From Chrysophaeum taylorii (taxonomy: Eukaryota; Sar; Pelagophyceae; Pelagomonadales; Pelagomonadaceae): a stretch of 62,863 nucleotides of DNA. A model generated the notes under the pieces. It made no database searches and was not told the DNA's origin. It saw nothing but the letters and a program-made list of their open reading frames with translations. The DNA lies in NCBI GenBank assembly GCA_029834535.1, contig JAQMWT010000593.1, forward strand, positions 1 to 62,863. The letters are read 5' to 3'. Positions 1-62,863 of the stretch are shown one piece after another (position 1 is the first letter of the stretch; every line of letters starts with the position of its first letter). The position numbers and the translations under genes are program-made.

Positions 1-1345
1 CTGACCATTTCGCGGAAATATAGGAAACATCTGCCATTCCATCAACACCGATGGTCGTCGAGAATTTCGGTCCGTCACGATTCCTGTAGATGTGACAGGC
101 CATAAACGTAAGAGTACCCGTATCCAAACAACTGAGGGTAACCAAATCATCTTGGATCGTCTTGCCATCTCGCGGCGTCAACGACGTGTGAGAACATTGG
201 GCTCTGACTCGCTCGTCGCCGGGGTTGGGCATCGGCACCGCGGCTTGAGCTCTCGTATCATCTATTGTCGGCGTCATCGACGCAGCGCTCGCGGCAGCCT
301 CTTTATCTGGTGGCTTCCGCTCTTCCTCCATGACAATCTCGGAGGGAATCAGTGTTTGTAAGGGATCCTGATCTTCGTTGTTCTCGGAAGCAAAGGACCT
401 CTCCCATAACTCACTCATTTCGTCGTTCCAGAATGCATCCGTAGAATCACTCGTCATCGGTTGATCATCACCATCATCGGCGATCGGTTCCGTGTCGGCT
501 GCGGCTTCGAGTCCGTAGCTGAGCGGTCGTTTTGGTGGCTTCTTTAGCAAGAAGTTCCGAGTTCTCGTCCACCAATCCTGCAGGTTCCACGTCGGCTCGT
601 CTTCGTCCCCATCGAGAACGCTGCTAATCTTCTTCTTAAACCTATCCTTTTCTTCCGGCGGCGTGTCCGTGGCTCGATCCGTCGTAACCGAAACCGTTTC
701 GGGGGGGTCCGCAGGAAAAGATGGCGTCGTCCCCGACGTCAATTCTATCGTAAGCTCGTCGTCTGCCTCACTCGCGATGGTCATCGTCTCGTCCGTCGAA
801 TGATCATCCGAGCTATCGCTGCAGAAATCCATGTCTGGCTCACAGACTTCGAGTTCATCGCTCGACTCTTCGAGTTCATCGCTCCACATCTCCTCATAAA
901 TCTGTGCCAAAGACCGACGATCGGTCAGCACGTCGTTGGGTGGCTCGTCCATCGGCGGGCGAGCCAGATCGTCGAATGCAGCCGCGGCAAGGGCATCGGC
1001 TGCGTCGTCGGTGCGGGTGTCCGTGTTCGGGTACACCATCACTCCTAATGGTAACTGTTGACCGCAAGGGGTCGTAAACGCGAGCGTAGCGCTCAAAAAA
1101 CCCAAATTATATTGGTGTCGGCCTCCGTCGTATTCGTCGTCGCGCGATCGGCGTCGTCTGTGCCGGCGCGAACTTCGACTGGGGCTCTTGTTATCTTTGT
1201 CTCTCTCTGGCGTCAGTTCGGCAGGTCCTATTACCTCAGGATCGTCCCTGTAGGCGACTGGTGCTCCCAAGCCTATCCGAACTGTCTCAATCGTCTCGTC
1301 TATCGAAACATCGACACATGCGTCGTCTTCTTGCCAACACTCTGA
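1..1345 (-). pseudogene. retropepsin-like part of decayed retroelement
   Basis: On the minus strand one frame stays open from a stop at 1346-1348 to the left window edge, about 448 codons. The N-terminal two thirds are very acidic, with Asp/Glu/Ser clusters and a short Arg/Ser stretch, as in gag or linker regions. The last 60 residues look like a retropepsin fold: a beta hairpin (about 60-130) followed by a hydrophobic strand with V-D-G-M-A-D and then Y-I-S (about 15-45), where a retroviral-type protease normally has D-S/T-G-A-D. No reverse transcriptase is visible because the element runs off the window. It lies downstream of the coiled-coil frame at 1746-2789 in a different frame. A host protein with a long acidic region is the alternative. 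Assignment is moderate; the active site looks altered. Confidence 0.45.
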
Positions 1346-1745
1346 CTAAACGTAAATTAACTCTCCGTTGACGAATAAATCCATGCCTCGGGGTCGGAAT
1401 CGCACTTCTTTCCGCTCTGGCGGTTTCTTCCTCAGGAAACAGCGAGCTCGCATCCATATCGTCGTGACGCTCATCTTCCTCTTATCCATGCTGATCGTCC
1501 CATCCAAATTCGATTCTGGGCGGCAGCCATATACTCATCCCTCATAGTATGTTCGGGATCTTTCTTTATCACATAGCCATCATCATATGCAGGCTGAAAG
1601 TCTTTGAACTCTTCGTTCGTGAGCAATACGCCAGGGCTTTCACAGAGCTCCAAAGGCAGTTCATGCGTTATAAGATTCTTCGCCTCTTCCGCTTTCGTAT
1701 TCATTTTCTCGGCCGTTTCACTCGGCCTATCATCCACTCCATCGC

Positions 1746-2789
1746 TTAGAATATCGGCAATCGCCTCGTCACTAAAAATGTCGGCACACGAAATGTCTGC
1801 CATCGTCCAAAGGAACAAAACATCTTCAAAAACGTCTGCAAAAACGTTTGCAATCGGTTCGTCGGGGGGGGCTGCAAAAGAAGAGCGCGTCGTCCCGACG
1901 TCATATCTGTCAAGAAATGGCCACCAAAGGGCACGTGACGTTCGATGGGCGTGTACCCAGGTGCGCGCTTATCGTTCGAGGTAATCCTCTGCAACGCATC
2001 GTCGATCGATCGTGGAGACGAAGTCTCATCCACTTGAATGTCCGGAGGTAGACTCATAGCATCGAGCGTACCAGCGGCGGGTCCCTTCCTTTGGCCGTCA
2101 TCGGCTGCACGGGGCTCGTAAATCGGATTCACACATAACTTCGGCGCGTCGTCAAAACCAAGGGTTGTGTGAGCTGACGACAAATCATATCGTGCCACCA
2201 ACGGTGACACCGGGTCAGAAGCGGTTGTTGGCTTCGGCCCGTAGTTTAACGACGATTCCGTCAGATTCTCCGATCCTGTGGGGATTTTGGTTTGAGCGAG
2301 CTCCTTCGACTTGGTTTGCTCTTGCTCGTACTTTAACGACGTTTCGGTCATCTCGGACGACTTGTCGTCGTCGTCGCGCGGCTTCCTAACTTTCGCTCGC
2401 GTTCGCGTGGGCGGCGGTCCCTCCGAGGGTCGGAATTCTCCCTCAAGACTGCTCGCTCGCCTCGAGCGACTCGGCGTACGCAATTCATCCCTCTCGCGGG
2501 TCAACCATCGTACTTGCTCGTGTATCTTATCTAATCGAGCGTGTTCGTGCCGCAGTTGCTCTTGCATTATTTCTATCTTCTTCTGGTGTAGCCATTCACG
2601 CCGTATCTCTTCTTCTTCTATCAGCTGGATGAGGATTTCTTGTGCGCGCTTATTTTCTCGGCGTATCTCGCGTAAATGGGCTTTGTAAATCTCTGCAACG
2701 TTCGTCTGCAACGTTCGGTGGTTCATCATCTCGCGCACGTTCTGGATGGGCTGCCGGTTGTCTCGCCGGCGGCGCCCTCGGCGGTTCAT
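1746..2789 (-). CDS. coiled-coil, gag-like ORF
   Basis: A 347-codon minus-strand frame with a genuine ATG. Residues about 25-105 are rich in Glu, Arg, Gln and Leu with heptad-like spacing, predicting a long coiled coil. Residues 105-300 are Ser/Thr/Pro/Asp-rich and look disordered. No enzymatic motif is visible. It sits just upstream, in transcription sense, of the acidic/protease-like frame at 1-1345. A further 115-codon frame at 1471-1818 overlaps its end, suggesting frameshift decay or programmed shifts within one gag-pol unit. Short minus-strand frames at 2650-2964 and 3028-3336 may be earlier exons or gag fragments. I do not recognise the family. Retroelement gag is inferred only from context. 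Confidence 0.4.
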   Translation of the reverse strand: MNRRGRRRRDNRQPIQNVREMMNHRTLQTNVAEIYKAHLREIRRENKRAQEILIQLIEEEEIRREWLHQKKIEIMQEQLRHEHARLDKIHEQVRWLTRERDELRTPSRSRRASSLEGEFRPSEGPPPTRTRAKVRKPRDDDDKSSEMTETSLKYEQEQTKSKELAQTKIPTGSENLTESSLNYGPKPTTASDPVSPLVARYDLSSAHTTLGFDDAPKLCVNPIYEPRAADDGQRKGPAAGTLDAMSLPPDIQVDETSSPRSIDDALQRITSNDKRAPGYTPIERHVPFGGHFLTDMTSGRRALLLQPPPTNRLQTFLQTFLKMFCSFGRWQTFRVPTFLVTRRLPIF

Positions 2790-3027
2790 CGCCGTTGTAG
2801 TTCAGCTCTTCTTCTCTCATCATCATCATCAGTATCATCATCATCATCAATATCATGCCGTTCGTTCGTCCCCTCGGGACGACTTGAAGGTTCAGGTTCT
2901 CGTATCTGCTCGTCAGCAGCGTCATCGTCCTCCATGTCGGCTTCGGCTCGCTCCAATCGGCCAAAGTCTGAACGGGTCTAAATGGTTGAGTCGTCGTCGT
3001 TCTCGTGTTCCTTCGACTCTGGGACTT

Positions 3028-3545
3028 CTACTCGTCCCCGACACGCGTTATATCGTCGTCGCGTGCGTCTTCCACCGACCGATCTATCAGTCCGGTGGGC
3101 GGCAGATTTCGTCTCTGCCCGGCAATCAATGCCTCAGTGAGTTGCGATCTCACCTGCGGCAGCGGTACCCGGGTTGCGCGTCGGCTAGAACCGAATCGCG
3201 CGTCGTCTCCTCCGACGACTAGCGTATCCGGCCGGGGAACTTTCCCACGGCAGTGGTCCTCCTGGAACTCTTCGTCGGCGCGCTTGATCAGGGCGCGCAC
3301 GGCTTGTCCGGACCGTGTAGAGAATGCAAGATGCACTCGTCCGCTGCGACCGACATGGTCGCTCGAATCTCACATCCTCCACCACCTGTGGCGCAAGGAG
3401 AATGTAGGCCTACCTGGCGAGCCTTCGAATCCTGGCTCGCCGCTCGCGTCCGTGCCCTTGATGGAGTCACTGGACGAGGATGGCCGTTCTCTCGCCACAC
3501 AACCACAAACAACTTCCGTGCCTGGTCCTCACAACTTGAGGATCG
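3028..3545 (-). pseudogene. possible 5' fragments of the same retroelement
   Basis: Minus-strand frames at 3028-3336 (102 codons) and 3288-3512 (74 codons) overlap in different phases and lie upstream, in sense, of the coiled-coil frame. They are charged and lack recognisable domains. Their composition matches the downstream frames, so they are probably pieces of one broken gag-like region. An unmarked intron between them cannot be excluded. Confidence 0.25.
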
Positions 3546-3734
3546 GCTGTTGCTTTATGATTAAGATATTTTCGAAACACAAAAATCAGGGTGACACACG
3601 TCACGGAAAAGGAAGATGATGTCATAAAGAAAACTGACATCATCATGACGGAGTAGGGTGCCTCTGATAAGGGGGGGCCCTAGAAGAGGGGTAAGCCTTA
3701 GGAGGCGGTAGTTGCCGCCGCATGTTTGCCCTAA

Positions 3735-4790
3735 CTACTCATCGACAGATGTTTGTCTGTTTGTTTGTTTGTCTGTCTTTAAATGTCGACAAGTGCAGGC
3801 CAGTAAGTTCACCTAGTCCCAATCTCTAACCCCAGTAAGTTCACCTGGTCCCAGTAAATTTCATATAAGTTCACCTGGTCAGTAAGTTCACCTAGCTCAC
3901 ACCAACTCCTTTGATCTCGTCGCTCTCGCCTCCGCCAATCTAAGCTGCTTTGATCCGCACGCGCCGCCAACCTTTGAGTTTACTCTAAAAACCCTTTACT
4001 TTAAAAACCCCAGTATGTTCACCTGGTCCCAGTTTCACCTGGTCACTCAGTTCACCTAGTCCCAATCTCAAACCCCAGTAAGTTCACGTGGTCCCAGTAA
4101 GTTCACCTATAGTGCGCGTGTAGACGCCGGGAGGGGGCTTATCGGTATTGCGCACCACGTGTGGGGTAGGGTGGAGTCGTCGACCCAGATGAGTATATCC
4201 TCGGGGATGCCGATCGACAGAGAGCCACGTAGAGCTGGACGTGGCAGAAGACGGGCTTGGGAAAGAGGACGCCGACCTCGCGGGGCGTCTGGCCCTGGCT
4301 CTTGTTGATCGTTTGGCGTAGGCGGGCCTTAAGGGATACAGGTTGGAGGAGCCTCGGTGACAACGACACGATCGATCATGTATCTGGTACCGTTGCAGTG
4401 GCCGTGCGACGGGTCGAGGTTTCGAAGACCTTAAGCTCGCGCTCAAAGTCAGCATCCCGTTGGTTGTCAGTGAGTTGAAAACTCTACTGTAAAGAGCGAG
4501 GCGTCGTCTTCCGACCCAGCCTAGTCAGCCGAAAAGAAGTCCGACGCCTCGTCTCCGGGAAAAAAAGGCCGCGGTCATGCGCGCGTTGTGAGCATCGACA
4601 ACATCTTTTCGACGGGGCGTGAGAATGGCGCGCTGAAAGAGCCGCCGCGGGTCGTGGAAATAGTCTGCGAGGTCGCCGTAGACGGCTTGGAGGATCACTG
4701 TCTGGCTCTCGCGCCTACCTGATCCTTACTCTCGCGCCTACCTGATCCTTACCCTAAATCGGGGGACAGACAGACACACTTCCGAATGCA
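3735..4790 (-). repeat. Helitron-helicase satellite unit, solitary copy
   Basis: This is a reverse-complement copy of the unit tandemly repeated at 49.4-56.15 kb. Going up the plus strand it has a TGTC/TGTT microsatellite (about 3748-3780), short AGGTGAAC-type minisatellite units, then the helicase-derived body (about 4108-4700). The minus-strand frame at 4139-4369 encodes K-S-Q-G-Q-T followed 27 residues later by L-Y-V-A-L-C-R. These correspond to motifs V and VI of PIF1/Helitron helicases. Frames are broken by indels, so no functional protein is made. Confidence 0.8.
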
Positions 4791-5493
4791 GAGACCCCTT
4801 AAAACTGATCGCGCACCGTTGGAAGACGGGCCTTCCGAGGGCATCGGTCCTCCCGGCGTAGGTTGGCACCTATTCGCCTTCCCAACGGACCGGTTGGCAG
4901 CTGGGACGTTCGCAGCGGGACAGGACATACGTCCGGGGGGCGCGAAGAAGAAGAAAGTTGACGACGAAGTTGATAGTGAGTCCGAATGTCCGAGGTCTCA
5001 AAAACGAGGCGAGAGTAGTTGACGTACGGCCGGAGTCTCAACAAGGCACTCCGCAACTGCCTCATACCAACGAAGACACATGGCACTCCCTCCCGCAAGA
5101 CCGTGGCAACAGGTATCTCGCCCTCTTACGCCCAATGACTCTGATCCCGCGTGCCGCGGCGCAAGGAGTAGCCTACGCCCCATGCACTGGGCTGGCCTCT
5201 TTTGAGTTAGCTAGTTAGTAAGCAATAAGACGTTTTTTTTTTTTATTGCTGTTGTTGTTGCAAAGGGGCATCGAGGCACCTGCTGCTTAATTAATGAATA
5301 CTATAAGTGCGCGCCTCCTACATAAAATACAACACCCAACTGCACGCACTTTGGCGCCAGTGAGCGGCCTCGTGAGTGAGTGAGTGAGTGAGTGAGTGTC
5401 GCCCTTGGGAATCGAGCATCATCAGCATCATCTTCCAGCACCTTTCCCCTTCATGCTGTGGCGGTGGTTATCTTCGGTGTCAACCGAGTTCCA
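4791..5493. other. intergenic, dispersed-repeat fragment
   Basis: No convincing gene. About 4850-5210 resembles the plus-strand stretch at 33250-33520 (shared 'cgtaggttggca' and 'agcctacgcc' blocks) and, reversed, 43755-43870. A T-run lies at 5234-5245 and a GAGT tetranucleotide repeat at about 5371-5398, just beyond the 3' end of the minus-strand gene ending at 5494. Confidence 0.5.
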
Positions 5494-6374
5494 CTAGACG
5501 TGGAGGTTGAGCGTCAAGCCAACGTTCGCCGGCGTGACGCCCTTGACGAAGCCGTTGGGGCCGAGCAACGGGGCGGAGTCGTCGGGAACACAGCCGAGCG
5601 TGAGTGTGGTCCGGTCGGCCTGGAAAGACAAGAAAATGAGCACGCGGGTCGAAACGAAAACACCAAAGACGAACCGACCTGCCTGGTCGCCGAGATGGAG
5701 ACGTCGGTGTCGGGGACGCGGTAGGCGAGGGCGACTTGGGGGGGGGCGGACTGCACCGCCGCCTGGAGCTGCTGGATCTGAGCCTGGTAGGTCTGGAAGA
5801 GCTGCATGTAAGACGACTGCTGGGCGGCGGCCTTGGCACCAACGGTCGATGCGCGGTCTGCGCGAGACTTGAGCTCGGTCAAGACTGCCTTGAGCGCGCC
5901 GCGCTCGGCAGCACTGTCCCACGGGGCACCGGCGCGCTTGGCGGCCTCGGCGGCGACCTCGAACTTGGCGTCGACCTCGTCGAAGGGTTCGGTCGGCTTG
6001 AATTGCGCTAGCAGGCGCGCTCTCGTCGCGGAGACGTGCTTCATGTAAAGAAGTTCGAGCCTCGCGTCGAGCGCCGTCTCGAAGAGTGCTCGCGCCTCGG
6101 GGTCGTTGCACTCCGAGACGAAGGCTGAAACGCCGCTGGCGTAGATTTCGTCGAACTTGGACCCGAGCGTGCCATCGTAGGGCTTTCCGTTGGCGAGTTC
6201 TGCCTCGATTTCGACGATCAATCCCTCGACGCTTTTCATGCCGCTCTCGAGGCCTTTGAGGGCCGCCGAGGCCCGCACTTCGGCGGCGTCGCTGCCGCCC
6301 CGAGCCACAAGTGTCCACGGTCGTCTTCTCGCCGCGACGACGGCCCACAGGCTCATCATCACCGTCAGCATCAT
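5494..6374 (-). CDS. secreted helical protein of unknown function
   Basis: Two exons: 6374-5679 and 5619-5494, joined across a 59-bp GT-AG intron (5620-5678). They give 273 residues, and the join continues one frame to a stop at 5494-5496. The start was chosen at the first of two adjacent ATGs because it opens a hydrophobic signal peptide (M-M-L-T-V-M-M-S-L-W-A-V-V-A-A). The frame upstream of it is low-complexity Ala and lies in the divergent promoter. The mature protein is about 60% helix-like, Ala/Glu/Lys-rich, with a Gln-rich coiled-coil segment near residues 185-210. The final ~60 residues are beta-like. No catalytic motif is recognised. It is divergent to the nonaspanin gene, with 341 bp between the starts. 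Confidence 0.7.
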
Positions 6375-6715
6375 CCTTTTTCTCAACAAAAATGAGGGGT
6401 CGGCGACCTTCAACTTCGCGTTCACGTCCGTTGTTCGTTGTAGCCCCCCATCCAATACATCCCCCCCCAGAAACAAACTTTTGGCAAACCGACAACGTAA
6501 CTTTCCGTGGCGAGCCGCTCGGGAAGTGGAGCCTGCTGCTGCTGCTGCTGCTGCTGCCATCGTCGAATTGTCGCACGAGAGGTCGTCGCGATTTTTTTGG
6601 TGGTCGAGGAGGCTCGTGCGTCGTCGTCGTCGTTGTGACCCCGCTGCGCACCGTCTTGAGAAGGCTCCTCCCCTCGGCGCGTTTTTTTTTTGTTTCTGGA
6701 AGCAGCATCATCCAG
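6375..6715. promoter_or_regulatory. shared divergent promoter region
   Basis: 341 bp separate the ATG of the minus-strand secreted-protein gene (6374) from the chosen ATG of the plus-strand nonaspanin gene (6716). The stretch contains a CTG/CTC run (6533-6556, read as poly-Ala on the minus strand), C-runs and a T-run near 6682. No TATA box is evident. Both flanking genes feed the secretory route, which would suit shared control, but this is inferred from geometry alone. Confidence 0.4.
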
Positions 6716-8569
6716 ATGAGACGAGACATGTGGTCGAGCGAGCGAAATGGCGAGGAGGATCCCGCCTCGAGGCGAGGGTTGAGCCACCACCGCACTCGAA
6801 GCTGGGCGTATGTGCTAGCCGTAATGCTGTGCTCGACGGCCGAGGCGGGCTCGAAGAACGGTCCGCGGTACGCGCCGCACGAGCCGCTCAAGCTCCTGGC
6901 CAACAAGGTCGGGCCCTTCAACAACCCTAGCGAGACTTACGAGTACTACTCGCTGCCGTTTTGCTCGCGCAGCAAGAAGAAGCGTCACGAGGATTTTGGC
7001 GAGCGTCTTGTAGGCAACCGCAAGACGGTGTCGCCGTACGAAATAACTTTCCTCGACAACGTCCCGTGGCGGCTCCTGTGCGAGCAGGCATTTTCGCGCA
7101 AGGAGCTCAAAATGTTTACCAAGGCGATCGAAAACGACTACTACTTTGAGATGTTCATCGAGGACCTGCCGATGTGGGGCTACGTCGGCGAAGTCGAGGG
7201 CGAAGACGTGCTCCTCGGCCATCTCGAGACGGTCCGTCGCTACGTCTACCCACACCTCCACTTCTCGATTGGCTACAACGGCGAGCAGGTCGTGTCGGTC
7301 AACGTCTCGACCAACCCCCAGCGCAAGGTCGACATCACCGACGAGTTCGACGGGACGGAGGTCGCCTTCTCGTACTCGGTCGAGTGGGTCCCCAGACCCG
7401 ACCTCGCGTGGGAGAACAGGATGAGCCGCTACCACGACTCGCGCTTCCTGCCGGGGACCTTCGAGATCCACTGGTTGAGCATCATCAATTCGTTCGTCCT
7501 GGTCTTGTTGTTGACGGCCTTCCTCACGATCATCATGATGCGCGTGCTCAAGAACGACTTCTCGCGCTACATGGAGGTCGAGGAGGACGAGATGGGCGAG
7601 GACGAGACCGGCTGGAAGCTCATCAACGGCGACGTTTTCCGGTTTCCGCCCGCATCGAACGCCCTCTGCGCTCTCGTCGGCGCGGGAGCCCACCTTTTCT
7701 GCGTCACCTTTTTGCTTCTGTTGTGCGCCGTGACGAACTGCTTCGTGCCGACCAAGCGAGGCGCGATCCTTACCGCGATGATCGTCCTCTACGCGTTGGC
7801 ATCCCCCGTCGCCGGCTTCACCTCGGCTCGCCTCTACCGCCAGCTCGGCGGCGAAGCCTGGCTCTCCAACGCCCTCCTCGCGACCTTGGCTTTCCCCGTA
7901 CCTCTCGCCCTCGTCTTCGTGTGGGTCAACAGCGTCGCGCTCGCGCACGGCTCGTCGGCCGCGCTCCCCTTCGTCGCCATTATCATCGTCGTCGCTCTCT
8001 TCGCGCTCGTCGCCTTTCCCCTCTCCATCGGCGGCGCCATCCTCGGCCGCCAAATGGCAGTCGACTTCCGCGCGCCCTGCCGCACCACGCGCGTCCCGAG
8101 AGAAATCCCCGCCGAGACCCCGTGGTACCGCCTCCCGCCGGCCCAAATGTTCATGGCCGGCTTCCTCCCCTTCTCTGCTATCTACATCGAGCTCCACTAC
8201 ATCTTCGCCTCGGTCTGGGGACACAAAATCTACACCCTCTTCGGCATCCTCTTCCTCGCCTTTGTCATGCTCGTTGTGGTCACCGCCTTCATCACCGTGT
8301 CCCTCATCTACTTTCAGCTCGCGCGCGAAGACTACCGCTGGTGGTGGCGGAGCCTCCTCTGCGGGGGCGCGACCGGCGCCTTCATCTACGCCTATTCCTT
8401 TTTCTACTTTTTCAACCGCTCCTCGATGGACGGCATGATCCAAGGCTCCTTTTACTTCGGCTACATGGCCATTATCTCCTACGCCTTCTTCCTCATGCTC
8501 GGCTTCATCGGCTTTGCCTCTTCGCTTGCCTTCGTCAAGCACATCTACTCCGTCGTCAAGGCCGACTAG
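6716..8569 (+). CDS. TM9SF / nonaspanin membrane protein
   Basis: A 617-residue single-exon protein of the transmembrane-9 superfamily (EMP70/nonaspanin), which acts in Golgi/endosomal sorting and quality control of membrane proteins. It has a signal peptide at residues ~22-42 ending A-E-A-G, then a ~230-residue lumenal domain including Y-E-Y-Y-S-L-P-F-C, a family hallmark. Nine hydrophobic segments follow (from codons near 7470 to 8550). Motifs in the membrane half include F-R-F-P and the W-Y-R-L-P-P block. The C terminus is K-A-D, matching the family's KxD/E endomembrane retention signal. Length is typical (600-650 residues). The frame is open further upstream to 6311, but ATG 6716 leaves a normal signal peptide and clears the promoter of the minus-strand gene. 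Confidence 0.93.
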   Translation: MRRDMWSSERNGEEDPASRRGLSHHRTRSWAYVLAVMLCSTAEAGSKNGPRYAPHEPLKLLANKVGPFNNPSETYEYYSLPFCSRSKKKRHEDFGERLVGNRKTVSPYEITFLDNVPWRLLCEQAFSRKELKMFTKAIENDYYFEMFIEDLPMWGYVGEVEGEDVLLGHLETVRRYVYPHLHFSIGYNGEQVVSVNVSTNPQRKVDITDEFDGTEVAFSYSVEWVPRPDLAWENRMSRYHDSRFLPGTFEIHWLSIINSFVLVLLLTAFLTIIMMRVLKNDFSRYMEVEEDEMGEDETGWKLINGDVFRFPPASNALCALVGAGAHLFCVTFLLLLCAVTNCFVPTKRGAILTAMIVLYALASPVAGFTSARLYRQLGGEAWLSNALLATLAFPVPLALVFVWVNSVALAHGSSAALPFVAIIIVVALFALVAFPLSIGGAILGRQMAVDFRAPCRTTRVPREIPAETPWYRLPPAQMFMAGFLPFSAIYIELHYIFASVWGHKIYTLFGILFLAFVMLVVVTAFITVSLIYFQLAREDYRWWWRSLLCGGATGAFIYAYSFFYFFNRSSMDGMIQGSFYFGYMAIISYAFFLMLGFIGFASSLAFVKHIYSVVKAD

Positions 8570-9255
8570 CAACCACTCCCATCCGCCACTCATACCCAAG
8601 GCGAGCGAGCGAGCGAGCGAGCAAGCCGTTTTCCCTCTCGTGCAAGCCGTTTTCCCTTTTCTTCGAGAGAAAGAAACGAAGAAAGAGAAGACGACGCCGT
8701 CGCTCTTGTTGTCCGCGCGTCTCATCGTTGGTCGTGGTCGTCGTCGTCGTCGAGATGGTGGTGTGATCCCACCCCTCGATGACGCGACTCTTCTTTTCTG
8801 CACGAGCTGCGTTGTGTTGATTCTCCCTCCTTTCATCACAAACTGCAGCGAGAGAAACCGCCCCGTTGTTTGTGTTTCGCTGCTCTTTCAGTCTCTTCTT
8901 CGTTGACGCCGAGTGGCCAGTGGTGCTACCGACGTGAACACGCGCTCTAAAGCTTCGGCTTGAGTCGAAACTCCTTTTATGTAGCCCAATTTCTCTCTCT
9001 CTTCTCTGTGTTCCTTTCGCATCCTGACCTCCCCCGTCCAGTCACGCCACCCCCTTCTGTCTAGTTGCTGCGCGCGGTCGCATATTTCTTCAGTCTTTAC
9101 TAACATCGACGTCTTGAAATTTCGAGCGGGCGACAACGTCTTCTGCGTGCCCGGCGCGTGGTCTCGCTACGCGTCGTCGCCGGTCGTTCACCCCCATGCC
9201 AGGGGTAACGCCGGCCCTGATGGCGTGTGCAGACAGAGAGAGCGGGTAAGGAAAG
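8570..9255. other. intergenic, 3' UTR/promoter
   Basis: No gene seen. Contains GAGC tetranucleotide repeats (8601-8620), a short repeated 'caagccgttttccct' pair (8621-8660), a GTC trinucleotide run (8733-8750) and pyrimidine-rich DNA ahead of the next start. Confidence 0.5.
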
Positions 9256-11175
9256 ATGATAACGCCTCGTAATGGATTTCTTCGGGTCTTGTTCACCGCC
9301 GGCGTTCTTTCGGACGCGCACGTTCTCGAGCTCGAGTACGACGGGCTCAGTGCCCCGCTCGCGTTCTCGGCGAGCGAAGACCTCGAAGAGGCTGCGCAAC
9401 GCTGGGCCGAGTCCCATCCCGGCGCAACCGGCGCCGGTTGCCGCAACGCGACCTGTCTCGTCTCGCTCCTCGTTGACACGATGCGCGCACGCTTGAACGA
9501 CGACGACACGCTGAAGCGCAGCGAAACGTATGAGGGACTGATGAGACACTACAAGGCCGCGCTCGACCTCGCCGTTCCACGCGGGGTGAACGACCAAAAA
9601 GAGTTTCTGGGAGTGATTCGTGATGCGCGCATCGTCTGCGGCGAAGGTTTGAAAAATACGCCCGACACGAAGACTACGGCGGCGGCTTTGGCAGCGATCG
9701 AGGATCTGGTGCGAGCAGACGAAGGCTCGCTTGCTTTTGGACTCGAGCAAACTGCGGGATTTTGCTCGGGCGTCGCTGACGTCCGCGCCACCGAGTTCGC
9801 CACGCGGAGCCCTCAACTCGCGGCCAGAAGGGGATTGCACCAGCGCTTGGCGAACGAGGCGTTGCGGCCGACGTTGACGCATGGCGAGGCGCGGCTTTTG
9901 GCGGCATCAAACGCGGCCGGCTACGCCGTCGCGGCGTACGCCGCTTTGTGTGCCGCGTCCCTCGATAAACTCCGCGCACACGCGCTCAAGTTCGGGGCGA
10001 CGGCCTCGCTCGAGATCGGGAGCTCGCTCGCGGCCGCATGGTTCTCGTCGTCGCTCGCGCGGCTCAAGCGACCGGCGCGCGGGAATCCGCTCGTGTTCCC
10101 GAGCCGCGGCGAGCCGTTCGCGCTGCCGTGGACCGTTCGCGCCCCGGGCGTCGTGGCGATGGACGAGCGCCTCGAGTTTGACTCGGCGCAGTTCGGCGGC
10201 CTGCACGACGCGGCGCTCGAGCACGCCGCCGCGCAGTATCGATGGATCGCGTCGCGGATGATCCCCTGCGAGACGACCGAGAACCTAACGCTCGCGGCGG
10301 AGGGTTTGGATGCTTTGGCGTCCGCGGCGCGTCGCTGGCGGGCGCGCCAGGGCGCCGGAGCCCACCACGCTTCGCTCGCGCATCTCGCGTCGCTCGCACC
10401 CAGCGCAAGTACCGTCGCCATCGTCGCCGCCAGGGGACTCTTCGGCCGCCTCGCCTGCATCGCCCCGCAGCCGCGCGAGGGACCGGAGAGGGTCGCGCGG
10501 CGGATCGCCGCCGCGGAGGCCGATGCCGTCACCGCGGCCTTCGCCGCGCGAGGCGTCGCCGTCGTAGACGATTTCCTCACGGCCGATGCTGCCGCTGCTC
10601 TCCGCGACTTCGTCCTCGGATCGACCGTCTTCACGCGCGCCTACGTCCAAGGCTACCTCGGCGCGTTTCTCGCCGACGGCTTTGGCGCGTCGCCCGTCGT
10701 CCAGCAGCTCGCCGACGAGCTTCGGACCTTTGTCTTCCCCGAGCTCCTCTCGGGCGCGCAGCTGCGTCAGGCCTGGGCCTACGTCTACGCAAGACGCCGA
10801 GACGACAACGACGGGGCATCGCACCCGCGCGGTATCGACGCGCACGCCGACGACGCCGACGTGTCGGTGAACGTGTGGATCACGCCCGACAGCGCCAACT
10901 TGAACCCGCGGTCGGGTGGCCTCGTCATCTACAATTCGACCCCGCCCGACCACTGGTCTTTCGAGCGGGCGAACCGCGACGCCGTCGCGATCGACGACTT
11001 CCTGCAACGAAGAACACACGACGCGATCGTCGTGCCGTACAAGTACAACCGCGCCACCCTCCTCAACGGCTTTCGCTTCCACAAGACCGACGCGCTCCAC
11101 TTCAGGCGCGGCTTGGAGAACCACCGCATCAACCTTACCTTCCTCTTCAAGGTCCGAACCATCGCACCGCTCTGA
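9256..11175 (+). CDS. 2OG-Fe(II) oxygenase, secreted/ER type
   Basis: A 639-residue single-exon protein. An N-terminal hydrophobic stretch (residues ~8-20) looks like a signal peptide. The first ~430 residues are Ala-rich, helical and Cys-containing with no known fold; the last ~200 form a 2OG-Fe(II) oxygenase double-stranded beta-helix. The iron-binding H-x-D is seen as D-A-H-A-D-D-A (codons near 10846), followed by V-S-V-N-V-W-I-T-P. The distal His is in F-R-F-H-K-T-D (near 11090), and the 2OG-binding Arg is probably in N-H-R-I-N-L-T. Substrate is unknown; related algal proteins are usually annotated only as 2OG oxygenases. N-x-T/S sites fit passage through the secretory route. Confidence 0.8.
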   Translation: MITPRNGFLRVLFTAGVLSDAHVLELEYDGLSAPLAFSASEDLEEAAQRWAESHPGATGAGCRNATCLVSLLVDTMRARLNDDDTLKRSETYEGLMRHYKAALDLAVPRGVNDQKEFLGVIRDARIVCGEGLKNTPDTKTTAAALAAIEDLVRADEGSLAFGLEQTAGFCSGVADVRATEFATRSPQLAARRGLHQRLANEALRPTLTHGEARLLAASNAAGYAVAAYAALCAASLDKLRAHALKFGATASLEIGSSLAAAWFSSSLARLKRPARGNPLVFPSRGEPFALPWTVRAPGVVAMDERLEFDSAQFGGLHDAALEHAAAQYRWIASRMIPCETTENLTLAAEGLDALASAARRWRARQGAGAHHASLAHLASLAPSASTVAIVAARGLFGRLACIAPQPREGPERVARRIAAAEADAVTAAFAARGVAVVDDFLTADAAAALRDFVLGSTVFTRAYVQGYLGAFLADGFGASPVVQQLADELRTFVFPELLSGAQLRQAWAYVYARRRDDNDGASHPRGIDAHADDADVSVNVWITPDSANLNPRSGGLVIYNSTPPDHWSFERANRDAVAIDDFLQRRTHDAIVVPYKYNRATLLNGFRFHKTDALHFRRGLENHRINLTFLFKVRTIAPL

Positions 11176-11337
11176 CGTGGTGGTTCGTCAGTCTTTTTCG
11201 TTTTGCGGCAACATTTCGTAAACATTCTTTCGTAAGTGGTGACCAGTCGTAGTTGTAGAGGTACGTAATAGGTAGTACTGGGGGCGGTTGCTTTTTTCGT
11301 CGGTGCAAAACAAACGTCGCGCAGCCCCCGGCGAGGG

Positions 11338-12515
11338 ATGTACACCGGACGTCTTCGGCCGCGCGGCGCGTCGGCGCCGGCGCCCCTCGCCGCTCCCCCC
11401 GAGCCGGCGGTGCTCCGGAACGTGACGAACGACGGGCGACCCCCGTCGTCGTTTAGCGGCAAGAAGCGCGACCGGCCCGCGGCGCCGCGGAAGGAGTCGA
11501 GCGCGAGCTCGTCGAGTGGGTCGTCGTCGTTCGACGAGGGGCGGGTGTCGTCGGATTGCGCCGACATCCTTCAGGTGGTGCTCGAGGGCGCGCCCGAGGA
11601 CGTCGCGTGGCTCGTCGCGGCCGTCGCGACGGCCGACTACGAGGCGGGGTCTCGGCCGGGGGGTCGGATCGTGCGCGCGGCGCCGGACTGGCCGCGAGCG
11701 CGTCGCCAGCGCGTCGACGCGTGGTGCTCGCGCCTCGGCATGCGCACGATCGGCGCGACCTCGCGCGACGGCGCGGCCGGCGTCCGCGGCCTTCACTACC
11801 GCGTGGGAGCGTCGAGCGTCGACGCGCTCCGCTCGGCGCTCGAGGCCGCGCGACGCCGGGCCTCGTTCTGCGGCGATGAAGGCGGGGACACCGACATCGA
11901 GAGCGACCCCGACACCCCGCCGCGGCCCCACTCGCTCCCGCGCACGCAGTCACCGCAGCGTTCGCCCGACCGGCCGCGCCGGTGCGACTCGCTCGTCGAC
12001 CGCATGGGCCAGCTCAACGTCCTTGGCGTGGCCACGACGCCCGGGCCCCCGCCACTCCCGCCGAAGACCACCCCCGAGACGGCCGCGCCGCCACCCCGAA
12101 CGGCGTACCCTCATCGCGCTGCCTCGTTCAGCGACGCGCCGGTTTTGTCCGACGACAGGCCCTTCGCTGCCTCGCGCAGCATTTCTCTCGACTCGTCCTC
12201 CCGCGTGCGCGCGTCCACGTCGACTGCGGATACGGCCCTTCTCGGACGCACCACTTCGTCCTCCCGCGGTCGCCCGTCCACCTCGACTGCGGACACGGCC
12301 CTTCTCGGACGCACCACTTCGTCCTCCCGCGGTCGCCGCTCCTCGCGCGGCGGCGCCGCCCCTTTCCTTCCCCTCTTCGACGACGACGCCTCGACCACTG
12401 CTTTAAGCTCGAGAGTCGCCAAACGCTTTTCCTTCGGCACCGTCGATGCTCGCCGCGAGTCGACGGCCTCCACGGCGACCTGCGTCGCGCGCCCGCCCAA
12501 ACCCAGTATCTTGCC

Positions 12516-12552
<37 letters not shown>

Positions 12553-12879
12553 AACCGGAGACTTTCCGCGATGACCACCGTCGCGACCAGGGTCATGACC
12601 AAAACCCGCCGCATGAGCACCTCCCCCCCTCGAAGTTTCGCCGAGCGATTCCAAACCCCCCAGCATCCCTGCGTGGCCACGCCCGCCTGCGCCCCCCACC
12701 ACGCGTCTGGCTGGGGGGCGCATCCTGACTACGGCGATTGGGGCACCTCGGAATCCGCTACCTTCGCTGCGATCCAGGCCCTCCGTAACCTCCTCAACCT
12801 CGAGTCCTCTGCCTACCACGACCCCTTCACCTCGCCGCCCTTGGACTTCAGCGCGGCCACGACGCCCGAACACCCTTGA
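11338..12879 (+). CDS. low-complexity Ser/Pro/Arg protein, unknown
   Basis: A 513-codon open frame with ATG, following the oxygenase gene by 162 bp on the same strand. Residues ~70-175 are the only compact-looking part (alternating hydrophobic and charged residues, two short helices). The rest is Ser/Pro/Arg/Thr-rich and probably disordered. Two perfect-looking 21-residue repeats (unit beginning S-T-S-T-A-D) lie at about 12213-12335, and a run of 11 Asp is encoded by GAC repeats near 12520-12550. Many R-x-x-S sites suggest a phosphorylated regulator, but this is inference. Codon use and the long open frame support a real gene; family not recognised. The C-terminal part could include missed introns. 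Confidence 0.55.
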
Positions 12880-14049
12880 TGTCTCGCACCCTTTATGCCT
12901 CGCTCCCTTTATGCCTCGCTCTCGCCTCTATCTATGCACCCACCCTCTTTGTATCTCCCTTTTTATCCTCTGGGACTTCGATGACGACCATCGCCTCTCG
13001 CGCTCCATCGCCCCTTGCGCGAGCCATGAGCACAGGTATCGCCCGCCATGCGCACTACCTAGTATCAACTCGACGCTCATCCGCCGTTATTACCTCGGCG
13101 CGACTGCGCGCGTCAAGTATATCCGCCCCTGCCTTTTTTGCGCACTTTCCACGATTCTCGATTGTGTGCACGTACTTCGGTTCCATCACGCCACTTTTCG
13201 TTGACGCTCCAGCCCGCCGGCGGCGTCGGCCAACCGGAGTTATCTATAAAGTAAACCCTCTCTACGGATACGGAAGCTCGAGTCCATAACTGACCGTTTT
13301 TTTGGAGTCGAAGAGGGGCTATGCGGAGATATATAAACCCATGCATACATAAACTCTGCCAGCCACGCGCAGGGCTAAGAGGATCGGCTTTCCAAGGATT
13401 CATAGTCGGCGCAGAAAAAAAGTGAATTGGAAACATGTAACGCGATTGTAACTAACCACCACCACGGCGGCGAAGGGACGACGGGATGCGATGGGGTCTT
13501 GGCGCTGGGAGTGAGGGGTCCAGCCCCATAATCTGGGCGCTTTCTTTGCCACCACCTGCGCAGCACGATGGTGACGCTCCCTCTCAATTCGGCGCTTGCT
13601 TGCTTGCGTCGTTAAACTACGCGCGGACTGAGCGAGCGAGGTGACTTCACCTCCGCGACAACCTCGTTCGACGACACTACGATGCACAGTCCAAGGCTTT
13701 TATTTAATATACCCCCATCACGTTTTCCTCGAAAAGCCTAATGCCAAGACGCGACACTGGGGGGCGGGGGCGATGCTCCCTCCCTGCAGCTCTCACTACA
13801 AACTAGAAAACGTTGGTCGCGAGCTGCCGCCTTGGCTCCACTTCTTTGCCCCCAGCAAGCAAACTCCGCGTCGACGTTGAAAATTATAAAAAGGATGATG
13901 CTCCTTTCCTTCCCGTTCGTGACAAGTAAACAGACCACGTGCGAACCTTCGTTTTCGTTGACTCCGTCCTTTTTTACGAACCGAAATTCCGCTGCCGTCA
14001 CAAGCCCGCGCCGGTGACACTTTATCCTTACCGCCGAAGTTGCTCCGCG
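12880..14049. other. intergenic, with repeat shared with 17.1 kb
   Basis: No supported gene. The stretch 12886-12920 repeats 'ccctttatgcctcgct' in tandem. The segment 13555-13655 resembles the reverse complement of about 17075-17200: both have a 'cacctg...atggtgac.ctccct' block, then 'gcttgcgtcg' and 'gagcgagcgaggtgatttc'-like sequence. A T-rich leader precedes the TFB4 start. Confidence 0.45.
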
Positions 14050-14922
14050 ATGGAGCGCGTCGAGTTGCTGGGGATCATCATAGAGGCGTCGCCCACAATC
14101 GCGATCTCTGCATTCGCCGTGGAGTTCAGGAAAGCCGTCGAGGGGATGCTCGTGTTGTGTAATGCACACTTGCTCTGTCACCGACATGGAGAGCTTGTTT
14201 GTCTCGCTGCTCTCCCCGAGCGCACGATGTACTTGCACGCGAGCCACCACTCGCCTGGCGTGCGGTTTGCCGACGCACGCGTGCGTATCGTCGAAACTCT
14301 GCACAAGGCGGTCGTCGACATGGACGCGCTCGATCCGGCGCCCGTGCGTCGAGCGTTCGGGCTTCGCTTTCTCACCGCCTCGCAGGTCGCCACGACTGCC
14401 GCACTCGGCCGCTTCTTGTGCCACGCTCACAAACGTGCAGAAGTGAGTTTTTTTTTACGCGACAAAGTCACCCCCGTCCAGGCCCTTGGCGAGAGGCTCT
14501 CATCGCGAGTTCTCGTCCTTAAACTCGGCGACGACATTCCGTCGCAGTACAACACAATGATGAACTGCATATTTGCAGCGCAGCGCCACGGCATCACCAT
14601 CGACTCGTGTGTCCTCTCCCCACAGACGTCGATCCTGATGAAGCAAGCTACGCAGCTCACGCGGGGCGTATACTTGCACGTCGCGCAGCGGACCGGCTTC
14701 GAAGATCTCCCGGTCTACCTCTTGTCCGCGTTCGCTGCGTCGCCGTCGTGTCGCAAACACCTGCGACTCCCCCTCGTCGACGAGATCGATTTCCGCGCCG
14801 CATGCTTCTGCCACAAACCGCCCAGGATCCTCGACCGCGGCTGGGTCTGCGCCATCTGCCTCTCGGTCTATTGCGATGACCACACGAAGTGCGCCTGTTT
14901 CGAGGGGCCGCCGGCGTCATGA
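14050..14922 (+). CDS. TFB4: TFIIH core subunit TFB4/p34
   Basis: A 290-residue single-exon protein. TFB4 (human GTF2H3/p34) is a structural subunit of the TFIIH core, used in RNA polymerase II initiation and nucleotide excision repair, where it pairs with p44/SSL1. The N-terminal von Willebrand A-like fold starts at once with the hydrophobic strand L-L-G-I-I-I-E-A-S-P. A very conserved block reads I-P-S-Q-Y-N-T-M-M-N-C-I-F-A-A-Q (codons near 14538), followed by the G-V-Y-L strand. The C-terminal zinc finger begins D-F-R-A-A-C-F-C-H-K and continues with C-A-I-C-L-S-V-Y-C. Length equals the family norm (~290-300). The frame is open upstream of ATG 14050, but homology begins right after this Met. 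Nuclear housekeeping gene; unrelated to its repeat-rich downstream neighbour. Confidence 0.95.
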   Translation: MERVELLGIIIEASPTIAISAFAVEFRKAVEGMLVLCNAHLLCHRHGELVCLAALPERTMYLHASHHSPGVRFADARVRIVETLHKAVVDMDALDPAPVRRAFGLRFLTASQVATTAALGRFLCHAHKRAEVSFFLRDKVTPVQALGERLSSRVLVLKLGDDIPSQYNTMMNCIFAAQRHGITIDSCVLSPQTSILMKQATQLTRGVYLHVAQRTGFEDLPVYLLSAFAASPSCRKHLRLPLVDEIDFRAACFCHKPPRILDRGWVCAICLSVYCDDHTKCACFEGPPAS

Positions 14923-15430
14923 GGCGCTGCGGCGCTTTCAGTTGGCTAAACCGGTTATTAAACCGCATATTAATATATATATGTATGTTTATCTGGCTGG
15001 GTCTTACACGAAGCGCTGAGACTCGAGCGCAGTTGGGTAACTACTTTTATCCATAAAGCTCCCGGCTCGGGTAGCTTCGTTGCGCCTCCACGAGCGGAGT
15101 AATTATTTTGCGTCCACGCCCAGTGCGAAGGGCGTAGGCCGGGTTCGTCGCCAAAGCGAGTCAGGCCTGGGGACGCGGGGTTATTTAAGAAGGGGGCAAT
15201 GCGGGGGAGCTACACTGATATTCATTCCGAGAGCCGACCGGCCCATCCGACGGCACAGGAAAGGCCGATCACGGAGAGGAGGGGCAACGCTGAACCGCCT
15301 CAGTCTATAACCGTCTGGAGTGAAAGGCCAGGCTGCCATGCCTGACGTCGTTGGCCTTCTGCCTTTCTCTTCGACTGCGATTCTCCGCACTGCCTCTATT
15401 CACCCGGGATTAGTTGCCTTTAATAAGGCT
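14923..15430. other. intergenic, no gene
   Basis: Begins with an AT-rich tract (14949-14990) containing the palindrome-like 'aaccggttattaaaccg', also seen in similar form near 33228-33245 and 35282-35306. The remainder is GC-rich with no supported frame and leads into the satellite unit. Confidence 0.45.
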
Positions 15431-16409
15431 TTACAAGTGCAGGGCAGTAAGTTCACCTAGTCCCAATCTCTAACCCCAGTAAGTTCACCTGGTCAGTAAG
15501 TTCACCTAGTCCAAATCTCTAACCCCAGTAAGTTCGACGTAAACCCACTCGTGCTCACACCACTCCTTCGAGCTCGTCGCTCTCGCCTCCGCCAATCTAA
15601 GCTGCTTTGATCCGCACACGCCGCTAACCTTTGAGTTTACTCTAAAACCCCCAGTAAGTTCACCTGGTCCCAGTAAGTTCACCTGGTCACTATATTCACC
15701 TATCCCAATCTCAAACCCCAGTAAGTTCACCTGGTCCCAGTAAGTTCACCTACAGTGCGCGTGTAGACGCCGGGAGGGGGCTTATCGGTATTGCGGAGCA
15801 CGTGTGAGGTAGGGTGGAGTCGTCGACTCAGAAGAGCATATTCTCGGGGTTGCCGATCGACAGAGAGCCACGTAGAGCTGGACGTGACAGAAGACGGGCT
15901 TGTGGGCAAGAGGACGCCGACCTCGCGGGGCGTCTGGCCCTGGCTCTTGGTGATCGTTTGGCGTCGGCGGGCCTTACGGGATACAGGTTGGAGGAGCCTC
16001 GGTGACAACGACACAATCGATCATGTATCTGGTACCGTTGCAGTGGCCGTGCGACGGGTCGAGGTTGCGAAGACTTTAAGCTCGCGCTCAAAGTCAGCAT
16101 GCCGTTGGTTGTCAGGGAGTTGAAAACTCGACTGTAAAGAGCGAGGCGTCGGCTTCCGACCCAACCTAGTCGGCCGAAAAGAACTCCGACGCCTCGTCTT
16201 CGGGAAAAAAAGGCCGCGGTCATGCGCGCGTTGTCAGCATCGACAACATCGTTTCGACGGGGCGTGAGAATGGCGCGCTGAAAGAGCCGCCGCGGGTCGT
16301 GGAAATAGTCTGCGAGGTCGCCGTAGACGGCTTGGAGGATCACTGTCTGGCTCTCGCGCCTACCTGATCCTTACTCTCGCGCCTATCTAATCCTTACCCT
16401 AAATCGAGG

Positions 16410-16445
<36 letters not shown>

Positions 16446-16470
16446 AACAAACATCTGTCGATTAGTAGTT
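15431..16470 (-). repeat. Helitron-helicase satellite unit, second solitary copy
   Basis: Same orientation as the copy at 3735-4790 and reverse to the big array. The minisatellite part is 15440-15760 and the helicase-derived body about 15745-16345. A TGTC-type microsatellite on the minus strand ('cagacagacag') lies at about 16412-16452, ending in the unit's terminal 'tcgattagtagttagg'. The motif V block (K-S-Q-G-Q-T) is intact at about 15930-15950, but a small insertion after it ('tgggcaag') shifts the frame before motif VI. The ORF at 15828-16343 preserves the V-Y-G-D-L-A-D-Y-F...R-A-I-L-T-P part of the helicase. Confidence 0.8.
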
Positions 16471-17282
16471 AGGATGGCATATCATAAATTATGGCTTTAA
16501 ATGTCGACTGCTAAGAGGGGGGTGTGTGTGGGCATGAAGGATGTGGGTGGGTTTGTGGGGTTCTAAAATCCCGAGGAGGTAAGGATGGGGGGAGGATGGG
16601 GGGTTCCTGTTGTCGACTTGAAGACGCTAGGGGGCGTCGCGCTCCGAGGTAGTCGCCTTAACGTGTCGCGCACCTGCGAGCGTGAGAGAGGCATAAATAA
16701 GAATGTCCGCGTTTGCCGGGGGGGGGAGGATCGCATCCGACATACTCTTGGTTGGTTGTCGCGGACAGGAACCAAGCGACCATCCTTTTTTTTACTCGAT
16801 ATCGACGTCGACCTTCTCGGGGAAATCTACCTGCTGAGAAGCGACGCGAACTCGCCAGCTCGAGTCCAGTGCGGACAGGTTCCGAAGGGTGGACGGGAGG
16901 AAATGAACGTCCCGGTGTTGAAGTCGAGCTTTTTTGGGGGGGGGGAGGGAGGTGCACAGCACGGAGGAAAAGGAGAATGGACAGGGTCGTTTATGGGATG
17001 TGAGGGAAAGCCGTACGGAACGGAGAGAAAACCCTCAGAAATAAGAGCTCGGTCCGCGCAACTTGGTGTCGATCGGGTTGGTCGCGAAGGCGAAATCACC
17101 TCGCTCGCTCGGCTTGTGCGGGTCGACGACGCAAGCGCGGAAATGACAGGGAGAGTCACCATTGTGCGCTGAAGGCCAAGCTCTCAGGTGGCGCGGGACC
17201 CCCCCCCCCGTAAAGACCCCATACACTTTCCGTCGTCCCTTAGCAAAAGGACATCCTACCAGTGTAGTAGTAGTACCACGAT
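16471..17282. other. intergenic, repeat-derived, no supported gene
   Basis: Starts with 'tttaaatgtcgactgctaagagg' (about 16495-16517), a motif recurring at 33.8-34.8 kb. Frames of 195 codons (plus) and 111 codons (minus) overlap here, but both are G-run or composition driven. The minus-strand start near 17162 resembles the plus-strand sequence at 13569, so this is probably a dispersed repeat. Confidence 0.4.
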
Positions 17283-17304
17283 TGTGAGAACTGAAATGGG
17301 GGGA

Positions 17305-17359
17305 TGTGAGAACTATAATGGGGACGTGGTGCAGGGGTAAGTGTCATAGCTTCCTCACA
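17305..17359 (-). repeat. 3' terminal direct repeat of Copia element
   Basis: A 55-bp sequence identical to 21995-22049. It begins TGTGAG and ends CTCACA, the TG...CA termini with short inverted repeat expected of an LTR, although 55 bp is far shorter than normal. A partial extra copy of its start ('tgtgagaactg') lies at 17284. Parts of its other end recur with ~58-bp spacing at 17385-17475. Confidence 0.7.
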
Positions 17360-17541
17360 CAGGTGCTGGAAAAGAAAGAAAAGGAAAAAGGGGTAAGTGA
17401 GGTCCTCACACAGGTGCTGGAAAAGAAAGAAAAGGAAGAAGGAAAAAAAGGGGTAAGTGAGACGCTCACAGAGGAGAAGCTTGAAGGAAGACGTCAGGAG
17501 AGGCAGTGTGGCAGAAAGAGACAGGAGATATCAGGGTGAAG

Positions 17542-17934
17542 TCACGAGGTGAGGTAACGAGCACGAAGCCGGAGGAAGGGAGGAGCTTCCGTACTACGGG
17601 TGAAGATATCGCTAAGGTTGTCAAGGCGGGGATTGTGTTGGAGATCAATGATGGGGGTGCGATGATATTCAGCGGTGCTGTAAAAGCGAATGGCAATATG
17701 GCGGGTGCGCCGCATGAGACATTGGAGACGGACTTGGGTGACGGTGGTGCTGTTATCGACGTACATTGGGACCGTGTGACGAGGGAGATCAAAGGCATCG
17801 AAAAGTTTGAGAAGCCAAGAGAGCTTAGCAGTAGCGGCGTAAAGAGCGAGCAATTCAGCTTCAAAGAGGAGCGGGCGAGGAGGTACTGCGAGCGGGAGCA
17901 GTAGGAGATCATAGAGCCACCAAGGAGAAAACAA
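17542..17934 (-). pseudogene. Copia RNase H fragment
   Basis: A 130-codon frame showing the Copia RNase H signature: an E-A-E-L-L-A-L-Y-A-A-T start (where intact copies have S-x-x-E-A-E-Y), Y-V-D-N-S-T-T-V (catalytic Asp strand), R-R-T-R-H-I-A-I-R-F-Y, and D-N-L-S-D-I-F-T-R. It follows the RT domain of the same element after a frame change. Confidence 0.85.
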
Positions 17935-18038
17935 AAACCAGTAGTGGAGTGGCGGTCATCAGGGTCGTCGGCCCAGCTGGAGTCGGAATAACCACAGAGA
18001 CGAAGGGTAGAAGCGCGACCAAGAACAAGGGCAAGATC

Positions 18039-18900
18039 TTAAGTACCATGGAGATAACGCAGAGTGTGGGATAAAGCGCGCCAGTCGGGTTTACCAGGAT
18101 TGTGTAAAAAACGCGCACACTGATTGACGGACCAAGTGATATCAGGGCGAGTCATGATGGAGATAAATAAAACACAGCCAACAATACGACGAAAAGGGAT
18201 GCGTGCCATGAAGACGTGAGCAGGGGAGCCAGGTGCAGGAGAAGCAGCCGCAGAAAAAGGAAGAACGTTGGGAGCGGGAGTCAAGTCTGGTTGTGCGCGA
18301 GCACGCGTAATGCGGAGACCAACGTAAGTGGTCAGATCAAGCTCGTTAACATCAGTGAAGGTTCGGAAACGGAGGAAGAAGGCTGGGTAATGACCAAGGC
18401 AAGGACGAGGGTGCGCCACAAGAAGATCATCAACGACAAGAACGAGACGTAGGACAACGGTAGAATTAAGCACGAGCTTGTAACGGCAAGTGTCACCAGA
18501 TCCGCGGACGAAGCCACAATCATTGACAAGGAAGCGTTCGAAGTAAAGCCACCAGTGGGGACATGCTTGTTTGCAACCATACCAAGAGCGACGGAGCGTG
18601 TAAATGATTTTGAAACCATCGGTGGGTTGGCGAGGAGCATAACCTTCGGGTGGCCAGACATAGATGTCTTCGTCAATGGGAGCTTGGATAAAAGCGGAGC
18701 TGACAGCCAACTTATGCAAATCCCAGTCGTGAACAGCAACGCCAGACAGGGGCTTGTATGAAAGCAGAGATGACATCTACAGGACGGTACGTGTCGTGGT
18801 AAGCAATGCCGTGAACCTGGGTGTAACCGCGGACAACGAGATGAGCAGTGTACGATTTGAAGCGGCCAGATTCATACTTCGTGCGGTGGACCCACTTCAA
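18039..18900 (-). pseudogene. Copia reverse transcriptase fragment
   Basis: A frame at 18712-18900 carries the RT start (K-W-V-H-R-T-K-Y and G-Y-T-Q-V-H-G-I). The frame at 18039-18776 continues with S-A-F-I-Q-A-P-I-D-E-D-I-Y-V, W-Y-G-C-K-Q-A, the catalytic strand as V-V-D-D-L-L-V (Y replaced by V), and R-R-I-V-G-C-V-L-F-I-S through L-R-Y-L-H-G-T. A small duplication or frameshift separates the two frames near 18740. Clear Copia family membership; not translatable as one protein. Confidence 0.9.
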
Positions 18901-19219
18901 AGGGCAGATGGTGCCAGAAAAAGTAGAAGGAACACGAACAACATCCGAGCAACCAAGCTGACCGAGGGAATGATATTCTGTGGCAAGGGCTTGTAACCGA
19001 CGTGCAGGATTTGGATGGGCTGGGCGAGACAGAGGGGAAGGAAGACATAATGAACTAACAAACGAAAGCTAGAATAATTAACGCACAGGGAATGACAAGA
19101 TGACACATAATCGAAGGGAATGACAAGATGACACAGAATCGACGGTGCGTGGTAAAACGCCAGTATCGTGGGTTTGACTTGGTTCTCCATTTGTTTCTGA
19201 ATAATGTGCGCTTTTTGTC

Positions 19220-19520
19220 GACTTTGCGCGGTCGGCTCCGTTTGGCTCGACTTTGTTTTGCATGCTTTTTGTTTTGCACGCTTGTTGTTTTGTCGGCTCT
19301 GGTTGGCTCGACTTTGTTGTGCACGTTTTGTTGGTTTCTCTCTTTGGTTCGTCGGAGTTCATGAGCTCGTAGAATGGTCGGTTCACGTGATGGGGTGATC
19401 AGTCCCAGTGAAACCGGCGCATTCTCATCAAACACAGGGGACAAGGGGGCAACAGTGGAAGAACAGGTGACAATCGGGCAACAGCAGGAACAGGTGACAA
19501 GGGGGCAACAGTAGACGAGA
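19220..19520. repeat. short tandem duplications inside the Copia remnant
   Basis: About 19228-19340 repeats a ~58-bp unit containing 'ttggctcgactttgttttgca'-like sequence twice, and 19439-19515 repeats a ~35-bp unit containing 'gggggcaacagt...acaggtgaca'. A further ~28-bp duplication ('gggaatgacaagatgacac') is at 19088-19142. These are copy-number slippage products, not genes. Confidence 0.6.
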
Positions 19521-20494
19521 GCTGGGAAGCGTGATTCGAGTCAGAACAACGTTGAAGTTCCTTCGGTGGTTGACATTGCAGGAAATCTGATAAGCGAAAC
19601 TGTCAGCAAAATCGAGGTCTGAAGAACAATAGCGACAAAAGTGCCTGGGGTGACGTGCGTTAGACGATTGGTGCCACTGAGAATCGCAGCGGGGCAAAGA
19701 TAGCGGGAACACAGGCTGGTATATATGATGGCAGTGTACCAGACGTCTGATGAGAACGTGGCCTTTGGGCAGATATGTTGCATGGTGCATGGTGACCAGG
19801 TTATGACGATGGTCGGAGTCGACAGAAGCAAAAACAGGCGTAAACAGGTTTGATGCGAACGTTGGGTGTTTGGTTGTTGTGGCGCGAGCAAGTTGCCATG
19901 GGCACGACCGCGTCCTGTACGCGAAGATGGAAGACTTCGGACGCGCCAGCGGTGTAAGGAACGAACACGGGTAGACCAGGCTGCTGTATGCCAGGCTACT
20001 GTGGCAGACAAGAAAGTGGCCCGTTGTCGCATTCGCAAGAACGAAGTTGCCATATGGGCCTACGTTGGAGGAGCAGGCGGCGAGCTTTGCTCGTCATACT
20101 CGAATAGACTGCGGTAGAAGTTGGCGAGAGTGGCAAACAGTTGTGGCACGTAAGAACGTCGCAGATAGCGTCGCAAACGTAAGAACATTGCAGATAGCGT
20201 CGCGGGTGCTGAGCACGGAGTTCACTGCGATAGCAAAACCGAATTTTAAAGGTAAAGCGGCGAAAAAGGCGAGAGTGCGCGAAGGAGAACCACAACATTG
20301 TGTTGACACCGTAGATGAAGAAGCCGAATAACACAGCAAAGAAGCGTCGGTCCAGGATCCCGAAGATGAGCGATCCAACCACATAGGAAGCACGAAAGCT
20401 GCGCACGCGAAGAATTGACAGGCACAGCTTAGTTGTGGCAGGTGAAATGCGCGATGGAACGTGATTCGCTGGTTTTACCAGAACCGATAAGCAC

Positions 20495-20750
20495 AAAGAG
20501 GAGTGGATCAACGAATAGGTGAAAATGCACAACGGGGAGTGGATCAACGAATAGTAGAAAATGTAGAACGGGGAGTGGATCAACGAATAGCTGAAAATGC
20601 ACAACGGGGAGTGGAGCAACGAATAGGCGAAATACAGAACAAGGAGGGGAACAACGACGAAGCGAAAAGACAACGAGGAGGGGGGCAACGACGAGGGGGA
20701 AATACAGAACGAGGAGAGGAGCAACGAATAGCGAAAATACAGAACGAAGG
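20495..20750. repeat. minisatellite, ~30-36-bp units
   Basis: About seven imperfect copies of a unit reading roughly 'ggggagtggatcaacgaatag' plus 'ctgaaaatgcacaac'. Units shorten and diverge to the right. It lies in the decayed internal part of the Copia element and gives rise to spurious low-complexity frames on both strands. Confidence 0.8.
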
Positions 20751-21979
20751 GCGCCTGTGCAATGGGAGCTAAAAACAAAAACGAGGGGCTTCCACAAAAA
20801 CACTTTTCCTTCACAAAAACGAGGGGCTTCTGTGGGATGGGGTTGTTGATGTGCTTGCGTCAGAAAATCGGCGGTACACACGCTGACTTGGAATTATCTT
20901 GATTGGCAGAAAGGTGCAAATATGATGAGACAGAGTATCGGGAGGGGGGTGTGAGACGGTGGGTGCGGCTGTTTAAGGCGGTGAAGGGGGTGGAATAGAT
21001 GGTGGTATTAAGAAAAGCGGCGGAGTGGAACTAGAATCAGTCAAGGTGGGAGTAGGCATAGGAGCAGAAAAGGTAGTGTTAGTGGTGGTGGGTTTGGGTT
21101 GGTGTTGGTGGGTGTTGTGGGTAGCGCGTTGTCGTGGAATAGCTAGGAACTTTGAAACTTGCGGCAAAGTGATCCTTGCAGCCGCCAAAATGACAGTGGG
21201 TAGTGCATCGGAATCGAATAGAGCCAGGTTGTTGGGAAAGGGGGGCGTCTAGGGTAGGTCAGTTGGAAGAGTCTGAAGTCGTGGCTGACGACGCGGCGGA
21301 TAGCGCGGCGGAAGTGGTTGTGCATGCCATCTAAATTGATTGTTGTTGAACTTCTCAAGAGTACAACCACAGTCGTCGGTACGAAACGCGAGACGATAAA
21401 ACAAAGCCAGTAAGGCTTGAAGCACGATGCACGTAGTCAAATGCGAGGACACACTCGAGGGTGCGTCGGATCAGGTACAATGCCGAGCAACTTGAACTCC
21501 GGTGATAGGTACAATGCCGAGCAACTTGAACTCCGAGCATGAATTTGTTGAGGAAGTTCGCTACGCGATCCCCACGGCCCTTGTAGACATCGGTAATGCG
21601 CTTGGAAAGTCGCGTGAAGTTCATGTCGCGGTTGTCATGTTGTTCGCGTGAAGTTCATGTCGCGGTTTTCATGGATATCAACATTGTTGCTTGACGCGAA
21701 AGTCTTCTTCAGAGCAGCGAGATGCTGAGATGCTAGTCCAAGGATCGTTGGTCGAGATAATGTGATCGCCGGTAGAGATGATCATGTTCGCGAGACGACG
21801 TGGCCATGGGTGAAAAAAAAAAAAATGTCCCTCACCGCTGAAGGCATCAAGGTTTTGCGAAAGCTTGCTATCTTGAATTTCGATCGAGGACATGGTAGAC
21901 GAAACGAACCGAACGCGTAGCAATGAACTGAAGCCGAGGAGGAGTCGCCACGAAGTCAAGCACAGGCTCGATCGTGAAC

Positions 21980-21994
21980 GAGCACCTGGTACCA
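21980..21994 (-). other. candidate primer-binding site
   Basis: Directly after the 5' terminal repeat, in minus-strand sense, the sequence starts TGGTACCAGGTGC. A PBS must start with TGG (complement of tRNA CCA). Compared with the common initiator-tRNA PBS TGGTATCAGAGC it matches in most of the first ten bases. This supports the view that the 55-bp repeat really ends where inferred. Confidence 0.55.
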
Positions 21995-22049
21995 TGTGAG
22001 AACTATAATGGGGACGTGGTGCAGGGGTAAGTGTCATAGCTTCCTCACA
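21995..22049 (-). repeat. 5' terminal direct repeat of Copia element
   Basis: Identical over 55 bp to 17305-17359, with TG...CA ends. In sense orientation it is followed by the PBS candidate and, 102 bp later, by the gag-like ATG at 21893. It ends only 112 bp upstream of the start of the IP3-receptor-like gene, so the element may carry part of that gene's promoter. Confidence 0.7.
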
Positions 22050-22160
22050 ACAATTGTACACCATATAATAATAACCCCACCGCGAGAATTAATGTAAGCT
22101 CCGAAACCGTCGTGATGGCCACCACGGACACAGCATTATCGACGATATGAACGCAAAAGA

Positions 22161-25100
22161 ATGACGTCAGGAATGAAGTTACCGCCGCTCGCGCACGACC
22201 AGTGTGTCGCGTCCTCTTGGGAATACGCAAAGTCGAGCGACGCCACCCAGCAACGCACGCTCCGATACGGCGACATCATACTGGTCGAAGCCACGACCAA
22301 TAGCTCCTCCAAGTCGATCCTGTGTACCAGTGCGTTTGGAGACGATCTCGGCTTTCTCGCCGTCCCTACGACCGGCTTGCTTGCCGAGGATGTCCCCAAG
22401 GCCTTGTGGCGGCTCGTCCCAGCATTCCACTACTCGAAGACGGAGCAATGGCAAGCGGCGGAGGCCAAGCTACGACTGAAAATCGAAGAGACGGATAACG
22501 AGACAGCTCGTGCGTTCATCGACGACGTCAACACTGCGAGGCACACGTTACAGTGTAAGTACGACTCCGCGACGCACCAAGGGGCACGGCGACCGTCGTC
22601 GCCCGCCAACCGCGTCGATTCGTGCCATTCGCTTGCTGAGCTCACATCAACGTACGCCGAAAGCGGTGAAAGCGATATCACGCAGTACTACGCCGCCATC
22701 AGTCGGTTTGCGTACAATGAGATGCGAGACAACATGAAGATCTTGCAGCAGCTTGTTCGCGGCGAGAAATTAGGGGACATCGTGTACGGGAACGTGCTCC
22801 ATTTGCAGCACATTCTCTCGGGCAAATTTCTCGTGACCGTGCCGGAACCAGCCAAGCTCGAACAGGGCTGCTTCGGTCTCCAGCTCGTGGAACCGTCATT
22901 CGCAAACGCGATGTGCACATTTCAGATTTGGTCTGGACTCACGCGCGAAGGGATAGCACTCCACGCTGGAGATCAGATCCAGCTTTCTGCCAACGATCTC
23001 ACTACAAATCTACGAAATCCGGTCCGGCTCGCAAGGTCGTCCGTCGTCGCATTGCAGATGCAACACAAGACGGTTTACGAAGCCAACCTGAATATCACAA
23101 ACTCGTCCGCCCGGGTGTCATTTGCCTACTACGGAGATCGCGGGCCCCTTGACGCCACAGAACGGATCGACGTCGGCCAATACATTCAGATTTTGAACCG
23201 GGAGTTAGAATTGTCCCTCGTCGCATCAACAAATTCACGTGCCAAGCGAATTGCCACGCGGCCCCTCGGCATTGTTGGCGGCGTGCCGTACTTTCGCCTG
23301 ACGACAACGAGTGTGCACTCGCCCGGCAAAGGTGATCTCCATTGTTTAATGAGTAGTGGACGCTCTCATGTAACGCAGGCTTCTGGGTTATCGAACACGA
23401 GAATCCGCTCCTTGGAAGTCTGGTGTTGCCAAACGAGAATATCCGACTTCGCCACGCCTCTTCCGGGCTCTATCTTGCCGTCGAATACGCAGAGTCGCCG
23501 GACGATGTCGACTCCGGAATCGAGCTCGTTTCCGTCGACGCCGACCGTTCGGCCTTCTGTCGAACGATTTTTCACCTAGCACCGGTCACAGACTCTACAG
23601 TTTCCTTTGTTCCGTCACATGGGCACGCCTGCTTGCTCCGGCATCAGATGCCCAACAAAAAAGCGACCGTGCTCTATCTCAAGGCCGGAGCAAAAAAAAA
23701 AGGAAAAGATTACTCGAGGCTGGCCGTGTTTTCCCCAAAAACCTCGGTGTTCGATGCCATCGAGATCAAATGTGTCCAACATGCAGAAATGCTGGTCTTC
23801 GAAACGATACTCGATTGCAGGAGGGCCATCAATGGGGACATTGACCTTATCAACGCGCTGGTCACTGGTAGAAGTCTCGGGCAGAGCGAGCAGGGGCTTA
23901 AGCGCTGGGTTATGGAAGACACGGAACGAATTCTCGCGCACGTGATCAAGACTTTGACGGTCGACCCGTTGCGAAATGAAGCTCGTCGAAGTGAAGCCAT
24001 CTCAACATACGATGCCCTCAACATCAAGGGGAGAAATATCGAGCGGCATCAAACATTCGCAAGGGAGACTAAACTCATGGACACGCTGATGACGATTATC
24101 GACGCGGCATCGTCTCCCGTCTTATCAGAGTTGGAGTGGAAGCATGCCACACCCCGTAACTTGCTTTTTTGTCTCGGTTACGATGCACTTCGGCGATGCG
24201 TTTTGAACCACGATCGAAATCAGGAGTACTTCGTTCGGAGCACGCTGACGACCGCTTCCTCTTCGTCGACCCATCGCTGGGTAGATCTGGTTGTGTTCTC
24301 AACCGGAGTCTGTGCCGAGAATACTGCCATGACAACATGCTAAAACTCAAGTCGTCATCAGGTCGCATATAGCAGAGCCGGTCGGCGCCGCGACCCTGAT
24401 CACCACTGTAACAGACAGAGTCCATGCTCACATGAGCGCGACGACTCTGGTTTCGTGTCTACCTTCCTGTCTGTCTTTGTGTTATGTCGCTTATCCCACA
24501 AAAAGCGCGTTCACCACAAGAAAGGCTTTTTTTTGTAATTGGCAGCTGGTTGCCTTCGCTTGAATGCAGACAGCAGCGTGTGTGCGTTTTGTGACAGTTG
24601 CGTTGAGTGCAGCGTGTGAAATCCATGTGAAATTTAGACCCAGGTCATAGAGAGCAATGCAAAGCTGAATCGCGAGGTCGTGACTGAAGCAAGAATCATG
24701 AAGTTCGTCGAAATTCTGACCAGCCATGGCCCGCGGCACGACTTGCTTCATTTTTTCTCGGCAACCTGCTCGTGCGACGGCGAAGCAATGGAAAAACATC
24801 AGGAAGACTATCTCAAGCTCTACACTTCCCCGCAGTTGAAGGACCAGCTCTTCATTACTACGAGCTCATCGGTCGTGGGTAACAGGCGCACGACGTGGCC
24901 CCACAAGCCACGTCGAACAGCTCACGCGCCCTTCTTGGCAGAGAACGAATTCAACTACGGCTTTTTGGAGGTTTTCATTCGCTGGTCGTCGCAGCCCGGG
25001 TGGTGTCCTGGATGCAAAAAGACATTGTACTTTTGCCCTGACGAAATCGGGACTGCGCACAATAACCAGTGGGTCCGCTTGCACGACGCAGTGTGGACTC

Positions 25101-28100
25101 TCGACCCCGCAAAGTTCGCAGCCGAGTTCCGGAACGCTGACGCGGCTCACCAGGAGCAGCTCAAACGATTGCAGTGCCTTGCGAAGTACTATGTTGAGCA
25201 AATCAATTTGTTTGCATCTCTCTGCTACTCTCAGAGTTATAATGCCATCTTTAGCATCGAGCAAGAGTACTCATTCGCGTTGTGTCTCTGGATCGTCGCA
25301 GACTCGTCGCTTCCCGAGATGCTCAGAGCCGCTTACACCAGACTGGTGTTGCACCTTCACATCGTCAGATATCCACACCGGCCACACTGCGGATTTCCAA
25401 AGGTCCCAGAACGCGTCTGGGTCAACGATGCATTAGATCTGCGAGTGGCACAGCCAATACCGTCGTTTGACCCCCGGAAGATTATCAACGTCACCGACGC
25501 TGGGGGCGTATTTCAATCGCCAGAGAAGTTCTATTTACTTATGGCATTTATCGAGGGACATCTGAACAATATCAGAGATTCGGGACAGCTCGACGCGAGC
25601 GAGGTCGACAAAAGCCATGTGACTCTTCGCATACTTGAGATCGCCGAGCACCTTGTCGACTACGGCTTTGTCGGAACTGTTGACGGCGACGTCGAGGCGT
25701 TGTTGAGGCCTCTTTGCTCCATCATCGGACAACCAAATCATCGCGCGAGTGATAAACGGCGGGGCCAAAGAGACTACCTCGATGCTTTGCGACGATCAAA
25801 TTCACCATCTCAAGGCACGCCGGCCTCAGCAATGGTGGTATCCTGGCAACCACCGACAACTGGTGTACTGAGCCCTCCTGAAGAGGGCGAAAAAATTATT
25901 TTTGACATAAAGGAATGCATCATCCGCATCCTGCGATGCTTTTCAGATTTTTTTTTCCAGCGCTCCTTGCCTCATTGCCTGGCCATGTGTCGCGAGACTC
26001 AACGCCTTAGTATGCGCCAAGACGCGGCGACAGCAAGGGTGACCAAGCGCCAGGAGATAAAGTTCGGGGCCATTTTTCCCGTCACGGAAACTACCGCATC
26101 ATCAACAAACCGACCAGACGAAGCGTTCCTGGCCCTCTTCGACGGCCGAGATGCGATCGGCGCTTCGGATGTCTTCAAGCTTGCGGGTATCGAGGCAGCC
26201 GAGGCCGACCGAATAATGGTGGATCTGCTGATGTGTGATTCGGAAGGACTGGTACGCACAGCACTTAATTTTCTAATGCGATACCGACGCGACATCGATT
26301 TTTTCTTAGAAACGCTCTCGGACTGCATCGTGCTCGACATGGATCAAGTCGAGCTGTTGAATAAGTCCATGGGCACACGATTCGGAAAACTTCCAGTTTC
26401 GGACACGTTGGTTGTCCTGAAGACACTGGTATGCGAACTCGCGGAGGTTGTCTACTGCTGCGAGCAGTGGCTTAACAATAAGCCCGGGATATTTGGCACA
26501 AATGTGACGTATACCATCGCCCTCAATACTTTCATCGACCTCTTGGATGGGACGAAATACGATCGCTCGACAATTCGTCGACACCAGGGCATCCTCCTCA
26601 AGATCGGTCTAACGAAGCCATTGGCGCTGTGTCTTCAGCTGGAAGTGGGTCTTATTGATGAGCATGGATTGAGCGACGACGAGGCCAACGATCGAAGGCA
26701 ACGGCGCGATGAACTCTTATTGCTTGCGTTGCGATGTGCCTGTCTATTCGTAACGGACAACGAAGAGACACAGCGACATATGATAGCATACGTCAAGCAT
26801 TTCGGCGAAAAGAACCTGACATCATTTGGACACACGCGCCACGCTATCGACCGCGCAACTGTGGCCATGGAACTGTTTGCGAGTACCTTCAACGCAAATC
26901 TGGCACTTGTCGAACAACAGGGTATCGCTACGCTCCGCAAAGCGTTGAGTTGGCTCTTTTACCTCGTCGACGCACCAGCCGAGTTCAATGACGCAGTGGA
27001 CTCCTCAAGATTTGCTGAAAAACGCGCTATCGCCATCTACGCAGCAGGTCGTGTTGTCGAAATCATGTTCGTCCCTGGTCCGCGGGCTCGTGACATTTGC
27101 AAGCCACATCAGGACACTTACGGCCAGGAGATTTTGGCAAAGATTGCCACCGAGCCTGCTTTTGCCAAACGCGCGGTTTTCTTTGGAATCAATCCGAAGG
27201 CGAGCGCAACTGCACGCGAAACTGGGGAGGCAGCGGGTCTGATTCATACCACTATCATTCGGATCCTCGTGAGATGCACTGCGGGGAACCATGCGATGAA
27301 TTCAGTTTACGTGTTCCGTATTCTTCCATTGGAGAACTATCTTTGGGCCATAATGTATGCCTCGCCATCGATGTGTGCCGCTTATCTCCAGCTTCTGCAC
27401 AACGTCTACTTGAACACAGACTACTTGCACCCGATTCAATTGGAAATGTCATCGGACACTCTGTGGGCGATTGCTTACCAGGCTGCTTTGATCATGGTCG
27501 ATGATGCGGCTCGCCCAGTAGCGCAGTCAACGTTGGAGACAGCAGGATTGATGCCCGAATGGTTCGACTCCTTGTTGCCGCGTACGCTACCTCGATCGAA
27601 ACGACACGCCTCAGAGATTGTTGACTTGATCTACCGACCAGAGTTTGCACGTCGTGATGGACCCCACCTACATCAACTATGTCTTGGAACCAAGACCCCT
27701 GAAGACAAGCTATGTTGTCAGCATCTGGATGCCAGTCTAAAAGATAGAGTCTTCCGCGGCCTCGCGGTTGGCATCGTCAACGCGTTCGTGCAGCGGTTGT
27801 CCGAGCAGCACGATATAACAAGCGAAATCAAGAAACGTGCGAGCACGCTGAACACCATAATTCACTTGTCGAGTGGCTCGCTGGCTGATTCAGTCGGGCA
27901 CGAGGCTTTGAAAATCGCGCGCACAACACTCAGCTCACTCTTGTTGGTCTCGAATCTCGAGTCGACACCTCAATTGTCGAGATTCTCCAAAAGGGAGCGT
28001 GACAGGTGCAGTTACCTTCACGTGCCAGCAGTTCCAAAACAAGGTGGTACGCAAGGAAGTCCGGCTTACCACTTTGATAAATTCGACCCGAAGCAATTTG

Positions 28101-31100
28101 CTGCACTTGTCAAGACACAGCCGTCAGTCAAAAGGGCACTCGACGCGAAAGAAGAAATGCTCATAGATATCCTCGAAAGGAAAGAAGAAGCGGATTTTGA
28201 GCGGATGTCCCCCCTCCGTGAAGGTCGCATGAAAGAAAAAAAATGGGTAGAGTTTGCTAAGCATCTGATGAATTTCTGCAAACACAGCTTGGACGCAACC
28301 GCTGTCAGCAAGCGACGTCCTGTCGTAGACATACTGCGTTTATTCACACAACACTTAGAGCGACTGCAGCGCAAAGCCAAACTGAGCACGAGGGCGTACG
28401 AAGAAAACAAAGAAGATAGACGTGGAATCCGACAAGAAGAATTCCGCGATCAGCCTGAGCATCGATTGCTCAAGATATTAAACTCGCCCTTGATAGAGGC
28501 TTTGATCCTCAGTGTCGTGGTTCTTGCGGTTGTAATGGATCACACAACCCGCCAGACGCGGAACGATAAGCTAATTCTGACCTGTCTTTTGCTTTCTACG
28601 TTTTCATTTGAATTTTTCTGTCACGCTGCGATACACATCTCGGTTCATGGTACTGTTCTGAAAGGTGTCCGCAGTTTGTTCAATTCTTGGCTTCGCTACG
28701 TTGACGTGCTGACGATTCTCTTGGAAGTACAAGTCGGGCTTTCCAGCGTCTGGGCTTAGTGTAAATGCCCTTGATGATGTGAATTCGTGCGACCATGCAA
28801 AACAACTCAGGTTCTCGTGGAGGTCGCCTCGAGAAAAGGCCCTTCCGTTAACATGGTATCTCACGGACGGTGCGTTTTGTTAAAATGTCTAGATGTAACA
28901 CATGCATTGAGTTCGCGCTCAGGTATTACAAAATCCTCCGCCTTCTAAAGTACTGCCGCTGTGTGCGGCTGTGCCGTGTGCCAAGGGCGAGACGATTCCT
29001 TGAGACGGTATCGCTCTTCTTTGATGTGGCGTTCCCTACAATGAACAAAGTCATCGAGGTCTACAAGCAAAAACAGCAAATGAGCGAATCCTCGAGTGCA
29101 AACAGGATTGTATACCAAGAAGCGCAGCGGGCCTTCGTCAATCCATCAGCAATCGACGGTGGTGGTGTGCTTTTTTCAATCTTGTGTTCGCAGTATGATC
29201 GTCCGTTGAGGCTTGCCACAGTCCAACTTTGCATTGCCATTCTGGAAGGAGGGAACGTGGAAGCTCAGAAATGGCTTATCAAAGGATTGGGAACCAGCGA
29301 GTTCTTTTTGCTCTACGCAGGCGAGCTCCGGGTGACATCGCGTATGCTCAAGCAACATCTCCCAAACCTCTTGGAGAACGACGACGACTCCAGTCTCGAT
29401 TTGTCTCTCGTCGAAAGCGTGACGCTGCTCAACCGGTTTATCACGAGCCTTCTCGCGGAGCGTCAGGTCCGCATGCAAGAGATTATGCTGCAACAAACAG
29501 GACTATACAAATCCGTGAACCTTATCGACACCATTGATGATTTTCTGGCAGTATTCTTCAAGCGTGAGCGCAGCACGTTGGCTCTCTTCCGCGCATTGAA
29601 CATTGAAGAGGTCGCGATGATTACCAGCTGTATACAGGTGCTGACCGCCAGCATGGTCGGCTCGCACGAGGCCAATCAGTCGGCTGTCGCTCGCTCCGGG
29701 CTATTGGATATTTTGAGCTCGATCCTCTCGATGCCGGCATCTGTCATGCTTCCTGTCGGGGGGCTTATTAGTAGCCACAGAGAATTCGACGAAATGGCAC
29801 TTTCTGACATGCCGCAGATTCTCGCGATGGTACGACTGATACACAACACAGCACAATGTGTTGCGGCGTGCTTTGAAGGGCATGGCATCACGAGTGCGAG
29901 ATACACGAGTTGGAGAGCTAAGGTCGATGCGAATATCTTGGCCGATCTCATGATCGAATGCTACGACATAAAGAGGAAAATGAAATCGCGCAGCGACAAG
30001 ATGATAATTGATGTCGCAGAAGTTGGGGAGTTTGCGCATGAAATGTATGATCTCTGCAGTGTGATCATCGTCGATCTCTGCACCATAAGACTCAAACTTC
30101 TTGGCGCAGAAGCGGTGCGCACTCACCAGGAGTTTATGTCGCTCGCGCACGTCGACGTCGACTGGAACGGACGTGTTGAGCGCGTTATTTTCACTTTGCC
30201 ATACTATGCAGACAGCATCAGTCCGGTGGCAAAGTCCGTATTCGAGGAATCTATAGATCTTACGAATACGGAGACACGTATGACAGCCTTGTTCGAGTCG
30301 GGACGTGTGTTGATTCAGGAGGCCGAGCATCTCTTTGCAGTCTCGCGGGAGTCGGCGTTCTATCGGTTCGTGAACAAAAGATATCATCAGCTTCACAAGT
30401 GGCTCTATGCCACGGCGCTTCTCCTCAACCTCCACGTCCTACTGACGATCGAAGGCCATGGCACATTGCGTCATACCTTCAAACTGGAAAAGGGCCACAA
30501 AAGGCACGGTAGACCGCACTCACCGAGGTCATTCCTGTACAGAAGTTATTTCACGATCGTCGCCGCCACGCTCATTACAGTTGGCTATTTCGGACTGTTT
30601 ACGTTTGCGCTGGTCAAGAGCTACCGTCGGACCGCGACCGAGCATGCGAAAAAGTTCTGTGGATCACAAGATGAACCATCCGACGCGCACGGTCGAGTCA
30701 TGTCCGATGATAACGTGGACGAAGGAGGAGAAGACGACGAAGAAGAAGAACGAACGCCTGATGAACCTCCGAAAGAGCAAAAGACGACGCTCAGAGAGAT
30801 AATTTACGCAGCAAAGAATAAGCTATCACGCTGGGTCGATAAAGACGAGCAACGTACTGAGACGCGAACGAGACCATTGCTCAATCGTATCGCAACATTG
30901 TGCGACAGCATCAAAGCGGAATACTATTTCCACTTCTACATAGCGCTGGCCATGACGTACATGATGAGTTACGGGTACAGCCGAGAACTTGTCTTAATAG
31001 GAACAGTGTACATCGGTCTTGCCATCCCACGCGTATTACGTCGAATATTGGACGCGCCACGCTCAACTTTAGAGCTCTTGTATGTGGTACTGTACGACGC

Positions 31101-32005
31101 TTTCGCGTCGAACGTGTCGGCTCAAGCCCATTTAGGATGGTCGGTTGTCTCGATCTCTGGCTTCACTTGGCAGTACATCTGGTGCTTTCTCTTGTTAGAC
31201 GTCCTGCTGATATCCGACGAGCTAAAAAACTTGCTCAAGGCCGTTTGGATTCCTCGCACGCAGCTTCTTCTCGCCTTGTACGCGCTTGTTGTGTTTACGG
31301 TGCTCTTTTCTGTCGTCGTCTACGTGCTCAACTACGAGACTAGCGGCAATGGCGACGTCAGCCCATTGCGGGCCCACGCCGGCGATGATGACAACGACCT
31401 CGCAAACGCTTGCAGCACCCCATGGATTTGCGTTATTCGCGATGTCTACGTTGGTCTCATCGACGGGTAAGACTCAGTGCTTTTCGAGACGCCAACTCGC
31501 GCGAATATAATGAATGTGTGCTCACAGGCAAATGTACAGCGCGACTTTGGGCGTCGACTATTTCGATGGAACATCGCCAACGGACGCCATGAAGCGAAGA
31601 GACAACGTCGCACGGATCTTCGTGCAGTTGGTCTTTTACCTGATAGTCACGTTACTGCTGATCAACGTTTTCACCGGCATAATCCTCGACACGTTTTCCT
31701 CATTGCGGGAACAGCTCAACGAAAGAAGAGCCTTGCAAGCTTCCGAGTGTTTTGTATGTGGACTCAATGACGGGAACACCGACATCACAAAGCACGAAGA
31801 AACAGAGCACAATAAGTATAATTATCTCCTTTTCCTCTCACACGTCGAGAAGAAGCGCGCGACACACGCGGCCCTCACTGGTGTCGAAGCGTACGTGGCC
31901 TCGTGCGCAGCGGAGAAGAGCCTTGCATGGCTCCCAAGGAAGCGAAGTTCCGCCGACATGACGCGGCTCCACGTGCTTGAAGCTCCTGTGACAGTAAGCC
32001 TGTAA
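22161..32005 (+). CDS. IP3-receptor-like Ca2+ channel with voltage-sensor domain
   Basis: A giant intracellular Ca2+-release channel of the IP3R/RyR family (~3000 residues). Exons read: 22161-23331; 23379 to about 24250-24280; 24644 to about 28726; about 28912-31466; 31528-32005. N-terminal beta-trefoil/MIR: D-I-V-Y-G-N-V-L-H-L-Q-H (near 22770), then W-V-I-E-H and L-R-H-A-S-S-G-L-Y-L (23385-23465). RIH-type helical repeats occupy about 23800-24240 and 24.6-28.4 kb. A voltage-sensor-like module spans 28450-29000. The RIH-associated region includes A-I-L-E-G-G-N (near 29240) and L-L-Q-Q-T-G-L-Y (29490). The six-segment pore domain starts near 30390. S6 ends T-G-I-I-L-D-T-F-S-S-L-R, and the C-terminal zinc motif C-F-V-C-G-L...H...H (near 31750) is diagnostic. 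The 24.25-24.64 kb join is unresolved, and the 28.73-28.91 kb splice is not unique. Confidence 0.88.
28450..29005 (+). other. voltage-sensor domain (S1-S4) inside the channel gene
   Basis: S1 (N-S-P-L-I-E-A-L-I-L-S-V-V-V-L, codons ~28481-28535), S2 containing F-S-F-E-F-F (near 28605; aromatic-acidic pair as in charge-transfer centres), and S3 with W-L-R-Y-V-D-V-L-T-I-L-L (near 28690; conserved Asp). After an intron, S4 follows at 28921-28995, with R/K at residues 1,4,7,10,13,16,19 and then a further R. This is the arrangement of voltage-gated cation channels and is absent from ordinary IP3 receptors. Confidence 0.75.
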
Positions 32006-33560
32006 GTAGCGGAAATGACATGGGATATCAGGCTGATCCGGAGAAGCCGTCCCCCTTTAACCCTTTAAACCGCTACAGCTCCCACAAATATGGCGCCGGG
32101 GCCATCCCTTCTCGAACCGAAACATCAGTTTCTTCTATGTGCCTATGGACACTCCGATCGGAACTCATGCCAGCGTGGCGTCCTCCACTGGGACTTGCCC
32201 GGCGGGATCCCGGTCCTTGACGCCTGCCCCACGCCACGAGAAACGTGTTTTTGAAATAACCAACTGTTTAATAAGGCGCGGAAGCGCGGAGTGCGGTGGG
32301 TGAAATAGCATCGGAAACTGGCACATCGTGGCAAAGGCGGACTCGTCGCCGAGCCGCGGGGCACGCGACGATATGAGAGTGCCAGCTTGCGGGGTGTGCG
32401 AGTCCTGCCGCCGGACATATGTACAGGGGAGTTCCGCGTCGTCCTTGGCGCGGGCGGCTTGGGTTGGGCTGCCCGAACGGACGACGTGACTGAGAGCGGT
32501 GAGGACGCAAGGTTTTGTAATAGCCGATTGCTGAAAATAGAAAGGAGATGGTTCAAGCACGGCGGGGTAGGTGGGTACCGCGCAGCGGCGAGCCAGGCTG
32601 ACCGCCCGATAAATATCCCTAATTCTGCCGTCCGCTATGCGCTATCTAGCTTCTTCTTCGCCGTCTTCGCTGGTCACTTCTCTTTCTCTCTCTCTGTTCT
32701 TTATCGTTCATTGTAGCACCATGAGCCTGGAAGTAACCACAACAATAGGAGCAGTGAATGCTATGTCCGGCAACGTCGGAGCCTCCCGTTGCCCTGTTTG
32801 GCGTCGGCGAAATCGGCGGCGCAAATGAATTATTTGCTCTCGCGCCATATGAACGATCTCGTTGCCGAGACCGTAGATGAGCCATACTCGCACTGCTTCT
32901 TTTCTTTCTTGTCTCCCCCGTCGTCTATTCCGCCCCTTCTTCTTCACCTACCTTTTCCTGTTTCTCCATTTTGCTCACTTTTCTCTTGCTCTCTTCCTGT
33001 CCCCTTTTTCGCTGTCCCCACTTGTCCATCCCCTCACCACTTCTGCCGCCTCCCATTGCGTTCTTGCTCCTTTATTTCCCTCTGCGCTCATCCATTCTGG
33101 CTCTTTGTGCCTTGGAGTTGCAAACCATAATAATAAGGGAAGTATTTAGAATTGTGGGGTTTTGTGGGCCGATGAATCGAGAATTTTCAAGTAGCCATCC
33201 TAGCGGCAAAACGCACGGTATCAGGAAACCTGTTAATAACCGGTTATTGTGTGACGAACGTAGGTTGGCATCTGTTCGCCTCCCGGACGGGCCGGCTGGA
33301 AGCTGGAATCGCAGTGGGTATGGCCGGTGGACCCAGAAGTGTGTTGACGACGACGTTGTCGTCGTAGTCAAATCGCGGTGTCCGCGTCGCATCGCGGCTA
33401 GCGTCAACTCTACCCTGACCCTCCTTTTGTGCTCCTCGTCTGAACGCCCTATGATTCTGATCCTGCGCTCTGGCACTAGCCTACGCCGCATGCACAGGGC
33501 CGGCCTACTGTAAGGTAGTGAAGCGCGACGAACTACGGGTTTGCGTCTACACACGCCGAG
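32006..33560. other. intergenic, repeat fragments, no gene
   Basis: 32395-32515 resembles 34900-35010 (shared 'ctgccgccggac.tacgtgc' and 'ggctgcccgaa' blocks). A pyrimidine-rich stretch runs 32895-33110. At 33228-33245 lies an 'aataaccggttatt' palindrome, followed by 33250-33520, a copy of the dispersed repeat also at 4850-5210 and 43755-43870 (reversed). Open frames here are short and unsupported. Confidence 0.5.
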
Positions 33561-36300
33561 CCACCTCAGCACACCCCCGCCCGTATCATGACCCCGCTGG
33601 AAACAATCGGCGTGGCGCTACCGCCCGTCGCTCTTCGCCTTTCGCTCGCTCGTAAGAGCCGCTCGCTCGTCGCGTGTCCATGCCCTGACTGTGCGCGCCT
33701 GGCACCTTGCTTTCCCCAGGTGCCGCCCCCGCCGCACGGCCGCGCTCTGTGTGTTAGCACTTTGGCACCAGGTTTGTCACTCACGGATCTGGCGCGAGTG
33801 CGAGCAACCCAGCCGCGCATTTGATATGTACGGACCGTCGACCTTTAAAGACCCCCGCATAGTATGTATCTCCACATAACCCACATACGCCCGCACACCT
33901 TCTCGTACCCTCCCCCTAATCAGTCGACTTTAAAAAGCTCCCACGCCCGCACAACTGCTCGCACCCCCCTTCCTAGCAGTCGACTTAAAAAAAAACCCAC
34001 ATACAAAGTGCCAGACGGCGTTCAAACTCGAATCGTGCGTCAGCAGCGGGCGACTGGGGGCCGCGGTGTTGCTTCGACGGCGCCGTGTCCTTCGACATGC
34101 TCAGACTTGGAGTACCCAGGGGCGGCAAGAGCAAGGGCAGGCGTCCTCCGAGTGCAGTACGCAACCACGCGTAAATATAAAGTGTGCCGACTGCTAAGAG
34201 GAGGTGGGGGAAAGAGAGTACACTTAAGGTTAAGGGCAGGGCGGGCGCGGAAGGAGGGGGGATACGCCCACTTACACCCTGGGCGAAAAGCTCGCCGGCC
34301 ATAGAAGGCTCGTGCCTCTTCCTTCTTTACCCACGCGACGATCATAATCTTCACTTCCACCTCACCTGCGCGTCGTGCCGACGAGAGGCATCGGCAGCGC
34401 AGAATGCGAGCCACACCTGCTGCGACCAAGCAGAAAGTCGAGCAACACAAAAGCCCAAGACCCCAGGCACGGAGAGGCATGCCGCGTCTTCAATGTGTGG
34501 TGTTTGGCCGGGGCCTCGTGGTGGTAAAGCGCCGCGCGCATATATCCGCAGTGAGTGGCAGGTTTGTTGGGGTTGAGCGAGGCGAGAGCATAGCCGGGCG
34601 CGGGAGGGAGGGAGGACAAGCGGTCATTGCCCGCAGCTCATCAACACCCGCGAGCCGGGACAGGTCGACTGCTGAGAGGAGAGGGGGAGTGCGATCGTGA
34701 GCACGCAGGGCGGTCTCTGAGGGTTTTTTTTAAGTCGACTGCCAACAGAGGGGGGGACGGGGCGTTGAGGGGTTTTGGTGGATTGCGTGGAGACGTGAGG
34801 CGCGGCTTGAAGGCGGAAGTACCCTGGGCCCTAATCGGTGTCATCACAGAGCCGCGGGACAGGCGAAGAGAGGACGGGCCTCGCCCGTAGGTCATACGTT
34901 CGCTGCCGCCGGACGTACGTGCGACGGATTGCGACGCCCTGCAGGGCGGCCTGGGCGGGGCTGCCCGAAGCGTCGACGCGGCTGAGGCAGTGAGGGCGCA
35001 GCTTGTCTGGTCCAAGTCATTGGCCATTCCCCACGTGCGGAAGATGCCGCGAGCTCGTGCCGCCTTGGCCTCGGCGAACACCCACCTTCTACCTACGTCC
35101 GCGCTGCGATTCGTGCGGCGCAGATTTCTTCGGGTTCGTGGCATGCCGCATTGACCTTACCGAAGGCCCCTAAGACGAGGCCAGGGACGGTGCCGTAGGT
35201 GCGTAGCCGCAACTAGACGGGTCCCGGGAGACCGCGTGGGGGGCGGTGTCGGATGATTTAGGTGAGTCTTTCTTTTATCTCGGTTAATCCCGGTTATAAA
35301 CCGGTGAGAAAGTTAGGAGTTGAACGATCGTCTCTTTGAGCCAGTGGCTCAAGCTTTCGTTCCTTGGCCAGTGACTGTCGCCAATCATGGCGTGGGCACG
35401 AAATTTTTTCGGGTTGAGTCGTCGTGTGTGGGACTATGTCCCCCGCGCGAACGCTCATGAGCTTGATCGCCGACCGGCGAAGAGCGTCGAGACCAGTAAT
35501 GGTCGCCGCGGCTGTGGATATGTGCGGCGTGGCATGCGCGGCGAGCACAGAGTGCGCTACGGAAGCGGATTCCGCGATACAGCCAATCATCCAGAGTCGC
35601 CGCCGGGCCGTCGCTGAGCTGCCAATGCTGCCCAACTTCTTTGCTCGAAACAACTCTCCGCGTCTGTCTTTGCTCGAAACAACTCTCCGCGTCTGCTGGC
35701 GAAAGACTACAAGGTCAAATCACCTTCGCAACCGGAGAAGCAGTCGTCCGACGTACTCTCTCGTGACGCTGGATATTGCCAGGCACGCGGCTGTCTCGTC
35801 GGAGCACGGCGATCTTGAACATCTCCAGGGCCAATAGCAAACGCTCGTCGCTCCTTCTTTTCTTGTGTTCTCGCTAACACTAATCTCTGGCCACACCCGA
35901 ATGGCGGATCTCCAGGGCTGTACCTAGAGGCATCTCGATATGCCAGCTGTGGGTGCCTGCGTGTATGTGCGAGTACCGTGCGTGTTCAGTGAACCTTGAT
36001 GTGGCACGAGGCCCGCGCGACATGTGACGGCGCAACCACAAGCCTGCACTCACGCCCGCCGTATGCCAAACCAGAGACTTGGACAAATTTGCGAGAGAAG
36101 AATCTCGAATGGCGAACGGGGATAATAGCACAAAATACATTGTTCTGACTCCATTGCTATCACCTTGACTATCTCCGCCCGCTTTTCATGCACGGCACAA
36201 TGCACAGCGCGCATTCGTCCCCAGCTGGGATGGTCATCCCGACCGTCGATTGATTTTATTCTCAACTACTACACTGCGCGTAGAGTAAAAAAGCCGAGTT
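33561..36300. other. repeat-rich intergenic, no convincing gene
   Basis: Several copies of a 'TTTAAAGTCGACTGCTAAGAGG' type motif occur (about 33834, 33925 and 33975 reversed; 34185, 34664 and 34732 forward). The segment 35635-35697 is a ~29-bp tandem duplication of 'tttgctcgaaacaactctccgcg'. A minus-strand 119-codon frame (35294-35653) has no recognisable motif. Multiple T and G runs suggest old transposon ends. Confidence 0.45.
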
Positions 36301-38863
36301 CTAATTGAGTGCACAGGATGGGTCGTGTGTGGTGCACTCTGATTGTGGTATTTGCAAGGTGCTCACTTGCTGGCGGCTAACCTGGAACCCATGGCGAATC
36401 ATGAGCCATGAGAAGGCTGTCTTCGCGACCGACCCACGCGCACTCTCGAGTTCCATGGCGAACTGGAGGTCATTTGGTGTGCGCTTTACAAGCTTGAAAA
36501 CAAACATGCGCTCTATAGTTCGAATTCGTTTTGCGCGATCGGCTGCTAGCTTGAGCTCATGCTTGTTCATCGACACGCGCTTGAGAGCGGACATGTTCTT
36601 CGCTGCCGTCCTCTTAAGCACTTTCGTCTGGTGCCTGAACGCGACAACTGCCCGCCACTGGCGCTGGATGCAGACAGCTGCGATGCTAACGTCGAGGAGC
36701 TCGTGAAGCCGTTTTTTTTCGGAGCACTCATCGAAGAGCATTTCGTCGCATTTTTTGTGCCAGGCGTTAAATAGAATCATCGCAGCATCGTCGTCGATGT
36801 CAATGCCTCGTGCAATTGAGAGCAAAACGCGGAAATCGCTGTAAGGGAAGCAATTTGAACGCGCCTCGGCACCGGCGTGAAGGTGAGCGTCGACCGTATC
36901 GAAGATGCGTTCCCATAGGTGCTTTTGACACCGATGGTACGCGTTGCAATCATTATACTTCCGCCAGAGACGCTGGATTGATGAAGCTGCGCTCGGACGT
37001 TGCGTCTTTTTGCGTCGCGCGGCCGTCTCTCGCTCGAGCCAGGGCACGACAAGAACGAGCGCAGCATCGATGTTCATTGTCTCTCTTTCGGGAGCGTGCT
37101 CGTCGTCTTCGTCATCTTCTGCTCTGGTTGGCGACCACTCGTCGACAATCAATTGCTTGAGTTCGTCGAGTGCATTTCGATCGTAAGCGAGGTTCGGGTC
37201 CACAACGCTCTCGATCGCCGCAATCACCACCCCCTTGCTAATCTGGCTCCCCTTCGCGTTCATACAGGCAGAAATCTTCGGCGGCTTCGTATCGGGTATT
37301 CTGTTCGCAATTGCTGCGCACGTGTGGCAAAAGAGGCGGTAGACCGCCGCGTCAGCGCGCGACGAATTCTCGGGGTTGGTCTTGCGCCACAGCTCATTAA
37401 AGAGTTGCAGCCGAGGGTGGGCTGTCGGACTACTACAAGCCTTCAACAAGCTCTGCATCACCTTGTGAGCGTACCTGCACAGAACACATGATGACAACAC
37501 ACGGCGACGCAGGATGAGTGATTACGTACGTTCGTACGTTGTGCATGCGTATGTAAAAGTCTCTCGTGACGTCGTGAAGCTTGAACAGATGTGTGGCAAC
37601 GTTGGCGGTCTCAGACTTGTGAGCGTCCTGCAGTGCGGCATCGTAGATTTCGGCTATGTGCGCGAGGGCGGAATCGACGGCAAGCGCAGGCACGTCCTCC
37701 ATGACACAGCGAATAGGCGATATTTTCGGCGTCTCGTATTGCGTCGATGCGTCAATTGTAGGAGTGACCACAACGGGGGGCGCTTCAACCACCCGAGGCT
37801 CTTCTGCGGGTACGCCAAGCTCGTCGTTGTCGAGTCGAAATAGGCGCGTGACCTCTTCCTCGCGCCGAGCCTTGACGACAGGGTCTTGGTGAAGCATGTC
37901 CCCTTCTTTCGACGTCAAATCTCGGATTGCCTGGTTCAAGACGGCGATCACCGACGAATGTGTGCCTCCCAACGACGACAACGACGACGTCGGCAATGCA
38001 GCAGGTTCCTTGGGCACCCGCCGCACCAACAGCTCGAGAGCCGTTGCCGCGTCTCGCCGGTGTCGTCGCTCGAAATTGGAGAATGTTGCCTTAGCCAGAT
38101 TTTTCCGCATGTCGGTGATTCTTTCCTTGAGCATCAACCTCACGTGAGCTACCATGGCGTTGAATACAAGGCGCTTTCGGTTCAGGTCCTGCTTCCAGAA
38201 TCCGCGCTGCATGACTTTCTCGCGCATAACACGCTGATTGACGGCAAACCCAGACCAGATGTTGAATATCGCCTGCCGGAGTAGCCGCGTCGCCGGATCA
38301 AGCATGCACCGAAAGCCTGTGAGCGAACCGAGGTTTTCTTTGATGGCACCGATGGTCATCTGATTCTCGTCTTCCATGCGAATCGCGTTCTTGTACTTAT
38401 CGATTTGCGCCTTGAGTAGCTGGCACTTTTCGAACCAGGTCATCTGTGCATACAGATCGTCGTTGCTCCAAGTCTCAACAGGGGGCGCGTCCGACTCGGG
38501 ATCGCGTGCCTCCACGTAGATGCAGCTCAGCATTTCCTGGACGACGAGTTTCATGACAGGCTCGAACCGTGTGAAAAGCGACGAAATGCGTTGGAGTACG
38601 TTGACCAATACAACCGTGCGCTGTTTGTTCGGCACGAGCGCGCCCACGTCTGCATCCTGCTCCAGCAACGTGCCCTCCGCCCACAGGGACACGGACGACC
38701 ACGACTTTGACTCATCCTTCAAGCTCATACACCATTCGCTGACGATTCGCTGCGATACTCCCTGATTCGGAAGACATCTTGCTTTACGCTCGAACACTCC
38801 AAGCGACTTGGCGGGCGATATGGGTTCCAACCGACTCGGACCGCGTCGGTGGCCGAGCATCAT
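36301..38863 (-). CDS. IQ-motif (calmodulin-binding) protein
   Basis: Two exons, 38863-37530 and 37474-36301, split by a 55-bp GTACGT...CAG intron (37475-37529). The joined frame is 836 codons including stop, with both ends in phase. Two IQ motifs are visible in exon 2: A-S-S-I-Q-R-L-W-R-K-Y (near 36990-36960) and V-C-I-Q-R-Q-W-R-A-V-V (near 36680-36650), so calmodulin or EF-hand light chains are likely partners. Exon 1 is mostly helical with Arg/Lys-rich, coiled-coil-like stretches (about 38240-38020) and an acidic, Pro-rich linker (37830-37740). No motor, kinase or channel domain is seen. Family unknown; a cytoskeletal or flagellar scaffold is one possibility. It converges on the IP3-receptor-like gene from the right across 4.3 kb of repeats. 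Confidence 0.75.
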
Positions 38864-39446
38864 TTGGCTATCGCTTGGGTAACGCGTCCGTTCATATATC
38901 TAATGACGTTGGGCACTGCCGAGTTATTAGACTAATAGTTGGCGTCGCTGTGACGGCTTCGGCAGCAATTAAATTTTGCGGTGGACCCGACGTCATGTTC
39001 ATCATGTGATATGTCACCGCGTTCCGCCTGCGAGGTTCTGCTCTTCTTGATCCTACAACAGTCAGCCGCTCAGAACGGAACATAGACCTCTCGTATCCCA
39101 CGCCGACGAGCGAAGTCAAACTTCATGCGCCACCTTTCATAATAATAGTTATTCCTCGGGGGCCCACACAGCTCGTGCTCGAGAGTGCGACAATGGCGCT
39201 AAGCGCATGCTTCCGCTGCGGAGCTCATTAAGATAGAATCAAAGCGATTTGGAAAAATGATGACTATAAAGACGGAAAGGTCGCTATGCTGCGACAAATC
39301 CACAACGCGGATAATTTGGTGACGCGTGGCACCCCCTCGATCAGTGCCGAAGGTGTTGTGGTGTAAGTGGCTTGCCAAAGCTGCTCCCTACATATGGGCG
39401 CGGGCGATGGGGTTGAAAGTTTCGGGTTTCGAAGTCGCGAGGCGGG
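38864..39446. other. intergenic between two minus-strand genes
   Basis: Promoter of the IQ-protein gene and 3' region of the tyrosinase gene. AT-rich blocks are at 38940-38975 and 39130-39155. No gene or RNA recognised. Confidence 0.4.
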
Positions 39447-41434
39447 TTAGTTGAGGTAATGCAGCCACTTTGTCGGAATGATGGTGTTGTTCGGGCACGC
39501 CGGCCAGGATGTCAGTTTGTCATACACGTAAGGTAAATCGGTGTTGGTTGGCGAAATGGCGGCGTAGAACTGCTCGTTGGTGAAGGTCGTCCCCGTTGGT
39601 ACCCAGTCGAGATTTTTGAATGGCAGCACGTCATCGGCCCGATGTCCCGGACATGTGGTGTTGCGTACGCATGTGGGCTTCGCGAAGGATTCGGAATCTT
39701 CGATCGCATCCCAGTCGCATACGACGCGGGTGTCCGAGAGTACGGACGTGACGTGGTGGTACGACCAGGTTTCTTCGAAAGTCAGGACGTTCTTCGACGC
39801 AAGGAGCCGGATGAGCTGGACAAACCGCTCGGAGAGGCCGTGCAACGGCCAGAATAAAGGGTCTTGAGGAGCTGCCGAGGTGAACATCTCCCCGGGATGA
39901 CCGACGTGGCACATCTCTGCCAAAATTTCGTCGAACGTTAGGCCGACCTTGTCGACAAGAAGGGTTTGAAGCCGAGGCTCGATGTCCAGCAAACCTGTGA
40001 GATGCAAGATCTCCGAGGCCGACCGGCCTTTGATGACCTCATCGGGGCAGTAGCAGACGCAGTCCGTTTCGGGGATTCCCGCGCAATCAGTCGGGCAGTG
40101 AACGAACCCCTGGCGCCACAAAAATTTCGAGCCGAGAAGAAACTGGTCAGATATATGCGGACTCGAGTCCATGTCGGATATGTTGGCGACCATCTTTTCG
40201 ATGAACGTGCTGCTCGCATCCCAGTGCCCGCCGAGCATGATGTGGACCTGGCCGTGGAGGCCGCCGTTGAGCGCGGAGCTCACCTCGCTAAACGAAAGAG
40301 GGTCCATTTCCAGGCCGGTCATAAAGTCGGAGCATGTTGGCAGTTGGTAGAGAGCGTCGGGAACTCCCAGAGTGTACCGCGATCTCATCAAGTACGGAAT
40401 AGCGTTGGTGTTCCACGGCGACCGCAAGAGACCGTAGGGGTTGGTGATATTGGAAAATTCGCGCGCGTTCTTGAGCACAGGAGTAAACGCCCAGCGTCCA
40501 TTTGTGATGACGTGGTTGTCGTGTTCACCTGGATCGGCCGAGCCAAACCAGTCGTCGTCGAACACGATCGACGTCGAGTATTTAGTCCCTAACGGCGCGT
40601 CGATGGTGTAGTCCCAGTAATTACTCGCGACACGCGCGTCGATGGCCTGCAAGCTTTGCTCAAACCTACACCAAACAAGGCCCTGTGTCACGATATAACC
40701 GGAGGATGTACTTACTGCATCGTAATTCCGACGTGGTGATTCAGGAAACCGGCGTCGTCGTGCCAGTGATCGCACGACCGATCTGCCGCGCCGTAAAGAT
40801 GCTCACGTACCAACCACGCCGCCGATCGAAACTTATCGCCATACGCCGCTTCACCCTCGGCTTGCGACGTCCGATACACGATACTTAGCGCATCGAAGTA
40901 TCGCACGCGGTCGGCTGGCGTCAGATCACGAATTTCCCGTCTGACGTACTTGGCCGTGCACGCGAACTGATACGAGTCCCCACCCGACGACACGACCGTG
41001 ACGGAGTGCGTGCCAGTCTTAACGAACCGCACGCGAACTTGCTTACCAGTTGGCATTTCTCCCTCCATTCCGTCCGTGCCAGACATGATGTCCCACCGCA
41101 GCTCGCCAACGTCGGCGTAACCGGCCGGAAAATCCAGAGTCAGCGTTGTCGGCTGATGAACCTCGACGAGATTTACGTGAGGGTATAAGCCATCTCCAAT
41201 AACACCCAGCCTATCTTCGTATTCGGATCTCGCCAACAGTCGCGGTGTTAGGACACTCTCGCGCTGTTGCTGAAACGCCATTCCCTCGTCCTCGTCTTTG
41301 GCCGCGGAAATGATCGAGGTCGAAAACGCCGGCGTCGGGTGCGTAAATCTCACAACTGCACCCAAACCGAAGACAGCGACGGCCACCAGGAACGGACCGA
41401 GACGCACGCGCGTCATCCGGCACCCGGGGCGCAT
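39447..41434 (-). CDS. tyrosinase-family copper oxidase
   Basis: Two exons, 41434-40716 and 40665-39447, joined across a 50-bp GTAAGT...TAG intron (40666-40715) into a 645-residue frame. Tyrosinases are type-3 copper enzymes oxidising phenols to quinones. An N-terminal hydrophobic segment (residues ~11-27) suggests a signal anchor or peptide. A ~100-residue beta-rich region follows, resembling a cupredoxin-like fold (inference). CuA site: C-D-H-W-H-D-D-A-G-F-L-N-H-H (near 40755), then F-E-Q-S-L just across the intron and Y-W-D-Y-T. CuB site: G-L-H-G-Q-V-H-I-M-L-G-G-H (near 40240) and Q-D-P-L-F-W-P-L-H-G (near 39855); the usual second His of the H-H pair here is L-H. A Cys-rich insertion lies at 40090-40030. 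Probably extracellular or vesicular; the role could be pigment, cell wall or defence. Confidence 0.88.
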
Positions 41435-41552
41435 TCTACACCAGGTAGTGCGTACGCCGATTTTGCAGATATTTCCCCACGTATCCTGCAGGCTCTAATT
41501 GCGTGGCCTGGGCTTGCTCTCGCTTAACGATGACTGAGCGGTACTCGCTCGC

Positions 41553-42860
41553 ATGTTCAGCCGCTCTCCTGCCACGGGCGGCGCGGTGCGCGGCTTCTGC
41601 GAGCTGCGCGCGCCCTTGCTGGGGCGCAACTCTTTCGATGCGGCCTACATGTGCTCGCGCGTCGGGACTCTCGTGGCATCCCAGCCAACGTCCCCGCTTG
41701 CCCGCGCTTTTTGTGACGCTTGGGGCCGTTTGCAGGCGGACGCCGGGATGCCTGACGAGGGGCCTTTGGCCGCGCCAACGTACAGTGCGCGGGTATTGAC
41801 GCATCGGCCGGAGCGCCGTATGGGAAGGTGCGGCGGGCTATGACGAGGCGCGAGGCTCTTCGCGTCGAGCACCGCGAAGCGGATTTTCGTGCTCTCCCTG
41901 CGTGTGACGTCCGCAAGGCGTCCTTCCTCCACAAGCTCTCCACCGCTTGGGTGGCTTCGGGATCCTTGGCTTCTCGGACAGCGACTTTCCAGAAGTCGTT
42001 GCCAACTTCCTCGGGCTGCAGTCACCAGCCTGCGTTCCGCTATCCGTGAGTGGTTTCCTTGGCGACACTCAGGTTCTCGACCCGTACGGCAACATCATGC
42101 TCATGGCCAGCCTTGTCAACCGCAACGGCGTTCGGTCTCTCGCATGCACGACTCTATTCTTTACGTGCTCAGTGGCCTCGTACACGAGGTGGGCGTCCGG
42201 CACACGGTCGAGCTTTCGGGCTTGTTGTAGAATTGCGTCCCGCCCCACGCCCGGCGTGCGTTCCGTTCCTTCAAGTCCTCGTCGAGGCTCGTTCCTGAGG
42301 TTTCTATTGCGGAGCCATCGGTAGACTTGGCGGTCTTCGACTCGGCGAGGTCAAAACGATTTAAATTCTGCCCGATGCGGTACCCGCCCATTAACATCAA
42401 TCGCCGCCGCGATGGCGCCCCGAGCCCAGTTGATAAGCGGGCCAGCGGTATCCAGCGCGAAAACAGTGCGCTCGCTTGCAGAAAATCCTGCGGGGTCGAA
42501 CCGGCAGCCCCCCGGGGCCCGTTCCGAGATCTTCTCGTGGAGTTTGGGCCCGTGTTAGGCTTTGTAGTCGGCAATTTCGTCGAGGGGAGTGACAACTTAC
42601 ATGGCCTTCTCCGTTTTATCGTCCGTGCGATTGGCGTCAACACTGGCCTCCAAGAGGGGGCACCATCGCTCTCGGCAGCCACGGCGGCTCAGACGCAGCG
42701 TCTCTACTGCAGTCTCTCTATCATGGCGCGCCGCGAGCGGGCCCGTCTCATCCTCTCGGGCCTGCAGTATGTCGAGGGCGGTGCAACCACCGCCCACCTC
42801 GAGCAACGGCATCACGCGCAGGAGCATTTCCAGGACGCTTGCAGGAACGCCAACGGCCCC
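41553..42860 (+). pseudogene. LINE-type reverse transcriptase 3' remnant
   Basis: Plus-strand fragments in shifting frames. 41553-41843 includes A-P-L-L-G-R-N-S-F-D-A-A-Y. 41947-42229 includes G-F-S-D-S-D-F-P-E-V and then H-D-S-I-L-Y-V-L-S-G-L-V-H-E-V-G-V, like the R-H-N-x-V-x-D-x-L segment near the C terminus of some algal non-LTR elements. 42475-42860 includes G-P-V-L-G-F-V-V-G-N-F-V-E-G-S and ends with an R-A-R-L-I-L helix. I recognise the pattern only loosely, and several frameshifts and stops intervene. The divergent tyrosinase gene starts 118 bp to the left. Confidence 0.5.
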
Positions 42861-43435
42861 TTACGTCTCCCGGCCGCCGAGTGCCTGGCGGCGCTCGGAC
42901 GGCCAGGCTCGCCCTCTGCCGTCCTCAACAAACGGCCTTCGTCCCCGGATTCTTCTCTTGAACCCATTCCCCCGCTCTCCTTAACGATTGACGCTCTGAT
43001 AGGCCGCTCTGATCCGCCACCCTTCCGCGCCCGCTCTGCCCTTGACCTTAGAGTTTACTCCTTGACCCTTCCGATCGACGCTCGGACCCCCGCCAATCTG
43101 AGCTGCTTTTATCAGCGCTCGCTCTGCCCTCTAACCTTTTAAGTTTACGCCTATATATACCCATTCAAGAACGACAACGGCCCCTACGTCTCCCGGCCGC
43201 CGGGTCCTGTGGCGGCGCGCGGACGGTTAGGCTAGCGCTAGGTCGCCCCCTTTTATCGGATTGCGCCAACGTCCTTCCTTCTACTCGCCCCAGTTCTCCT
43301 TTCCGCTCGACGCTCGGACTCCCGCCAATCTAAGCTGCTTTTTATTCAGCTCTCGCTCCGCCTTTTTATCCTTTGAGTTTACTCCTAAACCCTTCCGCTA
43401 AATATTTTACTCCTAAACCCTTTCACGTGCGCGCG
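42845..43435. repeat. ~325-bp tandem duplication next to LINE remnant
   Basis: The block 'caacggcccc.tacgtctcccggccgcc' at 42848 recurs at 43174. Each copy is followed by 'cgctcgga...cgccaatctgagctgctttt' and 'ctttgagtttactcc'-type sequence (43075-43145 and 43310-43390). The latter strings also occur, in the same order, inside every Helitron-satellite unit (for example 3935-4000 and, reversed, 51480-51560), which links the two repeat families. Confidence 0.6.
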
Positions 43436-43669
43436 ATGAAGAGCCGATACTTCTTTCTCCAAGTCTGGAGCGACGGGAGCTCTGGGCCGAGTTTGTTTGG
43501 GTCGACGCGCGGGGGGTGGGTCGTCGCAAAGAACGACGTCCTGACCTCGCCGCTGTTCAAGCCGGCCAAGGCCTTCGTCGCGTCCGCCGATTCGCTCGCC
43601 GTCCAGAAATTCAAACAACGGTTCGGACTCGAGAAGAGCGACAAACCGAAACGACGTCGTAAACCCTGA
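43436..43669 (+). CDS. small basic protein, possibly WGR-like
   Basis: A 77-residue ATG frame: R-Y-F-F-L-Q-V-W near the start, a Gly/Ser loop, G-S-T-R-G-G-W-V-V, then A-V-Q-K-F-K-Q-R-F-G, and a basic tail of Lys/Arg. The spacing vaguely resembles a WGR domain (nucleic-acid-binding module of PARPs), but the W-G-R itself is not present. It may be an exon of a larger gene or a chance frame at the end of the repeat. Confidence 0.25.
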   Translation: MKSRYFFLQVWSDGSSGPSLFGSTRGGWVVAKNDVLTSPLFKPAKAFVASADSLAVQKFKQRFGLEKSDKPKRRRKP

Positions 43670-44314
43670 CCTCCTCTCTGTGCCTTTGGTGGCAACACGT
43701 CTCGTCGTCAACTGCGCAAAGGACTCCCCCATAATAAACTTAACTCACCAACTATCTGACTATAGGCCAGCCCTGTGCATCGGGCGTAGGCTAATAATCC
43801 CAACAACGCCGTCAAGCGAATCGTTGGAACAGAAAGAATAACAGGGCGTTCAGACGAGGAGGGGCGCAGAAAGGGGAGTCGGGGGAGCGTTGATTGTGTG
43901 TCGCGATACCGGTCTTGGGCGAAGGCGTAGTTGGAATTCTGGCACGTAGTGCCTCAGTTCTCAGGGTGGTAGTTGAGGACGAGCGCCGTCGCCGCGCCGG
44001 AGAGAAAAGCCCGCTCCGTTTCGCTCACCTCCGCGGGCGCGTCGAAGATGCCCATAGAGGCCATGCCGAAGCGTGCCGCCATGGCAGCGCGGGCACCTCT
44101 CCCTGGCTCGTGTGCTACGTGTATCGAGATTGCGACGCGCAAAGAACCCCGGGCACCACTCGCACATCCAGCCACGCACACCTTCCAAACCACTGAGCGC
44201 CCTCGGCTCTTCTTACCACTCGCACATCCAGCCACGCACACCTTCCAAACCAACGCCCTCGGCTCTTTTCTTTTTTATGAGACTCAAGAATGGGAATTTG
44301 CAAGCCGTTGAGAT
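43670..44314. other. intergenic with dispersed and tandem repeats
   Basis: 43755-43870 is a reversed copy of the repeat at 33440-33520. At 44157-44268 a ~57-bp unit ('cactcgcacatccagccacg...') is present twice. No gene is supported; a 99-codon minus frame is largely the translated repeat. Confidence 0.5.
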
Positions 44315-45470
44315 ATGCGAGTAGCTGTGTTGTTGGTGGCGGCGATGTTGGGTGTCGTGGCGTGGCTCGCAGAGTCAAACCGGCGGCTGTGGCGCGCCCT
44401 CCAGGAGAAACGGTGGGTGCCGTCGAGTGCGGAACAGGCAGCGTGGGTCCTCGCGCGACGCGAGGAAGAGGTCGCAGCAGTCGTAGCGGGTGTCGACGAG
44501 GACGCATTCCCGGTCAAAGAGGCTCTCTTGCGCCACCCGTCGCGGCGCTTTCCCGAGGGCTACGACTTAAGGGAGTGGCGCGCGATGCTGGACCGCGAGA
44601 CGTCGCGGGCATTCCTTACGGAGAGCGGCGGTCCCGCGAGCGCGTGCGACCGAGCGACAGTCGTCGCGCGCGACACCGACACCGCCAAGCTCGCGCTCAG
44701 GGACTGCGGGTTCGCGTATTTCGAATCGCTCTTCGAGAAGTCGACGATCGAGCGGCTGAGACTCGCGATAGAGCGGTTTCTCGAGCGGCCCGATAGCGCC
44801 GCGTTCCGGTACCCGTGTCAAGGCGAGGGTCGCGTCGAGCACATGCTACCATTCGAGGCGCCGTTCAACGAGACGACGGGCATCCACCACGATCCGCGCA
44901 TCGTCGCGCTCGCGCGAGCGGTCCTCGGCGACCGTTTCAAGCTCGAGCTCATGACGGTTATCAACTCGACGACCGAGCGCTCGGCGCACCAGAGGTGGCA
45001 CCAGGGCTGGAGATACCTGTTTTCGCCCGAGGAGCGCCTCCCGACCTACGCCATCATCGTCACCGTCCCACTCGTCGACGTCTCCGTCGACCACGGCCCG
45101 ACCCAGATTTGTGCCGGTCACAAGCTCCGCTTCTATCGAGGATTCCGCTGTGCTGGCCCCGGGGTCCCTCCGCCCGCGTAGCTCCTCCTGATGATCGTCA
45201 CGCGCAGGTTACGACGACGACGTCGTCGCTGCCGCGACCCACCAGGGCGACGTCGCCGTCTTCGACTACAAGACCCTCCATCGGGGCCCCGCCAACAATG
45301 CCGACGCGCCCAGACCGATGATATCCATGGTCTTCTCTCGCGCCTGGATGGTCAACGCCGAGGCTTACGTCAATCGCGCCATATCGCTCGAGCAGACGAT
45401 CCACCTGCGACGGTACTGGGAGCAATACTTCTGGCATCCGCCTTATCTCGCCGACCACATGGTCGTCTGA
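44315..45470 (+). CDS. PhyH-like 2OG-Fe(II) dioxygenase
   Basis: Two exons, 44315-45149 and 45208-45470, with a 58-bp intron; the sum is 366 codons including stop. The frame leaves exon 1 with one base of a codon and resumes as Y-D-D-D-V-V. An N-terminal hydrophobic stretch (M-R-V-A-V-L-L-V-A-A...) is a signal peptide or anchor. A helical Arg/Glu-rich region is followed by the phytanoyl-CoA-hydroxylase-like core: R-W-H-Q-G-W-R-Y-L-F at the metal site (near 44995), P-L-V-D-V then G-P-T-Q (near 45100), and the distal V-F-D-Y-K-T-L-H-R-G plus R-P in exon 2 (45262-45320). The normal H-x-D is here H-Q-G, so the carboxylate ligand seems absent. Substrate unknown. Confidence 0.82.
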
Positions 45471-45900
45471 ACATAACATCGCATCGCATCGCATCGCATC
45501 GCATCGAACGACCGTCTCTATGTACGTAGTGCACTCAACCCCCGCCTTCCCCCGGTCGGACGCGTACGAGGCTGCCTTGCAGGACCTCGACAAAGTAGTA
45601 GTAGCACGCGGCGAGGACAGCCAAGAAGATGATGCTAACGCACGACGCGAGCCAAGGGTATGTGTGGCTGTCGGCGGCGTTTGTGACCTCCAGGTGCGAG
45701 CACCCTAGCCCGAGGCACCGTCGCCAGACATCGACCTGCGTGGCGACGTCAAGGACACGCCGCTTCAAATTTGTTTTGTTACCGGGATGTCTTGGTGCAC
45801 GCGCTTCGACCACGCGACAGTGATCCCGAGCGCCGCCATACTTTTTGTAACCGGAAACTTTTTTTCGTGAACTGAATTCGATGAAACCGTCAACGGGTCT
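45471..45900. other. intergenic, GCATC repeat
   Basis: A pentanucleotide run (about six GCATC units, 45478-45506) sits just after the stop of the oxygenase gene. No frame in the rest of the stretch is convincing. A T-run at 45858-45865 lies shortly before the next start. Confidence 0.5.
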
Positions 45901-47033
45901 ATGATGGCGATGAAGTTTTTTTTTCTTCTGTTCGGGTGCGTCACAGGCCGCAAAGACAACGCGTCGCTTCGCGCGCTCCTCGAGGAATACCCCGAGATTT
46001 CAAGGCGCGAACGAGCCAAACCATTCGGACAGGGCAAGTTCGTCACCGTCGTCGCTGAACGCCACGGGCTCGGAAACCGAATCGGGCCTGTCGTGGGCGC
46101 CTTCGCAATCGCGTTGACGACGCGGCGAGCGCTCGCAATCCACTGGCCCGCGGACAAGCGGTGCCACCAGAGGCATAAAAACTGCGACCCCGCGGGGATC
46201 GACAACCTGTTCGTGCCGCCGGATGGGCTCGAGTGGCGGCCGCCGAGACGCAACCTCTGCCAATCGGGCCCCTGGATCGTGCACGGCAACGACCCCAAGG
46301 CTGTGAGTCGGCTCCGCACAATCCACGGGCTGGGGCGCGGCGCCGCTTTCCGCGAGCACCTCTTCAATCTTTGCGTGCAGTCGGATCGCGACGTCGCGTG
46401 GGGTGTCACGTGTCACGACGACGTCGCCCACCGATTTCCGGCGCCCTGGGTCGCATACGGGGCTTTGATGGCGTATTTGCTGCGGCCTCATCCCAAGGTC
46501 CTCGCCAGGATCGAGGATGCCAAGCGCCGGGATGGCGGCGTCGAGTGTGCGCTTGGCGTGCACCTTCGCAAAGCCGACGACGCCCGCAAGCCGTCCAAGG
46601 TGATGAGCGCTGGTGTGGTTGTCGCGGCATTCGAGAATGCAAGACATCTCACCACGGCGACTGGCGTCTATATCGCTGCCGACGACGAGTCGCTTGCGAC
46701 GCGCCGCGCGCTCGTTAGTGCCCTCGTCGAGGCCGGCGCTGTTATGATGGCCCGCGTCACTTCCAAGGCCACGAGGGACACCGTCGACGGTCTCCGCGAC
46801 GCCCTCGCCGATAATTTTCGCCTCTCGAGCTGCTACGACCTCCTTCCGCGTGGCACCGGGTTCTCGACCTTCCACGATGTCGCGCTCGCCCGCGCCGTCT
46901 TCGAACATCAGTGGCCAGAGAGTCGCATCGAAGACTTCGTCACCCACAACAACACCTCAACGGGGCCGCACAAATTCGCGCTCACTCCCGCAGAGTGTCC
47001 GTCGAAAAGGTTAACAGAGTCGTTGTCGTCGTG

Positions 47034-47068
<35 letters not shown>

Positions 47069-47316
47069 GCGAAAGAAAGGCCAACAACAATGCCACCGTC
47101 GCCGACAAGCCACGCGCGGAGGAACTCCGCCTCGAAACACCAACCGAGACGACAACGGCACCTTCTCTCGGTGGCGAGACCTCAGCCGCCGAGACGACGC
47201 AGTATGGGGGCGACGAAGGCTGGGACCTCGTCGACCACACTTTTCTCGACGATGCGCCAGATGCCGCCCGCGGCGGCGAGCGACGCTACCCCAGGCGCAA
47301 TGCGACCCCCTTCTGA
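45901..47316 (+). CDS. fucosyltransferase-like GT-B protein
   Basis: A 471-residue single-exon protein with an N-terminal signal peptide (M-M-A-M-K-F-F-F-L-L-F-G-C). The G-L-G-N-R-I-G-P-V-V-G-A-F-A-I-A motif (near 46070) followed by R-R-A-L-A-I-H-W is the N-terminal nucleotide-fold signature of the alpha-1,2/alpha-1,6/O-fucosyltransferase superfamily (GT11/23/37/65/68 group). The C-terminal domain has L-G-V-H-L-R-K-A-D-D (near 46553), corresponding to the conserved H-x-R-x-x-D GDP-fucose-contacting motif with Lys after Arg. Y-I-A-A-D-D-E-S follows (near 46672). The last ~110 residues are disordered and include a Ser run encoded by TCG repeats (47030-47060). Probably a Golgi enzyme making surface glycans. 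It converges with the prolyl-hydroxylase gene, 224 bp apart. Confidence 0.78.
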
Positions 47317-47540
47317 AATGCAGGGCACTTAGGAGCCATGCCTTGATTATGTGCTGCTGCTTAAGGGATAAAGGAAGCAACAGGGGTGGTCTTCTCTCTC
47401 CTCGAGTGCGCACAGCATATATATGCACCGTGCGGCGGCGAAGCAAGTCAAGTCCGCCGCAGTGAGCGAGACGAAACGAGGAGATCCAAATGTAGGCGGT
47501 CGATTTGGTGGCTTAAACCTGACGTGCTCGCGGCGCCTTC

Positions 47541-49301
47541 TCAGTCGAAGGACCCCGTGCAACCCCAATGATTGGGCACGCGGTAGTCGAAGAGGTGAAT
47601 CCAGGCGTTGGCGGCAAACTTGATGCCCGTCTTGACTTGGAGTGCGGCGTGACCTGCGATCATCGAGATGAGTCAGCAAAAGTCACGTCACTCGAGGCGT
47701 TGTTGTTGGAGAGATGACGCCGAGAATCGGGCGACTGCGGCGGGAGGACGACGAGCTTTTTCAAAAACTACCAAAGACGTGAAGGGTAACGCACGTGCGC
47801 GGATCCTGTCTCGTCGGGTCGTCGGACCGGACGGACGGCCACCAGAGCGCCGAGCCTCGCCTCGGCCTGCGCGACGAGCGAGCCCCTCAATCAATCGCGG
47901 GGACGCCCGCACCGTATGCGGAGGGGAACGCCGCCGTCGTCCTCGAGCAAAGGGAACTCTGTCTCGCCGCCCTCTTCGACGTCGGAGAGATAGAGAAAAA
48001 AGGTGTAGATGCGCGGGCCGCACGCGAGATTGTTGTCGGCGCCGCTCATGTCGTGGTGCGAGCGGTAGTATTGGCCCGGCAGGTAGCGCAAGACCTGGAA
48101 CGACTCGTAGTTTGCCGTCGGGATGCCCGTGACCCCCTCAATACGCTTCATGACGGCCAGAGTGCTCGGCGAGTCCTCGCAGGTCCCCGTGCACCACGCA
48201 TTCTCTGACGTTCGGCCCTGGGAGACGACCTTCTGCTGCTCGCCAAACTCGTCGACGCTGCCCTGGTCGGTCGAGCGCGAAAACGAGTTCTTGACGCTCG
48301 CGACGATCGCGTCAGCTTCGGCATCCGTGACAAAGTTCTCGAACGTCAAGACCCACGGACCGTCGCGGCTCGCGTTTCCGGCGACGTCGGGGAACGCCGC
48401 CCGCGGACCGCTGTGGACCGTCACGTCGTAAGCGCCCTCGGTCGCCGCGGCGACGAACTTGGCGTCGAGCTCCCCGGGCTTGAGGGCCGAGCCCTGCGCC
48501 ATGTTGAGCGCCGACCGCGCGCACCGCAACTCGGGGTCGCGCAAGTGGCACGAGTCGCACGAGGCCGAGCACATCATCACCATCCAACCCGGACTGCTCG
48601 CGCACTCGCCTCTGGCGGCGCGCTGCGCGCAGCTCGGCTGCTTGTCGAGGCACGCGGGGCCCGCGTACATCTCCACGACCTTCCTCGTTAGCACCGTCCG
48701 CGGTCGGTCGGGCATCACGCGAAATCTCGCCACTTCCTGGCCCTCGGACCGTATGCTGAAAACGTGGTTCGAGAACGTGTTCATTCGCATCGACTCGCGC
48801 GGCCGCAGCGTAAACATCACCACCTCTTTCTTTCCGCTCGCCTTGCCGTCGTCGAGCCACACCACCTCCACGGGACCCGTCCCGGAGAGCCTGAGTGTAG
48901 GGTGAGAGAAAGCAAGGCACGTCGCGCACTCGTGCGAGACGACGTGCACGACGCCGCCGCCGTCGGACGTCGGGGCCACCTTGGGGGTCGCAGTTCATTG
49001 GACACACCGACGCACACACCGCTCGCGGATTCTTCGCCTCCTCAACGACTTCCACCTCGCCGGTCGCGTCGACTTGCACATCCGTGTTGCACCTAATACA
49101 CAACAGTCAACATGGTGTGCATAGAGTGACACCATACGCGTTGCAACTGCTCGCGCAGACCGTCAACATGTAGTCCGGATTATTCCCGCATTCGCCCAGT
49201 CCGGCCCAATACGCGCACATGTTGTTCCCATCGGTGCACGCCGCCTCCGACGCGGCGGCAACCGCTAGGACGAGCCAAGGCCAGTGCTTTGGCCTGTTCA
49301 T
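47541..49301 (-). CDS. ShKT / VHL-like / prolyl 4-hydroxylase protein
   Basis: Five exons: 49301-49138, 49092-49020, 48979-47913, 47866-47772, 47653-47541; introns of 45, 40, 46 and 118 bp. The exons sum to exactly 504 codons. Signal peptide (residues 1-22), then ShKT module 1 (C-T-D-G-N-N-M-C to S-C-N-A-C, the last Cys pair restored by splicing). A VHL-beta-like region spans residues ~80-170 (V-E-V-V-W-L-D-D-G ... R-M-N-T-F-S-N-H-V-F-S-I). ShKT module 2 is A-C-L-D-K-Q-P-S-C to C-D-S-C, followed by a collagen-type prolyl 4-hydroxylase domain. Its iron ligands are Y-R-S-H-H-D (near 48045) and a distal His in G-H-A-A-L-Q-V-K-T-G-I-K (across the last intron), with P-R-R-G-S-A-L-W-W-P-S preceding. 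Likely an ER/secretory enzyme hydroxylating proline in surface glycoproteins. ShKT is a fold name here, not evidence of a toxin. Confidence 0.88.
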
Positions 49302-49424
49302 CTGGCTCAAGGGTTTATTATTAGGGGGAGTAAAGAGCGAATATTATTTATCATTACAACAACCCCCCCGTCGTCGTCCTTCGACGACGAGATGGTGGTT
49401 TAGAAGTAAGGACTCAAATGTTAT
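49302..49424. promoter_or_regulatory. promoter region of the prolyl-hydroxylase gene
   Basis: Only about 125 bp separate the ATG (49301) from the start of the satellite array. AT-rich 'tttattattag' at 49313-49323 and 'atattatttatcatta' at 49341-49356. Upstream control sequences must be very compact or lie within satellite DNA. Confidence 0.35.
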
Positions 49425-49469
49425 CCTAACTACTAATCGACAGATCTTAACTACTAATCGACAGATGTT

Positions 49470-49504
<35 letters not shown>

Positions 49505-52500
49505 TTGTCCCTCGATTTAGGGTAAGGATCAGGTAGGCCCGCGAGCCAGACAGTGATCCTCCAAGCCGTCTACGGCGACCTCGCAGACTATTTCCACGAC
49601 CCGCGGCGGCTCTTTCAGCGCGCCATTCTCACGCCCCGTCGAAACGATGTTGTCGATGCTGACAACGCGCGCATGACCGCGGCCTTTTTTTCCCGGAGAC
49701 GAGGCGTCGGAGTTCTTTTCGGCCGACTAGGTTGGGTCGGAAGACGACGCCTCGCTCTTTACAGTCGAGTTTTGAACTCCCTGACAACCAACGGCATGCT
49801 GACTTTGATCGCGAGCTTAAAGTCTTCGCAACCTCGACCCGTCGCACGGCCACTGCAACGGTACCAGATACATGATCGATCGTGTCGTTGTCACCGAGGC
49901 TCCTCCAACCTGTATCCCGTAAGGCCCGCCGACGCCAAACGATCACCAAGAGCCAGGGCCAGACGCCCCGCGAGGTCGGCGTCCTCTTGGCGAAGCCCGT
50001 CTTCTGCCACGTCCAGCTCTACGTGGCTCTCTGTCGATCGGCAACCCCGAGGATATCCTCTTCTGAGTCGACGACTCCACCCTACCCCACACGTGCTGCG
50101 CAATACCGATAAGCCCCCTCCCGGCGTCTACACGCGCACTGTAGGTGAACTTACTGGGACCAGGTGAACTTACTGGGGTTTGAGATTGGGACTAGGTGAA
50201 CTTAGTGACCAGGTGAACTTACTGGGACCAAGTGAACTTACTGGGGTTTTAGAGTGAACGCAAAGGCTAGCGGCGTGTACGGATCAAAGCAGCTTAGATT
50301 GGCGGAGGTGAGAGCGACGAGCTCGAAGGAGAGTGGGGTGAGTGGATGTGAGCACGAGTGGGCTTACGCCGAACTTACTGGGGTTAGAGATTGGGACTAG
50401 GTGAACTTACTGGGACCAGGTGAACTTACTGGGGTTAGAGATTGGGACCAGGTGAACTTACTGGCGAACTTACTGGCCTGCACTTGTCTTAACTACTAAT
50501 CGACAGATGTTTGTCTGTTTGTCCCTCGATTTAGGGTAAGGATCATGTAGGCGCGAGAGTAAGCATCAGGTAGGCGCGAGAGCCAGAAAGTGATCCTCCA
50601 AGCCGTCTACGGCGACCTCGCAGACTATTTCCACGACCCGCGGCGGCTCTTTCAGCGCGCCATTCTCACGCCCCGTCGAAACGATGTTGTCGATGCGGAC
50701 AACGCGCGCATGACCGCGGCCTTTTTTTCCCGGAGACGAGGCGTCGGAGTTCTTTTCGGCTGACTAGGCTGGGTCGGAAGACGACGCCTCGCTCTTTACA
50801 GTAGAGTTTTCAACTCCCTGACAACCAACGGCATGCTGACTTTGATCGCGAGCTTAATGTCTTCGCAACCTCGACCCGTCGCACGGCCACTGCAACAGTA
50901 CCAGATACATGATCGATCGTGTCGTTGTCACCGAGGCTCCTCCAACCTGTATCCCGTAAGGCCCGCCGACGCCAAACGATCACCAAGAGCCAGGGCCAGA
51001 CGCCCCGCGAGGTCGGCGTCCTCTTTCCCAAGCCCGTCTTCTGCCACGTCCAGCTCTACGTGGCTCTCTGTCGATCGGCAACCCCGAGGAGATATACTCA
51101 TCTGGGTCGACGACTCCACCCTACCCCACACGTGCTGCGCAATACCGATAAGCCCCCTCCCGGCGTCTACACGCGCACGGTAGGTGAACTTACTGGGACC
51201 ACGTAAACTCTTGGCGAAGCCCGTCTTCTGCCACGTCCAGCTCCACGTGGCTCTCTGTCTATCGGCAACCCCGAGGATATCCTCTTCTGAGTCGACGACT
51301 CCACCCTACCCCACACGTGCTGCGCAATACCGATAAGCCCCCTCCCGGCGTCTACACGCGCACTATAGGTTAACTTACTGGGACCAGGCGAACTTACTGA
51401 GGTTTGAGATTGGGACTAGGTGAACTTAGTGACCAGGTGAACTTACTGGGACCAAGTGAACTTACTGGGGTTTTTAGAGTGACGCAAAGGCTAGCGGCGT
51501 GTACGGATCAAAGCGGCTTAGATTGGCGGAGGTGAGAGCGACGAGCTCGAAGGAGAGTGGGGTGAGTGTGTGTGAGCACGAGTGGGCTTACAGTGTAAGT
51601 TACACCGAACTTACTGGGGTTAGAGATTGGGACTAGGTGAACTTACTGGGACCAGGTGAACTTACTAGGGTTAGAGATTGGGGACTAGGTGAACTTACTG
51701 GCCTGCACTTGTGTTTGTCTGTTTGTCTGTCTGTCTGTCTTTTTGTCCCTCGATTTAGGGTAAGGATCAGATAGGCGCGAGAGTAAGGATCAGGTAGGCG
51801 CGAGAGCCAGACAGTGATCCTCCAAGCCGTCTACGGCGACCTCGCAGACTATTTCCACGACCCGCGGCGGCTCTTTCAGCGCGCCATTCTCACGCCCCGT
51901 CGAAACGATGTTGTCGATGCTGACAACGCGCGCATGACCGCGGCCTTTTTTTCCGGAGACGAGGCGTCGGAGTTCTTTTCGGCCGACTAGGTTGGGTCGG
52001 AAGACGACGCCTCGCTCTTTACAGTCGAGTTTTCAACTCCCTGACAACCAACGGCATGCTGACTTTGATCGCGAGCTTAAAGTCTTCGCAACCTCGACCC
52101 GTCGCACGGCCACTGCAACGGTACCAGATACATGATCGATCGTGTCGTTGTCACCGAGGCTCCTCCAACCTGTATCCCGTAAGGCCCGCCGACGCCAAAC
52201 GATCAACAAGAGCCAGGGCCAGACGCCCCGCGAGGTCGGCGTCCTCTTGCCCAAGCCCGTCTTCTGCCACGTCCAGCTCTACGTGGCTCTCTGTCGATCG
52301 GCAACCCCGAGGATATCGTCTTCTGAGTCGACGACTCCACCCTACCCCACACGTGCTGCGCAATACCGATAAGCCCCCTCCCGGCGTCTACACGCGCACT
52401 GTAGGTGAACTTACTGGGACCAGGTGAACTTACTGGAACCAGGTGAACTTACTGAGGTTAGAGATTGGGACTAGGTGAACTTAGTGACCAGGTGAATACT

Positions 52501-52753
52501 GAGACCAAGTGTGAACTTACTGGGGCTTTTAGAGTAAACTCAAAGCTTAGCGGCGTGTGCGGATCAAAGCAGCTTCGATTGGCGGGGGTGAGAGCGACGA
52601 GCTCGAAGGAGAGTGGGGTGAGTGGGTGTGAGCACGAGTGGGCTTACGCCGAATTTACTGGGGTTAGAGATTGGGACAAGGTGAACTTAACAGGGTGAAA
52701 ATGCTGGGGTTAGAGATTGGGAGTAGGTGAACTTACTGGCCTGCACTTGTGTT

Positions 52754-52801
<48 letters not shown>

Positions 52802-55800
52802 CCTCGATTTAGGGTAAGGATCAGGTAGGCGCGAGAGTAAGGATCAGGTAGGCGCGAGAGCCAGACAGTGATCCTCCAAGCCGTCTACGGCGACCTCGCA
52901 GACTATTTCCACGACCCGCGGCGGCTCTTTCAGCGCTCCATTCTCACGCCCCGTCGAAACGATGTTGTCGATGCTGACAACGCGCGCATGACCGCGGCCT
53001 TTTTTTCCCGGAGACGAGGCGTCGGAGTTCTTTTCGGCTGACTAGGCTGGGTCGGAAGACGACGCCTCGCTTTTTACAGTAGAGTTTTCAACTCCCTGAC
53101 AACCAACGGCATGCTGACTTTGATCGCGAGCTTAATGTCTTCGCAACCTCGACCCGTCGCACGGCCACTGCAACGGTACCAGATACATGATCGATCGTGT
53201 CGTTGTCACCGAGGCTCCTCCAACCTGGATCCCTTAAGGCCCGCCGACGCCAAACGATCAACAAGAGCCAGGGCCAGACGCCCCGCGAGGTCGGCGTCCT
53301 CTTGGCGAAGCCCGTCTTCTGCCACGTCCAGCTCTACCTGGCTCTCTGTCGACGACTCCACCCTACCCCACACGTGCTGCGCAATACCGATAAGCCCCCT
53401 CACGGCGTCTACACGCGCACTGTAGGTGAACTTACTGGGACCAGGTGAACTTACTGGGGTTGGAGATTGGGACTAGGTGAGCTGAGTGACCAGGTGAAAC
53501 TGGGACCAGGTGAACATACTGGGGTTTTAGAGCAAAGGGTTTTTAGAGTAAACTCACTCAAAGGTTGGCGGCGCGTGCAGATCGAAGCAGCTTAGATTGG
53601 CGGAGGCGAGAGCGACGAGCTCGAAGGAGTTGGTTAGAGCTAGGTGAACTTACTGACCAGGTGAACTATGAAACTTACAGGTACCAGGTGAACTTACTGG
53701 GGTTAGAGATTGGGACTAGGTGAACTTACTGGCCTGCACTTGTCCTAACTACTAATCGACAGATGTTTGTCTGTCTGTCTGTTTGTTTGTTTGTCTGTTT
53801 GTCCCTCGATTTAGGGTAAGGATCAGGTAGGCGCGAGAGTAAGGATCAGGTAGGCGCGAGAGCCAGACAGTGATCCTCCAAGCCGTCTACGGCGACCTCG
53901 CAGACTATTTCCACGACCCGCGGCGGCTCTTTCAGCGCGCCATTCTCACGCCCCGTCGAAACGATGTTGTCGATGCTGACAACGCGCGCATGACCGCGGC
54001 CTTTTTTTCCCGGAGACGAGGCGTCGGAGTTCTTTTCGGCTGACTAGGCTGGGTCGGAAGACGACGCCTCGCTCTTTACAGTAGAGTTTTCAACTCCCTG
54101 ACAACCAACGGCATGCTGACTTTGATCGCGAGCTTAAAGTCTTCGCAACCTCGACCCGTCGCACGGCCACTGCAACGGTACCAGATACATGATCGATCGT
54201 GTCGTTGTCACCGAGGCTCCTCCAACCTGTATCCCTTAAGGCCCGCCGACGCCAAACGATCACCAAGAGCCAGGGCCAGACGCCCCGCGAGGTCGGCGTC
54301 CTCTTGGCCAAGCCCGTCTTCTGCCACGTCCAGCTCTACGTGGCTCTCTGTCGATCGGCAACCCCGAGGATATCCTCTTCTGAGTCGACGACTCCACCCT
54401 ACCCCACACGTGCTGCGCAATACCGATAAGCCCCCTCCCGGCGTCTACACGCGCACTATAGGTGAACTTACTGGGGTTTGAGATTGGGACTAGGTGAACT
54501 GAGTGACCAGGTGAACTTACTGGGACCAGGTGAACTTACTGGGGTTTTTAGAGTAAACTCAAGGGTTGGCGGCGCGTGCGGATCAAAGCAGCTTGGATTG
54601 GCGGGGGTGAGAGCGACGAGCTCAAAGGAGTGGGCGTGAGCACGAGTGGGTTTACGCCGAACTTACTGGGGTTAGAGATTTGGACTAGGTGAACTAACTG
54701 ACCAGGTGAACTTACTGGGACCAGGTGAACTTACTGGGGTTAGAGATTGGGACTAGGTGAACTTACTGGCCTGCACTTGTCCTAACTACTAATCGACAGA
54801 TGTTTGTCTGTCTGTCTGTTTGTCTGTCTGTTTGTCCCTCGATTTAGGGTAAGGATCAGGTAGGCGCGAGAGTAAGGATCAGGTAGGTGCGAGAGCCAGA
54901 CAGTGATCCTCCAAGCCGTCTACGGCGACCTCGCAGACTATTTCCACGACCCGCGGCGGCTCTTTCAGCGCGCCATTCTCACGCCCCGTCGAAACGATGT
55001 TGTCGATGCTGACAACGCGCGCATGACCGCGGCCTTTTTTTCCCGGAGACGAGGCGTCGGAGTTCTTTTCGGCCGACTAGGTTGGATCGGAAGACGACGC
55101 CTCGCTCTTTACAGTCGAGTTTTTAACTCCCTGACAACCAACGGCATGCTGACTTTGATCGCGAGCTTAAAGTCTTCGCAACCTCGACCCGTCGCACGGC
55201 CACTGCAACGGTACCAGATACATGATCGATCGTGTCCTGTCACCGAGGCTCCTCCAACCTGTATCCCTCAAGCCCCACCGACGCCAAACGATCAACAAGA
55301 GCCAGAGGCAGACGCCCCGCAAGGTCGGCGTCCTCTTGCCCAAGCCTGTCTTCTGCCACGTCCAGCTCTACGTGGCTCTCTGTCGATCGGCAACCCCGAG
55401 GATATCCTCTTCTGAGTCGACGACTCCACCCTACCCCACACGTGCTGCGCAATACCGATAAGCACCCTCCCGGCGTCTACACGCGCACGGTAGGTGAACT
55501 TACTGGGACCAGGTGAACATACTGGGGTTTTCAGAGTAAAGTTTTTAGAGTAAACTCAAAGGTTGGCGGCGCGTGCGGATCAAAGCAGCTTAGATTGGCG
55601 GAGGCGAGAGCGACGAGCTCGAAGGAGTGGGTGTGAGCTAGGTGAACTTACTGACCAGGTGAACTTATACGAAACTTACTGGGATTAGGTGAACTTACTG
55701 GGGTTAGAGATTGGGACTAGGTGAACTTACTGGCGAACTTACTGGCCTGCACTTGGCGTCTACACGCGCACTGTAGGTGAACTTACTGGGACCAGGTGAA

Positions 55801-56150
55801 CTTACTGGGGTTGGAGATTGGGACTAGGTGAGCTGAGTGACCAGGTGAACTTACTGAGACCAAGTGAACTTACAGGGGTTTTTAGAGTGAACGCAAAGGC
55901 GAGCGGCGTGTACGGATCAAAGCAGCTTAGATTGGCGGAGGTGAGAGCGACGAGCTCGAAGGAGAGTGGGGTGAGTGGATGTGAGCACGAGTGGGCTTAC
56001 ACCGAACTTACTGGGGTTAGAGATTGGGACTAGGTGAACTTACTGGGGCCAGGTGAACTTACTGGGGTTAGAGATTGGGACTAGGTGAACTTACTGGCGA
56101 ACTTACTGGCCTGCACTTCGGCGTCTACACGCGCACTGTAGGTGAACTTG
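49425..56150 (+). repeat. tandem array of Helitron-helicase satellite
   Basis: Six helicase-containing units start their conserved 'tgatcctccaagccgtctac' block at about 49553, 50590, 51811, 52868, 53871 and 54904 (spacings 1037, 1221, 1057, 1003, 1033). A tail-only stretch (55750-56150) follows. Each unit is a TGTC-type microsatellite, a pair of 'aaggatcaggtaggcgcgag' blocks, a ~600-bp helicase-derived body, 'aggtgaacttactggg' minisatellites, and a 'tttagagtaaactcaaagg' ... 'gcagcttagattggcgg' tail. The body encodes, in two frames, pieces of the C-terminal half of a PIF1/Helitron helicase. A partial duplication (51205-51370) lengthens the second unit. By eye the bodies are nearly identical. 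Confidence 0.9.
49553..50167 (+). pseudogene. longest helicase-derived frame in the array
   Basis: A 204-codon frame in the first unit. Its start reads A-V-Y-G-D-L-A-D-Y-F then R-A-I-L-T-P-R-R-N-D-V-V-D, the block preceding domain 2B in Helitron and PIF1-like helicases. Motifs V (K-S-Q-G-Q-T) and VI (L-Y-V-A-L-C-R, family L-Y-V-A-L-S-R) are read in the overlapping frame 49882-50112, so a frameshift separates them. The same split occurs in most other units, for example 50919-51206, 52142-52372, 53197-53448, 54199-54429 and 55222-55461. Confidence 0.8.
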
Positions 56151-56328
56151 TTATAGCTTAAAAGAAAGTCTTTTTAGAGGAGTGCGTGTTTGTTGTTATT
56201 AATTTTTTCCTGGTTTTCTCGTTTCTTGGGCCCCCGACAATTATTATTATTATTATTTCTCATTTCTTAAGCCCCGCCCCGGCCGGGCGGCCGACAAATA
56301 GATTCTTCTCAATTGTGTGGTCTCGTTG
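56151..56328. promoter_or_regulatory. promoter/5' leader of U-box gene
   Basis: Unique DNA between the last satellite fragment and the ATG. Contains an ATT trinucleotide run (56239-56258) and a T-rich stretch (56163-56215). No TATA box certain. Confidence 0.35.
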
Positions 56329-58692
56329 ATGCCAGTAGTCGATGACGTAATCGAGCAACGGTTCTTGTGGTTCTTTGGCAGGATCGCGATTGCGCAGGAC
56401 AAGCTGGCGACGGTGGCGGCAGTCGGGAGCGCGGTTGGAGCGATCCAATCGCGGTACGACAAGGAGCTGAGCGCTCTCCGGCCGCAATGCCGCAAGGCGT
56501 GCACGCTTGCGGCAATAGTTGAGGAGGTAACGTTAAAGATTCCTCGGGACTTGGAGGGCGCAGCGGGCGATGTGCTGGGCGTGTTGGTCGAGGGCTTGTG
56601 CGGGATGGAGCAAGTTGTGGCGGTGTGCATGACGCACCCCGTGCGCGCCAAGCTGTTGTCGCGGCAGTACGTGGCGACGATGCGCGAGAACGCCGCGAAG
56701 ATCTCTGGCGCGCTGTCGGAGCTTAGCGGGTTGGTGCCCGATCCAGACGTGGTTCAGGCGCGCGAGGAAGTCGAGGAGATCTTGGGGGCGTTCGGCGCGT
56801 TCCGAGATCCCGTGGGCGACGATTTGAGAGAGGCGGTGCGGCGCGGCGACGGCGCCGCGCTCGTAGCCAAGCTGGTGAGAGACGGGATTGTGGCGGGCGA
56901 CGATCAAGCCCGCCACCAGGTTCTCGAGCTCCAGCGCGACGACAAGGAGTTGGTGGTTGACGACGGCGAGAATTTCGTGGCGGCGCTGCGGGCTCTGGCC
57001 GTCTCGGCGACGGGTCCCGGCGTCGAGCCGCCGATCGACGACGACGACGACGACGACGCGTCGCCCGGTACGCCTCGTAGTCTCGGAGTCGGAGAAGAGG
57101 ATCGGCCCTCAAAGTGGCGGGTCCCGTCGCCGCCGGAGGAGCGCGACGATTCGTCCGAGGGCGGGCCGCGCGTCCCGGACCATTTCAAGTGCCCAATCAC
57201 CCTCGAGATGATGGAAGACCCCGTTTTCCTCTTTACGCAGGCGGGCAGGTCGTTCGAAAGACTCGCGCTCGAGCAGTGGCTGGCGCACCACCCGACTGTC
57301 GATCCCCTCACAAACGAGACCCACGCGACGCTCCTCGAGTTCGCACCGAACCGCGTCCTCCGCGAGGTCATCTCGGCCTGGTGCCGCGATCACGATCTCC
57401 CCGAGCCGCGCGCGACCCGAACGCCGGACGGTCCGGCGCGCGGCCTCGACGACGGCCCGCAGCCCCGTAATCTCCAGCGCTCGGCCTCGCAGCTCCACGC
57501 CGAGCTCGAGCAGTTGAGTCGCGACTTCCCGCAGACGGGCGCGCTCGTCCATCGGCTGGCGGCCGACTACGCCGACGTCGAGCGCGAGGGCGCCGCGCGC
57601 GCGATCGTCCGCGTCTGCGACGAAACCGAGGACGAGGAGGCGACGACCCTCGAAATCCGACACGCGGGCGGCATCCCCGCCCTGGTGGTGCTGCTGTCGT
57701 CGACGGGCGCGGGCATGCAGGAGGCGGCCGCCTTGGCGCTCTGGAAAGTCTCGAGGCGACCCCGCGAGAACCGCGTGGTCATCGCGAACGCTCGAGCTAT
57801 ACCGCCGCTCGTCCGCATCCTCTCGAGCGCGGCCACGCTGGTCACCAAGCAGGCCGCCGCCGGAATCCTCCAGAACCTCTCGTGCTACTCGTCCAACTTC
57901 AAGGTGGCCATCGCCAACGCGGGCGCCATCGCGCCCCTCGTCCGCCTCGTCGGCCTCGACCCCGCCGCTTCCCCGCACGTCGACGGCGTTCGCGAAGACG
58001 CCGCGCGCTGCCTCTGGAGCATCGCCGTCAACGAGCAAAAGAAAATCGCCATCGCCAGCGCGGGCGCGATCGCGCCCCTCGTCAGGTTGGTCGCCGAGGG
58101 CACCAACGACGGCGTCCGCGAGGCGGGCGCCGGCGCGCTCCAGAACCTCGCCGCGAACAACTCGGACAACAAGGCCGCCATCGTCGCCGCCGGCGCGATC
58201 GAGCCCCTCGTCAGGTTGGTCGCCGTCGGCACCACCGACGGCGCGAAGGAGGCCGCCTCGGGCGCCCTCCAGAACCTGGCCAAGTTCAACGACGCCAACA
58301 AGGCCGCCATCGTCCGCGCCGGAGCGATTCCCCCGCTCGCCGCCGTCGTCGGCGACGCCTCGAGGTCAGACAAGGCCAAGCGCACGGCCGCCCGCGCCCT
58401 CGAGAACCTCGCCTGGAATAACGATGCCAACAAAGTTGCCATCGCAAACACGGGGGCGATCTCTGCGCTTGTTCGTCTCCTGCAGCGCGCCGACGCCGCG
58501 ACCGACGCCCGCGCCGCCGCTGCCGAGGCCCTCAAGGTGCTCACGAGGTCGCGCCAAGCGAGAACCAAAATCGCTAAGGCCCTCGGCTGGCGCTTCATCC
58601 TGACGCCCTCCGAGACCGACGTCGACGAGCTCATTACCTCCTACGTCCGCCCGCACGCGCGCGCCGCCGCCGCCGCCGCGGCCAGAAGGTGA
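56329..58692 (+). CDS. U-box / armadillo-repeat E3 ligase (PUB-like)
   Basis: A 787-residue single-exon protein. Residues 1-270 form a helical N-terminal domain, as in plant PUB-type proteins, with an Asp run (GAC repeats, 57036-57056). U-box at residues ~285-355: H-F-K-C-P-I-T-L-E-M-M-E-D-P-V (near 57180), R-S-F-E-R and a leucine-rich tail, a RING-like fold that binds E2 enzymes without zinc. From ~57640 to 58560 there are about seven armadillo repeats with the recurrent G-A-I-x-P-L-V-R-L-V and A-L-Q-N-L-A patterns, a substrate-binding surface. The start was set at ATG 56329 (the frame is open upstream only to a GTG). Probable ubiquitin ligase in cytoplasm or nucleus; targets unknown. Repeats 4-6 are very alike, suggesting recent internal duplication. 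Confidence 0.93.
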   Translation: MPVVDDVIEQRFLWFFGRIAIAQDKLATVAAVGSAVGAIQSRYDKELSALRPQCRKACTLAAIVEEVTLKIPRDLEGAAGDVLGVLVEGLCGMEQVVAVCMTHPVRAKLLSRQYVATMRENAAKISGALSELSGLVPDPDVVQAREEVEEILGAFGAFRDPVGDDLREAVRRGDGAALVAKLVRDGIVAGDDQARHQVLELQRDDKELVVDDGENFVAALRALAVSATGPGVEPPIDDDDDDDASPGTPRSLGVGEEDRPSKWRVPSPPEERDDSSEGGPRVPDHFKCPITLEMMEDPVFLFTQAGRSFERLALEQWLAHHPTVDPLTNETHATLLEFAPNRVLREVISAWCRDHDLPEPRATRTPDGPARGLDDGPQPRNLQRSASQLHAELEQLSRDFPQTGALVHRLAADYADVEREGAARAIVRVCDETEDEEATTLEIRHAGGIPALVVLLSSTGAGMQEAAALALWKVSRRPRENRVVIANARAIPPLVRILSSAATLVTKQAAAGILQNLSCYSSNFKVAIANAGAIAPLVRLVGLDPAASPHVDGVREDAARCLWSIAVNEQKKIAIASAGAIAPLVRLVAEGTNDGVREAGAGALQNLAANNSDNKAAIVAAGAIEPLVRLVAVGTTDGAKEAASGALQNLAKFNDANKAAIVRAGAIPPLAAVVGDASRSDKAKRTAARALENLAWNNDANKVAIANTGAISALVRLLQRADAATDARAAAAEALKVLTRSRQARTKIAKALGWRFILTPSETDVDELITSYVRPHARAAAAAAARR

Positions 58693-59804
58693 GCCGCGAC
58701 CCCCCCGATTCGATTCGAATCGATTCGATTCGATTTGATTTGATTCTGGGGGACTGGACCGCCACGCCGCTCTCTCTCTCTCTCTCTCTCTCTCTTCCTC
58801 TTCCGACGAGTTCTGTCCTTTCCGAATCCCCCACCCTGCCGCCGCACACTGCGCCCTTTCTTTGATTCGGCGCGACTTTTCTGCACACCGTTGGACCGCT
58901 GTTGGATTGCGCTTTCTATCCGCCTGTCTTCGGGGCTGATCCGAGCCCATCATTCTATTCTTGGAGAAAGAGAGAGCCCTCTCTCCTTCTCTTGTGTCGC
59001 CCTCATGTGTAAACGCGCGCACCCGTACGTGGCCAATCAAACAAATTGTGCTACCACCCGTATGGTGTTTATTCGTCGTCCCCGCGCGCCTGCTGCGAGC
59101 CGCGAGCCAGCCCGTCCTCCTTGAGTATGGCGTATAACTACGGTGGGGTCTCGGCCACTAACTATGGAGAAGTTGTTGGCATCAGGATGATGATCATCAT
59201 CACCGTCGTCGCAATGGTGTGGAAAGTTCTAGCCGGGAGGGAGTTCGTGTCATATTTTTGTCGCGTCGTCGCGCAACCTACGACAATGGGCAGTGTCACG
59301 CGCGGTGTCGTTGGTCGAGGCGTGCGGTGTAGTGACGAAAGGATCAGATTACTAAAGCGGAATAATCACTGCGGACTGTCGCAACGCAATTTGCACGGCG
59401 CCGTCGAGCTATCTCGCGCGAGACAGCGCGAGCGCGTTGCTCGATTCTTTCCGTGGGCTGCGACTCGCAGCGCGCGGCATGCCTCGCCAACGCGCGCGAA
59501 TCGACGCACACGTTTTCTCACATGGCGCTCCGACAACAACGATGCCACTGGTCATCGTCACTTCCCAGCGAGCACAATAATATACGGACGCAGTGCGCAC
59601 AACATCAACGCTTGTGACTTATGAGGTGAATGTAGCAGCAACGTCCTCCGTGACCTCGTCCTCCCATAGGACATGATGCTGACTGAGGGTGCGGAAAAGG
59701 CGCAGTTGCTATGCATCAGCAACACTCCCAACCGTTGTTGCCAGCGTATAATCGATCGATCAAGATTACGGTTGTTTGAGGGTAAGAAATTCCCGCAAGT
59801 TCAA
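58693..59804. other. intergenic, simple repeats, possible small ORF
   Basis: A GATTC/GATTT pentamer tract (58707-58746) and a CT dinucleotide tract (58770-58796) follow the U-box gene. A plus-strand ATG at 59127 opens a 166-codon frame whose first 50 residues include one hydrophobic segment (M-M-I-I-I-T-V-V-A-M-V); the rest is Arg-rich and unconvincing. It may be the first exon of an unrecognised small membrane protein. Confidence 0.35.
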
Positions 59805-60878
59805 ATGGCGAGGCTTCGCAGTGTGGTCACCCTGTTGGTCTTTCTCCGCCACGCGCCAATCTCGAGTGGCGTGGACCACTATCCGGGAGGCGAGAACGAG
59901 GGTGGGTTCTACGGGGGGCCGACGAACGGGTACGCGCCTCCGCCAGCGAGCGAGTATTACCCGAGCCAACCGTTCCTAGAGGAAGGGCCGAAACCGGTCG
60001 GTCTGGGGGCGCGCGCGGCGGGCGCCGTCTCCGCGGGGGGAGCGACGTTAATAGTGTCCAAAGCTGCCGTGGGCTCGGTACGGCCGGTATGGGCCGCGTG
60101 TGGTGCGTGCGCGGCACTGGGTATGTCTGCGTGCGGCGGTCGAGCCGGATCTGCCGCCGACGCCCTCGGCATTGCTACGCTCGACGCGTTCGGGCGGGTC
60201 CGGGCCATGGATCGCGATGCCGGCTATCCGCTGTTCAAGCAGTTGAAGTCGGCAATTCGCCTCGCACCCCGCCTGCGATTCCCGCCCGACGCCGTCGACC
60301 CTTGGCGTTACAGGCCGTCGGGCCCGACGTCGCCGCGCTTCTCGATGATCCAGTGCATCGCCGCCGCGGCCTTTTTGGGCGGCATGTCGACCTCGTTCCT
60401 GCCGACCGTGCCCTTCGTTCCCACTTCCCTCCTCGCGATCGCCGCGGCGGCCTTGGCGGTCTTCCTCGTCACGCTCGACGACGCCCGCGGCGACGCGGTG
60501 CGATGCTTCGTCGCGCGCACCATCGCCGTCCTCCGTATCTTGATCGAAGCCTCTTCAGACGCCGAGCTCCCGTCCAAAACGGCTGCGGCCCTCCGCCTCG
60601 GAGGTAACCACCTCACGGCGTTTGATGCCAAGTGGGGAATCTCGAGAACGGCGGCAGGCCTCGCCCGCAGCTTCGCGGCCTTGGTCGCCTCTCGCGTCTC
60701 GCCTCGGGACACTGCCCCGTCACCTGGCAGTCGACGGCCATCGCCACTAGACGACGACCTGTACGGGGCCTACGCGGGCGCGACAACCTTCAACCCCAAT
60801 ACTGCCTACGCGCCACCGCCCAACCACCACCAGCCACCCCACGCGGCCGCCTCCTCTGAGCGCGACTGGTACTCGTAG
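59805..60878 (+). CDS. multi-pass membrane protein, unknown
   Basis: 357 residues from ATG 59805, chosen because it begins a signal-like hydrophobic segment (V-V-T-L-L-V-F-L). The frame is open further upstream but without such features. A Gly/Pro/Tyr-rich segment (residues ~25-65) is followed by an Ala/Gly-rich hydrophobic stretch (~70-110), and two strong membrane segments lie near residues 185-225 (F-L-G-G-M-S-T-S-F-L and L-L-A-I-A-A-A-A-L-A-V-F-L). An amphipathic C-terminal region and a Pro/His-rich tail (N-T-A-Y-A-P-P-P-N-H-H) complete it. The Tyr/Pro repeats at both ends (Y-A-P-P-P) are similar to each other. No family recognised; role unknown, perhaps endomembrane or plastid envelope. 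Confidence 0.65.
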   Translation: MARLRSVVTLLVFLRHAPISSGVDHYPGGENEGGFYGGPTNGYAPPPASEYYPSQPFLEEGPKPVGLGARAAGAVSAGGATLIVSKAAVGSVRPVWAACGACAALGMSACGGRAGSAADALGIATLDAFGRVRAMDRDAGYPLFKQLKSAIRLAPRLRFPPDAVDPWRYRPSGPTSPRFSMIQCIAAAAFLGGMSTSFLPTVPFVPTSLLAIAAAALAVFLVTLDDARGDAVRCFVARTIAVLRILIEASSDAELPSKTAAALRLGGNHLTAFDAKWGISRTAAGLARSFAALVASRVSPRDTAPSPGSRRPSPLDDDLYGAYAGATTFNPNTAYAPPPNHHQPPHAAASSERDWYS

Positions 60879-61399
60879 AGACGCTTCTTTGTCTCGGTGG
60901 CCGCCGCGTCATCGACTGGCTGAACAAAACAAGCCCCCGTATGTTCCAACCCGAAGGAAATTGAAACACGATGAGAGCACGAAACAACCTACCTTTTTTT
61001 TTTTTCTAAACAAATAACCACTGGCCTTTGTGTGTAAAAGCCATGCTTTGGTTTCTCTCGAGAAAAAAGCCCACCTTGGGGGGAGGAAAAGATTACCCCG
61101 TGGTCTACGTGCGGTGGACGAAATTGCAAGCCACACAGTGTTATGTTGTTGTTGTTGATAAAGTAGATGATTTTTAAGGTTAGTTCCGGTGGGAGTTGCG
61201 CTTCCAATGCCATAATGGACAACAACGAACGAAAAGATGCGCGCGCGCGCTTTATTTTGTGCTGTGGCAAGTTCGGCAGCAGCAGCAGCAGCAGCAGCAA
61301 TCCTAGCGTGAACGCGAGTGATTTTTATGCGAGGTCGGAGTCAGAAACGCGAGCCGCCAACACGAAGTGGTCTCGTATTGCGCACGAGCCCGCATGTCG
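60879..61399. other. convergent intergenic region
   Basis: Between the plus-strand membrane-protein gene and the minus-strand thioredoxin-like gene. Contains a T-run (60994-61006), a GTT repeat (61144-61156) and an AGC trinucleotide run (about eight units, 61278-61299). As the 3' UTR of the minus-strand gene it is where a selenocysteine insertion element would be sought; none was obvious by eye. Confidence 0.45.
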
Positions 61400-62198
61400 T
61401 CATGTTGACCTCCATACACTGCGCGCCGTTTTTTGTGGTGAAAATTTCGGCGTGTGCAAGACATGCATGAGTTGCTCGACGAGATTATGTGACCCGTTTG
61501 CCAGCGACGCCCCGTGGCGACCCTGTAAAACGCGGCCGCGAGTTCCGTCCCAGGACCTCCGAATGTAGCCGTCAGAATCAACGATGTAGCGGCTGGGAAT
61601 GCGCGCAACCCGAAGCTGGCGGAGGGCCCTTTCTCCCGCGGAATAGTGCTGTACGTGCGACCAGCGCCGCGGGGCCGTTTTTTTGGCGACGGTCGTATCG
61701 TCGTCGACGCAGACGGCAACGTATGCCACGGAATCCTTGGAAATTGCGTACGTCGCGGAGTGATGCTGCGGGTCGCTCAAAAAGCCAAGAAACAAGACTC
61801 ACTTGAAGGTGCGACGCGAGCGCGTCGAGCTCGTCGAGCGTTTCGCCGTTCCGCACTCGCGATCAGGCGTCGACCGCGATTTGCGGGTCCATCGTCCGCG
61901 GGCCGTGAATAGCGTAGAACTCTAGAACCAGGATGGGCCTCAAGAGCGACCAAAGCCTCGTGTTGGCGCCGCCCACGAGAGTCTTGATTACCGCGTTGGC
62001 AATTTTCAGAACACGAGGTGGATCATCGTCGAGGCACGCAGATCCGTGAACCGCGAGCTGCCGCCGCATCGACCATCGCTTGTGCTCGACGACTGGAGCC
62101 GGGGCGGCCACCGGAGCTTTGCGTTTTTCGCGCCGCTTTCGGACGTACTTGCGCCAGGCGCGCCAGTAAAGACGCACCATAGTTCTTCTTGTATTCAT
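61400..62198 (-). CDS. thioredoxin-fold protein with in-frame TGA
   Basis: Minus-strand exons about 62198-61803 and 61765-61400 (acceptor at 61736 also possible), intron starting GTGAGT at 61802. A basic N-terminal region (R-L-Y-W-R-A-W-R-K-Y-V-R-K-R-R) leads to the thioredoxin-like strand I-L-V-L-E-F-Y-A-I-H-G-P-R (near 61925). The usual C-x-x-C is not there. An in-frame TGA follows at 61863-61865, yet the frame continues with N-G-E-T-L-D-E-L-D-A-L-A-S-H-L. After the intron come V-A-Y-V-A-V-C-V-D-D-D-T-T and L-R-V-A-R-I-P-S-R-Y-I-V-D-S-D-G-Y-I, the cis-Pro strand of TlpA/peroxiredoxin-like proteins. Options are selenocysteine, a 45-nt in-frame intron (61831-61875, weak sites), or a pseudogene. 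Subcellular site unclear. Confidence 0.6.
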
Positions 62199-62255
62199 CA
62201 ACGGACTTTTGATTTTAACGCCCAAAAGTGCAACAACAACAACAACAAGAACAAC
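62199..62255. promoter_or_regulatory. 57-bp divergent promoter
   Basis: Only 57 bp lie between the likely start of the thioredoxin-like gene (62198, minus) and the MORN gene (62256, plus). It contains a CAA trinucleotide run directly before the plus-strand ATG, like an unstructured 5' leader. Core promoter elements must overlap the coding sequences if both starts are right. Confidence 0.35.
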
Positions 62256-62863
62256 ATGGCCGACGAGGAATCGGCGTACAAAGTCGAATACTTGGACCTT
62301 CCCGATGACTCGACCGAAGAAAAAACGTTCGTGTGGGTGGCTCGTTGGTTCCAGCGTCCATTCGTGTCTGCTCTATGATGACTCCGAAGCGCGCTAGGCG
62401 CTGGCAAGGCAAAAGTTACGTACGACAGCGGAGCGATATACGAGGGCGAGTTTAACGACGAAAAGCAAAAGCACGGCGCCGGGACGTTTACGTGGATGGC
62501 GCAAGGCGAGGAGGACGATGAACCAAACGTTAAGGCTGTCTACGAGGGTCACTACAGAGACGGCAAGCGCTCCGGCGAAGGTAAGATGACGTTCCCTAAC
62601 GGCGACTACTACCACGGCGAATGGAAAGACAACAAGGTGTGCCGTCTCTCACGATAATTCGACATGCACCCGCAGATGCACGGGATCGGCATGTACAAGT
62701 ACAAAAAGACGGACGACATCTACAGCGGGAATTATTGTGATGGCGAGAAAGACGGTCCTGGTATCTACGAGTTCGGCAAGGATCAGAGCCGGCTTGATGG
62801 GATCTGGGAGAAGGGCGAGTTCAGGTCAGGCGAGCGGCAGTTTAAGGACGCGGGAAACTACCA
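62256..62863 (+). CDS. MORN-repeat protein, 3' end beyond window
   Basis: Exons 62256-62330, 62409-62636 and 62676 onward; introns of 78 bp (GTGTGG...CAAG) and 39 bp (GTGTGC...GCAG). MORN repeats are beta hairpins that bind lipids or serve as scaffolds, as in radial-spoke head proteins (RSPH1 type) and membrane-linked kinases. Copies visible: Y-D-S-G-A-I-Y-E-G-E-F, Y-E-G-H-Y-R-D-G-K-R-S-G-E-G, F-P-N-G-D-Y-Y-H-G-E-W-K-D-N-K, H-G-I-G-M-Y, Y-S-G-N-Y-C-D-G-E-K-D-G-P-G. The short acidic N terminus (M-A-D-E-E-S-A-Y) and immediate repeats resemble small flagellar MORN proteins, but the gene is cut by the window edge, so domains further on are unknown. Confidence 0.85.

Follow-up and report, generated by a model that had tools for sequence, protein, structure and literature searches.

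The IP3R/RyR channels count as ligand-gated; in animals, a separate protein conveys the effect of voltage to them. In skeletal muscle, this protein is Cav1.1, which senses voltage and couples to RyR1. Voltage-sensor domains also stand on other effectors, N-terminally, in Ci-VSP and Hv1. Among stramenopiles, the oomycete PKDRR proteins are polycystin-type channels with RyR domains, according to the available text of PMC7399828, which mentions no voltage sensor inside an ITPR. Such a domain is likewise absent from the available text on stramenopile, diatom and parasite IP3R-type channels (PMC7399828, PMC11085791, PMC9694693, PMC7016017, PMC3194816), and the layout is not described in the available parts of PMC8301844, PMC4887697 and PMC11381013; this was a limited search, which does not establish absence from print. 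The sensor-bearing IP3R/RyR-family clade considered here is apparently undescribed so far.

The window is a stretch of 62,863 nucleotides (contig C593) of the 70.8-Mb genome of the pelagophyte Chrysophaeum taylorii, which was also the genome used for the comparisons. A preliminary description, made from the sequence alone, had placed a voltage sensor in the middle of an IP3-receptor-type gene, and our sequence analysis confirmed a predicted voltage-sensor domain embedded in the cytoplasmic solenoid of one IP3R/RyR-family gene. With the animal IP3 receptors (ITPR1-3), the encoded protein shares the trefoil, RIH, solenoid, RIH_assoc, six-segment pore and CxxC/HxxxxH motif in identical order, whereas the Danio type-1 receptor has no sensor match and the IP3 contacts are mostly missing in the window protein. 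The pair of RyR and Cav1.1 is alike, if the inferred function holds, in that voltage sensing is tied to a large RIH-bearing release channel, which takes two proteins in muscle and one here. Pfam reported no SPRY domains or RyR repeats in the window frames or in a second C. taylorii gene on contig C404. The nearest sensors by sequence are those of the four-domain Cav/Nav channels: the family sensor profile matched the L-type Ca channel 8hlp at 6.4e-35, in a stretch that we take to be repeat III. In those channels the sensor is directly followed by its own pore helices, whereas S5 follows the sensor only after about 745 residues in the window protein and after about 1425 in the C404 protein. Ci-VSP and Hv1 differ in both effector and placement; here the sensor stands inside the protein, whose effector part is an IP3R-type channel. 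The oomycete PKDRR and ITPR proteins are similar as stramenopile proteins with rearranged IP3R/RyR-type domains, as far as the available text describes them (PMC7399828).

Gene model and family identity

A GT-AG model with agreeing phases at each junction joined six exons at 22161-32005 on the + strand into a protein of 3078 residues with zero stops. It combines the open frames 22116-23579, 23357-24343, 24638-28759, 28852-31470 and 31514-32005 (all +) across introns at 23332-23378, 24281-24643, 28727-28810, 28870-28922 and 31467-31527. The features of the gene are listed in Table 1.

Table 1. Features of the IP3R/RyR-family gene in the window, with the evidence for each (positions of the window).
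Feature	Positions	Strand	Basis
Whole gene, IP3R/RyR-family with embedded predicted voltage sensor, 3078 aa	22161-32005	+	GT-AG model; exons 22161-23331, 23379-24280, 24644-28726, 28811-28869, 28923-31466, 31528-32005
N-terminal trefoil Ins145_P3_rec	22719-23018	+	Pfam PF08709, 41.2 bits (cut-off 23)
MIR-like stretch	23379-23569	+	Pfam PF02815, 17.7 bits (under cut-off 25.6)
First RIH, intron 24281-24643 within	24008-24829	+	Pfam PF01365, 12.7 bits for piece 1 (under cut-off) and 23.7 for piece 2 (cut-off 22.3)
Second RIH block (family profile 1247-1301), 5' of sensor	26162-26353	+	Profile 3.7e-6, 13.4 bits; profile-profile 4.5e-5, probability 69%
S1 of voltage sensor	28472-28540	+	Hydropathy 2.25; family sensor profile
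S2, F-x-x-E (F2011, E2014)	28565-28639	+	Translation, hydropathy, family sensor profile
S3, first part (D2045, E2052)	28688-28726	+	Translation, family sensor profile
Proposed 59-base exon, end of S3 and S3-S4 linker	28811-28869	+	Donors GTACAA/GTGCGT; CTCAG acceptors as in the gene's other introns
S4, nine consecutive R/K at i+3 (R2072-R2096)	28923-29001	+	Translation, shuffle test
RIH_assoc	29434-29727	+	Pfam PF08454, 37.7 bits (cut-off 28.5)
Pore helix S5	31264-31320	+	Hydropathy 2.86
Selectivity-filter region GLIDG(QMYS)ATLGVD, intron 31467-31527 inside	31445-31570	+	Translation, alignment
Pore helix S6	31616-31672	+	Hydropathy 2.56; Ion_trans tail 23.5 bits (Pfam cut-off 25)
C-x2-C ... 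H-x4-H C-terminal motif	31748-31810	+	Read in sequence/translation

The hallmarks of the IP3R/RyR family named in the preliminary description were largely recovered. The trefoil, RIH and RIH_assoc exceeded the Pfam cut-offs on separate frames, their union in one protein resting on the splice model, and the C-terminal C-x2-C/H-x4-H motif was present. The MIR and the six-segment pore, which had been named with them, both stayed under their Pfam cut-offs; the pore is nevertheless covered by the family profile built from 18 relatives, whose positions 1925-2610 matched residues 2159-3060 at 4.3e-46, so that the pore is continuous with RIH_assoc. The same profile matched residues 164-1060 at 8e-36. 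The top matches of a protein search, at 5.5e-36, were IP3 receptors of fish; of the 7980 candidates scored, only 10 reached E ≤0.001.

S1-S3 close one exon, S3 continues into the proposed 59-base exon, and S4 starts the next exon. The two halves had been said to read in the same sense and to be spliceable in phase, which held; the join is probably to be corrected to two introns (28727-28810 and 28870-28922) around the 59-base exon, with the exact splice ambiguous. Within set limits, 110 frame-keeping GT-AG joins between S3 and S4 were available (10 single-intron and 100 two-intron models), and all of them gave a sensor score of at least 19.8 bits. The proposed join scored 44.7 bits and ranked fifth, the best model reaching 46.4 and the top five lying within 1.7 bits. 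The single-intron models use only the acceptors ATTGAG and CTAAAG, not CAG, and scored 41.9 bits at best. We favoured the two-intron model because its CAG acceptors match those of the gene's other introns; the choice is unproven.

The GGxGD filter was not found in the window protein, which we therefore call a divergent relative and not a standard IP3R pore. The choice of acceptor 31540 in place of 31528 would drop the four bracketed residues (QMYS) of the filter region. The filters of the two C. taylorii paralogues read SGGIGD (C404) and GGGMGD (contig C432), and 8 of the 16 relatives with this region aligned have a filter other than GGxGD. We also compared nine positions that we assume to be the IP3 contacts of the binding core. 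In an alignment to Danio type 1, weak in the core's second half, basic residues were kept at three of the nine in the window protein and at one of the nine in the relative P0001. IP3 gating is doubtful, since these contacts are mostly missing. The positions that we assume for Ca2+ activation did not line up with the expected letters, and no claim is built on them. Of the earlier proposal of a channel gated by voltage as well as ligand, the embedded sensor in a release-channel gene is supported; gating by voltage may be surmised from the conserved charges, and gating by IP3 as the ligand is weakened. To judge from the sequence, the main signal may now be voltage, perhaps together with Ca2+, in place of IP3.

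Elsewhere in the window, we noted an Endomembrane protein 70 (EMP70) frame at 6260-8566 (+; 554.6 bits), a Tyrosinase domain frame at 39450-40802 (-; 37 bits) and a U-box protein with armadillo repeats at 56302-58689 (+). Upstream of the gene, at about 20430-20800, short imperfect tandem repeats were seen by eye in the translations.

The voltage sensor and its relatives

S1-S3-like helices and an S4 were found where they had been described: frame 24638-28759 ends with S1-S3, and frame 28852-31470 opens with S4, followed by RIH_assoc. The S2 F-x-x-acidic pattern and the S3 Asp were seen again in the spliced model, with E2052 in addition, and S4, for which at least seven R/K at every third position had been claimed, holds nine. 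The longest such run among 2000 protein shuffles was seven, reached once. The features of a VGIC-type sensor were found together: a VSD fold of four membrane helices, an S4 with R/K spaced three residues apart, and acids in S2 and S3.

A profile built from 18 related sensors gave the spliced S1-S4 45.2 bits, compared with 7.1 bits for the highest of 500 shuffles. Among 32 ordinary channel-domain stretches of the genome (of which L031 and L044 are one domain), 15 scored 21.5-40.6 bits against this profile and the remaining 17 scored ≤8.2 bits or not at all, so that the margin over the best ordinary channel domain is slight. The Pfam search that had been proposed as a check found RIH_assoc on its frame and missed the sensor: Ion_trans gave 15.8 bits (E 0.0083, cut-off 25) on the window S1-S4, matching S1-S4 positions only, and Pfam reported no sensor on frames 24638-28756 and 28852-31467 taken separately, as introns split the domain. 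The sensor claim is based on the family profile, which is more sensitive than Pfam Ion_trans.

In the C404 gene, the sensor lies within a single 9.9-kb open frame, and most of the gene is one exon. This gene corresponds to NCBI protein CTAYLR_006814 (100% across the 3179 residues searched). Its sensor scored 26.7 bits against Pfam Ion_trans as a cut piece and 24.3 bits in the genome search, and the sensor fold was seen in the predicted model of this paralogue, a fold search result that holds among the families listed. The C404 protein (L006:463-9999) also has a C-terminal C2 domain (Pfam PF00168, 25 bits, cut-off 22) after a stretch that looks heptad-like by eye. The relative P0006 is likewise annotated with a C2 domain, and such a C2 tail on an IP3R-type channel is possibly a membrane-binding tail.

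Homologues with the segment absent or intronic had been named as evidence against the embedded sensor. Family-wide, this is not what was found: 21 of the 23 best-matching proteins carry the sensor, at another point of the solenoid, with C404 and Aureococcus proteins among them, and environmental-DNA proteins also carry the combination. The names given to the Aureococcus proteins say no more than hypothetical or IP3 receptor. The sensor is missing from P0013 and P0023 of these 23 and from the third C. taylorii paralogue. P0013 (residues 951-990) is a close relative of P0010 and P0019 and probably a natural deletion. The third paralogue (C432:21001-41000, -; L008, L009) is an IP3R-type gene to which no sensor is ascribed because the hydrophobic stretch 5' of its RIH_assoc lies in a 59-base GT-AG intron. 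By eye, a frame downstream of it resembles a ribosomal protein.

We aligned 17 of the 18 profile sensors, leaving out P0006, and found the S2 Glu, two S3 Asp and two S4 Arg to be invariant. An S4 with at least five R/K at i+3 is present in 18 of the 23 relatives, the run in C404 being seven. In P0001, as read from the alignment, Leu stands in place of the S2 Phe.

Site and descent of the sensor

The sensor of each of the 21 sensor-bearing relatives stands before the second RIH block, between it and the first. The order in the window protein is second RIH block (1198-1261), sensor (from about 1963) and third solenoid block (from 2159). Its site is thus unlike that of the relatives, after the second RIH block and directly before the third solenoid block, and differs from theirs by about 770 to 900 residues. 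Profile-profile alignment gave the same order of matches at 4.5e-5 (1.1e-4 in a joint run, probability 57-69%), 8.2e-8 and 1.9e-6. In the Danio type-1 receptor, the sensor part of the family profile had no match and was skipped between residues 901 and 967. According to the available text of PMC8301844, an insect IP3 receptor is alternatively spliced at residues 922-929, at a site conserved in human IP3R1; to judge by this site, the loop apparently tolerates change. About 435 solenoid residues between the second RIH block and the window sensor (26918-28225, residues about 1450-1885) had no significant match to the family profile. The window protein aligns weakly to the relatives' pre-sensor solenoid from about residue 1886, as though the sensor had travelled with its flank. 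The later site of the window sensor probably corresponds, by sequence, to the type-1 receptor loop 1698-1771, which we take to contain a further splice insert as well as a kinase site.

In a backbone tree from RIH_assoc to the pore, with the sensor columns excluded (35 of 36 rows; P0022, 6% filled, was dropped), the carriers including the window protein grouped at 96/91. The placement of the window protein is unsure, because its end branch is very long (3.91) and the alignment was built with a profile of carriers. This tree needs two label changes, read as one gain and one loss, the latter in P0013. A strict grouping of the carriers without P0013 was rejected (p-AU 0.00156), which we read as loss of the sensor in P0013; its absence there may instead reflect a wrong gene model. 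The sensor tree took the 14 of the 32 control stretches that scored >20 bits. In it, the 13 other channel domains were separated at 99/96 from a group made up of the embedded sensors, the window sensor and a single C. taylorii channel domain (L038); the embedded and window sensors alone grouped at only 39/0. A grouping of the 18 embedded sensors without that of the window was not rejected (p-AU 0.296). Given the two sites, the module may have moved or may have been gained twice, and the trees favour neither firmly.

Possible gating and alternative readings

On sequence and modelling, we think it fairly likely that these proteins form a clade of IP3R/RyR-family cation channels with a Cav/Nav-type S1-S4 in a solenoid loop, in which voltage would modulate Ca2+ flux. 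The four sensor helices would lie in a membrane beside the solenoid, and a change in voltage would shift the S4 arginines relative to the acids of S2 and S3. The solenoid would relay this movement of S4 to the C-terminal pore, so that Ca2+ flux would change. The observations are the domain order, the fold model of the paralogue and the conserved charges; from these we infer that the module senses voltage and acts on the pore, and in which membrane it lies. The potential of the ER is near 0 mV, according to the available text of PMC11381013, which makes the plasma membrane or a vacuole-like store the likelier place for a sensor.

Alternatively, the sensor might be housed in the plasma membrane while the pore lies in the ER or some other store, one polypeptide spanning the contact and coupling depolarisation directly to Ca2+ release, for which skeletal muscle uses two proteins, Cav1.1 and RyR1. 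We regard this as a minority possibility. The sensor is far from the pore in primary sequence, the solved sensors nearest to it in sequence are those of Cav/Nav channels, and in the ER it would see about 0 mV, by the available text of PMC11381013; the insertion loops, on the other side, are not known to face the opposite membrane, and the sequence would look alike for both arrangements. A bolder form of it, to which we give about the same small weight, is a one-protein coupler of excitation and release, in which the solenoid would cross a narrow cytosolic gap and depolarisation would open the store pore mechanically with no second protein or messenger, the module having come to two solenoid loops in evolution. 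Somewhat less likely still, S1-S4 might be a structural anchor or regulatory module past voltage sensing. The missing sensor of P0013, inside the clade, the substituted S2 Phe of P0001 and the varying site of the domain would fit this, whereas the acids and arginines that are invariant in 17 divergent sequences, and the S4 charges kept in 18 of 23, speak against it, as drift would be expected to remove such charges first.

Doubts may also be directed at the window copy itself. That it is a decaying or non-conducting paralogue, with C404 as the working channel of the species, seems improbable to a similar degree: the branch is very long, the filter is altered and the protein search found no close relative of this copy, but the coding sequence of the spliced model runs uninterrupted by stops for 9.2 kb, including a frame of 1373 codons, S4 carries nine consecutive charges against seven in the paralogue, and other relatives also have non-GGxGD filters. 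By far the least credible reading is that our model wrongly joins two adjacent genes, with 22161-28759 in one mRNA and about 28885-32005 in another. The two frames have stops at 28757-28759 and 28849-28851, and an ATG at 28885 is in frame with S4. Such a cut would, however, bisect one S1-S4 domain, and frame-keeping joins are plentiful; moreover, one half corresponds to the N-terminal and the other to the C-terminal part of a single IP3R-type protein, and the relatives hold both, together with the sensor, in one protein.

If the reading that we prefer is true, a clade with a Cav/Nav-type sensor embedded in the solenoid would represent a new gating plan, and such channels would be a natural test of force transfer from the solenoid to the pore. 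The C404 gene, being mostly one exon, and the shorter environmental members would be suited to direct expression and recording. These channels would be a candidate basis for fast voltage-coupled Ca2+ signals in algae, including Aureococcus.
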